A DNA stretch of 64,000 bases from Clostridiales bacterium Firm_13 (lineage in GTDB: Bacteria; Bacillota; Clostridia; Saccharofermentanales; Saccharofermentanaceae), in NCBI GenBank assembly GCA_001603035.1, contig LVAS01000059.1, positions 62,001-126,000 of the forward strand. The letters are read 5' to 3'. A program made the position numbers and the translations under genes. Every line of letters begins with the position of its first letter. The stretch's first letter is position 1. The notes beneath the pieces were generated by a model, which saw nothing but the letters and a program-made list of their open reading frames with translations, did not search any database and was not told where the DNA came from. This document shows positions 1-64,000 of this stretch, one piece after another.

Positions 1-105
1 ATATTCGTCTTGGAGCGCAACCCAATTCGCGATCGCGCCAAAGTAGTTTCCGAGGTGAATATTCCCCGTCGGGCGCGAACCGGAGACAATGATTTTCTTC
101 TGCAT
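1..105 (-). CDS. trpS: Tryptophanyl-tRNA synthetase, N-terminal fragment (continues off the left edge)
   Basis: Reverse complement from ATG at 105 reads [35 protein letters not shown], with the TrpRS PTGxxHLGNY signature. Confidence 0.88.
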
Positions 106-126
106 AGATGCTCCTCCAAGCTGTGA

Positions 127-891
127 TTATAGAAATGAAACGACAAAACTCGCGAGAGCCTCGATCGGTTTCTGGATAATATACGAAAAAGGATACTCAA
201 TCCAAGAAATGAGTTGACTGAGAGGGCTGAAAGACAGGAAATTGCCCATCAGAATCAGCGCGAGAAAAATATACACGAAATATCGCTCGAACCCCGCGAT
301 CTTCTGTTTCCACTTGTACGGCAGGAAGGTCTCGATAAAGTGATAACCGTCAAGGGGCGGGATCGGCAGCAGGTTAAACGCCATCAACATCAGGTTGAAA
401 AAATACATCCAATACATCAGCATCTGAAGTGCGACGATCAGGTTCCCGCCAAACGAAAGGCCCGCGGATCCGATGTCGGAAGTCGGTCCGATCAATCCGG
501 AATAAATGCCGATGATCCTCACGGTCAGAAACAAGAAATACGCGATGAAAGCCGTAAGAAAATTCGCCGTCACTCCGGCAAGACTGACGATCCGGACCGA
601 TGTGTCTCTTCTCTTAAAACGCGTCAAGCGATTGTAATTGACCGGTACAGGCTTTGCCCAGCCGAATCCGGCTAACAACATCATCAAGGCGCCGATCGGA
701 TCGAGGTGGGCGAGCGGATTGAGCGTCAGGCGTCCCTGCAAGCGGGCGGTATCGTCCCCGAGCCGGTAAGCGGCATAACCGTGCATAAACTCATGTATCG
801 AAAGGGAAAAGACAAGCACGATGATCATGATCGCGCCGTAGATAATCATCTCCGGCACGGTATATCCTGACGTAAAAAGAAGTCTTAACAT
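127..891 (-). CDS. Site-2 protease family (M50) membrane zinc metalloprotease
   Basis: 254 aa, [14 protein letters not shown] (HExxH), [10 protein letters not shown] motif, several TM segments. Confidence 0.9.
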
Positions 892-895
892 GGTA

Positions 896-3800
896 TTACC
901 CTTTCTCTACTCGTTCAACGGAAAGAATACAGGACTCCCCGTTGATATCCCATTCTTTGGAATTCGGGCCGATTCCTTCCGCAACCGACTCAGCCAAAAC
1001 CTCATCGGCGATAAAGTCCGAATGGGCACGGATGACGGCGGCCAGTTTGTCATTTCCGGAGAATCGGAGACGGATCCGATCCGTTACTTCAAATCCAGAC
1101 TCTTTGCGCTGTGTTTGGACCTTGGACACAACCTCGCGAACAAATCCGTCCTCGATCAACTCCGGTGTCAGAGAAGTATCCAAGGACACGGTCACACCCT
1201 TGTCCGTCTGTGTCGACAGCCCTTCCGGCTGAACGACTTCTTCAATCAGATCGTCTGCGGTAAGCATATACTCCTGTCCGTTCACAAGTACGATAACGTC
1301 TTCTTTGCGGTCAAGAATGGCGTGTGTCTCGCGACCGGGCAATGCGCCGATCTTCTCTTTGGCTTCATTCAGGAGCGGTCCGAACTTCTTGCCGAGTGTA
1401 CGAAGTTGCGGCTTATACCGATAATCCATTAATTCGGCCGCATCGGAAAGCCAACGCAGTTCCCGAACATTCAGCTCGTCGCGAATAATTCCTTCGTACT
1501 CCGCTTCCAGCGCCCCATCCGTGACAATATACAGTCTCGAAAGCGGTTGACGATTCTTGATCGCCGCTTGATTGCGGCAGGAGCGACCGAGTATAACGAT
1601 CGATTCGGCACGATCCATCTGATTTTCAAGCGAGTCATCGATAAAGGACGGGTCAGATACCGGGAATTCACACATATGAACCGAAAGAGGTGCCGTCTTT
1701 GCAACCGAACGAACCAGATTCTGGTAGATTGATTCGGTAATAAACGGCACAAAAGGAGCCGCGACACGAATGAGCGTCTCTAGCACTGTGTAAAGTGTCA
1801 TATACGCATTGACCTTATCATCGGTCATTTCGCTTCCCCAATAACGCTCGCGATTCCGGCGTACGTACCAATTCGAGAGCTCGTCGACAAAGTCTTGCAT
1901 CACGCGGCTCGCGCCTGTGATGTCGTAGGAAAGCATCCGCGTATCAACCTGCGCAATCAGCGTATGCAGCCTCGAAAGGATCCACCGATCCATTACACCC
2001 AGCGATTCACGATGCAAACTGTACTTTGTCGGATCAAATCCGTCAATTTCGGCATACATAATGTAAAACGCATAGGTATTCCAGAGCGTGCCCATGAACT
2101 TGCGTTGGCTTTCGGAGATCGACGCTTCGGCAAATCGGCTCGGGAGCCACGGTGCGTTGGCACTGTAGAAATACCATCTCGCGGCATCTGCTCCCTGCTT
2201 ATTCAGAACATCCCAAGGATCGACGACATTGCCCTTGTGTTTACTCATCTTGAGACCGTCTTTATCCTGAACCAAGCCCATGACGATGCAGTTCTCAAAA
2301 GGAGACTTGTCGAAGAGCTGCGTGCCGATCGCAAGAAGGGAGTAGAACCAGCCGCGCGTCTGATCGAGCGCCTCCGAAATGAAGTTGCTGGGATAATTCG
2401 CCTCGAAAAACTCTTTGTTCTCGAAAGGATAGTGATACTGTGCAAAGGGCATCGCGCCGGAGTCAAACCAGCAGTCGATCACCTCGGGTACGCGGGTCAT
2501 CTTCCCTCCGCACACATCGCAACGAATATGAACCTGATCGACATAGGGTTTATGAAGCTCAATGTCATCCGGGCAGTCATCGGACAACGATTTCAGTTCT
2601 TCGATGGAACCGATACAGTGTCTGTGTCCGCACTCGCACTCCCAAACAGGCAGAGGCGTTCCCCAGTAGCGTTCCCGCGATATACCCCAGTCGACGACGT
2701 TTTCGAGGAAGTTCCCCATGCGGCCGTCACGGATGCTCTCCGGATACCAAGATACGGCGCGATTGTTCTTAAGTAGCGCGTCGCGCACACTTGTCATACG
2801 GATAAACCACGAAGTTCTTGCGTAATAGATCAAAGGAGTATCGCACCGCCAGCAGAACGGATAATCATGCTCGTACGGATGCTTCTTAAGAAGCTTGCCC
2901 TCGGCGTTCAACTTCTTGATGATAAGCGGGTCCGCATCTTTTACGAAAATGCCCGCGAACTCCTCGGTCTCCGGCGGCAAGGTGCCGTCCTCCAGAACAA
3001 GTTGAATAAACGGAATGCCCTTCTCACGTCCGATTCTGGCATCGTCTTCACCGAATGCAGGCGCAATATGAACGATGCCGGTGCCGTCGCTCATCGTAAC
3101 ATACGAATCAGACACAACGCGATAGGCCTCGAGATGTGACGAGGCAACAATTTGTCCGGCATAAGGGAAAAGCGGCACGTACTTCTTCCCGACAAGGTCC
3201 TCGCCGGAAAATCTGTCCAATATGGTATATTCCTCGAAAAGCGCCGGGACAAGTACACCCGCAAGATAGTATTTCGTCTCACGCTCTGTTCCGTCCAGGT
3301 CATGAGGAACCGAGATTAATACATACTGTTCTTCGGGGTTCACACAAAGTGCGGCATTGGACGGAAGCGTCCAGGGCGTCGTGGTCCAAGCGGCAAAGTA
3401 CGTATCGGGCTCATCCTGAACGGCGAACCGAACGTAGACGGAATTCTCCTTGACCAGTTTGTACCCTTGCGCAACTTCATGACTCGACAGGGCGGTTCCG
3501 CAACGGGGGCAGTACGGGACAATTTTGTGTCCCTTATAGAGCATTTCCTTCTCCCACATCGTCTTTAACGCCCACCACTCGGACTCGATATAGGAATTGT
3601 CATACGTGACATACGGATGTTCCATATCCGCCCAGAATCCGACACGTTCTGACATCTGCTCCCATTCGTCTTTATATTTCCAGACAGACTCCTTGCATTT
3701 GCGAATAAACGGCTCGACGCCATATTCTTCGATCTGCGGTTTCCCGTTGATGCCGAGAAGCTTCTCAACTTCAAGTTCGACCGGAAGGCCATGCGTATCC

Positions 3801-4057
3801 CATCCCGCTTTGAATTCGACATGCTCCCCCTTCATCGCGTGAAAACGGGGAATTACATCCTTAATAACACGGGTCTTTATATGTCCGATGTGCGGTTTGC
3901 CGTTCGCGGTCGGCGGCCCGTCGAAAATATTAAACGTCGGTCTTCCATCTTCCGCCGGGCGAATGGACTTGCGATAAATGTCATTCTCCTTCCAGAAAGC
4001 GAGAACCTCGAGCTCGCGCTCGGTAAACTTCATATCTGACGGAACTTTTGTGTACAT
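896..4057 (-). CDS. ileS: Isoleucyl-tRNA synthetase, type 2-like
   Basis: PHIGHIKTRVIKD (HIGH), GWDTHGLPVELEVEK and KMSKHKGN motifs. Likely start MYTKVPSDMKFTERELEVL at 4057 rather than the ORF start at 4093. Confidence 0.95.
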   Translation of the reverse strand: MYTKVPSDMKFTERELEVLAFWKENDIYRKSIRPAEDGRPTFNIFDGPPTANGKPHIGHIKTRVIKDVIPRFHAMKGEHVEFKAGWDTHGLPVELEVEKLLGINGKPQIEEYGVEPFIRKCKESVWKYKDEWEQMSERVGFWADMEHPYVTYDNSYIESEWWALKTMWEKEMLYKGHKIVPYCPRCGTALSSHEVAQGYKLVKENSVYVRFAVQDEPDTYFAAWTTTPWTLPSNAALCVNPEEQYVLISVPHDLDGTERETKYYLAGVLVPALFEEYTILDRFSGEDLVGKKYVPLFPYAGQIVASSHLEAYRVVSDSYVTMSDGTGIVHIAPAFGEDDARIGREKGIPFIQLVLEDGTLPPETEEFAGIFVKDADPLIIKKLNAEGKLLKKHPYEHDYPFCWRCDTPLIYYARTSWFIRMTSVRDALLKNNRAVSWYPESIRDGRMGNFLENVVDWGISRERYWGTPLPVWECECGHRHCIGSIEELKSLSDDCPDDIELHKPYVDQVHIRCDVCGGKMTRVPEVIDCWFDSGAMPFAQYHYPFENKEFFEANYPSNFISEALDQTRGWFYSLLAIGTQLFDKSPFENCIVMGLVQDKDGLKMSKHKGNVVDPWDVLNKQGADAARWYFYSANAPWLPSRFAEASISESQRKFMGTLWNTYAFYIMYAEIDGFDPTKYSLHRESLGVMDRWILSRLHTLIAQVDTRMLSYDITGASRVMQDFVDELSNWYVRRNRERYWGSEMTDDKVNAYMTLYTVLETLIRVAAPFVPFITESIYQNLVRSVAKTAPLSVHMCEFPVSDPSFIDDSLENQMDRAESIVILGRSCRNQAAIKNRQPLSRLYIVTDGALEAEYEGIIRDELNVRELRWLSDAAELMDYRYKPQLRTLGKKFGPLLNEAKEKIGALPGRETHAILDRKEDVIVLVNGQEYMLTADDLIEEVVQPEGLSTQTDKGVTVSLDTSLTPELIEDGFVREVVSKVQTQRKESGFEVTDRIRLRFSGNDKLAAVIRAHSDFIADEVLAESVAEGIGPNSKEWDINGESCILSVERVEKG

Positions 4058-4154
4058 CTGGATTCCCCCGATTCGTCCGAATAGCTGTCTCAAAAACGGT
4101 GATTCCGGTGGTTGAGATCAGACTTTTTATTATAGGTATTCCTGTCTTTTGGTG

Positions 4155-4787
4155 TCAACATCCGCGCGCCTCAAGTATATACGCCGATTCGATGTCGGCC
4201 GTATGAATGGCGACAACGGCAGGAAATCGATTCGCCGTCTCGGCAAAAGGATCCGGATAGCTGTTCTTATCCGGGCCCATATGAAGTCGGATCATCGCAT
4301 ACTCCTCCTCGGTCAGGCGGATGAAGCTCTGAATATAGTAACACGATTTGTCTCCGTGTCCTACCGGAAACGAATCCTTCACGGTCCAGACCTCCTTTTC
4401 GACCCAATTGGCAACTTCTGAACCGTATGCGTTGATCCGGCTACCTTCTCTGACATTCTTCTTTTCGAGAAAGTAAAAATTGACCTTGCAGATGTCATGT
4501 AATAGAGAGGCGATGATTACCGAATCCGGCCGTATCGTAAGAAGGCCCGCCTCGACTTTGCCGGAAAGAAGCCGATACACATTAAGACTGTGCTCGGCAA
4601 GGCCGCCCTTCACCGCAAGATGGTACTTGGTGGATGCCGGCGCGCCGAAAAAATCCGTCTTGTCGAGCCAGTCCAAAAACCGATCCATCCCCGGTCGCTC
4701 GGTCGAGCGAAGCAAGGAGAGAATCTTCTCGCGATTTTCTGCGATACGTTCATTCGATATTAGCGAAGGGGAATCGTTATCACTCAT
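4155..4787 (-). CDS. HD-domain phosphohydrolase-like protein
   Basis: VKGGLAEHSLNVYRLL...IIASLLHDICKV (H...HD). Likely start MSDNDSPSLIS at 4787, overlapping the upstream stop. Confidence 0.75.
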   Translation of the reverse strand: MSDNDSPSLISNERIAENREKILSLLRSTERPGMDRFLDWLDKTDFFGAPASTKYHLAVKGGLAEHSLNVYRLLSGKVEAGLLTIRPDSVIIASLLHDICKVNFYFLEKKNVREGSRINAYGSEVANWVEKEVWTVKDSFPVGHGDKSCYYIQSFIRLTEEEYAMIRLHMGPDKNSYPDPFAETANRFPAVVAIHTADIESAYILEARGC

Positions 4788-5499
4788 CAGAACTGTCCTC
4801 CTTAAATAGTGTCCAAGGCCATTCTTCGGGTACAGGCGCCCGAAAATGGAGCCGTTCTCCGGTAATCGGATGATTGAAAGAAAGTGCAGACGCATATAGG
4901 CAGATCTCGCCCCGATACGCATGGTCATTGACACCGTACTTGCGGTCGCCGACGATCGGGCATCCCGCAGAAGATAATTGAAGTCGAATCTGGTGAGATC
5001 GTCCCGTATGAAGTTGAATGTGAAGAAGGGATATCGTCTGGGAAGACCCTTCCGCCACACGCACCTCGATCGTGTCATATTCAAGATCGGCGGGTTTTGC
5101 ATCGCCGAATTCATCTTCTTTCAGAAGCGAGGACTGATTCCTCTCCGAATCCTTGCGGATCAATCCGGTAAGGCGTCCCTTTGGCGGTACCATCTCTCCG
5201 TATACGACGGCTGAATAAGACTTTTCCACTCGGCGTTCCCGTATCTGGGCGCTGATTCGGGAAGCGCACTTACTTGTTTTGGCAAAGACCATAACACCGG
5301 CAACCGGTCGGTCGAGTCGATGCAGAAGTCCGAGGTAAACGTCTCCCGGCTTGTGATAACGCGTCTTAAGATCCGCCTTCAGTAATGTCAACATATCCGG
5401 ATCTCCCGAAATATCCGCTTGCGACAATATCCCTGCCGGCTTCATCGCGACGAGGACATGGTTATCTTCATAGAGGATCCGCGGTGTCGGGACTGTCAT
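4780..5499 (-). CDS. RluA-family RNA pseudouridine synthase
   Basis: LLHRLDRPVAGVMVFAKTSK (HRLDxxxSG-type motif) and LHTGRSHQIRLQL. Confidence 0.92.
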   Translation of the reverse strand: MTVPTPRILYEDNHVLVAMKPAGILSQADISGDPDMLTLLKADLKTRYHKPGDVYLGLLHRLDRPVAGVMVFAKTSKCASRISAQIRERRVEKSYSAVVYGEMVPPKGRLTGLIRKDSERNQSSLLKEDEFGDAKPADLEYDTIEVRVAEGSSQTISLLHIQLHTGRSHQIRLQLSSAGCPIVGDRKYGVNDHAYRGEICLYASALSFNHPITGERLHFRAPVPEEWPWTLFKEDSSDE

Positions 5500-6413
5500 T
5501 CCGTCACCTTATCCCGAGTCCATCTGCCCGTCGTACCGCACGGAAGAATGATATCCATACGGGTAGCCGGGATTCCCAATTCCCGAGCCTCGGCATGGCC
5601 GCCGTATGATGACTTGACGGCAAGGTTCAGGATATTCTCCAACACAAGGGCCGACAAACCGGTGGTATAAGAATTGATCAGAAAAAACGCGGGGTCCTCG
5701 GAAAGGAGACCCGCACATTTGCGCACCAGCGGAAACAAAGCCTCTTCAAGCTTCCAAAGTTCGCCGGACGGGCCTCTTCCGTAGGCGGGCGGATCCATAA
5801 TAATCCCGTCGTACTTGCGTTCACGACGGAGCTCTCTTTCGACAAACCGATTGCAGTCTTCCACGATATAGCGAATATACTTATCCTTCAATCCGGAAGC
5901 TTCTGCATTCTCCTTCGCACGTTGCACCATGCCTTTGGATGCATCGACATGAACGACCTCCGTTGCGCCCGCCGCCGCGAATGCCATCGTCGCTCCGCCC
6001 GTATAGGCAAACAGGTTAAGGATACGTACGGGTCTTCCCTGCGCCGCGCGAGAAGCGATAATCTTTCCGCAGAAGTCCCAATTGGCAGCCTGCTCCGGGA
6101 AAAGACCTGTGTGCTTAAATCCGGTCGGTTCAATCCAAAACGTTAACGGACCTCCGACCGCAGGATAGGTAATCTTCCATTTGTCAGGGATGGATCTCTG
6201 ACGCGACCAGAATCCGCCGCCTGTCTCACTCCGATGATAAAGCCCGTCCGGGGTCGGCCACGCCGATTGAACCGACGAAGACTCGTCACCGGCTTGCGGC
6301 CAGATCGCCTGCGGGTCAGGCCGCTGGAGCAGGATCTTTCCCCAGCGCTCGAATTTCTCCCCTTCGCCCGCATAGAGCAATTCAAAATCTTTCCATCGGT
6401 CCGCAATATACAT
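5496..6413 (-). CDS. Class I SAM-dependent rRNA methyltransferase (RlmI-like)
   Basis: VRILNLFAYTGGATMAFAAAGATEVVHVDAS and DGIIMDPPAYGRG motifs. 4-bp overlap with the RluA-family gene. Confidence 0.88.
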   Translation of the reverse strand: MYIADRWKDFELLYAGEGEKFERWGKILLQRPDPQAIWPQAGDESSSVQSAWPTPDGLYHRSETGGGFWSRQRSIPDKWKITYPAVGGPLTFWIEPTGFKHTGLFPEQAANWDFCGKIIASRAAQGRPVRILNLFAYTGGATMAFAAAGATEVVHVDASKGMVQRAKENAEASGLKDKYIRYIVEDCNRFVERELRRERKYDGIIMDPPAYGRGPSGELWKLEEALFPLVRKCAGLLSEDPAFFLINSYTTGLSALVLENILNLAVKSSYGGHAEARELGIPATRMDIILPCGTTGRWTRDKVTE

Positions 6414-6451
6414 GATTTTCTCCCTGCATGTTTCTTCGTACCATTATAACA

Positions 6452-6488
6452 AAAAACGAACCGCCTCCCATAATAGAAAAGGCGGTCC
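6452..6488 (-). terminator. Rho-independent terminator downstream of the lipoprotein gene
   Basis: Inverted repeat AACCGCCT (6459-6466) / AGGCGGTC (6480-6487) followed on the minus strand by a T-run. Confidence 0.65.
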
Positions 6489-6512
6489 GTCCGTAAAAAC
6501 CTTTCGAAAAAA

Positions 6513-8048
6513 TCAGCCTACGGTCACGTCCGATTGTCCTAAGATCGTGCCGTCCGCAAGATACATCACAACCTTGTAGGTATCGGAAGGAATTGCCGAT
6601 CCGTCATCCATCACAAGGGACGCCGCCGCATAGAGGTATTCGTCGACGCTTGTCGTCGATGTGAAGCAGAGTGTCGACCCATTCGCATTGTAAAAATCGT
6701 AATAGATGACAAGACCTGACCAACTGTTATAAAACTCGAGATTGTATTCCAGTGTCGTCGTCGACGACGGGTAGCGGTCGACAAAAGAACCCTGATCGTA
6801 ATCGTACCATCCCTGATAGTAGATGTCCGCAAGTACCGAAGCCGAATCATACGACGTCCCGTCGGGAGACTGAAGCGACGCGGCGTAGGCATTATACTCG
6901 TCCTGTGTGATCTGTCCTTCCTGAACAAGTTCTTCCAGCGCATAAATCACGGCATCATAATAACTCGAGTCACTCATATCCTGATATTCGACATCGATGT
7001 TATAAAGTTCGGCCGGTACAACGTCGATCACCCAAGATTTCGAGTCTTCGGAAAGAGACATCTCGAAAGTGCCTTCACTCGTAAGGACCGGAGCGTCTGC
7101 CGCCGTAATTTTGTCAGATAGAATCTGCGCCGCTACATCCATCGCTTCGGAATAAGCAGCGTCTTCATCCGTCCCGCGAATACTCGCAAGGAGAATCGGC
7201 TTGATTACATCCTTGATAAACTCCGAATCCGTCGAAAGCGAATTCATAATGCTCTGGATATCGACAAGCTGCAGCGACAGCTTGACCTGCGCGGAATAAT
7301 CATCCGCTGTGTCTGCGAGAACTTCATACTTCGCCTGTCCGTAAAACAGCATCTGTATCGCTTTCTCGCTCTCGTCATCATTGAAAAAGTAAGTGTGATC
7401 ATAATAAGAGCTGAAAGAATCAATCAGATCGGCATCTCCGGATGCCAACGCAGTCATAAATGCCGTTACCGCCACAGTTGGGTCTCCGGCTGCCGGCCCG
7501 AACTTTACGTCGAGATACGGATTGCCGAGAATCTCTGTCAGAGGCTCGGTGTCAGAGATCTTCCAAATCTTGCTGCCTTTGTCATATACGAGATCTAACG
7601 TGATCTTCTCGTCCTTCGTCGGGGCATCCTTCGACTTGATCGCTTTCTTCAACGTATCAAAATCATAGCCTGTTCCGTCAAAATCTGCGAGTACATCTTC
7701 GATATCGACGCAGGTAACGACAAGATCACATGTCCCCTTGCCGTCCGACGATTTGCCGTGGATCGCCTCAATCTCATAGGACATTTCGCGAAGCCCGACA
7801 TTCATCGCTTCCTGAACCTCTTCATCGTCGAAAGAAAGGTCCGCAAACGGAGTATCTTCCGCATAATCCGACTCATATCCGTTGTCCGAAAAGGACTTCG
7901 ATCCGAGGTCATCCATATAACTCTCTACAGACTTCTTAATCTCTTCCCCGGCTCGATCATTGAACAAATTGCACGAAGAAAGAAGCATACAGCCGGACAA
8001 TGTGACTGCCGCGGCCGCCAATACCCGCCTAACGGAAAAAGAACGCAT
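6513..8048 (-). CDS. Predicted lipoprotein, uncharacterised, with repeated NTF2-like-looking modules
   Basis: Likely start MRSFSVRRVLAAAAVTLSGCMLLSSCNLF at 8048 with a lipobox and GGAGG upstream. No recognised enzymatic motif. Confidence 0.75.
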   Translation of the reverse strand: MRSFSVRRVLAAAAVTLSGCMLLSSCNLFNDRAGEEIKKSVESYMDDLGSKSFSDNGYESDYAEDTPFADLSFDDEEVQEAMNVGLREMSYEIEAIHGKSSDGKGTCDLVVTCVDIEDVLADFDGTGYDFDTLKKAIKSKDAPTKDEKITLDLVYDKGSKIWKISDTEPLTEILGNPYLDVKFGPAAGDPTVAVTAFMTALASGDADLIDSFSSYYDHTYFFNDDESEKAIQMLFYGQAKYEVLADTADDYSAQVKLSLQLVDIQSIMNSLSTDSEFIKDVIKPILLASIRGTDEDAAYSEAMDVAAQILSDKITAADAPVLTSEGTFEMSLSEDSKSWVIDVVPAELYNIDVEYQDMSDSSYYDAVIYALEELVQEGQITQDEYNAYAASLQSPDGTSYDSASVLADIYYQGWYDYDQGSFVDRYPSSTTTLEYNLEFYNSWSGLVIYYDFYNANGSTLCFTSTTSVDEYLYAAASLVMDDGSAIPSDTYKVVMYLADGTILGQSDVTVG

Positions 8049-8162
8049 AACTCCACCTCCATAACGACTCCCTATAGGGACATAATACACGAATTGCGTT
8101 GAATTGCAACGAAGTCACCACATGCGCGTATTTAACAAGTGTTGTATAGCAATGATTGCCGT

Positions 8163-9494
8163 CTAGTCGGATTCCCCGATTTGCGCGACATCGGGTAACG
8201 CCTTCATTTTGTACCAGCGGAACGCTGCGGCCAGTGTCGCAATAAATCGAAGAGAGGCGACGACGCCAAGCGTCATGATCATCGCCGATTTATTTTCACC
8301 GAGGCCACGATACATCGCGACGCCAAGAAAAGGCATGACAATATTGGAAATAAGAATAATCGAATTGAATACGGCAATGGAAAGCGTGCGATTCTTCTCC
8401 GGGATCGCCTCGAGAAGGCATTGTATCAGAGAAATCTGGAAGGCACTGTACGTCGCGCTTCCGATGCTTAAAAATACGAAATAGACAAGAATCCCCAAGA
8501 CCGGCGGTAGCAACAAGGAAATAATCAGTGTAAGACTGCAGAGCGCAAATCCCAAAGCGCCGAGTACAAACAAAAATCGAACTCCTCGACGTTTTGCAAT
8601 GCGCGTCCATAGCGGAATCGCGGCAAATTGTGTCACCGCGCAGAATACCGCGATGAGACTCATCCCCGTTTCATTCAAATGAAGGTAACGAAACTGCGCA
8701 AGAAAATAGAGCGACCAGTCCATTTCCCAACCGCAATAGACAAGAAGCGCCACCGCCAAGAAACCGAGAAAATGTCGATTGCGAAGAAGGGAACGGGCGG
8801 ACAGCCGCACATCCTTCCATCCGATACGAGTCGCCTCATTCATGTAGCCGCCTTGAATGCCGCGAAGAAAATAAACCTGTAAAAAAGCAAGCGGAAACGC
8901 AAGAATATAATATACCTGATGGATCATAATCTTCCCCGTCCCGCTCGCGATCGTCAAAATCACGCCCGCGATCAGCGGCACAACGATACTTACGGACGTC
9001 CCCATCTGGGTGCGAAAGCTGTACACGGAATTGCGATCCCCGGGCGTGACGACATCCGAAAAGAAGGCCTGCCAGGATGAATTGTAGAGTGACATCGGTA
9101 TATTCGCGATTACAAGGAGTGCGATCAATACACCGACGCGTGATTCCGGAAGAAATGCAATCGTCCCGCACAAGACGTAAATAAAACCGAGAGAAAGAAT
9201 GGAGATCATGACAACAGGTTTCTTGTTACGCAGGCGGTCCGTAAGGATCGCAAACGGGATCAGCGCGAAAAGACCGACAATCGGGGGCAACGAAGATATA
9301 AGGGAAAGTTCCGTTGCCGACGCCCCCAGTCGGCTGGCATAAAGATTGTTGTTATTATGCGCAAAAGTAAGAATCAGCGCGTAAATCATCCCCTCGATCG
9401 CAAAGCGTCCGGCGTTGCCGGAAAACCGCGCGGTAAGCTTCCCGGTACGAAATCGGGAGAATAGAGACAGGTGTTTTCTGCCGTTCGTATTCAT
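8163..9494 (-). CDS. MFS transporter
   Basis: About 12 TM segments. NNNLYASRLGASATELSLISSLPPIVGLFALIPFAILTDRLRNKKPVV is typical of the MFS loop 2-3 region. Start uncertain (9494, or up to 9581). Confidence 0.85.
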   Translation of the reverse strand: MNTNGRKHLSLFSRFRTGKLTARFSGNAGRFAIEGMIYALILTFAHNNNNLYASRLGASATELSLISSLPPIVGLFALIPFAILTDRLRNKKPVVMISILSLGFIYVLCGTIAFLPESRVGVLIALLVIANIPMSLYNSSWQAFFSDVVTPGDRNSVYSFRTQMGTSVSIVVPLIAGVILTIASGTGKIMIHQVYYILAFPLAFLQVYFLRGIQGGYMNEATRIGWKDVRLSARSLLRNRHFLGFLAVALLVYCGWEMDWSLYFLAQFRYLHLNETGMSLIAVFCAVTQFAAIPLWTRIAKRRGVRFLFVLGALGFALCSLTLIISLLLPPVLGILVYFVFLSIGSATYSAFQISLIQCLLEAIPEKNRTLSIAVFNSIILISNIVMPFLGVAMYRGLGENKSAMIMTLGVVASLRFIATLAAAFRWYKMKALPDVAQIGESD

Positions 9495-9693
9495 GGCAAT
9501 AACGGTACTCTCCGATCTTAATTGTTTAATCATTATCTCCGGATGGAGTTCTTTGGCAATACTTTTGGACAAATCCGGCAAAACTCTTCAAAACGCAACA
9601 AAATACTGATATTTGTCACAAAGGCATTTGCATTGCTTATAAGAACAAACATCGATAAAATGATTGGTATCAACCAGAAAGGCTTATTCGCAC

Positions 9694-10770
9694 ATGTTGA
9701 ATGTACTGCTAACTGATGCGGCGTTTACGGGGCTAATCCGAACTTTGCGGGATGCATATGGGGCGAATGTCCGTATTATTGGGTTGTCAGGAGATCCATA
9801 TACCGCGCATCAGGAATTGCTTGACGAATTTCTTGTCGTTAAGTACTCGCGCGATCTTGATTATGTCGATAGAATCATTCAAATTGCCAATGAATTCTCC
9901 GTCGATGTGATGATTCCGATCATCACAGACGAGTTGGAGCTTCTCGCCGAGAAGAGAACATATATCGAACAATCGACGAACGCGAAAGTCTTGATCGCCT
10001 CTTTTAATTCGATTCGCATCGCCAACGATAAGGGACTTCTCTATGATGCGTTGTCGCACTCGATTGACCCGATCATTCGAGACGTTGTCCCCCCCTTTCG
10101 AATCGCCAAAACAAAAGCCGACTTGTTCTATGCTATCCGAGAATTAAAGGCATCCGGACGCGGGGTCTGTATGAAGCGTTGTCGCGGAGAGGATGCCTCC
10201 GGATTCTATCGGATTGTCGATTTTATCCCGGCTGCCGACTTTTTTGACGAGAAGGATCGCAGAAGCCTTACAACGGATGATTTGGAGAATAAACTCCGCT
10301 CAATCGGAGAAGACGAGGCGATTCCCGAATACCTTGTCTCGGAATATCTTCCCGGCGCCGAGTGGGATTGCGACGTTCTTTGCCGCGACGGGGAACTTCT
10401 CTGTGTGACAACCCGTTTGAATCTGCAAATGTTCGGAGGGCTCACATCTGTCCTTCGCGTCGAATCGAATCCGACACTCGAGGCGCACTGCGGAAGGATT
10501 GTAAAGGAGCTAAAGCTCTCCTATGCCGCCTGCATCAGTTTTCGCGAGGATATATCCGGTGTTTATAAACTGCTAGAGATTAATCCGCGTATGATGGGGA
10601 ATATTCTTGTGTCCTCTTGGGCCGGCAATAATTACGCGAAGATGTGCGTAGATCTTCTGAATGGGCATCCGATCTCTGCGACGGTGCCGAAATCAGGGAT
10701 TGTCAGTTCTCTTTATTATGATCAGATGCGGCTTGACCGCAAAATCCCGACGGAAGAAGGAACCAAATGA
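9694..10770 (+). CDS. ATP-grasp domain protein (carbamoyl-phosphate-synthase-like ligase)
   Basis: VSEYLPGAEWDCDVLCRDGELL and YKLLEINPRMMGNI, the ATP-grasp metal-binding/catalytic motif. Likely start MLNVLLTDAAFTGLIR at 9694. Confidence 0.85.
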   Translation: MLNVLLTDAAFTGLIRTLRDAYGANVRIIGLSGDPYTAHQELLDEFLVVKYSRDLDYVDRIIQIANEFSVDVMIPIITDELELLAEKRTYIEQSTNAKVLIASFNSIRIANDKGLLYDALSHSIDPIIRDVVPPFRIAKTKADLFYAIRELKASGRGVCMKRCRGEDASGFYRIVDFIPAADFFDEKDRRSLTTDDLENKLRSIGEDEAIPEYLVSEYLPGAEWDCDVLCRDGELLCVTTRLNLQMFGGLTSVLRVESNPTLEAHCGRIVKELKLSYAACISFREDISGVYKLLEINPRMMGNILVSSWAGNNYAKMCVDLLNGHPISATVPKSGIVSSLYYDQMRLDRKIPTEEGTK

Positions 10771-11690
10771 CGAATCTGAATTTTCACAGACTGTCCGCAG
10801 CTGACCGTGACCTTTATGAAAAATATTACGCTTTATCCGGAACCGAATTGACCGATCTTACATTCTCGTGCCGTATTTCTTGGGATCCCGTCTTTCGAAC
10901 CGAGGTTGCCTTCTATTCCGACACCTGCCTGATGATTTCGGACGGAGGAGGATATACCGACCCGCACCTCCTGATGCCGCTCGGCGATTATGATTCGAAC
11001 AAATTAGATGCGATCTTGCTTTTAGTCGAGGAGGTATTCCGATCTCGCGGATGGAAACTGAAAATTATGTGTATTGACGAATCCAAGACAGATATCTTTC
11101 GATCCCTTAAACACTTCACCTGCGATCTCGCTTTTTCGGAAGATGCTTCTGACTACGTGTATGACGCCGAATCTTTACGGCTTCTCGTTGGGAACCAACT
11201 CCATAAGAAGAGAAATCATGTCAATAAGTTTGTGCGCACCTACCCGAACAGCGAATACAAATCGCTGACCGGAGCTGACAAGGAGGAATGTTTGCGCCTC
11301 GTAAGGCGTTGGTGTGAGTCAAAGGGAATTGATCCCGACGACAAGAACGAGAGCGATTATCGGATGATCGACGCACTCTTTGAAATGTATGATCAGCTCG
11401 ATTTGCGCGGCGGAATGATCCGTATTGATAATGAGGCGCGTGCTTTTTCGGTCGGACACTTGGGGAATCATAAGACGGCGTTCATTCATTTTGAAAAGGC
11501 GGACCCGGCATATGACGGAATTTATTCCGCCATCAACCAATTCGTACTGAAATCGGAATTTCCCGAAGCTTTACTGGTGAATCGCGAAGAAGATCTGGGA
11601 ATCCCCGGCCTTCGCAAAGCCAAGCAGTCTTACTTTCCGCTCTTTCTTCGAAAGAAATTCAAAACATGGCCGCAACATAAATATGAATAA
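10767..11690 (+). CDS. DUF2156 / LPG_synthase_C-like (GNAT-fold aminoacyltransferase-like) protein
   Basis: LVGNQLHKKRNHVNKF and LVNREEDLGIPGLRKAKQSYFP are characteristic of standalone DUF2156 proteins. 4-bp overlap with the ATP-grasp gene. Confidence 0.85.
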   Translation: MTNLNFHRLSAADRDLYEKYYALSGTELTDLTFSCRISWDPVFRTEVAFYSDTCLMISDGGGYTDPHLLMPLGDYDSNKLDAILLLVEEVFRSRGWKLKIMCIDESKTDIFRSLKHFTCDLAFSEDASDYVYDAESLRLLVGNQLHKKRNHVNKFVRTYPNSEYKSLTGADKEECLRLVRRWCESKGIDPDDKNESDYRMIDALFEMYDQLDLRGGMIRIDNEARAFSVGHLGNHKTAFIHFEKADPAYDGIYSAINQFVLKSEFPEALLVNREEDLGIPGLRKAKQSYFPLFLRKKFKTWPQHKYE

Positions 11691-11801
11691 ACATGACTGT
11701 TTCTTCATTTTCCTCTGCGATTTATCACATTTATGAGAAATCTTGACAGAAATCGTATATAATAATTCCCGAAACGTAAAATTGACCGGAGGGATATCAC
11801 T

Positions 11802-12491
11802 ATGGCTTCAGCACCGCACATTCTTATTTGTGATGACGATCCCGTTGTTCATGAGTCTTTGGGTATCTATCTGGAGAACGAACACTTTACGTATTCCAGT
11901 GCCTTTGACGGGAAAGACGGACTGGCACACGTAATCGCCGACAAACCGGATCTGATTATCCTCGATCTCATGATGCCGGAAAAGACCGGAATCGAAGTTT
12001 GCCGCGAGATTCGCAAGACACTTTCAACGCCCATAATTATCCTTACCGCTAAAGGAGAAGAGATCGATCGAGTTCTCGGTCTCGAACTCGGAGCGGACGA
12101 CTATATTGTTAAGCCATTCTCCCCGCGTGAGGTTATCGCCCGTATCAAGGCGGTTCTTCGCCGTATCGCGGAGCCGCAGGAGACTGGTTCCCTTCTGCGT
12201 TTCGACGGTCTTGAGATCAACCTCGATAATTATCAGGTTAAGGTCAATAACGAACTTGTCGCATGCACACCGAAGGAAGTGGAGATTCTTCACCTGCTCG
12301 CTTCTCATTTAGGACAGGTTATGGATCGCGAGCAGATTCTGTCGCTTGTCTGGGGATATGATTATTTTGGCGATACCCGTACCGTTGATACCCACATTAA
12401 GAGGATCCGCCAAAAGATCTGCTACGAAGGTGCGCCGTGGTCTCTCATTACGGTTTACGGTGTCGGATATAAATTTGAGGTCTCCGCCTGA
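11802..12491 (+). CDS. OmpR/PhoB-family response regulator
   Basis: Receiver domain (ICDDDP, LIILDLMMPEKTG, IILTAKGEE, VKPFSPREV) plus winged helix (VDTHIKRIRQKI). Confidence 0.95.
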   Translation: MASAPHILICDDDPVVHESLGIYLENEHFTYSSAFDGKDGLAHVIADKPDLIILDLMMPEKTGIEVCREIRKTLSTPIIILTAKGEEIDRVLGLELGADDYIVKPFSPREVIARIKAVLRRIAEPQETGSLLRFDGLEINLDNYQVKVNNELVACTPKEVEILHLLASHLGQVMDREQILSLVWGYDYFGDTRTVDTHIKRIRQKICYEGAPWSLITVYGVGYKFEVSA

Positions 12492-14293
12492 TGTTTCGCA
12501 GTCCCCTTCTTCGTCGTATCGTATGCCTGATGATTCTTTCTCTCGCTGTCTCGGCGGCGCTTGCGAGCGTGCTCTTTTTTTTGGCGTCCTCTCAGACTCT
12601 TGAGGTGAATGAACAGAACACACTTCTCGAACGTGCGTATTCGATTGCCGACAACTACACAGAGCGAGATGTCGCCTTTTCCGATTATCCTTGGAAGGAA
12701 TTATCGACCGAAATTGATTTCGTCGGTTCCAACGTGTTTCTTTTTGATGCGGACGGGAAAGAGATTACTGCGTCTGCCTCTGACTCGGATGTGAGGCAGA
12801 AAGCGATTCAATATACGGAGACGTATTTGCAGGCGAATTTGCTTCCGACGCTGAGCGGAAAGACTTTTGATACCGCGATTCTTACGAAGAAAGATCTCCC
12901 CGGAAAGCTTCTGATCGTGCAAGTGCCGCTGCTCTCTTCCCAAGGGGAGATTCAGGGTTATCTTGCGCTTTCGTCTACACTCGACGCAATTTCCGCCATT
13001 CAGAAAGGCCTGATCGAAGTCCTCGCAATCTCAATATTTGTCGCTTCCTCTGCCATGCTAATCCCGATTTATTTCGCCGTTTCTCGTTTGGTAAAGCCGT
13101 TACAGGCGGTCAATTCGGCCGCGCGGAGTTTTGCCAAAGGCGACTTCTCTGTTCGCGCAAATACGCGTTCCAAAACAGAAGCCGGCGAACTGGCATTGTC
13201 ATTTAATGAACTCGCGGACCAGCTCTCCGTTTCTATTTCCGAATTGACGGTGGAACGCAATCGGTTGAAGGAGATCTTTGATGTCATATCCGAAGGTATC
13301 GTAAGCGTTGATCTTGATTTGAAGCCGGTGTATTCCAACCCGGCGATCCATACACTCTTTGAAGGTGCCAAGAAGAAGAATTTCTTCGCACAAAGGTTAC
13401 AACTCATCCCTTTCGATGAGGTGTGGGATGATTTTCGCAAGTGTATCCAGGAAGGTGTCACATTAGAAAGGACACTCGACGCACGCGACAGCGCCTATTC
13501 TTCTACGATTGTTCCGACTTTCGACAATGCGGGCAAAGTCGCAGGCGCGACGGGCTTTTTCCGCGACATCTCCGAATCGGAGCGCTTGGAACAGACGCGC
13601 CGCGACTATGTTGCGAATGTCTCTCACGAACTTCGCACCCCTCTCACCGCCCTGCGCGGACTCGTCGAACCGCTCGCCGACGGAATGGTCAAGAATGAGA
13701 CGGACCGGATGCGTTACTACGGAATTATTCTGCACGAAACAATGCGTTTGTCTCGCCTGATCGACGATATGCTTGAATTATCCCGCCTGCAGGCCCGGAC
13801 AATCGCCTTCAAAACATTCCCGTTCGACCTGAATATTCTGCTCACCGAATTGAAAACCAAGTTTACGCCGATCATGCGAGACGCCGACCTCACATTCGAT
13901 ATTGCGTTCAGAAGCGGCCCCTGCCCGACAGTTATGGGAAATCCGGATCGCGTCGAGCAGATTCTCGTTATCTTGATGGATAATGCCAAGAAATATACGC
14001 CCGCCGGCGGTTCGATTACAATTACGACCGAGTTAAACGAGAAACAGGATCAGGTTCTCGTCTCTGTTATCGACACCGGACAGGGAATTCACGAGTATGA
14101 TATCGATCACATTTTTGATCGATTCTATAAGGCAGATCGTGCGCGCGGCAAGAAGGGAACCGGCCTCGGACTTTCGATCGCGCGAGAGTTGCTGAGTTAT
14201 ATGGGAGAGACAATTTCGGTACAAAGCGAATACGGAGAAGGAACGACTTTCACGTTCACATTGAAGTGTGTACGCGGAACGTCTTGGTATTAA
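12491..14293 (+). CDS. Membrane sensor histidine kinase (HAMP-PAS-HisKA-HATPase)
   Basis: Two TM segments, VSHELRTPLTALRG H-box, DNAKKYTPAGG N-box, GTGLGLSIAREL. Adjacent to the cognate response regulator. Confidence 0.95.
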   Translation: MFRSPLLRRIVCLMILSLAVSAALASVLFFLASSQTLEVNEQNTLLERAYSIADNYTERDVAFSDYPWKELSTEIDFVGSNVFLFDADGKEITASASDSDVRQKAIQYTETYLQANLLPTLSGKTFDTAILTKKDLPGKLLIVQVPLLSSQGEIQGYLALSSTLDAISAIQKGLIEVLAISIFVASSAMLIPIYFAVSRLVKPLQAVNSAARSFAKGDFSVRANTRSKTEAGELALSFNELADQLSVSISELTVERNRLKEIFDVISEGIVSVDLDLKPVYSNPAIHTLFEGAKKKNFFAQRLQLIPFDEVWDDFRKCIQEGVTLERTLDARDSAYSSTIVPTFDNAGKVAGATGFFRDISESERLEQTRRDYVANVSHELRTPLTALRGLVEPLADGMVKNETDRMRYYGIILHETMRLSRLIDDMLELSRLQARTIAFKTFPFDLNILLTELKTKFTPIMRDADLTFDIAFRSGPCPTVMGNPDRVEQILVILMDNAKKYTPAGGSITITTELNEKQDQVLVSVIDTGQGIHEYDIDHIFDRFYKADRARGKKGTGLGLSIARELLSYMGETISVQSEYGEGTTFTFTLKCVRGTSWY

Positions 14294-14296
14294 CGG

Positions 14297-15076
14297 ATGA
14301 CAGACGACGATAACGCCGCTTTGCATGTAAACGGCGTTCGAATTAATCGATACATCAGTTCGAGCGGATATTGTTCTCGCCGGGAGGCAGATACATTTGT
14401 CGCGGAAGGAATCGTCACAATTGACGGAAATCCGGCGGAACCCGGCTCCAAAGTGCTTCCGGGCCAAGTCGTCAAAGTCGGCGGGGAGCCGATTTTGCCC
14501 GATGAGAATCTGATCTATATCGCGCTGAATAAGCCTCTCGGTATCACCTGTACCACAGATCGACGCGATGAGTCGAATGTTATCGATTATCTCGGCATGG
14601 ATAAGCGGGTCTTTCCGATCGGACGTCTGGACAAGATGTCGACAGGTCTTTTACTCCTTACAAATGACGGCGCCATTGTCAATCGACTTTTGCGTGCGGA
14701 GGGCCGGCATGAGAAAGAGTATCTTGTGGAAGTAAACAAACCGCTGACAGAAGAATTCATAAGCGCCATGCAAAGCGGAGTTCCGATTCTGGACACCGTG
14801 ACACTTCCCTGCAAAGTGATTCAGGTCGGCCCTTCAACCTTCCGTATTCTTCTTACGCAAGGTCTAAATCGCCAGATTCGACGGATGTGCGAGTATCTCG
14901 GCTATTCGGTTCGTCGCCTCAAGAGAACGCGAATCCTGAATATCGATCTGGGAACGCTGCCTATGGGAGAATGGCGTCGATTGACGATGAAGGAGATTCG
15001 CGATCTGAAAGCTCTAACGGATCCGACATATTCCAAGGCGAGAAGAAGATCGTCCCGCGATACGTCTTCTTCTTAA
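14297..15076 (+). CDS. RsuA/RluB/RluF-family pseudouridine synthase
   Basis: S4-like N-terminus (RINRYISSSGYCSRREADTFVAEGIVTIDG), FPIGRLDKMSTGLLLLTNDG, LTQGLNRQIRRMCEYLG. Confidence 0.93.
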   Translation: MTDDDNAALHVNGVRINRYISSSGYCSRREADTFVAEGIVTIDGNPAEPGSKVLPGQVVKVGGEPILPDENLIYIALNKPLGITCTTDRRDESNVIDYLGMDKRVFPIGRLDKMSTGLLLLTNDGAIVNRLLRAEGRHEKEYLVEVNKPLTEEFISAMQSGVPILDTVTLPCKVIQVGPSTFRILLTQGLNRQIRRMCEYLGYSVRRLKRTRILNIDLGTLPMGEWRRLTMKEIRDLKALTDPTYSKARRRSSRDTSSS

Positions 15077-18000
15077 AAGGCGCACTCGTCTCTTTTCCGG
15101 TACGGTCAATTCCTCGTTGATACAAATCAAGGAACAATTCAAAGCTGTCCTTCCCTTTTAGTTCTTCCGGATGTTGCCGCGAATCGATCTCTTCCGGCGA
15201 AAATGCCGTTCCCGTAAAGGAAAACGGATTGTTGTCCTCCGCTGTAATGCGTAGTCCTGTCTTCCCGTCCGCAGACAGGATTAGAACCCGCGTATCACAA
15301 TGCGCACCGGTCTCTTGCGGTCGAGCGTACATGTGAAAAAGGTCTCTCACATCCTCTTCATAGCGCCCGATACGGACGGATTCCCGACGATCCGGATAGG
15401 ACTCTCCCGGTCCTCTTCCATACCAGATCAGCCGACGGAACTCCCATGGAATTCGAACTCGAAATCCGTATCGCGGCATCTCGTATTTGGGTGTGCAAGC
15501 GAGCGTGATCGCGACGGTTCCTCCGGGTGTCAATCGATACTGGACGAGGACTTCGCCAATAAATGCGGCACTGCGATAATGCGAAATAAGAACAAAGTCC
15601 TCCCCGTCCATTTCATAATGGAATCGGTGAAATTGAAGATCGCGCTGTATCGTCCTCCAATCCGTCTCGCGGGAAAAGATCGTCGCCGCGAGGACGTAGG
15701 ACTGGTCTGTACGGTCAGTATTGGTTGCGGCGCGATAGAAACTCGGGCTAAGCGTGCCGGAGAGAAACTGGAGACTTCCGACAGAGATTCCCGACAATCC
15801 ACCTGTGCGCCGCGAAAAAAGGGTGCGCACGAGACGGTCTGAAGCAAAGATTCGGGACGGATTTGTCGCGACGGATATCTCATGGCCGGAAGTGACCTCG
15901 TCCGCCACAAACGGAGATAATTCACTCTCTTTTGGGGGTAGAGGGGTATTGGGAAGAACGGTGTCCGCGACAAATAGAACCTGTTGATAAAACGCAAGTT
16001 CAAATCCCTTTTCTGCCCAGGGCAAGGGAGCCGACGTGGTCACTCCGATATCGAGAATCACCTCTTGGCAAATTTCCGGAGGCATCTTTGCAATCTCTTC
16101 GCGCAATTGCATAAGCGTAAACGGCAACACGATTCTGCGATGACCGAGAGGCGGGATCGGCGGAACCTCGCCTTGTCCCTTCCGGATCGGTCGTCCCCCG
16201 AAAAGTATTCTCCATGTCAGATCAAGCGCCGGCGTAGCCGCCAGAGAATGCATATTCGACATGGTTATATCTGCGGGATTCTCTTCCGGCGAAATAAAGT
16301 GAATCGTCTCACATTGCTTCTTAATATCCGCATACACCGGGTGGGGATTGCGGTCCGCCGAGCAGATTCCTTGCGCGATCGGAATATCCGTCTTTTCATG
16401 AAAGGTCTCCATATCTCCCTTATGTACGTATCGGTAAGGAGAAAGGTCATCCGGGCGAGCAGAACGTCCGTTGATCCCGGCAAAAATGGATACACCTTCG
16501 CCAAACTTCTTTTGAAGGTTCTCTTTGTCCAAGCAGATATCCGTCCACTCTCCGAACAGGATCCCCGAATCGCCGGGGAACGGCGCAATATCGGAGACCG
16601 CTTTATGGCGTGAAGAAGCCATGTAGAACGGTCGTCCCGGGTCCTCCGAAAGGAGTTTCTGTTTCAATGCAAAACAGCGATTCTCATCTTCTTCTTTGCC
16701 TGCAAGCGACCATGCAACAATCGCGGGATGGTGTCCGAGCGAAAAGAGCATATCCTCCATCGATTCCGGATCCGCCTGCGAAATCACAAGAATTCCATAC
16801 TCGTCACAAAGATCATAAAAATTAGGGTCAGCCGGATAATATGCGCAAATCACGGTATTCAATCCGGCTTGCTTCATAAGTTCGATATCCCGTCGCATCC
16901 GATCCCTTCCTACGGAAAGCCCCTTTTCGGGATCAAACCCGAAATATCGCACCGCCTTAAGCGGAACCGGAATACCGTTTAGATAGAGTCTGCCGGAATT
17001 CGCTTCCACCCGCCTTATTCCGAATCGGATCTTCTTTGCCGCGATAACCCGATCCAAATGATGGGTAAGCGTTAGGAGCAAATCGTAACGGGTCGGCTCG
17101 GCAAAAGTCCACAATGACACTCGCTCAAGCGGAATCGTCAGATCCACCGTTTGTTCGGAATTTGCCGGAAGGACAACTTCGGAAGCGGTCGTTTGACGGA
17201 ATATCTCCGGAAGATGATACGGGTCATACTCTTCGGGCACCGAAAATATCGACGGGGTCAATTCAACCGGTATCGAGAGGTCCGTATGATTTCGAAGCGC
17301 CACGCGCACTCGTAAGAAAGCCGTTACCTTATTACCGGTGTCCGCATGCATCGGAGTGTTATTCGGCTGATCGACCTCTTCTCGGATTGTGGTCTGTATG
17401 GCGACATGGCGAATCTCGACCAGGGATTCCGCCACGATCTCAGGCATACGAAAGATTCCGCTCATGCCAAAGAATCCGCCGCTCTTCTTCAGTCTGCCGT
17501 GAGAATCATGGTTCTGACGATAAACGAGAAGCGTTATACACACGTTTGTTCCGGAGATCCATGGCGTTAAAAGGATTCTTTTCGATGTGACAAAGGCAGA
17601 CGATTCAACGACAAATTCTCCGTCAATATACAGCTCAAAGCGACCGCAGATACCGGCACAGTTAAAATAGACTGCCCGATCCGAATACGTATCCGGCAGG
17701 GATACCACGCTTCGAAATACACCGACATCATCCTCTGTCTCCGATCCGGACAATGACGAGAAGAAACTTCGGATCTGCTCCGACGCCTTCTTGTCATTCT
17801 TTCTTTCCGTATCGTAACTCAAATCCTCGGCAAGGCCATATCCTTCTTGTTGCCATACAGTCGGAACTTCCATGACGGGCCAGGTGCGGTCGTCAAAGAG
17901 AACGGACGAGAAATCCGCAGGAACCAGATCTCGATTCTCGGCATGAAAGAAACGCCATTTTGAAATCGGCAAATGCCATTTATTCTCCGCCCTGCCAAAC

Positions 18001-18086
18001 AAAGGAAGTGTTTTGCCGGGAAAGATCTCTGTAGTACTGTCATATGGATAAAAAGAATCCACGCCGGACTCGGGTCTCATACACAA
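14961..18086 (-). CDS. GH2 (LacZ-like) beta-galactosidase family protein with apparently degenerate active-site motifs
   Basis: LacZ-type order: N-terminal jelly roll, TIM-barrel-like middle, Bgal_small-like end (LIWYGRGPGESYPDRRESVRIGRYEEDVRDLFHMYARPQETG). Confidence 0.85.
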   Translation of the reverse strand: MCMRPESGVDSFYPYDSTTEIFPGKTLPLFGRAENKWHLPISKWRFFHAENRDLVPADFSSVLFDDRTWPVMEVPTVWQQEGYGLAEDLSYDTERKNDKKASEQIRSFFSSLSGSETEDDVGVFRSVVSLPDTYSDRAVYFNCAGICGRFELYIDGEFVVESSAFVTSKRILLTPWISGTNVCITLLVYRQNHDSHGRLKKSGGFFGMSGIFRMPEIVAESLVEIRHVAIQTTIREEVDQPNNTPMHADTGNKVTAFLRVRVALRNHTDLSIPVELTPSIFSVPEEYDPYHLPEIFRQTTASEVVLPANSEQTVDLTIPLERVSLWTFAEPTRYDLLLTLTHHLDRVIAAKKIRFGIRRVEANSGRLYLNGIPVPLKAVRYFGFDPEKGLSVGRDRMRRDIELMKQAGLNTVICAYYPADPNFYDLCDEYGILVISQADPESMEDMLFSLGHHPAIVAWSLAGKEEDENRCFALKQKLLSEDPGRPFYMASSRHKAVSDIAPFPGDSGILFGEWTDICLDKENLQKKFGEGVSIFAGINGRSARPDDLSPYRYVHKGDMETFHEKTDIPIAQGICSADRNPHPVYADIKKQCETIHFISPEENPADITMSNMHSLAATPALDLTWRILFGGRPIRKGQGEVPPIPPLGHRRIVLPFTLMQLREEIAKMPPEICQEVILDIGVTTSAPLPWAEKGFELAFYQQVLFVADTVLPNTPLPPKESELSPFVADEVTSGHEISVATNPSRIFASDRLVRTLFSRRTGGLSGISVGSLQFLSGTLSPSFYRAATNTDRTDQSYVLAATIFSRETDWRTIQRDLQFHRFHYEMDGEDFVLISHYRSAAFIGEVLVQYRLTPGGTVAITLACTPKYEMPRYGFRVRIPWEFRRLIWYGRGPGESYPDRRESVRIGRYEEDVRDLFHMYARPQETGAHCDTRVLILSADGKTGLRITAEDNNPFSFTGTAFSPEEIDSRQHPEELKGKDSFELFLDLYQRGIDRTGKETSAPFKKKTYRGTIFFSPWNMSDPLELSDRESPSSSIDAILP

Positions 18087-18248
18087 TTCTCCATGTCATG
18101 CTCGTGATCGCTCGACGAAAGGGTCGAACATATATATATTAACACCCGTACAACAAAAGCAGATATCAATCCTGTTTCATTTCGACGATGGGGCACGAAA
18201 ATATCACATATCCGACTCGATAGGAACGGTTCTGCGAAGAAATGCGAC

Positions 18249-18302
18249 AAAAAAACCGGGTCATCTCATCCGGCATAGCCATTTGCCGGATGAGACAACC
18301 CG
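18249..18302 (-). terminator. Strong Rho-independent terminator of hppA
   Basis: CGGGTcatCTCATCCGGCA / TGCCGGATGAGacaACCCG, followed on the minus strand by a run of Ts. Confidence 0.8.
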
Positions 18303-18342
18303 ATTCTGCGTCAACCCTTCAGGTCAATCTGGAAGGTAACCT

Positions 18343-20460
18343 TTAGCGGAAGATACTGTAAGTCAAAAACAGAGTCGACATCAACGAGGAGACAAGAGAC
18401 ACAACGGTTACTTGTGTATTGAGAGACGGTCCTGCCGTGTCCTTAAAAGGATCGCCAACCGTGTCGCCGACGACGGCGGCTTTATGTGCATCGGATCCTT
18501 TGCCGCCATGGTTGCCCGCTTCAATATACTTCTTCGCATTGTCCCAGAGTCCGCCTGCATTCGACATAAAGAGTGCCAGCAGAAGCCCGCTGACGATATT
18601 GCCGGCGAGATATCCTCCGATTGCCTCGACACCGCCGATAAACCCGACAGCAAGGGTAACGATAATCGCCATCAATCCGGCTGGAATGAGTTCCTTCAAA
18701 GCGCCTACCGTCGCGATGTCGATGCATTTCTCATATTCGGGCTCCACGCCGTGAACGCCTTCTTTGAGACCGACGATCTCTTTGAATTGGCGATGTATCT
18801 CGGCAACCATCCGCTGCGCGTTACGATCGACGCCAAGCATTAGCATCGCGGAGAAAACAGCGGGAATCGCAGCACCGACAAGTAATCCGAAGAAGACCAA
18901 AGGATTCAGAATATCGAAGGTCTCGATCCCCTTAAGTGTGATTCCCTCCTGAGCGGCTTCGGCAACCGCTACATTGACCTCACTCATAAAGGTTCCGAGA
19001 AGAGCAATGATCGTAAGCCCTGCGGCGCCGATCGCAAATCCCTTTGTAACGGCTTTTACCGTGTTGCCGGCACTGTCCAGTTCATCGGTCACCTCAAGTG
19101 CCGTATCGCCGAGGCCGCCCATCTCGACAAGGCCTCTGGCATTATCGACAATCGGCCCGTACGCATCGTTCGAGATAATCATTCCAACAATCGAAAGCAT
19201 GCCGACCGCCGCCATCGCGATTCCGAACATACCGTAAGTCGGGTCATCCGGATTGAGAGGCGCACAGATCTGGTAAGCGGCCAAAGCCGAGATCGCAATT
19301 CCGACCATAGCCGGAAGTACGCTGAGAAAGCCGTAGGAAACACCTGAGAGAATTGTAAATGCCGGCCCCGATTTAGAGGCGTTCGATACATATCGGACGG
19401 GATGCTTGTTATCGTTTGTAAAGAAATCACTGACAATTCCGATAAGCGTTCCGACAAGAAGTCCCACGGTCATCGCCGCCCAAATACGCCAACCGTATTC
19501 CTTGTTAAAGAATAGGAAAGTCGCCAAAGCCGTGAAGCCCGCAAAAAGTGCGGTCGTAATATACGTACTCATATTGAGAGCCCGCGTCGGGTTCGCCTTC
19601 TTCCCCATTCTGGCAAGCAGCACCCCGATTGAGGAGGCAAGAAGTCCCAACGCTGCATAGCAGAAAACCATCGGAACAAAGCTCTCGCGATTCAGCGCGA
19701 TTGCCATAACGAGTGCCGCCGCCATCGATGCGACATTGGAATCGAAAAGATCGGCGCCCATACCGGCGACATCACCTACGTTGTCGCCCACATTATCGGC
19801 GATAACGGCAGGATTTCTGGGATCGTCTTCCGGGATACCCAGCTCCACTTTCCCGACAAGGTCGGCGCTGATATCCGCTGTCTTTGTAAATATCCCGCCG
19901 CCCGCCTTAGCAAACAACGCAAGGCTCGACGCGCCGAAGCTAAATCCCAGCACGGAACTCGAATCGCCGTTCGTTACCATGTATACGATTGTCACGCCGA
20001 GAAGACTCGCTCCTACGACAGCCATGCCCATGACGGCACCGCCGCGAAAACCCGCCATAAAGGAAGGGCGAATTCCCTTGGTCGCAGCTTCTGCCGCTTT
20101 CATATTGGCGATTGTCGCGACCGCAATGCCGATCTTCCCGGCAAGAGCGGAAAGAACCGTTCCGAAAACATAGGAGATCGCCATCAGGACATTGGTCATA
20201 GGAGACTTCGCCGACCAGATCGGACTTGGAAGGAAAAGAAGAATCAGAATCGTGGCGGCGCCCGCAAAGCGAGCGAGAAGCAGGTACTCTCTGCGGAGGA
20301 AGGTGTTGGCGCCCTTACCGATGAGTGCGCCGATTCGATGGATCGTCTCATTGGAAGAAGGCTGTCTCTTCACCCAGAAGAAGAAGTACAGCGCGACGCC
20401 AAAGGAGACCAACGAAATGATAATGGCAGCAATGTACGCAATTGTAATTGTGAATGTCAT
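18343..20460 (-). CDS. hppA: Membrane-bound H+-translocating pyrophosphatase, K+-independent type predicted
   Basis: 705 aa, about 16 TM, GKVELGIPEDDPRNPAVIADNVGDNVGDVAGMGADLF and GNTVKAVTKGFAIG motifs. Confidence 0.95.
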   Translation of the reverse strand: MTFTITIAYIAAIIISLVSFGVALYFFFWVKRQPSSNETIHRIGALIGKGANTFLRREYLLLARFAGAATILILLFLPSPIWSAKSPMTNVLMAISYVFGTVLSALAGKIGIAVATIANMKAAEAATKGIRPSFMAGFRGGAVMGMAVVGASLLGVTIVYMVTNGDSSSVLGFSFGASSLALFAKAGGGIFTKTADISADLVGKVELGIPEDDPRNPAVIADNVGDNVGDVAGMGADLFDSNVASMAAALVMAIALNRESFVPMVFCYAALGLLASSIGVLLARMGKKANPTRALNMSTYITTALFAGFTALATFLFFNKEYGWRIWAAMTVGLLVGTLIGIVSDFFTNDNKHPVRYVSNASKSGPAFTILSGVSYGFLSVLPAMVGIAISALAAYQICAPLNPDDPTYGMFGIAMAAVGMLSIVGMIISNDAYGPIVDNARGLVEMGGLGDTALEVTDELDSAGNTVKAVTKGFAIGAAGLTIIALLGTFMSEVNVAVAEAAQEGITLKGIETFDILNPLVFFGLLVGAAIPAVFSAMLMLGVDRNAQRMVAEIHRQFKEIVGLKEGVHGVEPEYEKCIDIATVGALKELIPAGLMAIIVTLAVGFIGGVEAIGGYLAGNIVSGLLLALFMSNAGGLWDNAKKYIEAGNHGGKGSDAHKAAVVGDTVGDPFKDTAGPSLNTQVTVVSLVSSLMSTLFLTYSIFR

Positions 20461-20716
20461 TCTCTACGCTCCTTACATCTCTCATTTCCGGTCGCCCGGA
20501 AGGCTCTTGCATCTTCGATGATTCGAGATAAACCAAAATCATCTACTTTAAAGATACCACAAAGATGCCGCACAATAACGGCGTTATCACATTGAGCGCA
20601 GAAAAATTATCGGACATTTTTGTGCATATTGCACACCATTCTATTCTTAATGATTTTCATTCACCAAAAATGCAAATATTTGAAAGAGATTTGAAAATGC
20701 GCGCGCAAGCGAAACG

Positions 20717-23134
20717 TTACGTCTTTTTCAACGAGCGCAACGCCGTTTGCATTCCTCTCATGGCATGACCATTGAGAAAGAGAACGATTCCCGAGACTGT
20801 CTGCCCGTTAATCAGGCCGTTCGACAGATTGGCGAGCCCCCGAAGCGGCATGTCTTCCAAAGCCCGTTTCTTCATGCTCTCCTGATTAGGATCAGTCTCT
20901 TTTTCGGCAGCTTGCGAATATAAGAAATGAATCAAACGAACGACCATGCGCCCGCGCAACGTCGATCGCAATTCCTGCAATGTCACATTGGGCTCGAACG
21001 TTCCTTTCCGCCATACGGGAAGCGGATCGGGCCGGTATCCGAGCAGCGCTTCGAATTGGTCCGCCGGAAAAGATGCGTCACCCTGACGTAATTGCTCGTA
21101 GCAGGGCGCGCTCCGACGGTAGTCCGGCCAAGTTCCGGTTTCCTCTTCTTCGATGACAACCGTTGCGCGAAGCCGGATATCGCGCGAAGAAGATGCGGCG
21201 ACGATCGCGTAAGTTCCGGGGATTGTCTGGAATCCTGGTTTTTTTACGTTATAGGCAGAAAACGTGTGCTCATCGAGCTCGATTCGCAGTGTCCCCTCCT
21301 CTCCGCTCGCAAGGAAAATCTTTCCGAATCCTCTGAGTTCGCGAACCGGTCGAAAGATCGGAGACGGAGGATTCTCCGCGTAGATCTGAACAATCTCCGC
21401 CGCGTCGCGATTCCCGATATTGCAGAGAGTCACTTCCGCAATTCTTTTTCGATCGCTCTCTTCGCGTATTCGAAGGGATCGGTACTCGAATTGCGAATAG
21501 GAAAGTCCAAATCCAAAAGGAAAGAGAACTTCTTTCTCTGCCGCGTCATAATAGCGATAACCGACAAAAATACTCTCGCGATATTCGGATCTGCGAATGT
21601 GTCCGCAATACGGGACCGCAGGGCAGTCCGACAACCGGAGCGGATATGATTGAGCCAGCTTTCCGCAAGGTGAATAATCACCGGTAATCAGGCTTACGAC
21701 AGCTTCCGCCGTCGCCTCTCCGCCGAGGTGACAATGGAGAACCGCATTCACCCGGGATAACCATGGCATCGCAACCGGAGCGCCGCCGAAAAGAACGACG
21801 ACCGTCTCGGGGTTCGCCTCAGAAACAGCCGCCAGGAGGGCATTCTGACACGCCGGCAGATCGAGACTCGACCGGTCCTCTCCCTCGGTCTCGTATTCGT
21901 CCGGAAGACCCGCGAAAACGACAACGCGACGATTCTCCCGGGCAAGTCGGACGGCTTCGTTCATGCGGGCCTCCGCATCTTCTTCCTCGCGACCCGAGAG
22001 AAAATACCCGGGGGTATATTGATACGAGATCGATCGCGCTTCGAGAACATCGGTAATGCCGAGAACACGAATCGGATTAATTCTTGAACTTCCGCTTCCC
22101 TGATACCTTGTCCGGACTGCCATCAATCCGATAATAACGAGTTCTTCGCCGGGCGGGATCGGGAGCGCGCCGTTATTTTTAAGAAGAACCGCCGATTCTC
22201 TTGCGGCCCGCTCTGCGAACTTGTGTGCGTGCTCATACAGGTCCTTATGATTCGAAGGCGCCGGTCGTGAGCGCCGGGCAAGCGTAACAACCCTGGCCGC
22301 CGACGTTGTGAGCATTTCCTCGGATAACTCTCCCCGGCGAACGGATTCGACGAGAACGGCGTCATTATCGCCGTAGGTCGAAGGCATTTCAAGATCAAGT
22401 CCGGCTCCTATCCCCCGCACACGGTCGTTCACCGCGCCCCAATCGGACATGACAAGTCCTTCAAATCCCCATTCTTCGCGAAGAATATCGCGGAGAAGGC
22501 GCTCATTCTCACTGGCGTAAACACCGTTGACCTTGTTGTAAGAGCACATGACCGTCTCGGGAGAAGCTTTCTTGACAGCGATCTCAAAAGCGCGCAAATA
22601 GATCTCGCGCAACGCGCGTTCGTCGACGATTGAGTCGTTGACGAAGCGGGCTTTTTCCTGACTGTTCGCCGCAAAGTGCTTGAGGGACGCGCCGACGCCC
22701 TTACTCTGCAGGCCGAGAATCATCGCGGCACCCAGTTCGCCGGAAAGGAACGGGTCCTCGGAGAAATACTCGAAACTACGCCCGCAGAGCGGCGTTCTCT
22801 TAATGTTGACGCCCGGTCCGAGAACGACGCCGACCTCCTGATCCGCCGCCTCCGCGGCGAGGAATTCTCCCAACTCCCGCAGGAGGTCACGGTCAAAGGA
22901 ACAGGCGGTCGCACACGCGGTCGGAAAACATGTCGCGGGCCTTGATGGTCCGAAGCCTTGAGAGCCTTCCTCCGACTCCTGTTTGCGCAGTCCGTGCGGG
23001 CCGTCTGACATCCGAAGCGCGGGAATCTCCAATCTCGGTATCGGTTTCGTTCTCCAGGAATCAAGGCCGGAGCAAAGAGAAGCTTTCTCTTCCAGAGTCA
23101 TCCGCGCAAGCGAGTCCGAACTTATGGTATTCAT
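20717..23134 (-). CDS. GH3 family glycosidase (beta-glucosidase-like)
   Basis: Likely start MNTISSDSLARMTLEEKASLCSG at 23134 (GGGAGG upstream). RMSDGPHGLRKQ and nucleophile region GLVMSDWGAVNDR. C-terminal Fn3-like domain. Confidence 0.92.
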   Translation of the reverse strand: MNTISSDSLARMTLEEKASLCSGLDSWRTKPIPRLEIPALRMSDGPHGLRKQESEEGSQGFGPSRPATCFPTACATACSFDRDLLRELGEFLAAEAADQEVGVVLGPGVNIKRTPLCGRSFEYFSEDPFLSGELGAAMILGLQSKGVGASLKHFAANSQEKARFVNDSIVDERALREIYLRAFEIAVKKASPETVMCSYNKVNGVYASENERLLRDILREEWGFEGLVMSDWGAVNDRVRGIGAGLDLEMPSTYGDNDAVLVESVRRGELSEEMLTTSAARVVTLARRSRPAPSNHKDLYEHAHKFAERAARESAVLLKNNGALPIPPGEELVIIGLMAVRTRYQGSGSSRINPIRVLGITDVLEARSISYQYTPGYFLSGREEEDAEARMNEAVRLARENRRVVVFAGLPDEYETEGEDRSSLDLPACQNALLAAVSEANPETVVVLFGGAPVAMPWLSRVNAVLHCHLGGEATAEAVVSLITGDYSPCGKLAQSYPLRLSDCPAVPYCGHIRRSEYRESIFVGYRYYDAAEKEVLFPFGFGLSYSQFEYRSLRIREESDRKRIAEVTLCNIGNRDAAEIVQIYAENPPSPIFRPVRELRGFGKIFLASGEEGTLRIELDEHTFSAYNVKKPGFQTIPGTYAIVAASSSRDIRLRATVVIEEEETGTWPDYRRSAPCYEQLRQGDASFPADQFEALLGYRPDPLPVWRKGTFEPNVTLQELRSTLRGRMVVRLIHFLYSQAAEKETDPNQESMKKRALEDMPLRGLANLSNGLINGQTVSGIVLFLNGHAMRGMQTALRSLKKT

Positions 23135-23230
23135 AACGGCCTCCCGAAAATCTGAATAATTCCATTGTAGCATGCGCCCGCATCCGAGGGATCCCTTACA
23201 GTTTCTCTCGTTTAGAATCCGTCGGAGGGT

Positions 23231-23259
23231 TTGAAAAAGCCGGCAATTCATGTCATAAT
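23231..23259 (+). promoter_or_regulatory. Sigma-70/SigA promoter of ssrA
   Basis: TTGAAA (23231-23236), 17-nt spacer, CATAAT (23254-23259), about 15 nt before the tmRNA 5' end. Confidence 0.75.
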
Positions 23260-23273
23260 ACGGATGCGCACAT

Positions 23274-23656
23274 GGGGGCGTACTGGTTTCGACGGGGTCG
23301 TTGAGACTGGGGAAGCGGGTAGAGGATTCTCGTTGGCCTCTCAAAAAAACGGGAAATGCAAGTAATTGCAAACAACAAAACACAACTCGTAGCTGCTTAA
23401 TCAGCCACGCATTCCACCGGCCGATCTGCTGGCCGGACTCGGGATGTCAGATAGCAGACCTTACCCGTCGGCAGGTTAAACGGGGAAACGCCATAGCCTA
23501 AGCTTTGCGGTTATGATGTACTTATGAAGCTACCGGGCGTCACAGCCTGTCAGTCGGGCTTGTGACAGAGGGGAATACTCTATACACTGACTGCACCCGG
23601 AGATGCTCCAGAGGATAAGGTTTCGGACAGGGGTTCGATTCCCCTCGCCTCCACCA
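23274..23656 (+). ncRNA. ssrA: Transfer-messenger RNA (tmRNA), tag ANNKTQLVAA
   Basis: 5' GGGGGCGUACUGGUUUCGACGGGG and 3' GGTTCGATTCCCCTCGCCTCCACCA pair as a tRNA-like domain with encoded CCA. Tag ORF GCAAACAACAAAACACAACTCGTAGCTGCTTAA at 23368-23400. Confidence 0.95.
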
Positions 23657-23661
23657 AATAG

Positions 23662-23700
23662 TGACGGAAGCATAAAATGAATGCTTCCGTCATTTCTTTC
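23662..23700 (+). terminator. ssrA terminator
   Basis: TGACGGAAGCA...TGCTTCCGTCA followed by TTTCTTTC. Confidence 0.85.
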
Positions 23701-23730
23701 TTCTGCTAAAACAATTGCGTTGCAATTCAA

Positions 23731-25026
23731 TCAACCGTTGACTTCTTCCACCGCATACAACGGCAGGTTCACGAGCCAGTCTTCCTTCTTATAATTTGCC
23801 ATAGATGTGCGGACCGAGACCTTAGGTTCGAATTTCTCTTTATATATTCGCAGGCTCTTGGCCTTTAAGTTGACCTCCGCCTTGACCTCCACTGGGATGA
23901 TCTGCTCGCCGGTGTCGATGACGAAATCCATCTCGCAGGAGCCACGGTCATTGGTGTAATAGTAGACGCTCAGATCCTCGATGGTCTTGAGTTGCTGGCA
24001 GACATACTGCTCGGTGAGCGCGCCTTTGAACTCAGTGAACAGATCATTACCATCCAGAAGCGTCTGTTGACGAAGGCCGGTCATGCAGCCAAGAAGGCCC
24101 ACATCTACGACAAACAGCTTAAAGGCTCGCAAGTCCTCATAGGCTTTCAGCGGTATGCCCGCCGCATTTACGCGGCTGACCTTGTGGACAAGTCCGCAGT
24201 CGGTGAGCCACATAATGGCAGTTTCATATTCCTTCGCCCGTCCGCCCTCGCGGACAAGACCATATATAAACTTCTTGTTTTCTTTGGCAAGTTGAGATGG
24301 GATGCTGTTCCAGATCATGCGAATCTTCGGCACGATTTCATAAGGCGCGTGTTTGGAAAAGTCTTGCTCATAGGCGGCGAGGATACGTTTCTGAATGTCG
24401 CGCACCTCATGAAAGTCCTTACTCTCCGCAAAACTCTGCACCGCCTCCGGCATTCCTCCCACAAAATAGTAGTGCTTGAGTGCATCAACATATGTTTGTT
24501 TGAAGGAAGTGATCATCCCATAGTCACGCGTATCCAGCAGATCCGCAAAGCGCTCGTTTCCCGTCGCTTTCAAGAATTCTTTGAAAGACAGCGGATAGAG
24601 CTTGAGGAAATCCACCTTCCCCACTGGGAATGAAGTACCGCCGTGCAGCGCGATACCAAGCAGCGAACCTGCGCAGACAATGTGATACTGCGGCGCATTT
24701 TCGTAGAAATATTTGAGCGAGGAAAGAGCTCTCGGCACTTCCTGCACCTCATCGAAAATGAGCAGCGTATTATTCGGCTCAATCTTATGGCCGATAAAAA
24801 CCTCAAGCCCCAGAATGATGCGGTCGATATCCAAATCTGAAGAGAATAGCTCGGCCATCCTAGAGTTGGAGTCAAAATTTATATAGACAGTGTTCACATA
24901 CGCCTTACTGCCGAACTCCTTCATCAACCAAGTCTTACCGACCTGACGTGCGCCTTCAATGATCAACGGCTTTCGGCGTTTGCTTTCCTTCCATTTATAG
25001 AGTTTTTCGATGGCAATACGGTACAT
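23731..25026 (-). CDS. AAA ATPase of the DUF4143 / archaeal-ATPase-like family
   Basis: PLIIEGARQVGKTWLMKEFG Walker A, LLIFDEVQEVPRALSSLKYF, and the C-terminal nuclease-like DUF4143 pattern (CEMDFVIDTGEQIIPVEVKAE). Confidence 0.92.
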   Translation of the reverse strand: MYRIAIEKLYKWKESKRRKPLIIEGARQVGKTWLMKEFGSKAYVNTVYINFDSNSRMAELFSSDLDIDRIILGLEVFIGHKIEPNNTLLIFDEVQEVPRALSSLKYFYENAPQYHIVCAGSLLGIALHGGTSFPVGKVDFLKLYPLSFKEFLKATGNERFADLLDTRDYGMITSFKQTYVDALKHYYFVGGMPEAVQSFAESKDFHEVRDIQKRILAAYEQDFSKHAPYEIVPKIRMIWNSIPSQLAKENKKFIYGLVREGGRAKEYETAIMWLTDCGLVHKVSRVNAAGIPLKAYEDLRAFKLFVVDVGLLGCMTGLRQQTLLDGNDLFTEFKGALTEQYVCQQLKTIEDLSVYYYTNDRGSCEMDFVIDTGEQIIPVEVKAEVNLKAKSLRIYKEKFEPKVSVRTSMANYKKEDWLVNLPLYAVEEVNG

Positions 25027-25299
25027 GTACTGACCTCCATTTCATGATATGAATACAGAATAGCAAGATATCACACTTTTATCAACGAATTTTCGTAGCG
25101 TGAGCACACTTTTTACGACGAATAACTGTATTCTGTATAAATTTCGCCGCTTACACACGAAACACCCATGAAGTCGGCAATACCCGGTTCCTCTTCAAAT
25201 CTTTATGTCTGTTCGGCATCGGTCTCCTCGTTCCTTCCCTGCATTCGCTTCGGTGGTGTAAAATATGGGGAGGCGATTTGTACTTTGCGGGAGAAAAAA

Positions 25300-26049
25300 A
25301 TGCTAAGCGACTTATACGTAACGGGCGTCAAATTGGATAGAGAGATCCCCGCAGAAAGCTATCTTTACAACTTACCGGCAATCCGACATCTCCGAGAAAC
25401 AGATGAATTACCGATCCGTAAACGTGTGACCTTCTTCGTCGGGGAGAACGGAATCGGCAAATCCACACTTATTGAAGCGATCGCTGTGTCGATGGGCTTT
25501 AATCCCGAGGGAGGAACAAGAAATTTCAATTTTTCTACGGCAGACTCTCACTCGGAACTGTATCAATACTTGACCGTTTGCAAAGGCGTTAAGCGGAATC
25601 GGGACGGGTTCTTTTTACGAGCGGAGAGCTTCTATAACGTAGCGTCCAATATAGATGAAATGGATGCGGAGCCTTCGCTCGGAGCGCCGGTTATCCAAAG
25701 TTATGGGGGCGTCTCCCTACACAAGCAATCGCACGGCGAGAGCTTTATGGCATTGGCGGAGAATCGCTTCGGAGGTCAGGGATTGTATCTTCTGGACGAA
25801 CCGGAGGCGGCGCTATCTCCCTCGCGCCTTATGCGTCTGATCTGTCTCATCGATGATTTGGTCAAACGAGATTCTCAATTTATCATATCTACGCATTCGC
25901 CCATTCTTATGGCTTTTCCGGAGGCGGAGGTTCTCGAACTCTCCGAGGTCGGGATTTTTGCCGTTCCGTATCAGGAGACGGAGCATTTCCGTACTACCAA
26001 ACAATTTTTGAACGCGCCGGAGCAGATGCTGAAGTATTTACTCGAATGA
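25300..26049 (+). CDS. Standalone AAA/ABC-like predicted ATPase (COG3910-like)
   Basis: VTFFVGENGIGKSTLIEAIA (Walker A), SHGESFMAL signature-like, GLYLLDEPEAALSPSRL (Walker B), FIISTHSPILMAFP. ATG at 25300 preceded by GGGAG. Confidence 0.88.
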   Translation: MLSDLYVTGVKLDREIPAESYLYNLPAIRHLRETDELPIRKRVTFFVGENGIGKSTLIEAIAVSMGFNPEGGTRNFNFSTADSHSELYQYLTVCKGVKRNRDGFFLRAESFYNVASNIDEMDAEPSLGAPVIQSYGGVSLHKQSHGESFMALAENRFGGQGLYLLDEPEAALSPSRLMRLICLIDDLVKRDSQFIISTHSPILMAFPEAEVLELSEVGIFAVPYQETEHFRTTKQFLNAPEQMLKYLLE

Positions 26050-26302
26050 TTATCATTTGCCGTTCAGACGAGAGAATAATAAATGACAGCGCAAATCAAT
26101 GTCTCTCCCCAACGCAAAGATTCCGAGACAAGAAAGAGAATCCGAATTATCGGCATCCTATGCGACACTCTTCTTGTTGCGATTGCCGTTTTCGTTTTCA
26201 GACACGAAAGACTCGGAAACTGTCCTTCAATGCGACTATATCTTGAAAGTCGAGAGCAAGAACTAACGTCCTCTCTTTTCGAGCGGAATGGTTGGTGTTC
26301 TT

Positions 26303-28147
26303 CTATGGGCTTCCGGTCCCGGTTTGACTCAAAACCATCTCCTCATAATGCCCCCCTTGTCGGATCAATTCTCGATGGGTACCGATCTCCTGAATTCGAC
26401 CGTCGCCAATCACAATAATCTTGTCGGCATCCCGAATTGTCGACAGGCGGTGCGCGATCAGAAAGCAAGTGTGATTCTTCAAAAGTTCGATCATGGCGCG
26501 CTGAATCTCTTTTTCCGTCCTTGTGTCGACGCTGCTGGTCGCTTCGTCAAGAATCAGAATCGGAGCCTCGCAAAGAATCGCGCGTGCGATCGCAAGGAGC
26601 TGTCGCTGACCCTGGCTTAAGCTCTCACTGTTGCCGTCGATCTGCGTCTTGTAGCCATCCGGCAGTTTTTGTATAAATTCGTCCGCTCTCGCTTTGCGTG
26701 CGGCGGCTAAAATCTCCTCATCCGTCGCTTCCGGGCGGGCATAGCGTATATTGTCGGATATGGTTCCTGTGAACAGAAAGGTATCCTGAAGGACGACAGA
26801 AAAGCAGGTCCGCAAACTCGCCCGAGTCACACGGCGGATATCTTTGTCGTCGATTCGAATATCTCCTCTCTCTGTTTCATAGAAGCGAGTCAGAAGGTTG
26901 ACGATTGTCGTCTTTCCCGCCCCCGTCTCCCCGACCAACGCGACAACCTGGCCCGGATCAGCATGGAAGGAAATATCCGTAAGGACGTCTCTTTCTTTCT
27001 TGTATCCGAAGGAAACATGGGAAAAATCAACCTGACCCCGCACATCCCGAAGAACCGTCGCATCTTCATCATCCGCCGTCTCTTCTCTTTCGTCGAGCAC
27101 TTCGAAAATCCGTTCGGCACTGGCGAGCGCCGACAGAATATTGGAGAACATTCCGGCGACATTATTAAGAGGCTGGCCGAATTGTTTGGAATAGGCTAGA
27201 AAGCTCACGACCGTCCCGACATCCGCCGAGCCGTTCAGAACGAAAAGAGCTCCGACGAGACTCAGCAAAGCAAAACTAAGATTATTGATGACATTCATAA
27301 AGGGCATCAGGAAGCCGGACCAGATCTGCGCCCTCGTTGCGTCGCGGAGAAGTTCATCGTTTGAGGAATTGAATTTGTCGAGGATCTCGTCCTCCCTTCG
27401 AAATGCCTTGACCAGACGCATTCCAGAGATACTCTCCTCCACAACGGAACCGACCTGTCCGAGCGCACGTTGCTGTCCGGTAAAATACGGCCGGCTTTTG
27501 GCGGTAATCGATCGTGTCAATAAGAGAAAGAGCGGAATGGTAATGAGGGCCACTGCGGTAAGAAGCGGATTCAGAATCAGCATAAGAACGACAGATCCCA
27601 GAATCGAGAAAAGGCTCGCCAGAAACTGCGTCGTCGTCTGGGAAACGGTCGTGCTAATATTATCCACATCATTTGTAATTCTACTCATCGTGTCGCCGTG
27701 CGGATGCGTATAAAAAAACGGCAGCGGAATCTTCTGAAACTTCTGATAAATCTCTTCGCGCAGATAGCCGACCAGATTCTGTGTCAGTCTCGCCATGAGG
27801 CGTCCGTTCACCGTGTCGAGAAGCCACGCGCCGAGATAACACGAAAGAAGAGCCGCAAGTGCCGGGAAAAAGATACCTGTCTTCAAAGATCCGCCGGTTA
27901 AGGGGAATGCCCCGATCGCCCGCCCCAAAAAGAGCGGCGCCGCGACCGTCGCGGCCGTCGAAAAAATCGTGAGAATAGCGGCGGCAAAAAAAGCCCGCTT
28001 CCACCGAAGAAAGATGCGAAGCAATCGGAGGATCGTCTCTTTTGTATTCTTCGGTTTCTCTTTCGGCGCAAAACGCCCCGGACCCGCACCGATATTGCGT
28101 TTCCCGATACTCGGCATCGCCTCCAAGTTTCGACTTCTATTCTCCAC
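26303..28147 (-). CDS. ABC transporter, ATP-binding/permease half (consensus catalytic-Glu subunit of a heterodimer)
   Basis: VGETGAGKTTIVNLL, LSQGQRQLLAIARAIL, ILILDEATSSVDTRTE. GTG start at 28147 with AGGAGGTG upstream, overlapping the upstream gene. Confidence 0.93.
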   Translation of the reverse strand: MENRSRNLEAMPSIGKRNIGAGPGRFAPKEKPKNTKETILRLLRIFLRWKRAFFAAAILTIFSTAATVAAPLFLGRAIGAFPLTGGSLKTGIFFPALAALLSCYLGAWLLDTVNGRLMARLTQNLVGYLREEIYQKFQKIPLPFFYTHPHGDTMSRITNDVDNISTTVSQTTTQFLASLFSILGSVVLMLILNPLLTAVALITIPLFLLLTRSITAKSRPYFTGQQRALGQVGSVVEESISGMRLVKAFRREDEILDKFNSSNDELLRDATRAQIWSGFLMPFMNVINNLSFALLSLVGALFVLNGSADVGTVVSFLAYSKQFGQPLNNVAGMFSNILSALASAERIFEVLDEREETADDEDATVLRDVRGQVDFSHVSFGYKKERDVLTDISFHADPGQVVALVGETGAGKTTIVNLLTRFYETERGDIRIDDKDIRRVTRASLRTCFSVVLQDTFLFTGTISDNIRYARPEATDEEILAAARKARADEFIQKLPDGYKTQIDGNSESLSQGQRQLLAIARAILCEAPILILDEATSSVDTRTEKEIQRAMIELLKNHTCFLIAHRLSTIRDADKIIVIGDGRIQEIGTHRELIRQGGHYEEMVLSQTGTGSP

Positions 28148-29879
28148 GATACACCACCTCCTCTCCCTTGTCCGACCCGATCTGCGAATCGTAGATATCC
28201 GCATAGGTTGGACAATTCTTAAGAAGGTCCTCGTGCGTACCGAGTCCGACTGCTCGCCCGTTTTCAAGGACAAGGATGCGATCGGCGCATAGACAACTGC
28301 CTACCCGCTGCGTGACAAAGAGAATCGCAGGCTTTTCGGGAAGATTTCGCAATGACTCGCGAACGATTGATTCGGTCACCGAGTCCAGCGCGCTGGTACA
28401 GTCGTCAAGAAGAAGAATCGGAGCCTGTCGTAAAAATGCACGCGCCAGCGAAAGCCTTTGCTTCTGGCCGCCCGATAGATTCAATCCTCCCTGTCCGAGA
28501 AGACTGTCATACCCGTTCGGCATCTCGCAGACAAATCGATCGGCACAGGCGGCGCGCGCGGCGATTTGGGCTTCCTCTCGCGTCGCATCGGATCTTCCCC
28601 AGCGCAGATTCTCGAGAATCGTCCCCGAAAAAAGCACACTTTGCTGCGGCGCGGCGGAAAAGGCTTCGCGAATCTCTCCGACCGGAATCTCTTGAAGGTC
28701 ACGCCCGTCCAGTAATATCCGTCCGCTGTCCGGAGAATAGAAGCGAAGGCAGAGCCAAAGAATCGTCGACTTGCCGGAACCGGTCGGCCCGATCACGGCA
28801 AGGATCTCGCCGGGATTTACCGTAAAATGCAAATGCTGCAAGGACGGGATCCCGCTCCCTTCTGGGTAAGAGAAAGTGACGTCCTCGAAAGTGAGTTGTC
28901 CCAAGGCCCGCTTCGTGCCGGATGCCGTGTCTTTTTCGCCCTCTTCGTCCATCAATTCACCGAGTCTCTCCGCGGAGGCCTTGGCACGTACAAACGCCTG
29001 AAAGACATTCGTTATCATAACCATCGACAGAAGAATCTGTGCCATATACGTTGTAAATGCCGAAATTGTCCCTACCTGCACATCATTTTTGAGAACAAGT
29101 ACGCTTCCCAAATAGAGGACGAAAGCAATGCCGAGATTAAATGTGAGAGTAATCAGCGGAGAGAAATTCGCGATTACAAGTTGCGAGGATATGCTCGAAT
29201 CAATGAGTTCTTCATTCTTCTTATGAAATTTCTCCGTCTCCTCTTTCCCGCGCCCGAATGCTTTAACCAACCGAACGCCGAGCAAATACTCCTGCACAAC
29301 GGTATTGACGCGATCGATCGCCCGCTGGACCCGAGTAAAACGGGTATAACTCAGTATCATGCTGACCGCAAGAAGAATACTGACCAAAACCACCGAAGCG
29401 ATCACAAGAAGGCCGAGTTGGCGGTTGAGCGAGACGGAAAGAATGATTCCGCCGATGCAGAGAACCGGCGCCTTTACAAAGATTCGCATCATTCCGTTCA
29501 TGAATTGCGTAACTTGTGCGGTGTCGTTCGTCATTCGCGTGATCAGCGTACCGGCGTTGAATTTGTCGGCGCTTGTCTCCGTAAAGGACAAGATCTTCGA
29601 AAATGTATCTCGTCGCAGATCCGCGCCGATTCTCTGCGAGACATTTCCGGCGAGAATATTGCGGGTCGCGGCGAAAAGCGCTCCGATTGCCGTTACGGAA
29701 AGCATCAGGAGCCCCAGCCGAATTACATATGCCATATCGCCGTTTCGGATTCCGTGATCGATCAAACGCGACAGTAATGTCGGTTGCATCAGATCGCAAA
29801 GTGCTTCGCAGCCGACACAAAGAACCGCCGTCACGAAACCTGTCTTATGCCTTCCGATATATCGGGTGAATATTCTCAT
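28137..29879 (-). CDS. ABC transporter, ATP-binding/permease half (degenerate-site subunit)
   Basis: IGPTGSGKSTILWLCLRFY, LSGGQKQRLSLARAFL, ILLLDDCTSALD (Asp at the catalytic Glu position). Confidence 0.93.
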   Translation of the reverse strand: MRIFTRYIGRHKTGFVTAVLCVGCEALCDLMQPTLLSRLIDHGIRNGDMAYVIRLGLLMLSVTAIGALFAATRNILAGNVSQRIGADLRRDTFSKILSFTETSADKFNAGTLITRMTNDTAQVTQFMNGMMRIFVKAPVLCIGGIILSVSLNRQLGLLVIASVVLVSILLAVSMILSYTRFTRVQRAIDRVNTVVQEYLLGVRLVKAFGRGKEETEKFHKKNEELIDSSISSQLVIANFSPLITLTFNLGIAFVLYLGSVLVLKNDVQVGTISAFTTYMAQILLSMVMITNVFQAFVRAKASAERLGELMDEEGEKDTASGTKRALGQLTFEDVTFSYPEGSGIPSLQHLHFTVNPGEILAVIGPTGSGKSTILWLCLRFYSPDSGRILLDGRDLQEIPVGEIREAFSAAPQQSVLFSGTILENLRWGRSDATREEAQIAARAACADRFVCEMPNGYDSLLGQGGLNLSGGQKQRLSLARAFLRQAPILLLDDCTSALDSVTESIVRESLRNLPEKPAILFVTQRVGSCLCADRILVLENGRAVGLGTHEDLLKNCPTYADIYDSQIGSDKGEEVVYRGE

Positions 29880-30131
29880 GCAAATGCTGCCTCAGAGTTA
29901 GAATAATCCGGATCGAAAATGAGCCGTCGGTAATCCGGGGAAATGCACCTCTAAGTATGCGCCATCTTTCGAGGTTTTCAAGAATGAAATGGAGCCTCTT
30001 CACGATGATCAACGAGATTCCGCGCAGCGCATTAATCAATTATTTTTATTTACTTTCTTATTTATTCGTCTTTACCGTTTTGAATTTTCGTTTTATTATT
30101 ATATTGACAACATATGAAAGGTCGTGAACTT

Positions 30132-30905
30132 ATGAACATTTTTGATCTCACTGGCAAAGTCGCCGTTATCACCGGCGCATCTTCAGGGCTCGGCGCGGAT
30201 GCGGCAGAAGCTTATGCCGCTGCCGGAGCCGATGTGGCTCTCCTTGCAAGAAGAACGGACAAATTGGAAGGTGTCAAAGAGAAGCTTCTCACCTACGGAC
30301 ACAGAGTCGTCACCGCACCCTGTGATGTGACGGATGAAGCGAGCGTACGTTCTGCTATGGAAGTCGTACTCACATCGTTGGGCCGCATCGATATTCTCCT
30401 CAATAACGCCGGAATCGCGGTACGCGGCGGAGTCGACTCTATTTCGGTCGAGGACTGGGATAAGTCGTTCGATACGAATGTCAAGGGCATCTATCTCGCG
30501 AGCAAGTATGTAATCCCCGCGATGAAGGAGCAAGGATACGGGAAGATCGTCAACATCGCGTCGGTTAACGCCGTGCTTTCCGATAAAGACGGCACATTTA
30601 TCCGCCACTCCTATAACGCGTCGAAAGCGGCCGTCGTCGGACTGACACGGGCGATGGCTTCCAGTTACGCGCAATTTGGCATTACCGTAAATGCGATCGG
30701 CCCGGCTCTCTTTGAGAGCGAAATGACGGCGGATACACTCTTCAAGTCCGACGCGTTCCTCAAAGGCTATGCGCATGTTAATCCGTCTTCTCGCGCGGGA
30801 AAACGCGGCGAGCTAAACGGAACGATCCTGTATCTTTCTACGGATGCTTCCAGCTATGTTCAGGGTCAGTTCATCCTCGTCGACGGCGGCCTTGCGCTCG
30901 TCTGA
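30132..30905 (+). CDS. SDR-family NAD(P)-dependent oxidoreductase
   Basis: VAVITGASSGLGADAA (GxxxGxG), NNAG, YNASKAAVVGLTRAMA (YxxxK). Confidence 0.93.
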   Translation: MNIFDLTGKVAVITGASSGLGADAAEAYAAAGADVALLARRTDKLEGVKEKLLTYGHRVVTAPCDVTDEASVRSAMEVVLTSLGRIDILLNNAGIAVRGGVDSISVEDWDKSFDTNVKGIYLASKYVIPAMKEQGYGKIVNIASVNAVLSDKDGTFIRHSYNASKAAVVGLTRAMASSYAQFGITVNAIGPALFESEMTADTLFKSDAFLKGYAHVNPSSRAGKRGELNGTILYLSTDASSYVQGQFILVDGGLALV

Positions 30906-30929
30906 TTCTGAAATTTCCTAAAAAGACGA

Positions 30930-30967
30930 AAAACCACCGGTCGATACCAAATCGGCCGGTGGTTTTT
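30930..30967 (+). terminator. Terminator of the SDR gene
   Basis: AAAACCACCGG...CCGGTGGTTTTT perfect inverted repeat. Confidence 0.85.
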
Positions 30968-30978
30968 GTAAGAATCCC

Positions 30979-31236
30979 TTATCCGAACAATTCGCGATAG
31001 AATCGCTTTAAGTCTTCTTTGGTCTCCTGTGGCAATCTGTTGTCAGGAATGCCGCGGACGGCGCCTTCTATTCCGTATAACATATGTAAACACGCGCCGG
31101 GATCTCGTGTGCGGATTCGTAAAAACGCCTCTTTACTCCCAATTACGCGAAGTTCTTCCGGTGACATGATCCCGATCTCAAGAAGATTTCTCTCAAGTAC
31201 CGGCCCGATATTCGGCGTATCGCGTAAGGAACTCAT
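30979..31236 (-). CDS. TfoX/Sxy C-terminal-domain protein
   Basis: LRDTPNIGPVLERNLLEIGIMSPEELRVIGSKEAFLRIR, characteristic TfoX_C helix-hairpin-like sequence. Confidence 0.82.
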   Translation of the reverse strand: MSSLRDTPNIGPVLERNLLEIGIMSPEELRVIGSKEAFLRIRTRDPGACLHMLYGIEGAVRGIPDNRLPQETKEDLKRFYRELFG

Positions 31237-31249
31237 TCCGCATCCCCCT

Positions 31250-31495
31250 TTACGAGAAATTCGCTTCCCATGCCGGGAGCTTTCTCATCATCGCAACGGC
31301 TGCTTGCACGGCGGCCTCTTCGTCAAAGCCCTGTGTTTCGACGAGAAAACGCGTAAGACCCATCTTCTTCTCAGAAAACGACTGCATTGTTCCGTCCGGG
31401 CGAGCGCAGAACCGGCAATACTCCTTTGTCATATCTCCCATCGCATAATCGGCGGCATCCTTCATCGGCATTCCGCAAGCAATACAAATCTTCAT
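31250..31495 (-). CDS. Small zinc-ribbon protein
   Basis: MKICIACGMPMKDAADYAMGDMTKEYCRFCARPDG: CxxC...CxxC pattern. Confidence 0.78.
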   Translation of the reverse strand: MKICIACGMPMKDAADYAMGDMTKEYCRFCARPDGTMQSFSEKKMGLTRFLVETQGFDEEAAVQAAVAMMRKLPAWEANFS

Positions 31496-31496
31496 C

Positions 31497-32084
31497 TCAA
31501 ATCTCCTTCTGAATCAGGTGCAAATACGAAGAAATCAATTCGGACTTTCTTCTGGCAAACACATTGCCCTCGGGCGCAAACAGATCCCTGTTCTCTAAAT
31601 AGTAATGTACAATTCCCATCCAGGAATTGAAGAGAAAGTATACGGGCACATCCTTGACACGGCCCGCATCAATCTCTCTCTGCATCATTTTGGCAAAATG
31701 AAATGCCGTTTCTGACTGCATCGCGAGCCAATCCGCCGCCGTATCGGGAGGAAGCAACTTGCGATTCCGCAAGAAAAACAGGTAGAGATCTTCATCTTCT
31801 CCAAGAATGGATAAATGTGCGTAAAGAAAATCCTCAACGCTATTCCCTTCCGATAAGGTGTGAAGCATGTCTCCGAGTCTTGTGCCGAATCGCACCGCAA
31901 GTGCCGTAAGAAGATTGGCCAACGTCGGAAAATGCACAAACACCGATCCGTGAGAAACGCCCGCGGCAGTTGCGACTTCAGCGGTTGTTGCCGTAATGCC
32001 CTTCTCGGTAAACACAGACTCGGCAGCGTCCAAAATACGTCTTCTTGTCTCGCTCTTCTGTTCTGCTCTTGTTATCGTCGCCAT
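31497..32084 (-). CDS. TetR/AcrR-family regulator
   Basis: RRRILDAAESVFTEKGITATTAEVATAAGVSHGSVFVHFPTLANLLTAL, N-terminal TetR HTH. Confidence 0.92.
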   Translation of the reverse strand: MATITRAEQKSETRRRILDAAESVFTEKGITATTAEVATAAGVSHGSVFVHFPTLANLLTALAVRFGTRLGDMLHTLSEGNSVEDFLYAHLSILGEDEDLYLFFLRNRKLLPPDTAADWLAMQSETAFHFAKMMQREIDAGRVKDVPVYFLFNSWMGIVHYYLENRDLFAPEGNVFARRKSELISSYLHLIQKEI

Positions 32085-32098
32085 TTTGTTGACTCCTT

Positions 32099-32120
32099 AC
32101 TCATTGAGTTTGTACTCATT
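32099..32120. promoter_or_regulatory. Candidate TetR autoregulatory operator
   Basis: ACTCATTGAGT near-palindrome plus a second ACTCATT half-site, 15-36 bp upstream of the TetR start. Confidence 0.4.
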
Positions 32121-32192
32121 GTAATTGGAATCAAAGCCCTTGTCAAGTGGCAATCGAAATAATTCGTTGAGAAAAATTGAATTGGGGTAATA

Positions 32193-32232
32193 ATAAAAAA
32201 AAGGCCCCTTTTCGCATGTAACGAAAGGGGCC
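32193..32232 (-). terminator. Terminator downstream of the amidase gene
   Basis: GGCCCCTTTTCG/CGAAAGGGGCC followed on the minus strand by a run of Ts. Confidence 0.85.
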
Positions 32233-32288
32233 AATCATGTTTTCCTTAGTTGTCGATTCAGGTGATGGTTAAGGGATGAAAGAGTCTC

Positions 32289-33260
32289 CTATCGATCCGG
32301 ATTCAACGGCATCTTGGCAACAAAGTCTGCCACGCCGATCGCAATCTTTTGCTGATAATCCGGGTCTGAGAGAAGCTGATCTTCGTCCGCATTCGTCATA
32401 AAGCCTAATTCCAAAAGAAAGCTCGGAATATCTGTCGCCCAATTGAGGCCGCTGTATGTATCCGTCGCATTGCAATAGAGGTATTTTGCGCCCGTCGCCG
32501 CGGTTATACATTTGCCTAATGACTTGCCCCAGCCGACCAATTGATCTTCATACTTTCCGCTGTCCGCGACAAAAACGCTCACGCCGTGCACGGACGGGTC
32601 GTCCGCTCCGTTACAGTGAATGCGGATATAGGCGTCCGGCATATAGGACAGCGCAAATTGCGCGCGCTCGATATTAGAGATGTCGACATCATTTTCGGTT
32701 CTTGTCATATAAACGGTACAGCCGAGAGATTCGAGGTAATCGCGCACTTTCAAAGCGATTTCCAGATTGACGACATACTCTTGGCGGCCGGTTGCGACGC
32801 CGGACGTGCCGGACGAGCACTTCGCCTTCGTCGCGGTCGAACCGGGCGACAACGGTTCTTGGTCATTGTTGGCATGCGTTTGATGCCCCGGATCGAGCAC
32901 GACGACATATCCGGACAGATCCTTCGTGCCTCCCGTTGTCGGCTTCGAAGTAGGCGTTACGGTCGGCGTCGGCGTGGGAGTAGGCGTAGCGGCAACCGTC
33001 GGTGAAGGCGTCGCGGTCGGCAGAGTATCGGTCGCGGCGGATGCCGAGGTAGAAGAAACAGTCAACGAGGCAGCCGTCGTAGTCGCGATCGAAGAAACGA
33101 CGGTCGCAGACGACTTCGTCGACGTGTTCGAATCGGGGAGAATGAAGCGAAGGGAAACGGAGGTCAGCGCTGCGATCAGAAGAAGTCCCGAAAGAACAGA
33201 GAGAGCTATCTTGGCATTCTTCCAGGTCGATTCGGTTTTACTCGGCGCGTGTTTCTTCAT
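32289..33260 (-). CDS. N-acetylmuramoyl-L-alanine amidase (Amidase_3), membrane-anchored with Thr/Pro linker
   Basis: VVLDPGHQTHANNDQEP, IRIHCNGADDPSVHG, FLLELGFMTNADEDQLL. N-terminal TM and ATPTPTPTPTVTPTSKPTT linker. Confidence 0.92.
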   Translation of the reverse strand: MKKHAPSKTESTWKNAKIALSVLSGLLLIAALTSVSLRFILPDSNTSTKSSATVVSSIATTTAASLTVSSTSASAATDTLPTATPSPTVAATPTPTPTPTVTPTSKPTTGGTKDLSGYVVVLDPGHQTHANNDQEPLSPGSTATKAKCSSGTSGVATGRQEYVVNLEIALKVRDYLESLGCTVYMTRTENDVDISNIERAQFALSYMPDAYIRIHCNGADDPSVHGVSVFVADSGKYEDQLVGWGKSLGKCITAATGAKYLYCNATDTYSGLNWATDIPSFLLELGFMTNADEDQLLSDPDYQQKIAIGVADFVAKMPLNPDR

Positions 33261-33429
33261 AAGTCCCCCCCACTTGTCTTATTGGTTCATTGTATCACAG
33301 GAAATGGCATTCTTTTTCCATTCCGTAAGACCGGATCGCGAAAGCCTTGATTTCGATACTGTAATTTCGGCGCAGTTCGAGTAGAATATAGAGATAGAAG
33401 TATTTCGCTTAAGAAGAAGGTGCGTTGCC

Positions 33430-34599
33430 ATGACTGTAAGAGCAATCGTCGTCGGATTGGGATTTGCCGGCAGTGTCTTGTCGAGAGAATTGGCCGAAGC
33501 CGGATTCGAAGTACTGGCTTTGGAGCGGCGGTCCCAGATCGCCGGCAATATGTATGAGACGGTCCGGGCCAACGGTGTTCGCGTTCATCAGTATGGCCCG
33601 CATATTTTTCATGCAAATTCCGGTGAAGTCTTTGATTATCTGTCGCAATACTCTGATTTCTACCCGTATACCCATCGCGTTTTGGGGCGGATTCAGGGTA
33701 AGCTTGTTCCGATCCCTTTCAATTTTACGTCCATTGACGCCCTCTTTCCGAAGAGCGAAGCGGACGACCTAGAGATTCGCCTGACCGAAGCCTATCCCGA
33801 TCGAGAACGCGTTTTCGTTTCCGAATTGATGAACCATAATGACCCGGCGATCGAGCGGTTGGGCAAGTTCATTTTCGAAAATGTCTTTGTCAACTATACG
33901 GCGAAGCAATGGGGAATTCCCGCATCCGAAGTCGATGTGTCCGTCATAAACCGGGTTCCGGTCGTCCTTAGTAAGGATGATCGCTACTTTACCGATCGGA
34001 TTCAGCAAATGCCGCTAAACGGCTATACTCCGCTCTTCGAGAAACTTCTGGATCATCCGGGAATTACACTCCGCCTCAATACGAACGCGGCGGAGCGGCT
34101 TTCGATCGACGCGGCGAGTTCCCGTGTTTATTTTGACGGCGAACCGTTCGACGGACCGGTTCTGTGGACCGGCGCGATTGATGAGCTGTTCCGGTATTCG
34201 CTCGGGCCTCTCCCTTACCGGAGTCTGAACATGGTTTTTGAGGATCTCCCGATCGAGCGTTACCAGAAAGCCGCCGTAGTAAATTACCCGAACGAAGAGG
34301 AATTTACCCGGATAACCGAATTCAAGCAGATGACGCGGCAGGTTCTTCCCGAAGATACGACAATTCTCAAAGAATATCCGCTTCCGTATGATCCCGAGAA
34401 GCGTATGGAGGCGTACTATCCGATCTTTAGCGCCGAGAACCAGACTCTTTACGATGAGTATCGCGCCCTCGGTGCAATGATTCCGAATCTGCGATTTTGC
34501 GGCCGTTTGGCGGAGTATCGTTATTACAATATGGACGCCGTGGTGGAGCGTGCGCTTCAAGTCGCGAAGGAAGTGATCCGCAAGTATGCGAAACGTTGA
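33430..34599 (+). CDS. glf: UDP-galactopyranose mutase
   Basis: GFAGSVLSRELAEAGFEVLALERRSQIAGNMYE FAD-binding; HQYGPHIFHANS; FVNYTAKQWG. Confidence 0.95.
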   Translation: MTVRAIVVGLGFAGSVLSRELAEAGFEVLALERRSQIAGNMYETVRANGVRVHQYGPHIFHANSGEVFDYLSQYSDFYPYTHRVLGRIQGKLVPIPFNFTSIDALFPKSEADDLEIRLTEAYPDRERVFVSELMNHNDPAIERLGKFIFENVFVNYTAKQWGIPASEVDVSVINRVPVVLSKDDRYFTDRIQQMPLNGYTPLFEKLLDHPGITLRLNTNAAERLSIDAASSRVYFDGEPFDGPVLWTGAIDELFRYSLGPLPYRSLNMVFEDLPIERYQKAAVVNYPNEEEFTRITEFKQMTRQVLPEDTTILKEYPLPYDPEKRMEAYYPIFSAENQTLYDEYRALGAMIPNLRFCGRLAEYRYYNMDAVVERALQVAKEVIRKYAKR

Positions 34600-34617
34600 A
34601 GCGGAAGGGGAATTGCA

Positions 34618-35373
34618 ATGACGGATGTTTATAGCGCAAGTACCGAAGAATCCCTTTACATCATTATTCCCGCCTATAACGAGGAGATGAACATTGATTC
34701 CGTCGCCCGCGAATGGCATTCGATCGTCGAAGCTGTCGGCGGCGGTTCGCGCCTCGTCATCATCAATGACGGCAGCAAGGACCACACTTATGAGAAATTG
34801 CTTGAACTGCAAAGTGCTCTCCCCTATCTGGTTCCCCTGACAAAGCCAAATGGAGGACACGGCGCGACACTTCTTTACGGGTATCAGTATGCGCTCGATC
34901 AGGGAGCGGACTATATCTTTCAGACCGACAGCGACGGACAGACTCTACCTTCCGAATTTGGCGCATTCTGGGAAGCGAGGGCTAAGCATGCCGCGATAAT
35001 CGGCAGTCGCAATCATCGCCAAGACGGATGGTCGAGAATTCTAGTCACCAAAGTCCTCAAGGTATCCTTACGGGTTATTTTTGGGATTCGTGTGACGGAT
35101 GCCAATACCCCTTACCGCCTTCTTCGGCGAGATGTCTTAGCCAAATATATGCCGCAGATTCCCGCTAAGTTCAACCTTTCCAACGTTCTTCTGACTGTCC
35201 TTCTACTTGACGCTCATGAAGATGTTCTGTTCCTGCCGATTACGTTCCGTCCGCGACAAGGCGGAAAGAATTCGATCAACTTCCGTCGAATTGTCCGCAT
35301 CGGGCGGCAAGCAATCAAAGACTTTCGGCAAATTCGAAAAAGCATGCGAGCAAGTCACAAAATCGAATCATGA
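34618..35373 (+). CDS. Family 2 glycosyltransferase (DPM/GtrB-like)
   Basis: LYIIIPAYNEEMNIDSV, LVIINDGSKDHT, YIFQTDSDGQ. Confidence 0.9.
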   Translation: MTDVYSASTEESLYIIIPAYNEEMNIDSVAREWHSIVEAVGGGSRLVIINDGSKDHTYEKLLELQSALPYLVPLTKPNGGHGATLLYGYQYALDQGADYIFQTDSDGQTLPSEFGAFWEARAKHAAIIGSRNHRQDGWSRILVTKVLKVSLRVIFGIRVTDANTPYRLLRRDVLAKYMPQIPAKFNLSNVLLTVLLLDAHEDVLFLPITFRPRQGGKNSINFRRIVRIGRQAIKDFRQIRKSMRASHKIES

Positions 35374-35402
35374 CAATAACGAATCCTTTTCTCAAATACA
35401 AA

Positions 35403-35437
35403 ACCCCGCCCGCAAATGATCTGCGAGCGGGGTCTTT
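35403..35437. terminator. Bidirectional terminator between the GT2 and DUF47 genes (convergent)
   Basis: ACCCCGCCCGCA / TGCGAGCGGGGT (11/12 pairing) between convergent genes. Confidence 0.75.
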
Positions 35438-35460
35438 CCTATTCGTCGAAGCAAAAGCGA

Positions 35461-36075
35461 TCAGCTATTCTTAACGATGACACCTTCCATAATATCGGCG
35501 ACATTTTCACAGGCGTCCAGAGCATTTTCGAGAGACTGGAAAATGTTCTGCCACTTGATCACCTCAATCGGATCCTTTTCGGTCGTGAAAAGTGTCTTCA
35601 TCGCGCTCTGATACAGCGCATCGCCCTCTTCCTCGATGTGATTGATCTCAACGAGAAGCTTGGGGAGCTCCTTGGATTTCTTAAAGTTCTTGAACTCGAC
35701 CGTCGCCGCGACTAGCGTCGTACATCCGCGGGCGATCAGGTTCACCATATCAACCGCAGGCTCTCTAATTTCGCGAACAGAAAGCATATCCATCATATTG
35801 GACACTTCATCGATCATGTCGATCGTATCTTCGATGTTACGCGCGATTTCAAGAATGTCTTCTCTCTCGATCGGCGTGATGAAGGATCGATTCAGGTGAT
35901 GGTAAAGGACGTGATATTGCTCGTCACCCTCGTGCTCGATCTGATGAATCGCGATTGACTTTTCCTTGGCGTCGTCCAGATTATCCATAAGATCATTGAG
36001 TCCGGCGGCGGCGCGATCACAGATCGATGCGGACTTGATAAACAGGTCAAAATAGTTTACTTCTTTGCTTTTCAT
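35461..36075 (-). CDS. DUF47 / PhoU-like Pit accessory protein
   Basis: HQIEHEGDEQYHVL and NHIEEEGDALYQSAM metal-binding ExxxD-type repeats. Adjacent to a PiT gene. Confidence 0.88.
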   Translation of the reverse strand: MKSKEVNYFDLFIKSASICDRAAAGLNDLMDNLDDAKEKSIAIHQIEHEGDEQYHVLYHHLNRSFITPIEREDILEIARNIEDTIDMIDEVSNMMDMLSVREIREPAVDMVNLIARGCTTLVAATVEFKNFKKSKELPKLLVEINHIEEEGDALYQSAMKTLFTTEKDPIEVIKWQNIFQSLENALDACENVADIMEGVIVKNS

Positions 36076-36100
36076 ACTTTCTCCTTCATTGCCACAGTCA

Positions 36101-37126
36101 TCAGAAAATCATCAAAAAGAGCTTAGACATCAAGAATGCAATCAGTCCGCATCCCGGGAAGGTAAGCACCCAGGCCAGAACCATGTCGCGTGCGACAGTC
36201 CAGTTCACATTCGTCAGACGCTTGGAAGCGCCGACACCCATAATCGCCGTGGTCTTCGTATGTGTGGTACTCACGGGAACACCGGTAAGAGACGAGAGCA
36301 ACAAGCAGAGTGACGCGGCAATATCTGCGGCAAATCCCTGATAACGCTCGAGCTTAACCATGTCCATTCCGACCGCCTTAATAATCTTATAGCCGCCGAC
36401 AGAGGTGCCGATGCCCATCGTGATCGAGCAGAGGGCAATCAGCCAAAACGGAATCGTAAACTGTCCGTCCGCACCGACCGGGGCCCATGCCGAATTGTAA
36501 AGAGAGATCCCGACAAGAAAGACGCCCATAAACTTCTGACCGTCCTGCGCCCCGTGCATGAAGGCCATCGTTCCGGCGGCAAAGGCCTCGCCGCCGTTAA
36601 AGAACTTCGTCGCGGTCGAGCGCTTGACGCGGCGGAACAGGAATTCAATTCCCTTCGTGCTGATAAAGCCCATGATGAAACCAAGAACCGAAGAAATCAC
36701 AAGGCCGATCAGGATTAACGCCCAAGCTTTCCCGCTGACCTGCGCCTTATTGCCCAGAGCCAGCGCACCGCCTGTGACGCCCGCGATGAGCGCATGACTC
36801 TCGCTGGTGGGGATACCAAAATACCAGGCTGCGACAGCCCAGACGACAATGGCAAACATCGACGCGGCGAGAACCGCCAGGGCATCGGTCTTACTGGTAT
36901 TCGAAAAATCGATGAGCGTACTCAACGTGTCGGCAACCTTACTGTTTACCATAGTCATAAAAAGAGCGCCGAGGAAATTCAGAACAACAGCCATTTTGAC
37001 GGCGGTCGAGGGCTTCATTACTCTCGTGGACACCGCGGTAGCTATGGCATTCGGCGCATCGGTCCAACCGTTTACAAAAATGACTCCTAATAGCAGAATT
37101 ACGACAATGACGATTGTGACAGACAA
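36101..37126 (-). CDS. Inorganic phosphate transporter (PiT family)
   Basis: VNGWTDAPNAIATAVSTRVM, GIPTSESHALIAGVTGGAL, GVPVSTTHTKTTAIMGVG. Confidence 0.94.
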   Translation of the reverse strand: MSVTIVIVVILLLGVIFVNGWTDAPNAIATAVSTRVMKPSTAVKMAVVLNFLGALFMTMVNSKVADTLSTLIDFSNTSKTDALAVLAASMFAIVVWAVAAWYFGIPTSESHALIAGVTGGALALGNKAQVSGKAWALILIGLVISSVLGFIMGFISTKGIEFLFRRVKRSTATKFFNGGEAFAAGTMAFMHGAQDGQKFMGVFLVGISLYNSAWAPVGADGQFTIPFWLIALCSITMGIGTSVGGYKIIKAVGMDMVKLERYQGFAADIAASLCLLLSSLTGVPVSTTHTKTTAIMGVGASKRLTNVNWTVARDMVLAWVLTFPGCGLIAFLMSKLFLMIF

Positions 37127-37280
37127 AATCTCACACCCTTCTCCATTGGGTTAAGGCAGACACTCCAGCCGACGAAGCTCACTCTGCCCCACATAAAAAC
37201 AAATCCGACGACGCCGTAAGTCTTTCTCCAAAATGGAACCGCTGATTCGCGGCAAGAACGGCGCCGACAGATTTGCGGCT

Positions 37281-37356
37281 TGGTCGAGGTGAAGAGGCTC
37301 GAACTCCCGACATCCTGCTCCCAAAGCAGGCGCGCTACCAACTGCGCTACACCTCG
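37281..37356 (-). tRNA. tRNA-Pro (anticodon TGG), CCA encoded
   Basis: Acceptor CGAGGTG/CACCTCG, anticodon arm CCTGC-TTTGGGA-GCAGG, T-arm GTTCGAGCC. Confidence 0.93.
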
Positions 37357-37484
37357 ATGCGAAACGAAAAACTCGCAACAGTCGTCATTATAATCGATAC
37401 CCATATCAACTGCAACGAGATCGGTAAGGATTGAATTGGATTTACATACATTTTACATCAACGCGATAGAACGTTAAAATCTAT

Positions 37485-37727
37485 TTAATTCGCGAAAAAC
37501 TGGATCGCCGCGATCATCAAGAAGGACATGACGATCATAACGATAAGTATCCAGACGTATTTCAGAATCTTCCCGGAAAACCGCGCGACCTTCCGAGCAT
37601 CGTCTGCCCGGATCTGCGCCGGAGTACGACGAGCTCTGTTACGTGTACGGCCGTCGTAGAGGAACATTCCGCAGGATTTGCATACGGATCGGTTCTCATT
37701 CTCGGTTTCACATCGAGGGCACTTCAT
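37485..37727 (-). CDS. Small N-terminal zinc-ribbon, C-terminal TM protein
   Basis: MKCPRCETENENRSVCKSCGMFLYDG plus one C-terminal TM helix. 4-bp overlap with hemZ stop. Confidence 0.75.
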   Translation of the reverse strand: MKCPRCETENENRSVCKSCGMFLYDGRTRNRARRTPAQIRADDARKVARFSGKILKYVWILIVMIVMSFLMIAAIQFFAN

Positions 37728-39148
37728 TCTTTGATCCTCTCCTCCCGGTTTCCAACCGGATCATCCGCAAAAAACTCCGCCTTACGGCGTGCCATCTCCA
37801 CGGCTCTCGCAATATACTCTTCGGGATTTCGAACGGTCTGGCAACGTTCGAGTCGTCCGTTCGCAAAGATTCTCTTCGACATAGATCCCGCGCCGAACGA
37901 CAGAATATTATGACGGTCTCCCATCATCGCGACGTTATATTCGCATTCGGTACCGGGCTTCGCATACCCTGTATTCTCCTGCCCCTCCGCCGTACTTTTC
38001 TGTCTGTAAAGATAATAAGGCAAATAACCGGATTCTTTCAACCGTCTATGAGAGAACTCGATCATCGCCTCGGCCGAAGCGCCGAAGGAGTCCGGAATTT
38101 CCGCAGCGTATTTCGCTTTCCGTTTCAGACTGAGTGCGTGCACCGTAATATTTTGGGGCGCCAGTTGAAGGATTGTCTCGAGCGTGTGCTCAAAGGTTCC
38201 TATGTCCTCTCCGGGAAGTCCCGCAATGAGATCCGTATTGATCACTTCGAACCCGATCTCCTTTGCACATGCATAAGCGCGGTAGAAATCGTCGGCGGTG
38301 TGTTTGCGGGAAAGATTCTTCAGCGTCACGTCCGAAAGAGTTTGCGGGTTTAAACAGATCCTTCGAACGCCGAGATCTTTTAGAAGACGAAGTTTGCGAG
38401 GAGTAATCGTATCCGGTCTTCCCGCTTCAACCGTTATTTCGATCTCTCGGTCCTTGTAAAACTCGCGAAAAAGATCTTCATAGAATCGCACAAAAAGTTC
38501 ATCCGGAAATACAGTCGGCGTTCCGCCCCCTACATAGATCGCGCGCGGCTTAATGCAAGAAATCTCGCGATACGTGCGTATTTCGGTAAGTACGGCATCC
38601 GCATAGGCGGAAAGAAGGTCGCTCCGGTTCCCCGCATCTTCTGAGATAAACGAGCAATACGCGCAACGGGACGGACAAAAAGGTATGCCGACATAGAGAA
38701 AAAGATCTTCAGGGAGAAGCCTCGAGAATACCCGATCTTCTCCTTTTGTCGCTTCAACGGCAAGGTGTGCCTTTTTCGGAGAGACGAAATACTGTGAAAT
38801 AAGATTCTCTTCGGTCAGGCACTCGCGAGCGACCTGAGTCGGTCGGATCCCTGTCAGAGATCCCCACGGATATTCGCGCCCCGTCAAAACATTAAGAATT
38901 GCATAGAGTTGTCGTTTGACTTCACGATTCGGCGGAAGATTGCCCGGGAAAGACGTTTCGGTATAGCGGAGGCCGCCGTCTGTCCATGTCGATATACCGG
39001 CGTCTGACAATTGGCTGTAGATGCGTACGGAGGGATCCCCGACAGTAATACACGACTCCCCGACAATCGGTGTCGCCGAATAAAAAAGGTGAAGAACATC
39101 AGAGATCGGATACGTAAAAGAGTGTCCGATCAAAATGACAGATGGCAC
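37724..39148 (-). CDS. hemZ: Coproporphyrinogen dehydrogenase-like radical SAM protein HemZ
   Basis: YVGIPFCPSRCAYCSF (CxxxCxxC), AIYVGGGTPTVFPDEL, EITVEAGRPDTI. Confidence 0.92.
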   Translation of the reverse strand: MPSVILIGHSFTYPISDVLHLFYSATPIVGESCITVGDPSVRIYSQLSDAGISTWTDGGLRYTETSFPGNLPPNREVKRQLYAILNVLTGREYPWGSLTGIRPTQVARECLTEENLISQYFVSPKKAHLAVEATKGEDRVFSRLLPEDLFLYVGIPFCPSRCAYCSFISEDAGNRSDLLSAYADAVLTEIRTYREISCIKPRAIYVGGGTPTVFPDELFVRFYEDLFREFYKDREIEITVEAGRPDTITPRKLRLLKDLGVRRICLNPQTLSDVTLKNLSRKHTADDFYRAYACAKEIGFEVINTDLIAGLPGEDIGTFEHTLETILQLAPQNITVHALSLKRKAKYAAEIPDSFGASAEAMIEFSHRRLKESGYLPYYLYRQKSTAEGQENTGYAKPGTECEYNVAMMGDRHNILSFGAGSMSKRIFANGRLERCQTVRNPEEYIARAVEMARRKAEFFADDPVGNREERIKE

Positions 39149-39149
39149 G

Positions 39150-40274
39150 TCAGGCTCCTTTTACATATGTGAAATAGTAATCAATAATAAGATCGGTGAC
39201 CATGCTGTAGCTTCGCACGCCTTGATCCTGTTGATTCGCCTTCAAAAAGCTGTCGTTCACTTTGGTCGAGGCTTCCTGGACTGGGCCTTCAAATTGCTTC
39301 CAATACTGCGTACTGCTCTGCCAATCGCGAAATGCTCCGGACGGAAGTTCGGATGCGATCGACGCAAGTTGTGCCGGATCTGCGTAATAGAGGTCATTCG
39401 CGCAATAGAGATACGCATATTGATAACCGCTGTAACGAAAATCGGCACGATCACTCGAAATGCAGGAAAGAAAAGCGGCAAGATTCGCGTCTTGCTCCCT
39501 TGCGATTCCTCTTGTATGTGCAAGTTCATGACAGATCGTAAACGGCATCGTATACATCGGTACATCCACGTTGACATTGGCTTCGGCAAAAAAGGGGAAA
39601 TACATGCCGGTTATACCTGTATACGACCACAAATGCGACAGAATTACCGGTTTCCCTCGCGTCATATTGCCTGCAAGAACAGGAAATCGGGTTGAAGCGG
39701 AATCCAGAGCGGTATTCCCGTCCGAAAGTGTCTGTTCAACACTTGTCGTTAATGTCGCACATCCGTTTTGGTCTTCAGGCAATTCTGTACGGAGTTCGGC
39801 AATCTGACCGGCCAACCAAGAGGATACCTCCGAAAGCTCTTCGGGCGTTCTTTGTCTGGTCTCAAGGCCGAGAGATTCTTGAAGCGGGTATCTGTCGTAA
39901 AGAAGCCCGTGTTGCAATGTGTAGGACGCAGATATAAGGAAATAAAGGCAAGCCAGAATACATACGGATCTTCGTAAGAATCTTGCTTTTCTCGGAGAAC
40001 GCGCAAAAGAAATACAGAATACAATAAGGAGAACGACGCCCCAAACCAAGGAGGATACAAGGAATATCTCCGTCAAGGAGACCGGAACCGAGGAAGAAAT
40101 GAGAACGGGAATTTTCGTGATTTGCGGAAAAACTAACCGCGCGTAATCTTCCGCCGCCTTCGGGTAATCGGCGAGAATTCTCGGCAAAAGAAGAAAGAAC
40201 GTCCCCCCGAGAGTAGCCGTAATTGTAACGAATATTCCGATAAATACACGGAAAGGATGTCTTCTATTATTCAC
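39150..40274 (-). CDS. DUF3810-family membrane protein with HExxH motif
   Basis: N-terminal TM segments, then PFTICHELAHTRGIAREQDANLAAFLSC. Confidence 0.83.
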   Translation of the reverse strand: MNNRRHPFRVFIGIFVTITATLGGTFFLLLPRILADYPKAAEDYARLVFPQITKIPVLISSSVPVSLTEIFLVSSLVWGVVLLIVFCISFARSPRKARFLRRSVCILACLYFLISASYTLQHGLLYDRYPLQESLGLETRQRTPEELSEVSSWLAGQIAELRTELPEDQNGCATLTTSVEQTLSDGNTALDSASTRFPVLAGNMTRGKPVILSHLWSYTGITGMYFPFFAEANVNVDVPMYTMPFTICHELAHTRGIAREQDANLAAFLSCISSDRADFRYSGYQYAYLYCANDLYYADPAQLASIASELPSGAFRDWQSSTQYWKQFEGPVQEASTKVNDSFLKANQQDQGVRSYSMVTDLIIDYYFTYVKGA

Positions 40275-40280
40275 GTCATA

Positions 40281-41081
40281 TCACCAAATACCAAGATACC
40301 GGAATCCGAAAAGAATGGCAAGAAGAATCGGTTGATGAAAAATATAGACCCAGAGAGCATAACGACCGGTGAAAGCAAAGGGTGTCGCGACTTTACGAAC
40401 GGTTTTATTCGCCTGCGGGAAAAGAGAAGCGCGCGATGAATAGGCAATTCTTCCGAGAACAACGCCTCCGAAGAATACGCCGAGCCAAGGCAGAATCGGA
40501 AGATAGTCGCCCATCCCCACACATTGCTGCGGAAGGAAACCAAGCGGAAGAAGCCAATAACCGGTCACGTTTTGCCCAAAGAGACGGATATACTCATCCG
40601 CAAAAATCAGGACTACGGTTAGGAGTAAATAGATCGCATGAACTCGCATGACGACCAAATGGCGTCGCTCCTCATTGCCTTCAAACTTTCGGAGAAAATG
40701 ATTCTCAATCGAGGAAATTACGGCATAAAGAAATGTCCCGACGGTAAGAAGATGAAGGACATTAAAGAAAATGTACATCTCCATATTGGAAATCTGCGAG
40801 GCGATCGCCATGACGACAGAGAATCCAAGCGAGACACCCAGGAGTTTGGCAGAGCGGACATAATTATTCCGAGAAAACTGGCAGCAAACCCCGGAGACAA
40901 GGACGAAAATCATAATAAAGATCGGTCTTATACCGTAGTAGAACCAAGTCGTATCTTGAAAGGCGAAAATATCCAATTCCAGCAAGTAACGAAAATCAAA
41001 GATAAGGTGATGGAAAATCATACAAATGACCGCAAGTCCGCGCAACGCGTCAAGTTCAAAAGCCCTCTGCTTCTTCGGCAT
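40281..41081 (-). CDS. DUF1624 / heparan-alpha-glucosaminide N-acetyltransferase-like membrane protein
   Basis: FELDALRGLAVICMIFHHLIFDFRYL plus multiple TM segments. Confidence 0.83.
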   Translation of the reverse strand: MPKKQRAFELDALRGLAVICMIFHHLIFDFRYLLELDIFAFQDTTWFYYGIRPIFIMIFVLVSGVCCQFSRNNYVRSAKLLGVSLGFSVVMAIASQISNMEMYIFFNVLHLLTVGTFLYAVISSIENHFLRKFEGNEERRHLVVMRVHAIYLLLTVVLIFADEYIRLFGQNVTGYWLLPLGFLPQQCVGMGDYLPILPWLGVFFGGVVLGRIAYSSRASLFPQANKTVRKVATPFAFTGRYALWVYIFHQPILLAILFGFRYLGIW

Positions 41082-41083
41082 GA

Positions 41084-41899
41084 TTACTCCGTAAATAGTG
41101 CCGCTCCAATGGCGGTAGCATATTCCGCATGTTCCGGTACATGGAAACGTACGGTATACAACTGGGAAAATACGTCAAACAGATCATGGCATTGCGGTAC
41201 ACTCGTCATTCGGCCCGTAAATACGACGTCCCGAAGATTGACAGAACGGGCCGCAAGAACGGCCATCGTACCGATGGACTGGAAGACCAGATTAAAAATT
41301 CCGAGCGCGATATCTTCTTTCGAAGCGTCGTCCGCCATCTTTCCGAAATTCGACGCCGTCGTATCCATCGACAATCCGGGAATCTCGATGCGGGATATGT
41401 CGCCGATACTCAAATCAACCCGTTGCAGCGACCCGCCCGAAGCGAGTTCTGTCAACAAATCAAAATCTCGAATATTCAGCATGCTGTTGGCAAGTCCGAG
41501 GAGTGTCCCTCCGCCGACGCCGGATCCGATGATATGGCGGACGACCTCCGGCTTGGCATCGACAAACGCGGTGCCGGTTCCCATACTGACGACCACCGCG
41601 TGATCCAATCCCGAAAGATAGAGACCGCCCAGTCCCGTCGCAAGGAATTCTTGCACATGAAATGTCCGAATACCAAGAAGATCACCGCTGGGGAACGAAG
41701 CTCCCACACCGGTGATCATCAGGCGTTCAATATCAGATATCTGGAGACGATTCGCATCGAGATACTTGCCGAGAGCTCCGAAGGCGGATGCGACAGGATC
41801 CGTCGCACGGACAATCGCCTGACTTAGAACCTTCTGTTCCAGAACACCCACGATCTTGGTTGTACTGCCGCCTACGTCAAGTCCGATAACGATTCCCAT
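41084..41899 (-). CDS. Type II pantothenate kinase-like protein (CoaW-like)
   Basis: MGIVIGLDVGGSTTKIVGV, VVSMGTGTAFV, GSGVGGGTLLGLANSML. Confidence 0.85.
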   Translation of the reverse strand: MGIVIGLDVGGSTTKIVGVLEQKVLSQAIVRATDPVASAFGALGKYLDANRLQISDIERLMITGVGASFPSGDLLGIRTFHVQEFLATGLGGLYLSGLDHAVVVSMGTGTAFVDAKPEVVRHIIGSGVGGGTLLGLANSMLNIRDFDLLTELASGGSLQRVDLSIGDISRIEIPGLSMDTTASNFGKMADDASKEDIALGIFNLVFQSIGTMAVLAARSVNLRDVVFTGRMTSVPQCHDLFDVFSQLYTVRFHVPEHAEYATAIGAALFTE

Positions 41900-41940
41900 G
41901 ACGCGCCTCCAAACCGATCAGAATGTCCCTATTATACCTG

Positions 41941-42531
41941 TTAGCGGGCCATACGGAAAGGTTCGGCGAAATCTTCTGTCTCCTGCGGAGCAAGTTCGCG
42001 ATCAACCAGGCTAACCGAGCGGGGAACGGCCACAAAGCTGTGGGCGCGGGCATCGATCGGTTTGACATTTCCATCCATCGCGTATGTCGAGCCTGAGATG
42101 AAGTCAATCACGCGCTGTGCGACTTTGGCATCGACGTTCTCGATATTACAAATGACTGTGTGTCCCGCACGAAGGTGATCACAGACACGCTGAGCAGACT
42201 GAATATTGTTCGGCTGGAGGATAACCAGCTGCTGCTCGCCGGGCATTGTCGTCTTAATCGGTACGACTTTCGGCGTCGGCTGAGAACGAAGCGGAGCGGA
42301 ATACGTTGCCTTTGCCTCAGGCTGGAAGCTCTGCGGCGCCGCGAAGCGAGAATCCTGCATCGGAGGCTGCTGCTGCGAATATACCGGCTCCTGCTGCGAA
42401 TATCCGTACTGATCCTGCGTCCCCTCGTCATAACCGTATTCGTTCTCATACTCGTAATCGGAATCTTCGGGGTACCCGGAAATCTTGTCTACGATTTTTC
42501 TGAAAAAGCCCGCCATCTTACTTACCTCCAA
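41941..42531 (-). CDS. sepF: Cell division protein SepF
   Basis: N-terminal MAGFFRKIVDKI amphipathic helix, Gln/Tyr-rich linker, then VICNIENVDAKVAQRVIDFISGSTYAMDGNVKPID. Confidence 0.94.
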   Translation of the reverse strand: MEVSKMAGFFRKIVDKISGYPEDSDYEYENEYGYDEGTQDQYGYSQQEPVYSQQQPPMQDSRFAAPQSFQPEAKATYSAPLRSQPTPKVVPIKTTMPGEQQLVILQPNNIQSAQRVCDHLRAGHTVICNIENVDAKVAQRVIDFISGSTYAMDGNVKPIDARAHSFVAVPRSVSLVDRELAPQETEDFAEPFRMAR

Positions 42532-42572
42532 AAAAGCATTTTTGCTTATAGATTGCTCCGCATAAATGTATG

Positions 42573-42602
42573 CTGACCCTGTAATGGGATTTACAGAGTC
42601 AG
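42573..42602. other. Perfect-but-one 12-bp stem-loop in the sepF leader
   Basis: CTGACCCTGTAA / TTACAGAGTCAG with 6-nt loop TGGGAT, 42-71 bp upstream of sepF. Confidence 0.6.
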
Positions 42603-42718
42603 TATAGAAATCATTTCTGATGGATACAATAGCATTTCGGAACTAGTAAGACATATGTAACTGGGCGGAAATAAAGAAGCTTCTTTTTGACAATTGGCTT
42701 ACAGCCGTCACACAAAAA

Positions 42719-43450
42719 TCAGCTGCGAGGACCGAATATTGCGGTTCCGATGCGGATGTGCGTGCTGCCGGCGTGAATGGCATCGACGTAATCTTGACTC
42801 ATTCCCATCGAAAGGCAGTTCCAATCGAGGGGATTCTCGACGTTGTCGGAAAGGTCGTGGAAGAGACGCCTCGTCTCCTCGAAAACAGGTCTCGCGTCAT
42901 GTTCCTGCTGTTGTACGGGCGCCATCGTCATCAAGCCGCGCAAACGAATCGACGAAGATCGATTGGCAGATTCGACGGCCTCGCGGACCGACTCGGCCGA
43001 AAATCCGTGTTTCGTCAGCTCGCCGGAAACGTTAACCTGAAGAAGTATCTCCGTAATTATCCCTGCGGATAAGGAGCGTCGCTCGATCTCCTCTAAGAGT
43101 TCCAAGGAATCCACAGAATGAATCAGCGCAGTCTTTCCGATTATCTGACGAGCTTTCCGCGTCTGCAGCGTTCCGATTAGATGCCAAGCGGGATGAAGAC
43201 CCTCGGATGCAAGGAGTTGTTCCTTATCAAGTAATTCTTGCACGCGGTTCTCGCCCAAATCCGCAATGCCCAAAGTAAAAGCGGCTCGCGCATATTCCGG
43301 CGGAAAGAATTTGGAGACCCCGATCAAAGTAATCGATTCGCCTTTTCGCCCCGCCGCCACCATCGCCGAATCAATTTCGTCACGCACCCTCGCGATCCTC
43401 TCCCGCATGCCTTCAAGTATTTCGGTATAGGTCTGTTCATAATCCGTCAC
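42719..43450 (-). CDS. YggS/ProSC-family PLP homeostasis protein
   Basis: GESITLIGVSKFFPPEYARAAFTLGIADLGENRVQELLDK; WHLIGTLQTRKAR; LSMGMSQDYVDAIHAGSTHIRIGTAIFG. Confidence 0.95.
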   Translation of the reverse strand: MTDYEQTYTEILEGMRERIARVRDEIDSAMVAAGRKGESITLIGVSKFFPPEYARAAFTLGIADLGENRVQELLDKEQLLASEGLHPAWHLIGTLQTRKARQIIGKTALIHSVDSLELLEEIERRSLSAGIITEILLQVNVSGELTKHGFSAESVREAVESANRSSSIRLRGLMTMAPVQQQEHDARPVFEETRRLFHDLSDNVENPLDWNCLSMGMSQDYVDAIHAGSTHIRIGTAIFGPRS

Positions 43451-45072
43451 TGTTCGACCTTCTCACCTTCGGAAATTGTGTTCGGGTTCGTAATAATGAT
43501 CGTACTTTGATCGGGAACGGAAAACCCTTCAACCGGCTGAATGATCGCGTACTCACGGTCATGATCCACGACCGAAACGGTCATCTTTCTGGCATATCCG
43601 GAAGAATTGTACATGATCTCGGCATACCCTTTGGTATAGTCAGCATTGAGAAGTGCCGCCGCGGGGACGCGAAGTCCGGGGGTCTCCTTCCGGATTATCT
43701 CCATGCTGACCGTGCGCAGGTCAAGGAGACGCTCGACTTGACTTGTCGTACGAAGTACAAGAAAAACGCCGTCCGAAGTCTGGATTGATCTTTGGACAGT
43801 GAGGTCATCCAGCTTGATCCCCTCGGAAGGGATTCGAACCGCTACGGTAGAATTCGTCGGAAAGTCCGTGACAGAACAACCGGCAACGACGGTGACAAGG
43901 AACTGCTCGGCATTCTGACAGATACGAAGAGCCTTCTCCCCCGCTTTGATGGAAAGGTCGCTTGATAGCGTTCCCTTCGACTGCTGGACGTAGGATTTAT
44001 ACTGGTCCGGCGTCATATCCGTGATGGATGTCGGCGTAAGGGTGTCTTCAAGCCCGTCCAATTTGTAAGAAATTATTCCGGGAAGTTCCGCCTGAAAAGA
44101 TACCGCTCCGGTACTAAGCTGATTCTCGAGATTCGTCTTCTGCGCGATCATCGTCGTCAATTGCTCATCCTGAAAATCCACGGACTGGAGCGCCGAGTCG
44201 CGCGTATCCATCAATACTTGAATCGAAGAAGAATACGAAACGAGATTCGCGAGATTTCCGGTCACGCTATCGGAACGAACCATGTTGATTATCGGAAGAA
44301 TATTGTTGTCGGCTTCCTGATAGAGCGTCGCGGCTCCGGTCCCCCGCCCTTGCTTAAGAAGCTCGCGCTGCCGGTCGACAATTTGTCCCTGCATATCCGA
44401 CATATCCGCCGTTATGGATTTCAGATTGTCCGGAATCACCATCGCGATCTTCTGGTCTTTGGCGACGCGACTCCCCTCGAGTGCCGATGCGACGATCGTG
44501 CCGTCCGAGGTCGACGCAAATGTCTTCTCGTCCCGAACGATTAGGGCAGTCACTCCGATCGTATGCTCAATCGATCCGGTGGTAATAAAAGAGCAGTTGG
44601 GCTTGGCCGCCACATAATCCGTCACAAAAAGCACGGCCGCCGCCGCAACGATCATGATAAGAAGGACGACCACCCACAACAAGAGAGCCTTGTAGAGTTT
44701 GCGCTTGCGATCGACCGCGCGCATGTGTTCGATATGTTGAATTCTCGCCGATTCCGAGGAGATCGGCTCCTTCGGATTACCGGGAGAGAACTTGCGATCT
44801 TTGGAAGTTGTTCCGGCATTCGGTCTTTGGCGCTTGTTGCCGGACGGCTCGACTTGCGCCGGGCGGGCGGAACGGCGCGTGTGATTCTTCGATTTATTAG
44901 GATCGACATTGCCGAGTGCGGTGCGATTCTTTACGGGAGGAAGAGGAGCCTCGGGGGAAGATCCGGCACGCTGCGAAGCCGGCCGGTTCGACGAACGTTG
45001 CCGATCAGAAGGGGCCGTCCGGTTGGCGCCCTTCGGGGGAGAACTCCTCCTTCTGTCCTTTTCTCTGCTCAT
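43447..45072 (-). CDS. HlyD-like (RND/MFP adaptor-like) membrane protein with a long basic N-terminal extension
   Basis: About 130 aa basic/Pro-rich N-terminus, one TM (LLLWVVVLLIMIVAAAAVLFVTDYV), then barrel-sandwich-like pattern (TIVASALEGSRVAKDQKIAMVI) and C-terminal MEIIRKETPGLRVPAAALL...VVDHDREYAIIQP. Confidence 0.78.
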   Translation of the reverse strand: MSREKDRRRSSPPKGANRTAPSDRQRSSNRPASQRAGSSPEAPLPPVKNRTALGNVDPNKSKNHTRRSARPAQVEPSGNKRQRPNAGTTSKDRKFSPGNPKEPISSESARIQHIEHMRAVDRKRKLYKALLLWVVVLLIMIVAAAAVLFVTDYVAAKPNCSFITTGSIEHTIGVTALIVRDEKTFASTSDGTIVASALEGSRVAKDQKIAMVIPDNLKSITADMSDMQGQIVDRQRELLKQGRGTGAATLYQEADNNILPIINMVRSDSVTGNLANLVSYSSSIQVLMDTRDSALQSVDFQDEQLTTMIAQKTNLENQLSTGAVSFQAELPGIISYKLDGLEDTLTPTSITDMTPDQYKSYVQQSKGTLSSDLSIKAGEKALRICQNAEQFLVTVVAGCSVTDFPTNSTVAVRIPSEGIKLDDLTVQRSIQTSDGVFLVLRTTSQVERLLDLRTVSMEIIRKETPGLRVPAAALLNADYTKGYAEIMYNSSGYARKMTVSVVDHDREYAIIQPVEGFSVPDQSTIIITNPNTISEGEKVEQ

Positions 45073-46343
45073 AATCGCGCGACTCCCATCTTTTCGACAG
45101 CTTGCATTGTCGCCAGTTTGACCTGCTCATACACAAGACCGCCTTGCATATAGGCGATGAAAGGCGGCTTGATCGGTCCGTCCGCCGACAATTCGACCGA
45201 CGCCCCCTGAATAAAGGTTCCCGCAGCCATGACGACCTCGGAATCATATCCGGGCATATCCCACGGTTCCGGAGAAACGAAAGAATCGACCGGCGATGAC
45301 GCTTGAATCATTTGACAAAACGAGACGACCTGCTCGGGACTCGTAAACGTAAGGCTCTGAACGATATCGCCGCGTACGGCTAAGGGATCCGGAGCGGTGA
45401 CATACCCCGCGCGCGAAAAGAGCGCGGCCGCGAACACGGCGCCCTTAAGACATTCCGCCGTAATGTGCGGCGCCAGAAAAAGGCCCTGCGCAATCGTTCG
45501 GGAAAAACCGAGCGAAGGACCTACGTGACCGGCAAGACCGGGAGCGGTGCCTCGAGACGCCGCCTTTTCGACCAGATCGCGACGACCCGCAATATACCCG
45601 CCCGACGGACAAATGCCGGCTCCGGGATTCTTGATCAGGGACCCGGCGCAGAGATCCGCACCGAGAGCGCAAGGCTCCTCTTCCTCTGTGAATTCGCCGT
45701 AGCAATTGTCGACAAAGAGAACCGTCGAAGGATTCTTCTCGCGGACGGCACGGAATATCGCAACCAGATCCTGACGCAGTAAAGCGCGTCGACCGGAATA
45801 CCCTTGCGACTTCTGAATATAAATCATCTTGGTCTTATCCGTGACGGCGGACGTAATCGCGGGAATGTCCGGGGAACCGTCTTCGAGCAAAGAAACGGCG
45901 CGGTATCGAACGCCGAAATCATAGAGCGATCCTGCATCCGACGGGTATTCGGGACCGCCGATCGCGGATAGAAGCGAATCATACGGCGTACCCGTTACGG
46001 ATAAAAGTTCGTCTCCGGGGCGCAAAATTCCGTAAAGACACATCGCGATCGCTTGCGTGCCGGCGCTGATCTGTATTCGGACAAGCGCCGATTCCGCTCC
46101 GAAGACTTCCGCGTACATCGCTTCGATCTTTTCTCTTCCGATGTCATCGTATCCGTAGCCTGTCTGTTGCGTGAAATGGGAGTCTGAAATCCGCGCATTC
46201 CGGAAAGCGCGAAGAACCCGGAGTTGGTTGAACTCACGGATTCGCTCGATTCTTTGTACCGCGGGCCGGGCTTCCTCATAGGCTTCTTCCCCCATGCGCC
46301 ACACCGCATCGGAGATACCGTATTCCAAATAGGGATTCGTCAT
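45069..46343 (-). CDS. Methionine gamma-lyase family / aluminium-resistance-protein-like PLP enzyme
   Basis: GYGYDDIGREKIEAMYAEVFGAESALVR; IQKSQGYSGRRAL; FVDNCYGEFTEEEEPCALGADLCAGSLIKNPGAGI. Confidence 0.9.
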   Translation of the reverse strand: MTNPYLEYGISDAVWRMGEEAYEEARPAVQRIERIREFNQLRVLRAFRNARISDSHFTQQTGYGYDDIGREKIEAMYAEVFGAESALVRIQISAGTQAIAMCLYGILRPGDELLSVTGTPYDSLLSAIGGPEYPSDAGSLYDFGVRYRAVSLLEDGSPDIPAITSAVTDKTKMIYIQKSQGYSGRRALLRQDLVAIFRAVREKNPSTVLFVDNCYGEFTEEEEPCALGADLCAGSLIKNPGAGICPSGGYIAGRRDLVEKAASRGTAPGLAGHVGPSLGFSRTIAQGLFLAPHITAECLKGAVFAAALFSRAGYVTAPDPLAVRGDIVQSLTFTSPEQVVSFCQMIQASSPVDSFVSPEPWDMPGYDSEVVMAAGTFIQGASVELSADGPIKPPFIAYMQGGLVYEQVKLATMQAVEKMGVARL

Positions 46344-46774
46344 CAGATACCGTAAACCTCCTCGGAGGAAAGAACACGAATACCGGCTTCCGCTAATTTA
46401 CGGAGCGCCAGATTGGGATCCTGAACCCGGATGACGACAACCGCATCGTCCGAGGTACGACCGACGTACGCATATAGGTATTCCAGAGAGAGAGAGCCTT
46501 CGGAAAGAATGGATAACGCGTGATCGAGTGTTCCCGGCTTATCCGCGATGGCAAGGGCAATAACGGGAGTACTGCTTACGGTAAATCCCGCCCCCGTCAA
46601 AACCTCCACCGCCTGATCCGGTTTGTCAAGAATCATACGAAGGATACCGTATTCCGTAGTATCCGCAATATAAAGCGCACGAATATCGATGTCATTGGCG
46701 CCAAGTGTCCGCGTTACCTCGGCAAGACGGCCGGATTGGTTCTCCAAAAAGACATTAATCTGTTTAACAAGCAT
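46343..46774 (-). CDS. Tandem ACT-domain protein
   Basis: INVFLENQSGRLAEVTRTLGANDIDIRALYIADT and VIALAIADKPGTLDHALSILSEGSLSLEYLYAYV. Confidence 0.9.
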   Translation of the reverse strand: MLVKQINVFLENQSGRLAEVTRTLGANDIDIRALYIADTTEYGILRMILDKPDQAVEVLTGAGFTVSSTPVIALAIADKPGTLDHALSILSEGSLSLEYLYAYVGRTSDDAVVVIRVQDPNLALRKLAEAGIRVLSSEEVYGI

Positions 46775-46832
46775 ACACGAGACCTCCCTCTCACGATATG
46801 GGAAAACTCCCTTTGTCTTGATTATACAGGAA

Positions 46833-47435
46833 TTATTGAACGAGATCGCGTCCGAAATGAAATGCTTTCAGATTAACGGGAATCAACTTCGCTTTCTTCT
46901 CGAAAACTTCCGTGACGGCAGACTCCCATATATCGATCGGAATGTCGGTAAAACGAGACAACGCTCCCAGCATCACGAGGTTAACGGCACGCGGACTTCC
47001 CGCGCGAAGTGCGGCGTCAAGCGCGTCGATCTCAAACACTTTGGAATCGCCCGTCACAGCATTCTGAAGCGAAGCGGCGATTTCTTCGGGGTATTTTGCC
47101 CTCCCCATCAGAACCGGAAGAGGCTTGATCTGATGGCGGCTGATAATCATTCGTCCGCCTGCTTTCAGAAGAGGCGCCCAGCGAATCGACTCAAGTTGTT
47201 CGAAAGAGAGGCAGAAATCCGCCGTTCCCGGTTCGACGATCGGCGAATAGACCTTCTCACCGATACGAACATACGTGATAACCGAGCCACCGCGTTGACT
47301 CATGCCGTGCACCTCGGAAACCTTGACGTCAAGACCCAGTTTCAACGCAACAATGCCGAGAAGTTTGCCGGCGACGAGTGTCCCCTGCCCTCCGACTCCG
47401 GCAAGAACAATATTCCATTCACGCTTCGCCGTCAT
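46833..47435 (-). CDS. iorB: Indolepyruvate oxidoreductase subunit beta
   Basis: WNIVLAGVGGQGTLVAGKLLGIVAL; EVHGMSQRGGSVITYVRIG. Start at 47435 overlaps iorA stop (ATGA). Confidence 0.92.
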   Translation of the reverse strand: MTAKREWNIVLAGVGGQGTLVAGKLLGIVALKLGLDVKVSEVHGMSQRGGSVITYVRIGEKVYSPIVEPGTADFCLSFEQLESIRWAPLLKAGGRMIISRHQIKPLPVLMGRAKYPEEIAASLQNAVTGDSKVFEIDALDAALRAGSPRAVNLVMLGALSRFTDIPIDIWESAVTEVFEKKAKLIPVNLKAFHFGRDLVQ

Positions 47436-49207
47436 GATTCGCGACCTCCCTTGGTTAATGCGCCGAAGCGGCATAGATTGCGACATAATCCGCAGGAATT
47501 GCAGGTATCCCAATCGATAACAGGCTTCTTGTCAGAGCCTTCCGTCAGCGCGGGACACATCATGCGAATACAAGCGCCGCACGCGGTGCACGAATCGTAA
47601 TTCACGGTCGTACGATCTTCCTTCTTGCCTTTACCGGTCGGAATCAGTGCGCACGGGCGTCTTGTGATAACGACCGAAACGCCGGGTTTGTCCAGTTCTT
47701 CCCGTAAGACCTTCTGGCAAAGCGCCGTGTCGACGGGATCGACGACTCGAATCGACTCGACACCCAATGCGCGGCAAAGATCCTCCAAAGAAATGGCGGG
47801 CGCGGGATTTAACCGAATATTCATACCGGTCGAAGGATTCTGCTGGTGTCCCGTCATCCCCGTGATGGAGTTGTCGAGAATAATGACCGTTATATTGCTC
47901 TGGTTGTATACGGCATTGATTACGTTGGTAATGCCGGAGTGGAGAAACGTCGAATCTCCGATGACGCTGACTGTCTTCTTGGAGTCTTCCCCGTCGGTTG
48001 CCTTGTCAAAGCCGTGCGCCATACCGATTGAGGCGCCCATGCAAACACAGGCATCCATCGCCGATGTAGGGGGCAGCGCTCCCAACGTATAACAACCGAT
48101 ATCGCCCGTCACCTGAACTTTCATTCTCGAGAGCGCCAGAAACAATCCCTTATGCGGGCAGCCGGCGCACATCACCGGAGGACGGCCCGGCGGAACCGGC
48201 AAATCCTTCGAATCGATCCCGCGTGCCGGGTCGGTATTGGACGTAAGAGCGTGCGCGATCATCCGGATCGAGTATTCGCCTTGTAACGTAAAAAGCTCTT
48301 TGCCTTCGCAAGGAATACCGAGGGCTCGGATCTCCGTCTCAAGGAATGGGTCAAGCTCTTCGACGATGACCAAACGATCCACTTCGGAAGCGAATGACCG
48401 GATCAGATCGACGGGTAACGGCCAGATTAATCCGAGTTTCAGAATGTTCGCTTCCGGGAGCGCCTCACTGACATACTGGAATGAAGCGCCGGACGTGATA
48501 ACACCCAGAGAAGAACCGGATCGGCGTATCACTTGGTGCGCGCCGACAGCTTCGGGATCAGAAGAAGCGTCGGCCGAAAGCTTGCGGATTCGCTCTTCGA
48601 CGACGACGTGACGTTTGATCGCCATCCCGGGCATCATGACATACTTATCAACGTCTTTCGTATAAGGGCGAACTTGCATTTCCCGAGGTTCTCCGAGTTC
48701 AACGACAGATCGCGAGTGGGAAACGCGCGTATGAAGCCGGAGCATAACCGGCGTATCGTATTTTTCGGAGAGGTCAAAAGCACGAAGAAGATAGTCCTTA
48801 CATTCCGAACTGTCGGACGGTTCGAACATCGGAACTTTGGCGGCGCGCGCATAATTGCGGCTGTCCTGTTCATTCTGAGAACTGTGCATCCCGGGGTCGT
48901 CCGCGACGACAAAGACAAGCCCGCCGTTGACGCCGGTATAGGAGGCTGTAAACAAAGGATCCGCCGCGACATTCGCGCCGACATGCTTCATGCAGGTCAT
49001 CGCACGGGCGCCGCGAATCGACGCGCCGATAGCGACCTCGGCGCCGACCTTCTCGTTCGTCGCCCATTCGCAATAGATTCGATCGTACTGCGCCACAGCT
49101 TCCGTGATCTCCGTGCTCGGTGTGCCGGGATAGGAAGACACGACCTTGACACCTGCCTCGTAAGCTCCTCTGGCGACGGCTTCATTGCCCAAAAGTATTT
49201 GCTTCAA
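47432..49207 (-). CDS. iorA: Indolepyruvate ferredoxin oxidoreductase subunit alpha
   Basis: LLGNEAVARGAYEAGVKVVSSYPGTPSTEI; TPP motif GDSTFLHSGITNVINAVYNQSNITVIILDNSITGMTGHQ; C-terminal 4Fe-4S motifs (CTACGACIRMMCP; CNSCGLCRNLC). Confidence 0.95.
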   Translation of the reverse strand: MKQILLGNEAVARGAYEAGVKVVSSYPGTPSTEITEAVAQYDRIYCEWATNEKVGAEVAIGASIRGARAMTCMKHVGANVAADPLFTASYTGVNGGLVFVVADDPGMHSSQNEQDSRNYARAAKVPMFEPSDSSECKDYLLRAFDLSEKYDTPVMLRLHTRVSHSRSVVELGEPREMQVRPYTKDVDKYVMMPGMAIKRHVVVEERIRKLSADASSDPEAVGAHQVIRRSGSSLGVITSGASFQYVSEALPEANILKLGLIWPLPVDLIRSFASEVDRLVIVEELDPFLETEIRALGIPCEGKELFTLQGEYSIRMIAHALTSNTDPARGIDSKDLPVPPGRPPVMCAGCPHKGLFLALSRMKVQVTGDIGCYTLGALPPTSAMDACVCMGASIGMAHGFDKATDGEDSKKTVSVIGDSTFLHSGITNVINAVYNQSNITVIILDNSITGMTGHQQNPSTGMNIRLNPAPAISLEDLCRALGVESIRVVDPVDTALCQKVLREELDKPGVSVVITRRPCALIPTGKGKKEDRTTVNYDSCTACGACIRMMCPALTEGSDKKPVIDWDTCNSCGLCRNLCRFGALTKGGRES

Positions 49208-49279
49208 CGGAAAATCCCACCTTCACTTGTTTCTTAACTGTCAATCAGTATACCACAGCCGGCCGGCCGCGTTTACGTA

Positions 49280-50581
49280 TCAGAAGGCTTTGGATCGCTT
49301 GTCAATGACGCGGTGTGATTTACCGGCGGTTCGCTCGATTGTCTTGGGGTTAAGAAGCGTAACCTTGACATCGATTTGGAGAACGGTCTTGATCTTATGG
49401 CGGATCTCTCCCGAGAGTCTCTCGAGATTGGAATAACTCTCCAGCATGCTCCCGTCCATAAGTTCAACCTGCACTTCCATCTTATCCATGAATTTCTCGG
49501 TCGTCACGATCAGCTGATATTGCTGACCGATGCCGTCGACTCCCATGAGCACGGCTTCCACCTGCGACGGGAAGACATTCACGCCTCGAATGACCATCAT
49601 ATCGTCGGACCGGCCCTTTACAAGATCCATACGGGCAAGCGTTCGACCGCAGGCGCAAGGCTCATAGGTCAATCTGGTAATGTCCTTTGTCCGGTATCGA
49701 AGCATCGGGATCCCTTCCTTTGTCAGCGTCGTGAAAACAATCTCACCTTCGCTGCCTTCGGGGAGAACCTCTCCTGTTACGGGATCAATGATTTCCGCGA
49801 TGAACATGTCTTCATTTATATGCATGCCGCTGTGTTCCAGGCATTCGAACGAGACGCCCGGGCCGCAAAGTTCGGTCAAGCCGTAATTCTGCGTGTCGAT
49901 AATTCCGAGACGCTGCTCGATTTGCTCGCGCATCTCCGGAGTATGACCTTCTCCGCCGAACATGCCGACGCGAAGGTCAAGGTCCTCTTTTCTTATGCCG
50001 AGATCCTGCATAACTTCCGTCAGATGTAAGACGTAGGACGGGGTTGCGATAAGTACTGTCGTATGAAGATCCCGCATCAGCATGAGTTGCCGCTCCGAAT
50101 TGCCGGATGACACCGGAATCACGGAGGCTCCGACACGCTCAAGACCATAGTGAAGTCCGAATCCGCCCGTAAAAAGGCCGTACCCGAATGCAATTTGCGC
50201 CGTGTCTTCCGCCGTTACTCCGGCGGCAGTCGCCATACGCGCGCACATCTCGGTCCAATTCTCCATATCGCCGCGCGTATATCCGACCATAATCGGCTTA
50301 CCTGTCGTTCCGGAAGAACCGTGATAACGTACGATTTTGTTATTCGGGACGGCAAAAAGACCGGTCGGATAATGATCGCGAAGATCTGTCTTCATCGTGA
50401 ACGGGATCTTGCTTAGATCCTTCAGCGTGCGGATGTCGGACGGCTTAACGCCGACCGAATCCAGTTGCCGGGTATAAAAGGGGACGTGCTCGTAGGCGTA
50501 CGCGACCTGCCATTTGAGGCGGGAGAGCTGAATCTCCTCCAATTCCTTTCGTGACTTCGTCTCGTTTTCGTTCCAAAACAT
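49280..50581 (-). CDS. paaK: Phenylacetate-CoA ligase family protein
   Basis: YHGSSGTTGKPIMVGYTRGD; NYGLTELCGPGVSFEC; RSDDMMVIRGVNVFPSQVE. Confidence 0.93.
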   Translation of the reverse strand: MFWNENETKSRKELEEIQLSRLKWQVAYAYEHVPFYTRQLDSVGVKPSDIRTLKDLSKIPFTMKTDLRDHYPTGLFAVPNNKIVRYHGSSGTTGKPIMVGYTRGDMENWTEMCARMATAAGVTAEDTAQIAFGYGLFTGGFGLHYGLERVGASVIPVSSGNSERQLMLMRDLHTTVLIATPSYVLHLTEVMQDLGIRKEDLDLRVGMFGGEGHTPEMREQIEQRLGIIDTQNYGLTELCGPGVSFECLEHSGMHINEDMFIAEIIDPVTGEVLPEGSEGEIVFTTLTKEGIPMLRYRTKDITRLTYEPCACGRTLARMDLVKGRSDDMMVIRGVNVFPSQVEAVLMGVDGIGQQYQLIVTTEKFMDKMEVQVELMDGSMLESYSNLERLSGEIRHKIKTVLQIDVKVTLLNPKTIERTAGKSHRVIDKRSKAF

Positions 50582-50599
50582 GTCCCCAAATCCCCCTTC

Positions 50600-52225
50600 T
50601 CAGACGACCTCGTCCGCACCTAAGTACTTATCCTGATTTGCCTTAACCGCAATATTGTAACCCTCGAACGCATGATCGACAACGTCCTTCTTGAGTTTGG
50701 GCGAGATGAGCGAAACCACGGGAACCAGTATCAGTCCGAAGATCATCGCAAAAGCGCCCGCGTTAATCGGAGACGCGAGGTTGATATATGGATTGGTCGG
50801 GAATTTGAAAGAATGTCCGAAAATATCGCCGTTCGCCAAGATCAAGTGCGTGACGGTAATGCCGACACCGCTGATAAAATTGGCCCAGACCGCGGCCTTC
50901 GTGACCTTCTTCCAGAAAAGGCCGTAGAGGAACGGAGCGAGGAAGGATCCGGCGAGCGCGCCCCAAGAAATCGACATCAGTTTGGTGATGTAGAGATTCT
51001 GGGTACGGTAGGAATAAATCGCGAGGACCATCGAGGTTAAGATGAAGAATGCGAGGAAAATGCGAATCCAAAGAACCTTCTTCTTTTCCGGCATCTCTTT
51101 AACGATATTCCCGTTTACAAAATCAAGAGTCAGCGTCGAACTCGACGTAAGAACGAGAGACGAAAGCGTCGACATCGACGCGGAAAGGACAAGGACAATA
51201 ACGACTGCGATCAAAACCGCAGGGACGGCCTTCTGCAACATGTTGGGAACAATCTGGTCGAAAAGGAGCTTGCCGGTAGAGCCGGTGATCTCGTCCGCCG
51301 AGACAAAGAGGCGCCCGAAGCTTCCGATAAAGTAGGAGCCGACCGAAATGACGATCGCGAAAAGCGTCGATATCACCGTTCCCGCACGAATCGCCTTCTC
51401 ATCTTTAATCGCATAGAACTTATGTACCATCTGCGGAAGACCCCAGGTACCGAGAGAAGTGAGGATAACAACGCCAAGAAGGTTCAAAGGTTCGGGGCCG
51501 AAGAACGAAATATACGCACCTTGCATTTCCGTATTCGGAGCGGAGAATTTGGAGAGGTCGGTCATTGCGGTCATCATACCGCCCGCCGAATGCACAATCG
51601 CGATAATGACGAGAATAACGCCGACAAGCATGACGATTCCTTGAAAGAAATCGTTGATCGCGGTCGACATATATCCGCCGAGAATGACATAAAGCGCCGT
51701 AAGAACACTCATTCCGATAATGCAATACTCAAAACCGTATTGTACTTTCTGAAGGCCGAATGCCGATGTAAAGAGATAGGACAGTCCGTTAAACACAGAA
51801 GCGGAATAAGGAATCATAAAGACGAATACGATGGCGCTTGCGGCAATCTTTAAACCCTTGCTGTCATATCGCTTGCCGAAAAATTCAGGCATTGTCGTCG
51901 CATCGATGTGTTTGGTCATAATGCGGGTTCTTCTGCCCATGACCTTCCAGACGAGAAGACTGCCGATAATCGCATTGCCGAGTCCGATCCAGACTGCCGA
52001 CATTCCGTAGGCCCATCCGAATTGACCGGCATAACCGATGAATACAACCGCAGAAAAATACGTCGTGCCGTAAGCAAAAGCGGTCAACCAGGGACCCATC
52101 GTCCGTCCGCCAAGGACAAAGGCACCGACCGACTTCGTATGCCGTCTGGCATAGATGCCGATTCCGATCGTTACGGCAAAAAAGACACAGAGAAACAGGA
52201 CATTCAGCCAAATCATAACTACCAT
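50600..52225 (-). CDS. Sodium:solute symporter (SSS family)
   Basis: About 13 TM. GTTYFSAVVFIGYAGQFGWAYG; ILGGYMSTAINDFFQGIVM. Start near 52216-52225 (MVVMIWLNVLF); the longer ORF start reads through tRNA-Leu. Confidence 0.9.
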   Translation of the reverse strand: MVVMIWLNVLFLCVFFAVTIGIGIYARRHTKSVGAFVLGGRTMGPWLTAFAYGTTYFSAVVFIGYAGQFGWAYGMSAVWIGLGNAIIGSLLVWKVMGRRTRIMTKHIDATTMPEFFGKRYDSKGLKIAASAIVFVFMIPYSASVFNGLSYLFTSAFGLQKVQYGFEYCIIGMSVLTALYVILGGYMSTAINDFFQGIVMLVGVILVIIAIVHSAGGMMTAMTDLSKFSAPNTEMQGAYISFFGPEPLNLLGVVILTSLGTWGLPQMVHKFYAIKDEKAIRAGTVISTLFAIVISVGSYFIGSFGRLFVSADEITGSTGKLLFDQIVPNMLQKAVPAVLIAVVIVLVLSASMSTLSSLVLTSSSTLTLDFVNGNIVKEMPEKKKVLWIRIFLAFFILTSMVLAIYSYRTQNLYITKLMSISWGALAGSFLAPFLYGLFWKKVTKAAVWANFISGVGITVTHLILANGDIFGHSFKFPTNPYINLASPINAGAFAMIFGLILVPVVSLISPKLKKDVVDHAFEGYNIAVKANQDKYLGADEVV

Positions 52226-52359
52226 CCTTCTGCTCTCGATAGAAAAGAGCGCTACACGAAACATGCGAATCCAAATCGCAACACTTTTATAATAGCAGAG
52301 CATAAAAAAGATGCAAGAAATAAATGCCTGTTCTCGCCGCACTTTTAAGACATTTGCAC

Positions 52360-52402
52360 AAAAAAGAAGAACCCGGCACCTGTCGGTGACCGGGTTCTTC
52401 TG
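52360..52402 (-). terminator. Terminator downstream of tRNA-Leu
   Basis: GAAGAACCCGG...CCGGGTTCTTC with inner CACC/GGTG pairing, followed on the minus strand by Ts. Confidence 0.82.
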
Positions 52403-52405
52403 AAC

Positions 52406-52488
52406 TGGTGCGGATGATGGGAATCGAACCCATACGGTCTCCCACACGCCCCTCAAACGTGCGCGTCTGCCAGTTCCGCCACATCCGC
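52406..52488 (-). tRNA. tRNA-Leu (anticodon GAG), CCA encoded
   Basis: Acceptor GCGGATG/CATCCGC, anticodon arm CACGT-TTGAGGG-GCGTG, long variable arm, T-arm GGTTCGATTCC. Confidence 0.92.
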
Positions 52489-52593
52489 ATCAAGAAAAAA
52501 GAGGGAGCTGTCGGATCGCCAACAGCAAGAGTTATTATACCCACGACCCTCTACTCTGTCAACGGGGCGAAGGGCGCATTTGCGAAGAAATAA

Positions 52594-53709
52594 TCAGTTG
52601 AAAAAATAGAGCAGCGCGATGATCAGCGCGAGAGCCGCAAGGATCGCAAGAGTCACTCGCAAAGCAGAGATCGGGGCCTTCCCTCCCACCTTGCCGGTCT
52701 GTCCGTTAACGACAAACTGAAAGGTTTTCCCTTTATATACAAAAGAAGAGATCCAAACCGGGATCAGTATATATTTATAGGTGATCTTGTCGAATTGTGT
52801 CGAGAACGACACGGACGCCGCGCGATCCGCATGCCAGGTACGGCGGATATAGCTTTCAATATTCGATCGCAATTGGTTACGAATCCAATTCTGCGCCTCC
52901 GTCCACGCGTCATTTAACCCGACAGAATAGCGCTCGGCAATAAATCCGGCAACCAGATCGGGATTATACGGAATCAATTTGGAGAAATCGAAAGGTTCGG
53001 CCTTGCGAACCCCGGAGTCCTCGTGTCGCTTCGAACCTACGACAAGTTGATCGTCGACAAATTCCTGATATAGACCGCTCACTTGTCGCCAGTCGGTCTC
53101 CGTTTCCCAAGAATCGCCGCGCTTAACACGTCGGTCGAATCCGGCTTTTCCGGTAAAAGACGAGGTCGTCATGGTGTCAAACGTCCAATAAGGCAAATAC
53201 ACACCTTGGAATGCGTCCGGCTTTGCTTGTAATTTGGCGGCCCGAGGTGTAAAAATCCGTCCGTTCAGCCACTTCTTAAAGAGTCCGCCCGCACTTTTCA
53301 TCGGAATCTCAAACGGGCACACGCCTCCCGGTGCGATCGTGTTCTGTTCGGCGGCGGGAAGAATGCTTGTCGATCCGCAAAAGGGGCAAACGGATGCGGT
53401 CTGGAGAGCGTCGTAAATCGTTGTACCGCCGCAGTTCTGGCACACAAAGGTCTTCTTATTAACGCCCCAATCAAAACTCTCTCGTTTCACTTCGGCGTCG
53501 AAATCGATTTCTTGAACACTTGCCTGGTCTTCCGGGCGCGGAATCTCGCGGCGATAGCCGCAATACTCGCAAAACATCCCTCTTGTCTCCGGATCATACA
53601 CAATCGTCGCTCCGCAGTTCGGGCATTTCTTGTCGCCGTTCGGATCCGAATATGCCTCCGGAGCGGCTGACTCCGGCTCGTATTTAACTCCGGGATTCAT
53701 GTCTTCCAT
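52594..53709 (-). CDS. TFIIB-type zinc-ribbon protein with C-terminal TM, uncharacterised
   Basis: Three CxxC pairs or more (KCPNCGA, MFCEYCGY, FVCQNCGG, VCPFCGS) and C-terminal hydrophobic helix. Overlaps the GH13 stop by 13 bp. Confidence 0.8.
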   Translation of the reverse strand: MEDMNPGVKYEPESAAPEAYSDPNGDKKCPNCGATIVYDPETRGMFCEYCGYRREIPRPEDQASVQEIDFDAEVKRESFDWGVNKKTFVCQNCGGTTIYDALQTASVCPFCGSTSILPAAEQNTIAPGGVCPFEIPMKSAGGLFKKWLNGRIFTPRAAKLQAKPDAFQGVYLPYWTFDTMTTSSFTGKAGFDRRVKRGDSWETETDWRQVSGLYQEFVDDQLVVGSKRHEDSGVRKAEPFDFSKLIPYNPDLVAGFIAERYSVGLNDAWTEAQNWIRNQLRSNIESYIRRTWHADRAASVSFSTQFDKITYKYILIPVWISSFVYKGKTFQFVVNGQTGKVGGKAPISALRVTLAILAALALIIALLYFFN

Positions 53710-55820
53710 ACAAACCCCCTCCTTGCATCATCCTCTTCAAAAGCGATCACCCGATATGACAGCGGCTCGATCGTTATCTGGCAGGTCACGCCGAAAGATT
53801 GTACTTCCTCGTCGCGCGCCTCCGGAAACTTTGCGGCCGGCTCCGGCGTCACCTGAATCTCTTCATTCACAAGGGTCAATGAAAAGCAAGCCGATGTCAA
53901 TTCGTTGCGATTTACCGCGAAAAGGACATGCCTTACTCCCTGCACCTCTCGTCCGAATAAATCCTTACCTTCCGAATCAAGGTATCGCTCGAAGAGAAAA
54001 ACGTCGCCGGAAGAAAACCTTGTCCGATACATCCCGGTCTTCAGAACCGGGTATTGTCTGCGCAGTCCCGTCACATTCCGAAAAAAAGCAAGGAGCTCTC
54101 TCTGTGCCAAACTTGTCGCATCCCAAGGGTAGGTTCTTCGATTAAAAGGATCGCGATAACCCTCCATGGCGACTTCATCGCCGTAATAGATACACGGGTT
54201 TCCGACGTAACCCATTTGGAGAATAAGCGCCAGCCGCATTTTGGACATGCCGATTCTTTGTTGATCCGGCGTAAGCGTCAGATCTTTCTGAAGTTCGCGG
54301 CTTCCGGGGTCGGGATTCCCGCTCATGACCGTTATCGCGCGCGGTACATCATGGCTGGAGATGAGATTCATAATGCAGTAATACGCCTCGGGCGGGTAAT
54401 TCTCGCGGAAAGACTCAAGCCGGGCATTCAGATTCTGCGCGTCCAGTGCGTTAGACAGAAATCCGAGAACCGCATCCCGAAACGTATATCCCATAACCGA
54501 ATCGTGTGTTCGTCCGAGAAGAAAATCGCGGTAAGAGCCGTAACTGATCTTATTACTTGCATCTTCCCAGACTTCACCCAATACAACGCCGTCTCCGGAA
54601 GTAAAAGACTTCACCGACGCGCGCATTTCGCGAAGAAATGCGTCCGGCAATTCATCCGAAACATCAAGTCGAAAACCCGATGCGCCCTTTAATAGCCAAG
54701 TCGGTATGACGCCGTTCTCCCCGAAAAGATACTCGCGGTAAGAAAGATCATTCTCATTGACATTCGGAAGGTCAGAAAATCCCCACCAGGAATCGTATTC
54801 GATCTTCCCCTCCGCCGATTTTCGGATGGAGTACCAGGACGAGAATCGGCTCTTCTTCCCGTCTGCCGCCTCCTGATATGCGCCGGGCTCCGCGTATCGT
54901 CCCAACCGGTTAAAATAACGACTGTCGGCACCCGTATGGCTGAAAACACCATCCAGGAGGTAGCGGATGCCGGCCTTTTGCATCGAGTTCGAAAAAGTCG
55001 AGAAAGCCCTTTCTCCACCGAGAACCGGATCCGTCGACGTATAGTCCGCCGTATCATAGCGATGATTGGACCTCGCTTCAAAAATCGGATTCAGGTAAAG
55101 GCAGTCAATATGGAGAGCCTCCAAATAGGGCCGCGATTCCGCAACGCCTTCAAGATCCCCGCCGAAAAAATCACAGGCGAGATACCCCGTCTCTGTCGTT
55201 CCGTGAATATCAACCTCTTCCGCCCATTCCTTGTGGTAAATTCTTTCGGGGGCCGGACGCGCCTTTGTCATCGCTTCGAACGAGAACGAACTTCCTCTGC
55301 GAAATCGATCGGGAAATATCTGATACATGACGGCGCCTTTAAACCAATCCGGCGTCGTAAACGAAGCGTCATAGACCGTAATTTGGAAGGCGGCGGGATA
55401 CCGATCCTCATGCGCGCCGATACGCGAAGGCGTATCACTGATGCGGCCGGTTCCGTCCGCGTGATGTCTGGACAGCACGTAGAAGACTTTGGAAGGGGGC
55501 GTCACTCCCTTCGCGTCAGAATCGGCAGGCGTCAAACTGAACCAGTAGAAAAAAAGGCAGGCTTCACCCGGCATCCTGACACGAACCGAATATCGGCCAG
55601 GGGTTTCTTCCTCCTCATCCATTCGCAATTCACCGTAAGCAAACGAATAAAGCCCGTATGCCGAACATAAGCGGACCTCACGGACAGGAGCATGTACATC
55701 AATGGAAAGCCGGACATAACGACCTGTCGAGACAGCTCCAAACGGGTCCCGATAGGTAAGGCTGCGGGATCGGTGATAGACATTCGATTCGTCAAAGAGA
55801 ATACTGCGTTTATCCGCCAT
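53697..55820 (-). CDS. GH13 family alpha-amylase/neopullulanase-like enzyme
   Basis: YQIFPDRFRRG; YLLDGVFSHTGADS; GFRLDVSDELP (nucleophile Asp); VVLGEVWEDAS (acid/base Glu); LISSHDVPR. Confidence 0.93.
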   Translation of the reverse strand: MADKRSILFDESNVYHRSRSLTYRDPFGAVSTGRYVRLSIDVHAPVREVRLCSAYGLYSFAYGELRMDEEEETPGRYSVRVRMPGEACLFFYWFSLTPADSDAKGVTPPSKVFYVLSRHHADGTGRISDTPSRIGAHEDRYPAAFQITVYDASFTTPDWFKGAVMYQIFPDRFRRGSSFSFEAMTKARPAPERIYHKEWAEEVDIHGTTETGYLACDFFGGDLEGVAESRPYLEALHIDCLYLNPIFEARSNHRYDTADYTSTDPVLGGERAFSTFSNSMQKAGIRYLLDGVFSHTGADSRYFNRLGRYAEPGAYQEAADGKKSRFSSWYSIRKSAEGKIEYDSWWGFSDLPNVNENDLSYREYLFGENGVIPTWLLKGASGFRLDVSDELPDAFLREMRASVKSFTSGDGVVLGEVWEDASNKISYGSYRDFLLGRTHDSVMGYTFRDAVLGFLSNALDAQNLNARLESFRENYPPEAYYCIMNLISSHDVPRAITVMSGNPDPGSRELQKDLTLTPDQQRIGMSKMRLALILQMGYVGNPCIYYGDEVAMEGYRDPFNRRTYPWDATSLAQRELLAFFRNVTGLRRQYPVLKTGMYRTRFSSGDVFLFERYLDSEGKDLFGREVQGVRHVLFAVNRNELTSACFSLTLVNEEIQVTPEPAAKFPEARDEEVQSFGVTCQITIEPLSYRVIAFEEDDARRGFVWKT

Positions 55821-57454
55821 CAGACATCCTTCTTGCGGGGCTTTCCGGCTGGTTTTTTGTCGTCATTCGGAGAAATCTGTGCCGCCTTTGTCGCTTTTTC
55901 GGAGGACGTTGTTGCACTCTTCGGCTTTCTTTTCACAGAGGCATCCAAGGCGACGGGATCTACGGCGATATGCGGCGCGGTATTCGCGTCGTCATCCCAT
56001 GCGATCCCGCTGATTAAGGAATACAACCCGGCATATTCCTTTGCGGAACGATCCCAGCTGTAATCGCCCGTCATGGCGCTTGTGACAAGGGTTTCCCAGA
56101 CATTCTTGTGATGACGATACAGATCACAGGCGTACTTTGTCACAAACAAAAACTCGTGCGCATTGATGTTGGCGAAAGTAAATCCGTTACCTTCTCCCGT
56201 GTACTCATTATAAGGAATGACCGTGTCCTTCAGTCCCCCAGTCTCACGAGCAACCGGAATCGTGCCGTAACGCATCGCGATCATTTGAGACAATCCGCAT
56301 GGTTCGAAAAGTGACGGCATCAAATAGAGATCCGCCGCCGCATAGAGTGTATGCGCGAGCGTATTGTCAAAAGCGATATGGGCGCACATCTTTTCCGGAT
56401 TTCGGGCGGCGATATCGGAAAGCGCCGTCTCGTAGAAGGCGTCTCCCGTTCCGAGAATGACAACCTGCATGCCGTCATAGAGCATCTCTTCCAAAACACG
56501 CAGGAGAAGATCTAAGCCCTTCTGGTCGACAAGTCTTGATATCATGACGCAAAGCGGCGCTCCGGGATTGACGCTAAGTCCGAGTTCTCTTTGGACAGAG
56601 GCTTTGCAAGCGGCCTTTCCTTCCGAATAATCATTCTTATCATAACGAGCCGGAATCAATGTGTCCGTCAAAGGATTATACTCCTCTTCGTTAATCCCGT
56701 TGAGAATACCGCTGACCTTATATGCGTATTTTTGCAATGTGGCGTTTAGTCCTTCGCCGTAATAATCTGTCATGATTTCATAGGCATATGTCGGAGAAAC
56801 CGTCGTAACCGAGTATGCGTAGACGATGCCGGCCTTCATGAAATTGACCGCGCCGTCCTTGCAGGCAAGCTCTTCTCGAAGATACTGATCCGGCAAATCG
56901 AGGAGATCCTTTATCGCCTCAATTCCATGAACGCCTTGGTATTTGAGATTGTGGATCGTATAGACGGTCTTAACATCGGTGTGCAGGCCGTTTGATTTGT
57001 AGTGCGCATCCAGAAGTAAAGGGATCATCCCGGTCTGCCAATCGTTGCAATGGAGTATATCCGGCTCGAATTGCATGAATTCTCCTAAAAAATCGAGGAC
57101 GGCACGCTGAAAAAAACAATACCGTTCGATATCAAAGGTGTACTCCACGTAGACCTGGTCAAAGTTAAAGTAATACTCGTTGTCTACAAAATAATAGACA
57201 ACACCGTCGAGTGTCAGAGTATAAAGACCCGCATAGAGAGACCTCCACCCCATCTTCACCATACGCCATCCGAGAAATCGGAGTTCGCTCATTCGGGTCT
57301 GTTTGATCTTGCGATACAGAGGAAGGATTACACGAGTATCAAGTCCCTGACGAACAAGTGTCCGCGGCAAAGCTCCGACGACATCCGCAAGACCGCCGAC
57401 CTTAACGAACGGGGCGACTTCCGAAGACGCAAAGAGTACCTTGATCGGTTTCAT
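55820..57454 (-). CDS. glgA: Glycogen synthase
   Basis: KVLFASSEVAPFVKVGGLADVVGALP; LHCNDWQTGMIPLLL; LMPSLFEPCGLSQMIAMRYGTIPVARETGGLKDTV. Confidence 0.96.
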   Translation of the reverse strand: MKPIKVLFASSEVAPFVKVGGLADVVGALPRTLVRQGLDTRVILPLYRKIKQTRMSELRFLGWRMVKMGWRSLYAGLYTLTLDGVVYYFVDNEYYFNFDQVYVEYTFDIERYCFFQRAVLDFLGEFMQFEPDILHCNDWQTGMIPLLLDAHYKSNGLHTDVKTVYTIHNLKYQGVHGIEAIKDLLDLPDQYLREELACKDGAVNFMKAGIVYAYSVTTVSPTYAYEIMTDYYGEGLNATLQKYAYKVSGILNGINEEEYNPLTDTLIPARYDKNDYSEGKAACKASVQRELGLSVNPGAPLCVMISRLVDQKGLDLLLRVLEEMLYDGMQVVILGTGDAFYETALSDIAARNPEKMCAHIAFDNTLAHTLYAAADLYLMPSLFEPCGLSQMIAMRYGTIPVARETGGLKDTVIPYNEYTGEGNGFTFANINAHEFLFVTKYACDLYRHHKNVWETLVTSAMTGDYSWDRSAKEYAGLYSLISGIAWDDDANTAPHIAVDPVALDASVKRKPKSATTSSEKATKAAQISPNDDKKPAGKPRKKDV

Positions 57455-58560
57455 ACAATAGCCCCCTTACCGATCACCACCGGGAAATCACGATGTCCGA
57501 CGAGCTTAATTCCGGGGCGAATCACGGAATTCTTGTCCAGAATTACATTTTCAAGCTCGCAATTCTCGGACACATGAACATCCTGCATGATGACACAATT
57601 ATGGATTTTGGAATTCTTTGAAATAGTTACACCTCGGAACAGCATGGAATTTGTTACACTTCCCATGATCCGGCAACCGTCGGACAGAATCGAGTTGGAC
57701 ACGGTTGAGGAATCGGAATACAGAGCCGGGGCTTCGTCCTTGACCTTGGTATAGATCGGCATTCCCTTCCAGAAAAGATCCGCGCGAACCTTGTCGTCGA
57801 GAAGCATCATGGAGGAATTGAAATACGTCTGCACGTTATTTATGCGGAGAACGAGGCCCTTATATTCGTGAGCGCGAATGCGAAGCGTGTCGTACTTCTT
57901 TGTAATCGCATGTACCCCGAAGGATCTCTCCCCTCTCGCGATCATTTCCGCGATTAGGTCCAGGAGAAGCTCGCGTCGAAGGACAATAATACCGAGGGAA
58001 CACCGGTTCGAAGTCGTCTTCTGCGGATTAAAAAGCATATCTTTGACATATCCCTTGCGATCGACATCAAAGATGTAGTTCGGAATACCGTACTTGGTCC
58101 CGTCGCGGTTATACATAACGGAGACGTCGGCGCCGGACTGCTCGTGTTTCTCGACAAAGTCGTTGAAGGTGGTATTCAGAATCATGTTGCTGTTGGCGAT
58201 TATTGCATAAGCGCTTCGGTTGGACCGGACATAATCCAGAATGCCCGCAAGTTCTTCCGCGTCTTCCACACCTGTCGCCTCGGAATTGACATAAGGAGGA
58301 AGAATATGGAGTCCGAAAGTCTTTCTGTCCAAATCCCAGGACGCGCCGGTTCCCAGATGATCCATCAGCGATTTATACTTGTTCAGCGTCAAAATTCCGA
58401 CGCTCTTAATTCCGGAATTCACCATATCCGAAAGCATGTAATCGATAATCCTGTAGCGGCCGCCGAAAGGGACCGCGGCGAGCGCGCGAGGCTTGGAAAG
58501 TTCGCCCAAAGAGATCTTATTATTGTCGGCCAGTATTAGGCCCATGGCATCAATAAACAT
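57451..58560 (-). CDS. glgD: Glucose-1-phosphate adenylyltransferase subunit GlgD
   Basis: MFIDAMGLILADNNKISLGELSKPRALAAVPFGGRYRIIDYMLSD; lacks the GGxGxRL loop. GGGGGT upstream of ATG at 58560. Confidence 0.94.
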   Translation of the reverse strand: MFIDAMGLILADNNKISLGELSKPRALAAVPFGGRYRIIDYMLSDMVNSGIKSVGILTLNKYKSLMDHLGTGASWDLDRKTFGLHILPPYVNSEATGVEDAEELAGILDYVRSNRSAYAIIANSNMILNTTFNDFVEKHEQSGADVSVMYNRDGTKYGIPNYIFDVDRKGYVKDMLFNPQKTTSNRCSLGIIVLRRELLLDLIAEMIARGERSFGVHAITKKYDTLRIRAHEYKGLVLRINNVQTYFNSSMMLLDDKVRADLFWKGMPIYTKVKDEAPALYSDSSTVSNSILSDGCRIMGSVTNSMLFRGVTISKNSKIHNCVIMQDVHVSENCELENVILDKNSVIRPGIKLVGHRDFPVVIGKGAIV

Positions 58561-58582
58561 ATTTACCCCCATTCTTCCGGTC

Positions 58583-59845
58583 TTATACGACGCGGAAGAC
58601 CTCCTCGACTACATTTTCGGCGGGATCAACTTCCAGGTCGCTGTCAACTTGGCAGTTCGCCGGAATAACGGCATGATCAGAAATCTTAAGTCCGCGCTCG
58701 ATTACCACAATGCCTTCCGAACAGATCTTACCGTTGATATACGGCGTCTTACCCTCGATTGTCGCACCCGCACGGACACCTTCTCCGATAATCGTATTAA
58801 ATCCGACAATGCACTTATTCAGGTAGGCGCCCGCTCGTACTGTGACTCCGGGCATCAGAACCGAGTCCTTCACGACGGCGCCGCGCTCGACGGTTACGGA
58901 GTTAGATAATACCGAATGTTCAACCGTTCCGAATATTTGGCACCCATCCGTGAGTGCGCTGTTGCGAACGACGGCCCCGTCGGCAATGTAATGCGACGGC
59001 TTAACGGGGTTCCTGCTGTAGATACGCCACGAACGATCCATCAAATTAATCTCCTCCGGACGATCGAGAAGATCCATGTTGGCTTCCCAAAGACTGGAGA
59101 TCGTTCCCACGTCCTTCCAATATCCGGAAAACCGATAGGCGACCAATTTCTTCCCTTGCTTCAGGAGCATCGGTACGATATTCTTTCCGAAATCGTTGTT
59201 GGAAGACGGATCGTTCTCATCCTCGATCAACGCCTTTCGAAGGACATCCCAGGTAAAGATATAGACGCCCATAGAGGCGAGGTTACTCTCCGGATTCTTC
59301 GGCTTTTCGACAAACTCAGAAATCACGTCGTCCGCACCGGTATTCAGTATGCCGAATCGGGGCGCTTCTTCCCACGGTACCTCCAAAACGGCTAAGGTCG
59401 CGTCCGCATGCGATTGAATATGATCGCGAAGCATGCGCGCATAATTCATCTTGTAGATATGGTCGCCGGAAAGAATCAGTACATATTGGGGCTCGCAGTC
59501 GTCGATGAAGTCCTTGTTCTGATAAATCGCGTTCGCCGTCCCCTTATACCAGTCACTTCGGCCGGAACGCTGATACGGAGGAAGGATATAGGCCCCACCG
59601 TTATTGCGATCCAGATCCCAAGGATGTCCGTTACCGACATAGGTATTCAACGCAAGCGGCTGGTATTGCGACAGAACTCCGACCGTCTCGATTCCGGAAT
59701 TAGCGCAGTTCGACAGAGGAAAGTCAATGATCCGATACCGACTTCCGAAAGGTACGGCCGGCTTGGCGATATACTTCGTCAACACACCCAACCGAGCGCC
59801 TTGTCCTCCCGCGAGAATCATTGCGACAACATCTGTTTTTGCCAT
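58583..59845 (-). CDS. glgC: Glucose-1-phosphate adenylyltransferase GlgC
   Basis: [44 protein letters not shown]. Start [10 protein letters not shown] at 59845. Confidence 0.96.
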
Positions 59846-59858
59846 AGAAAAACCTCCG

Positions 59859-61805
59859 TTAATTATTTCTCGGTTCGTCTTCTCCCGTGACCGAAGGCAC
59901 GTCCGCCGCCTCGTCCTTGAGGTCGGTCCCATTCGGAATGATTTCAATATAAAGTCCGCTTAGAGGAGGAAGATTCAGTTCAAGATAGAATGGCTTTCCT
60001 TTCCATGGGCCCTCCCGCGCAGCGATAAGGGTCTCGCCCTCGGAAAGGATCGGATATCCGCTCCCTCCGAAGCGCATATCGTCCGTATTGATCGCGACCC
60101 GATAATCTCCTTGGTCGTCGACCGGAATTCGATATCGGTCGAGCGGTACGGGTACCATATTCATCGCGCCGATTCTCTTCTCTTCTATTCTCTCACCCTT
60201 GCGTTGGAAAAGGAATACGCTGTTCGCACGGTCGGACAGGTCAAGCCACTCGAATCCATCCCAGGAATGATCGGAAATCCAGAAGGCACGGTTATGAAGG
60301 TAGTAGCGGTTCAATTCGGCGACGAAGTCCTTTAAAAGCCGATGCGACTCATACTGCGTCATGAACCATTCGAGTTGTTCGTAGAATCGCCATTCGATGT
60401 ACTGGCCGAATTCCGAGCCCATAAAATTAAGCTTGGCGCCCGGATGTCCGATCATGTAGAAAAAAAGTGTCCGGAGCGAAGCGAACTTTCGCCACGGATC
60501 TCCCGGCATCTTGTCAAGAAGGCTCTTCTTCCCGTGCACGACTTCGTCATGGGAGAGGCACAGGATAAAATTCTCCGAAAACGCATACATCATCGAAAAG
60601 CAGAGTTGCTCGAAATGCCAGTTGCGCGCGTAGTAATCAGTCTCAAAATAGTCGAGCGTATCATGCATCCAACCCATATTCCACTTATGTGTGAATCCGA
60701 GTCCGCCCGAATCGGAGGGACGCGTCACGTTGGCCCACGACGTCGACTCTTCGGCGATCATCATGACCGCGGGATACTCGGTCCGGACGATCCCGTTCAG
60801 TTGTCGCAGAAAGCCAACCGCCTCGATATTCTCCGTCCCGCCAAACTTGTTCGGCAGATACTCCGTTCTTCCGTAATTCCTGTAGATCATGCTGGTGACG
60901 GCATCCACGCGAATCCCGTCGGCATGATAGACATCGAGCCAGAATATCGCGTTCGAGATCAGGAAGGAACGAACCTCCGCCTTCTCATAATTAAAGACGT
61001 AGGTTCCCCACTCTCGATGTTCGCCGATTCTCGGATCGCCGTATTCAAAGCAAGGCGTGCCGTCAAATCGCACAAGACCCTCAAGGTTCTTGGGGAAGTG
61101 GGCCGGCACCCAATCGAGTATCACGCCGATGCCCGCTCCGTGGAGACGGTCGACCAGATACTTGAAATCCGCGGGCGTTCCGAAGCGGCTCGTAACGGAA
61201 TAGTATCCCGTCACCTGATACCCCCAAGAATCGTCGAGCGGATGTTCCATTACCGGCATCAGTTCAACATGGGTATATCCCATCTCTTCGCAATAGGACG
61301 CAAGATCTTCGGCGATCTCCCGATAATTCATGAAGTTGCCGTCAGGGTGTCGCCGCCAGGAACCGAGGTGAATCTCATAAATATTGATCGGCCGAGCCGC
61401 TAAGGCATTCGGACGAGAAGCCATGTATTCGGCATCCCGCCAAACATAGTCGTCCGGGTCATAGAGTATCGAAGCGTCGTTGGGTCTTGTCTCGGAATGA
61501 CGGGCATAGGGATCAATCTTCTCGTAGTAGCGATTATCCGCACCGAGTATTCGGTACTTATATCGGTCCCACTGCTCGGCCCCGGGAATGCGGCAAGTCC
61601 AAATGCCGGTATTCGCAGAAGGCGCCATCGGAGATACATCGGGAGTCCAGTCGTTAAAGTCGCCGATGACGCAGACGGTCTTTGCGTTCGGAGCCCAAAC
61701 GGAGAAAAAATAACCTTCGGAATCGGAAGATGTATACGGCCGCGAACCAAGCAAGTGATAACTCCGATAGTCTTCTCCTGTGTTGAAGAGATATGCTTGA
61801 TCCAT
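59859..61805 (-). CDS. glgB: 1,4-alpha-glucan branching enzyme
   Basis: CBM48-like N-terminus; [69 protein letters not shown]. Confidence 0.96.
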
Positions 61806-61889
61806 GCTTGTCTCCTGTTCCCGATTAACGGGACGTTTAATTGATTACTATGATTATAACCGATAGTCGGATAGTGACAACAGGCGAAG

Positions 61890-61945
61890 ATAAAAAGGAA
61901 ACGTTTCGCCCACGACATTGTCCGAGGGAAAAACGTTTCCTTATC
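61890..61945 (-). terminator. Terminator of the YhgE/Pip gene
   Basis: AAGGAAACGTTT / AAACGTTTCCTT (12/12) followed on the minus strand by TTTTTATC. Confidence 0.75.
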
Positions 61946-61971
61946 AATTCCTTAAATTCTTGACGGTTCTC

Positions 61972-64000
61972 TTACGATAGCGCGATACGCTCCGGCGCAC
62001 TTTGATTGCGCTTCTTTTCTTTTCTCACCCCATGTATCGTAAGTGCGAGTGACAATACTGTGAAGACAGCCGTTATTCCGATCAGTGCGATTGCATTCTT
62101 CCACACCAGATTCGGGTTATCTCCGCTGATCGCTTCTTTCAGAAAGCCCACGCTGTATGTCATCGGCATAAACGGATAAATAATATTGAAGAACTTGGGC
62201 ACCGTCTCCATCGGGAACGTTCCTCCGCATGCGGTAAGTTGCAGGATCAGGAAAAGAATGCACAGGAACTTGCCGACAGAATGCCCGTTGACCATGAGAA
62301 ATTGAATGATAGAAAGAGCCGTGATCGAGAATAGCAGGCATCCCGCATAATAGAGCCCTTGATTCGCGACTTTGAGTCCGAGACAAACCTCGATCAAATA
62401 GCCCAAAACCAGAGATTGAACCACGGCAAATAGAAAATACAACGCGGTGCGCACAACCTTATGTTCGGAGTTTCTGGACATGAGGCGGAAGATGCCTTCC
62501 GTATCCATATAGGTTCCCAGAAAGATCATGAGACCGCCGACCCAGAGAGAAAGAGAGAGAAAATACGGGGCAAAAGCCGTGCCGTAATTCGGGACGGAGT
62601 AAACCGGTTTGTTTTCGACCGTCACCGAGTTTTCGACGTAATCAGAAAGACCGTCGAGTTTTTTGACATCGGTCTGCGCCGTAGCCGAGGAGTCCTTAAC
62701 CTGATCGAGAGCCGTCGTGAGCCCCGAAGACAATTCATCCGTACCGGCGAGGAGTTTATCGGATCCGTCCGACAATGTCGCGGCTCCGGCGGCGAGTTTA
62801 TCGGTGCCGTCCGCAAGTGTACCGGCACCGGTATCCAGTTGGGAAGCTCCGGCGGATAATTCATCCGCGCCGGCCGTGAGTTGTCCTGCACCGGTCGCAA
62901 TTCCGTCGACGCCTGAAGACAAAGTCGCGGCTCCGGTCGCAGCGGATTGAAGGCCGCCGTCAAGAGAGGTCGCGCCGGCGGACAGACTCGTCGCACCGGA
63001 AAGGACGGATCCGGCACCGGCGGACAGAGACTGCGACGCAGTCAGAAGAAGGCCGGAGGAAGTGTCAAGTTGAGAAAGTCCGCCGGAAAGGGTATCCGTG
63101 CCGGATTTTAGCGCAGCCGCGCCCTGTTGTGCTTGGAGAAGTCCCGCTTTCAGCTGCGCGAGGCCTCCGTGAATCTGCGGTAATGTCGCGCTGGAATCCG
63201 AAAGTGTCGAAGCGGACGAAGAAAGTGTGGCGGATGCTTGGCGAAGCGCTTCGCCCGCTTGCGTAAGTGCCGTCAGATTGGCGGCTGTATCCGGGGAGGA
63301 CAGAGAAGTCATCAGTCCGGCGAACGAAGAATCAAGCAGGGCTTCCGGATGGTTCGTGCAGTACGTTTCCAGGATTCCGGCTGTCGTTTCTGAGCTCAGT
63401 ATGAAAGCGTCGACAGAATCCGCGTAAGTTGAAAGGCTCGCGGAAAGTGCGAGAGCGCCGTCGGCGAGGGCCTTTGTGCCGTCTGAAATCTTTCCGATAT
63501 CTGCCGTGGACGTCAAAAGTGCGTCCGTTCCGGTAAGAAGGGATGAAATGCCCGTATTCAGCGATACGACCCCTGCGGAGAGCTGCGTCGTCCCGCCGGA
63601 ACAATTCGACATACCCTGACGGAAAGCCGACATATTCTGGGTGAATTGTACGGTTCCCGTCGAGAGCGCGGTCGCACCGTTAACGAGAGCCGCGGCGCCG
63701 GTTTTCAGATTGCCGGAACCTTGCGCAAGTGTTTTTGTCCCGACCGCGAGTGAAGCCGCTCCGCTTTGCGCCGCTTTCGCACCGGCGGAAAGATCACGGA
63801 GTCCGTTATCCAGAGTCAATGCGCCATCCGACAAGTCGGCGGCTCCCGACGCTAAGGAATTCGCCCCAACCGAGGCGGTTTTCGCTCCGTCGGCAAGATC
63901 GCCGGCGCCTTGCGAAAGATCGGCCGCGCCTTTATTGAGATCGGACGCGCCGGTCGAAAGCTGATCTAATCCGTCTGTCAATTCAGACAGTTGATCCGGG
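61972..64000 (-). CDS. YhgE/Pip-family membrane protein (5' end beyond window)
   Basis: Long L-x-x-G-A-x-x-L-(S/D)-x-G repeat region followed by about 6 C-terminal TM segments. The reading frame is open to the window end. Confidence 0.85.
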   Translation of the reverse strand, partial: PDQLSELTDGLDQLSTGASDLNKGAADLSQGAGDLADGAKTASVGANSLASGAADLSDGALTLDNGLRDLSAGAKAAQSGAASLAVGTKTLAQGSGNLKTGAAALVNGATALSTGTVQFTQNMSAFRQGMSNCSGGTTQLSAGVVSLNTGISSLLTGTDALLTSTADIGKISDGTKALADGALALSASLSTYADSVDAFILSSETTAGILETYCTNHPEALLDSSFAGLMTSLSSPDTAANLTALTQAGEALRQASATLSSSASTLSDSSATLPQIHGGLAQLKAGLLQAQQGAAALKSGTDTLSGGLSQLDTSSGLLLTASQSLSAGAGSVLSGATSLSAGATSLDGGLQSAATGAATLSSGVDGIATGAGQLTAGADELSAGASQLDTGAGTLADGTDKLAAGAATLSDGSDKLLAGTDELSSGLTTALDQVKDSSATAQTDVKKLDGLSDYVENSVTVENKPVYSVPNYGTAFAPYFLSLSLWVGGLMIFLGTYMDTEGIFRLMSRNSEHKVVRTALYFLFAVVQSLVLGYLIEVCLGLKVANQGLYYAGCLLFSITALSIIQFLMVNGHSVGKFLCILFLILQLTACGGTFPMETVPKFFNIIYPFMPMTYSVGFLKEAISGDNPNLVWKNAIALIGITAVFTVLSLALTIHGVRKEKKRNQSAPERIALS
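62700..64000. repeat. Degenerate tandem repeats encoding GAxxLxxG coiled-coil-like units
   Basis: Iterated LSAGATSLDGGLQSAATGAATLSSGVDGIATGAGQLTAGADELSAGASQLDTGAGTLADG-type units within the YhgE/Pip CDS. Confidence 0.75.

What the first reader, a model, noticed from the sequence alone, without database searches (positions are those of the whole stretch)
8163..11690. MFS / ATP-grasp / DUF2156 locus: possible uncharacterised amide-ligase plus aminoacyltransferase-like pathway with an exporter
Seen: an ATP-grasp protein (LEINPR motif) overlaps by 4 bp a standalone DUF2156 protein (LHKKRNHVNKF). An MFS gene is divergent across a short shared intergenic region. Established: ATP-grasp enzymes of this type ligate carboxylates to amines. 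DUF2156 is the C-terminal catalytic fold of MprF lysyl-phosphatidylglycerol synthases, but here it lacks the flippase domain. Inference: the pair makes or attaches an aminoacyl/peptidyl group and the MFS protein moves a substrate or product. I know of no described pathway with exactly this gene set.
Basis: partly seen in the sequence, partly recalled or inferred. Interest (0 to 1): 0.62.

Follow-up and report, generated by a model that had tools for sequence, protein, structure and literature searches.

The report
ATP-grasp ligase coupled to DUF2156 transferase
Two neighbouring genes, an ATP-driven amide-bond-making enzyme and a relative of enzymes that move amino acids off transfer RNA, travel together and are even fused into one protein in related Clostridia, so they probably make one unknown small amide or peptide together; the transporter gene beside them is not part of it.

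Summary
MFS 8163-9581(-) is divergent from ATP-grasp 9694-10770(+), which overlaps DUF2156 10767-11690(+) by ATGA. The coupling of the last two is real. In the window's GTDB family (115 genomes) the ATP-grasp occurs in 17 genomes and always beside DUF2156: ten loci as tandem genes, eight as one 640-690 aa protein. Both halves give essentially the same tree. A second family (f24) has a related ATP-grasp beside a distant DUF2156, but convergent, in 6 of 6 genomes. Other ATP-grasp relatives in 399 phylum genomes lack it. The MFS is a bystander: genus g3 has it without the pair, g4/g5 have the pair without it, and g2 has MFS plus DUF2156 without ATP-grasp. DUF2156 folds like MprF, FemX and aminoacyl-tRNA peptide synthases, but is soluble. 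ATP-grasp residues are kept, except that one usual metal ligand (Gln/Asp) is an invariant Ser. Best reading: a two-step, sometimes bifunctional, amide synthase; substrates unknown. It is a new variant of the known ATP-grasp plus GNAT-fold amidoligase theme. In passing: DUF2156 also follows cyanophycin synthetase, and precedes or is fused to an Eis-type acetyltransferase, in other Clostridia.

The parts
9694..10770 (+). ATP-grasp amide-ligase-like protein (about 358 aa; CPS/PylC-like N domain, ATPgrasp_Ter). K113, K161, GExxxGF, E295-I-N297-P-R299 kept; S282 at the usual Gln/Asp metal-ligand position
   Evidence: start corrected from TTG 9664 to ATG 9694
10767..11690 (+). stand-alone DUF2156 (LPG_synthase_C) protein, 307 aa, tandem GNAT-like fold, no membrane domain, the only PF09924 gene in the genome
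10767..10770 (+). ATGA overlap (translational coupling); equivalent to the fusion junction in related genomes
8163..9581 (-). divergent MFS transporter; syntenic neighbour, judged not part of the system
11802..14293 (+). response regulator and histidine kinase that flank the site in genera g1, g2, g3 and some g5; marker of the insertion site, not part of the system

Best explanation
The ATP-grasp and DUF2156 genes form one cytosolic amide-synthesising module; in several relatives it is a single bifunctional protein. SHOWN by computation: the two genes are obligately linked and co-inherited, recur in a second arrangement in another family, have largely intact active-site signatures, and lack the MFS in most members. 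INFERRED: the ATP-grasp domain phosphorylates a carboxylate and joins it to an amine (amino acid, dipeptide or amino-acid-like acid), and the DUF2156 domain transfers a second group, most likely an aminoacyl group from aminoacyl-tRNA, to the same molecule. Fusion would favour channelling between the two sites. The product is more likely a soluble peptide-like metabolite than a lipid. Linked module: about 0.9. Two amide-forming steps on one molecule: about 0.55. Aminoacyl-tRNA as the donor: about 0.4.
For: In 115 genomes of the own GTDB family, 17 have both genes, 2 have only DUF2156 and none has only the ATP-grasp. Of 18 loci, 10 are tandem with short overlaps or abutting and 8 are fused as ATP-grasp then DUF2156 (one fusion, G094, is read across a masked gap; G107 is split between contig ends). 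Pfam finds both domains in one 665 aa fusion. The trees of the two halves agree on all main groups, and flanks differ between loci. In family f24, 6 of 6 genomes with a related ATP-grasp have DUF2156 next to it, convergent, with varying flanks. By contrast 0 of 11 other ATP-grasp relatives in a 399-genome phylum sample have it nearby, although DUF2156 itself is in 218 of 391 Clostridia. Fold: ATP-grasp matches 2pn1, L-amino acid ligases RizA and YwfE/BacD, and PurK. DUF2156 (pLDDT 95) matches 2hqy, then MprF/A-PGS/L-PGS, FemX and the aminoacyl-tRNA-dependent peptide synthases Sbb17/Sba18, ahead of nearly all CoA-dependent GNATs. Precedent for ATP-grasp plus GNAT-fold amidoligases in one cluster: argolaphos AlpC with AlpF/AlpO (PMC8976061).
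Against: No substrate, product or aminoacyl-tRNA dependence can be shown from sequence. No paralogous tRNA synthetase lies beside the pair. The family's invariant Ser replaces the Gln/Asp that serves as a metal ligand in carbamoyl phosphate synthetase, so catalysis may be altered. In other Clostridia DUF2156 sits beside or is fused to an acetyl-CoA-type GNAT, which fits an acyl-CoA donor as well. Most DUF2156 genes have no ATP-grasp neighbour, so DUF2156 has a function that does not need this partner. The two-domain arrangement in the fusion was not modelled confidently.
Confidence: 0.5

Rival explanations
1. The pair works like Ngg of the NAGGN osmolyte pathway: the GNAT-fold half N-acylates an amino acid with an acyl-CoA and the ATP-grasp half joins it to a second amino acid, giving an N-acyl dipeptide, possibly an osmolyte.
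For: Ngg does N-acetylation and peptide bond formation in one protein (PMC8070244). The NCBIfam model for that enzyme, named trio_acet_GNAT, is 547 positions long and its positions 237-543 align with the ATP-grasp part of CphA. DUF2156 is fused to an Acetyltransf_9 domain in G383 and G397 and adjacent to an Eis-type GNAT in about 20 of 51 sampled genomes.
Against: The order of domains is opposite (ATP-grasp first), no AsnO-like amidotransferase is beside the pair in the window, neither window protein matches the Ngg model, and the DUF2156 model is closer to tRNA-dependent transferases than to nearly all CoA GNATs.
Confidence: 0.25
2. DUF2156 aminoacylates a membrane lipid as MprF does, and the ATP-grasp prepares an unusual amino acid or peptide for it.
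For: Full-length Pfam match to LPG_synthase_C and structural similarity to MprF synthase domains. It is the only PF09924 gene in the genome.
Against: No flippase or membrane segment. A profile of this subfamily does not reach any MprF chain in the PDB even at E=10. Signature residues (RNH, HxE, NREDxGxxGLRxxKxxYxP) are those of the soluble subfamily.
Confidence: 0.1
3. The first reader's three-gene pathway, with the MFS protein exporting the product.
For: Divergent MFS orthologues next to the pair or to DUF2156 alone in genera g1 and g2.
Against: MFS is absent from all g4 and g5 genomes that carry the pair; g3 genomes have the MFS at the same site without ATP-grasp or DUF2156. The adjacency is explained by synteny.
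Confidence: 0.05
4. The pair acts on a protein, peptide or polymer, for example a cyanophycin-like or ribosomal peptide substrate, rather than on free amino acids.
For: DUF2156 directly follows cyanophycin synthetase in seven genomes of three other families.
Against: The window's genome has no cyanophycin synthetase over the family cut-off. No short precursor-peptide gene was searched for systematically beside the pair.
Confidence: 0.1

Closest known systems
2hqy, Bacteroides thetaiotaomicron stand-alone DUF2156 protein of unknown function
   Same: Same soluble subfamily as the window DUF2156: phmmer E 3.6e-40, model TM about 0.9, 29% identity
   Different: No function is recorded for it; whether it has an ATP-grasp partner was not examined
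MprF / A-PGS / L-PGS synthase domain, FemX, Sbb17/Sba18 (aminoacyl-tRNA-dependent transferases)
   Same: Tandem GNAT-like fold, TM about 0.6-0.65
   Different: 10-13% identity, not found by sequence profile; no flippase; no ATP-grasp partner in those proteins
2pn1 carbamoyl-phosphate-synthase-like ATP-grasp, RizA, YwfE/BacD L-amino acid ligases
   Same: Fold and ATP-grasp signature
   Different: Only 12-18% identity; the window family has Ser where carbamoyl phosphate synthetase has a metal-binding Gln, and a DUF2156 partner
Ngg, N-acetylglutaminylglutamine synthetase
   Same: One protein with a GNAT-fold and an ATP-grasp activity making a modified dipeptide (PMC8070244)
   Different: Opposite domain order, different GNAT family, no match by NCBIfam
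Argolaphos cluster AlpC/AlpF/AlpO/AlpN
   Same: ATP-grasp plus GNAT-type aminoacyl-tRNA ligases plus MFS in one cluster (PMC8976061)
   Different: Large phosphonate gene cluster; here a two-gene or one-gene unit without tailoring genes, and the MFS is not linked
Amidoligase survey of Iyer et al. 2009 and the 2010 class-I aaRS-like paper (PMC2922099)
   Same: General concept that ATP-grasp and MprF/Fem-type GNAT ligases are deployed in non-ribosomal peptide systems
   Different: No ATP-grasp-DUF2156 fusion was seen in the 2010 text passages read; the 2009 paper could not be read here, so it may list one

Membership tests
ATP-grasp superfamily | Curated profile match over cut-off and ATP-grasp fold | tested here: met
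   PF15632 72.3 bits against cut-off 29.1; fusion model domain matches 2pn1, RizA, PurK
ATP-grasp superfamily | ATP/Mg residues: two Lys, Gly-rich loop, E-x-N pair, and a preceding Gln/Asp/Glu metal ligand | tested here: inconclusive
   K113, K161, GExxxGF, E295, N297, R299 kept in all; the preceding ligand is Ser in all 12 family members aligned, while the 18 relatives aligned have Gln or Asp
Ter-operon ATP-grasp (PF15632 namesake) | Location in a ter operon | tested here: not met
   No Ter genes among the analysed neighbours; putative ter-type relatives form a separate clade, 98*
PF09924 LPG_synthase_C / DUF2156 | Full-length profile match and fold | tested here: met
   131.6 bits against 27.5, positions 30-294 of 298; model TM about 0.9 to 2hqy
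MprF lysyl-phosphatidylglycerol synthase | N-terminal flippase/membrane domain | tested here: not met
   307 aa soluble protein, only PF09924
MprF lysyl-phosphatidylglycerol synthase | Transfer of Lys or Ala from tRNA to phosphatidylglycerol | not testable with these tools
   Biochemical
Ngg / NAGGN synthetase | Match to TIGR03103 and adjacent AsnO amidotransferase | tested here: not met
   No NCBIfam match above cut-off and none to TIGR03103; no such neighbour
Cyanophycin synthetase system | CphA over TIGR02068 cut-off in the genome | tested here: not met
   Best 119.6 bits against cut-off 850, covering only the Mur-ligase part of the model; the genome is 80.8% complete
Anti-phage defence | PADLOC family match | tested here: not met
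   No match for the three proteins or a fusion

The most novel reading that the evidence does not exclude
Stand-alone DUF2156 proteins are general partners of ATP-grasp-type amide ligases in Clostridia, recruited at least three times (tandem/fused here, convergent in f24, behind cyanophycin synthetase in others), and the fused form is a new class of bifunctional synthase making an undescribed peptide-like metabolite, possibly with both ATP- and aminoacyl-tRNA-driven bond formation in one protein.
Probability: 0.25. Interest if true: 0.72.

Novelty: new variant of a known kind. Interest (0 to 1): 0.5.

Why it matters
PF09924 stand-alone proteins are in more than half of the sampled Clostridia (218 of 391) with no assigned function known to me. 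A natural fusion with an ATP-grasp ligase is a direct clue to their chemistry and gives a single soluble 665 aa protein in which to test it. It would also correct annotation, since such genes are named phosphatidylglycerol lysyltransferases although they lack the membrane domain and are not close to MprF by sequence.

Tried and rejected
MFS as a pathway member: rejected on distribution. Viral contigs: no relatives. Defence: no PADLOC match. Promoters/terminators: at shuffle level. Plasmid collection by tblastn: no record covers most of a fusion in one place. The DUF2156 half of the fusion model and any domain contact were below usable confidence, so the half was refolded alone. One and the same origin of the f1 and f24 pairings: the ATP-grasp trees do not reject it (AU p 0.109), while the DUF2156 tree separates them, so independence is likely but not proven. 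Iyer et al. 2009 was not held. Literature searches for ATP-grasp with DUF2156, MprF or phosphatidylglycerol lysyltransferase found no description of the pair, in an open-access library only. One family scan failed on wrong coordinates and was not needed.

Full report
Observation. Pfam assigns MFS_1, ATPgrasp_Ter plus PylC-like_N, and LPG_synthase_C. The ATG of the DUF2156 gene lies inside the end of the ATP-grasp gene (ATGA, 10767-10770). Orthologues show that the ATP-grasp starts at ATG 9694, and the MFS probably starts near 9494 (inference), so the intergenic space is about 200 bp. The window is in a 1.68 Mb genome, 80.8% complete, with one PF09924 gene.

Is the pairing more than chance? In the 115 available genomes of the same GTDB family, clear orthologues of the ATP-grasp (E below 1e-25) occur in 17 genomes, 18 loci. 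DUF2156 orthologues occur in the same 17 and in two more, G001 and G002. No genome has the ATP-grasp alone. Ten loci are tandem, abutting or overlapping by a few bases, and eight encode one protein of about 640-690 aa. In one of the eight (G094) the reading frame runs over a masked gap, and in another (G107) the gene is split between contig ends. hmmscan finds both domains in one 665 aa protein. Trees of the two halves agree on the main groups: G048 apart, a clade of g5 fusions, G057, G038a with G090, G038b with G060, and G099 with G109. G099 and G109 belong to genus g5 but carry the unfused form that groups with g4, so the unit appears to have moved between genera as one piece (inference). 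The fusions lie in two places in the trees, so fusion happened twice, or once with a later split.

Outside the family. No orthologue of comparable strength was found in the rest of the order (188 genomes). In a class sample (391 genomes) the best ATP-grasp relatives lie mostly in another family, f24. There the neighbour is again a DUF2156 gene, but tail to tail. A search of all 22 f24 genomes finds six with this ATP-grasp, and all six have the DUF2156 beside it; for G521 the ATP-grasp gene itself was placed by the genome search rather than by the ORF caller. Flanking genes vary. A phylum sample of 399 genomes gives 11 further ATP-grasp relatives, located among polysaccharide-type genes, beside PHP-domain-like genes or in putative ter operons, none with DUF2156 in the fetched neighbourhood. 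The DUF2156 proteins of f24 fall outside the clade that joins f1 with its unpaired sisters f2 and f4 (100*). The ATP-grasp trees put f24 with other ATP-grasps (95*), but a forced f1 plus f24 clade is not rejected (AU p 0.109). Two independent pairings are therefore likely, not proven.

The MFS and the site. MFS orthologues occur in genera g1, g2 and g3 only. Genus g3 has MFS divergent directly to the response regulator and kinase, with neither enzyme between them. Genus g2 has MFS, DUF2156, regulator, kinase. Genus g1, the window's, has MFS, ATP-grasp, DUF2156, regulator, kinase. In g5, genome G102 has the fusion at the same site without the MFS. The transporter is part of the conserved surroundings, not of the unit. 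In sister families f2 and f4 the DUF2156 orthologue lies in a housekeeping block of a radical SAM UPF0004 gene, IreB, RuvX and DUF1292 genes, so DUF2156 is older than the pairing and can act without this ATP-grasp.

What the proteins are. The ATP-grasp domain was modelled well inside the fusion (most 10-residue blocks above 75, many above 90) and matches 2pn1, RizA, PurK and YwfE/BacD. Lys113, Lys161, the GExxxGF loop, and Glu295, Asn297 and Arg299 are kept. The residue that is Gln in carbamoyl phosphate synthetase and Gln or Asp in all 18 aligned relatives is Ser in all 12 aligned f1 proteins. This is a consistent feature, not decay, and may reflect changed metal use. The DUF2156 protein was modelled at pLDDT 95 from 35 sequences. 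Its best solved match is 2hqy of unknown function, then DUF2156/MprF synthase domains, FemX and the streptothrisamine-binding aminoacyl-tRNA-dependent peptide synthases Sbb17 and Sba18, with most CoA-dependent GNATs lower. A sequence profile finds only 2hqy, so MprF membership is a matter of fold, not of close kinship.

How it most likely works. The ATP-grasp makes an acyl phosphate and an amide (established chemistry of the superfamily). The DUF2156 domain adds a second group to the same molecule. Fusion and co-inheritance argue for a shared substrate. Aminoacyl-tRNA is the favoured donor because of the fold, but acyl-CoA is a real alternative: the analogous Ngg protein combines N-acetylation and peptide bond formation (PMC8070244), and DUF2156 is often beside or fused to an Eis-type GNAT elsewhere. 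A soluble product is more likely than a lipid because neither enzyme has a membrane part.

Wider context noticed. In 391 Clostridia genomes, 218 have DUF2156. Among 51 distinct genomes with neighbourhoods read, 5 have the ATP-grasp of this report, 7 have cyanophycin synthetase directly upstream (with cyanophycinase before it where the fetched stretch reaches that far) and an Eis-type GNAT downstream, and about 20 have that GNAT (the first 30 were chosen by score, so these are not unbiased frequencies). This gives a third setting in which DUF2156 neighbours a ligase that contains an ATP-grasp domain. The window's own genome has no cyanophycin synthetase.

Comparison and novelty. The theme of ATP-grasp ligases with MprF/Fem-type GNAT-fold ligases is known (PMC2922099; argolaphos, PMC8976061). 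I found no description of this pair or fusion in the open-access library, but the key 2009 survey could not be read. I therefore call it a new variant of a known kind. Substrates, product and donor are unknown, and the central biochemical claim is inference.

Noticed in passing
L261:1453-7084 (also L240, L262, L264, L268): Gene order cyanophycinase (TIGR02069) - cyanophycin synthetase (TIGR02068, 1283 bits) - DUF2156 - Eis-type GNAT; cyanophycin synthetase lies next to DUF2156 in seven genomes of three Clostridia families.
   Followed up: partly
L233:5608-7401 and L234:4494-6170: Natural fusions of DUF2156 (N-terminal) with an Acetyltransf_9 GNAT domain (C-terminal) in two genomes.
   Followed up: partly
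L137:4004-9842 and similar loci L135, L136, L141-L145: In sister families the DUF2156 gene lies in a block with a UPF0004 radical SAM gene, IreB, RuvX and two DUF1292 genes, followed by a CPBP (Rce1-like) protease.
   Followed up: partly
window 10537-10539 (Ser282 of the ATP-grasp, counted from ATG 9694): Invariant Ser replaces the usual Gln/Asp metal ligand in all aligned members of the f1 ATP-grasp family.
   Followed up: yes
window 6513-8090 (-): 525 aa lipoprotein-like protein with no Pfam match, beside the MFS; diverged counterparts at the same place in genus g3 (26-31% identity).
   Followed up: no
L198:7892-10154 and L199:707-2982: Genus g3 carries the MFS and the regulator side by side, an empty version of the site.
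   Followed up: yes
L159, L160, L161: Related ATP-grasps next to PLP-enzyme-like and glycosyltransferase-type genes, apparently in surface polysaccharide clusters; no DUF2156.
   Followed up: partly
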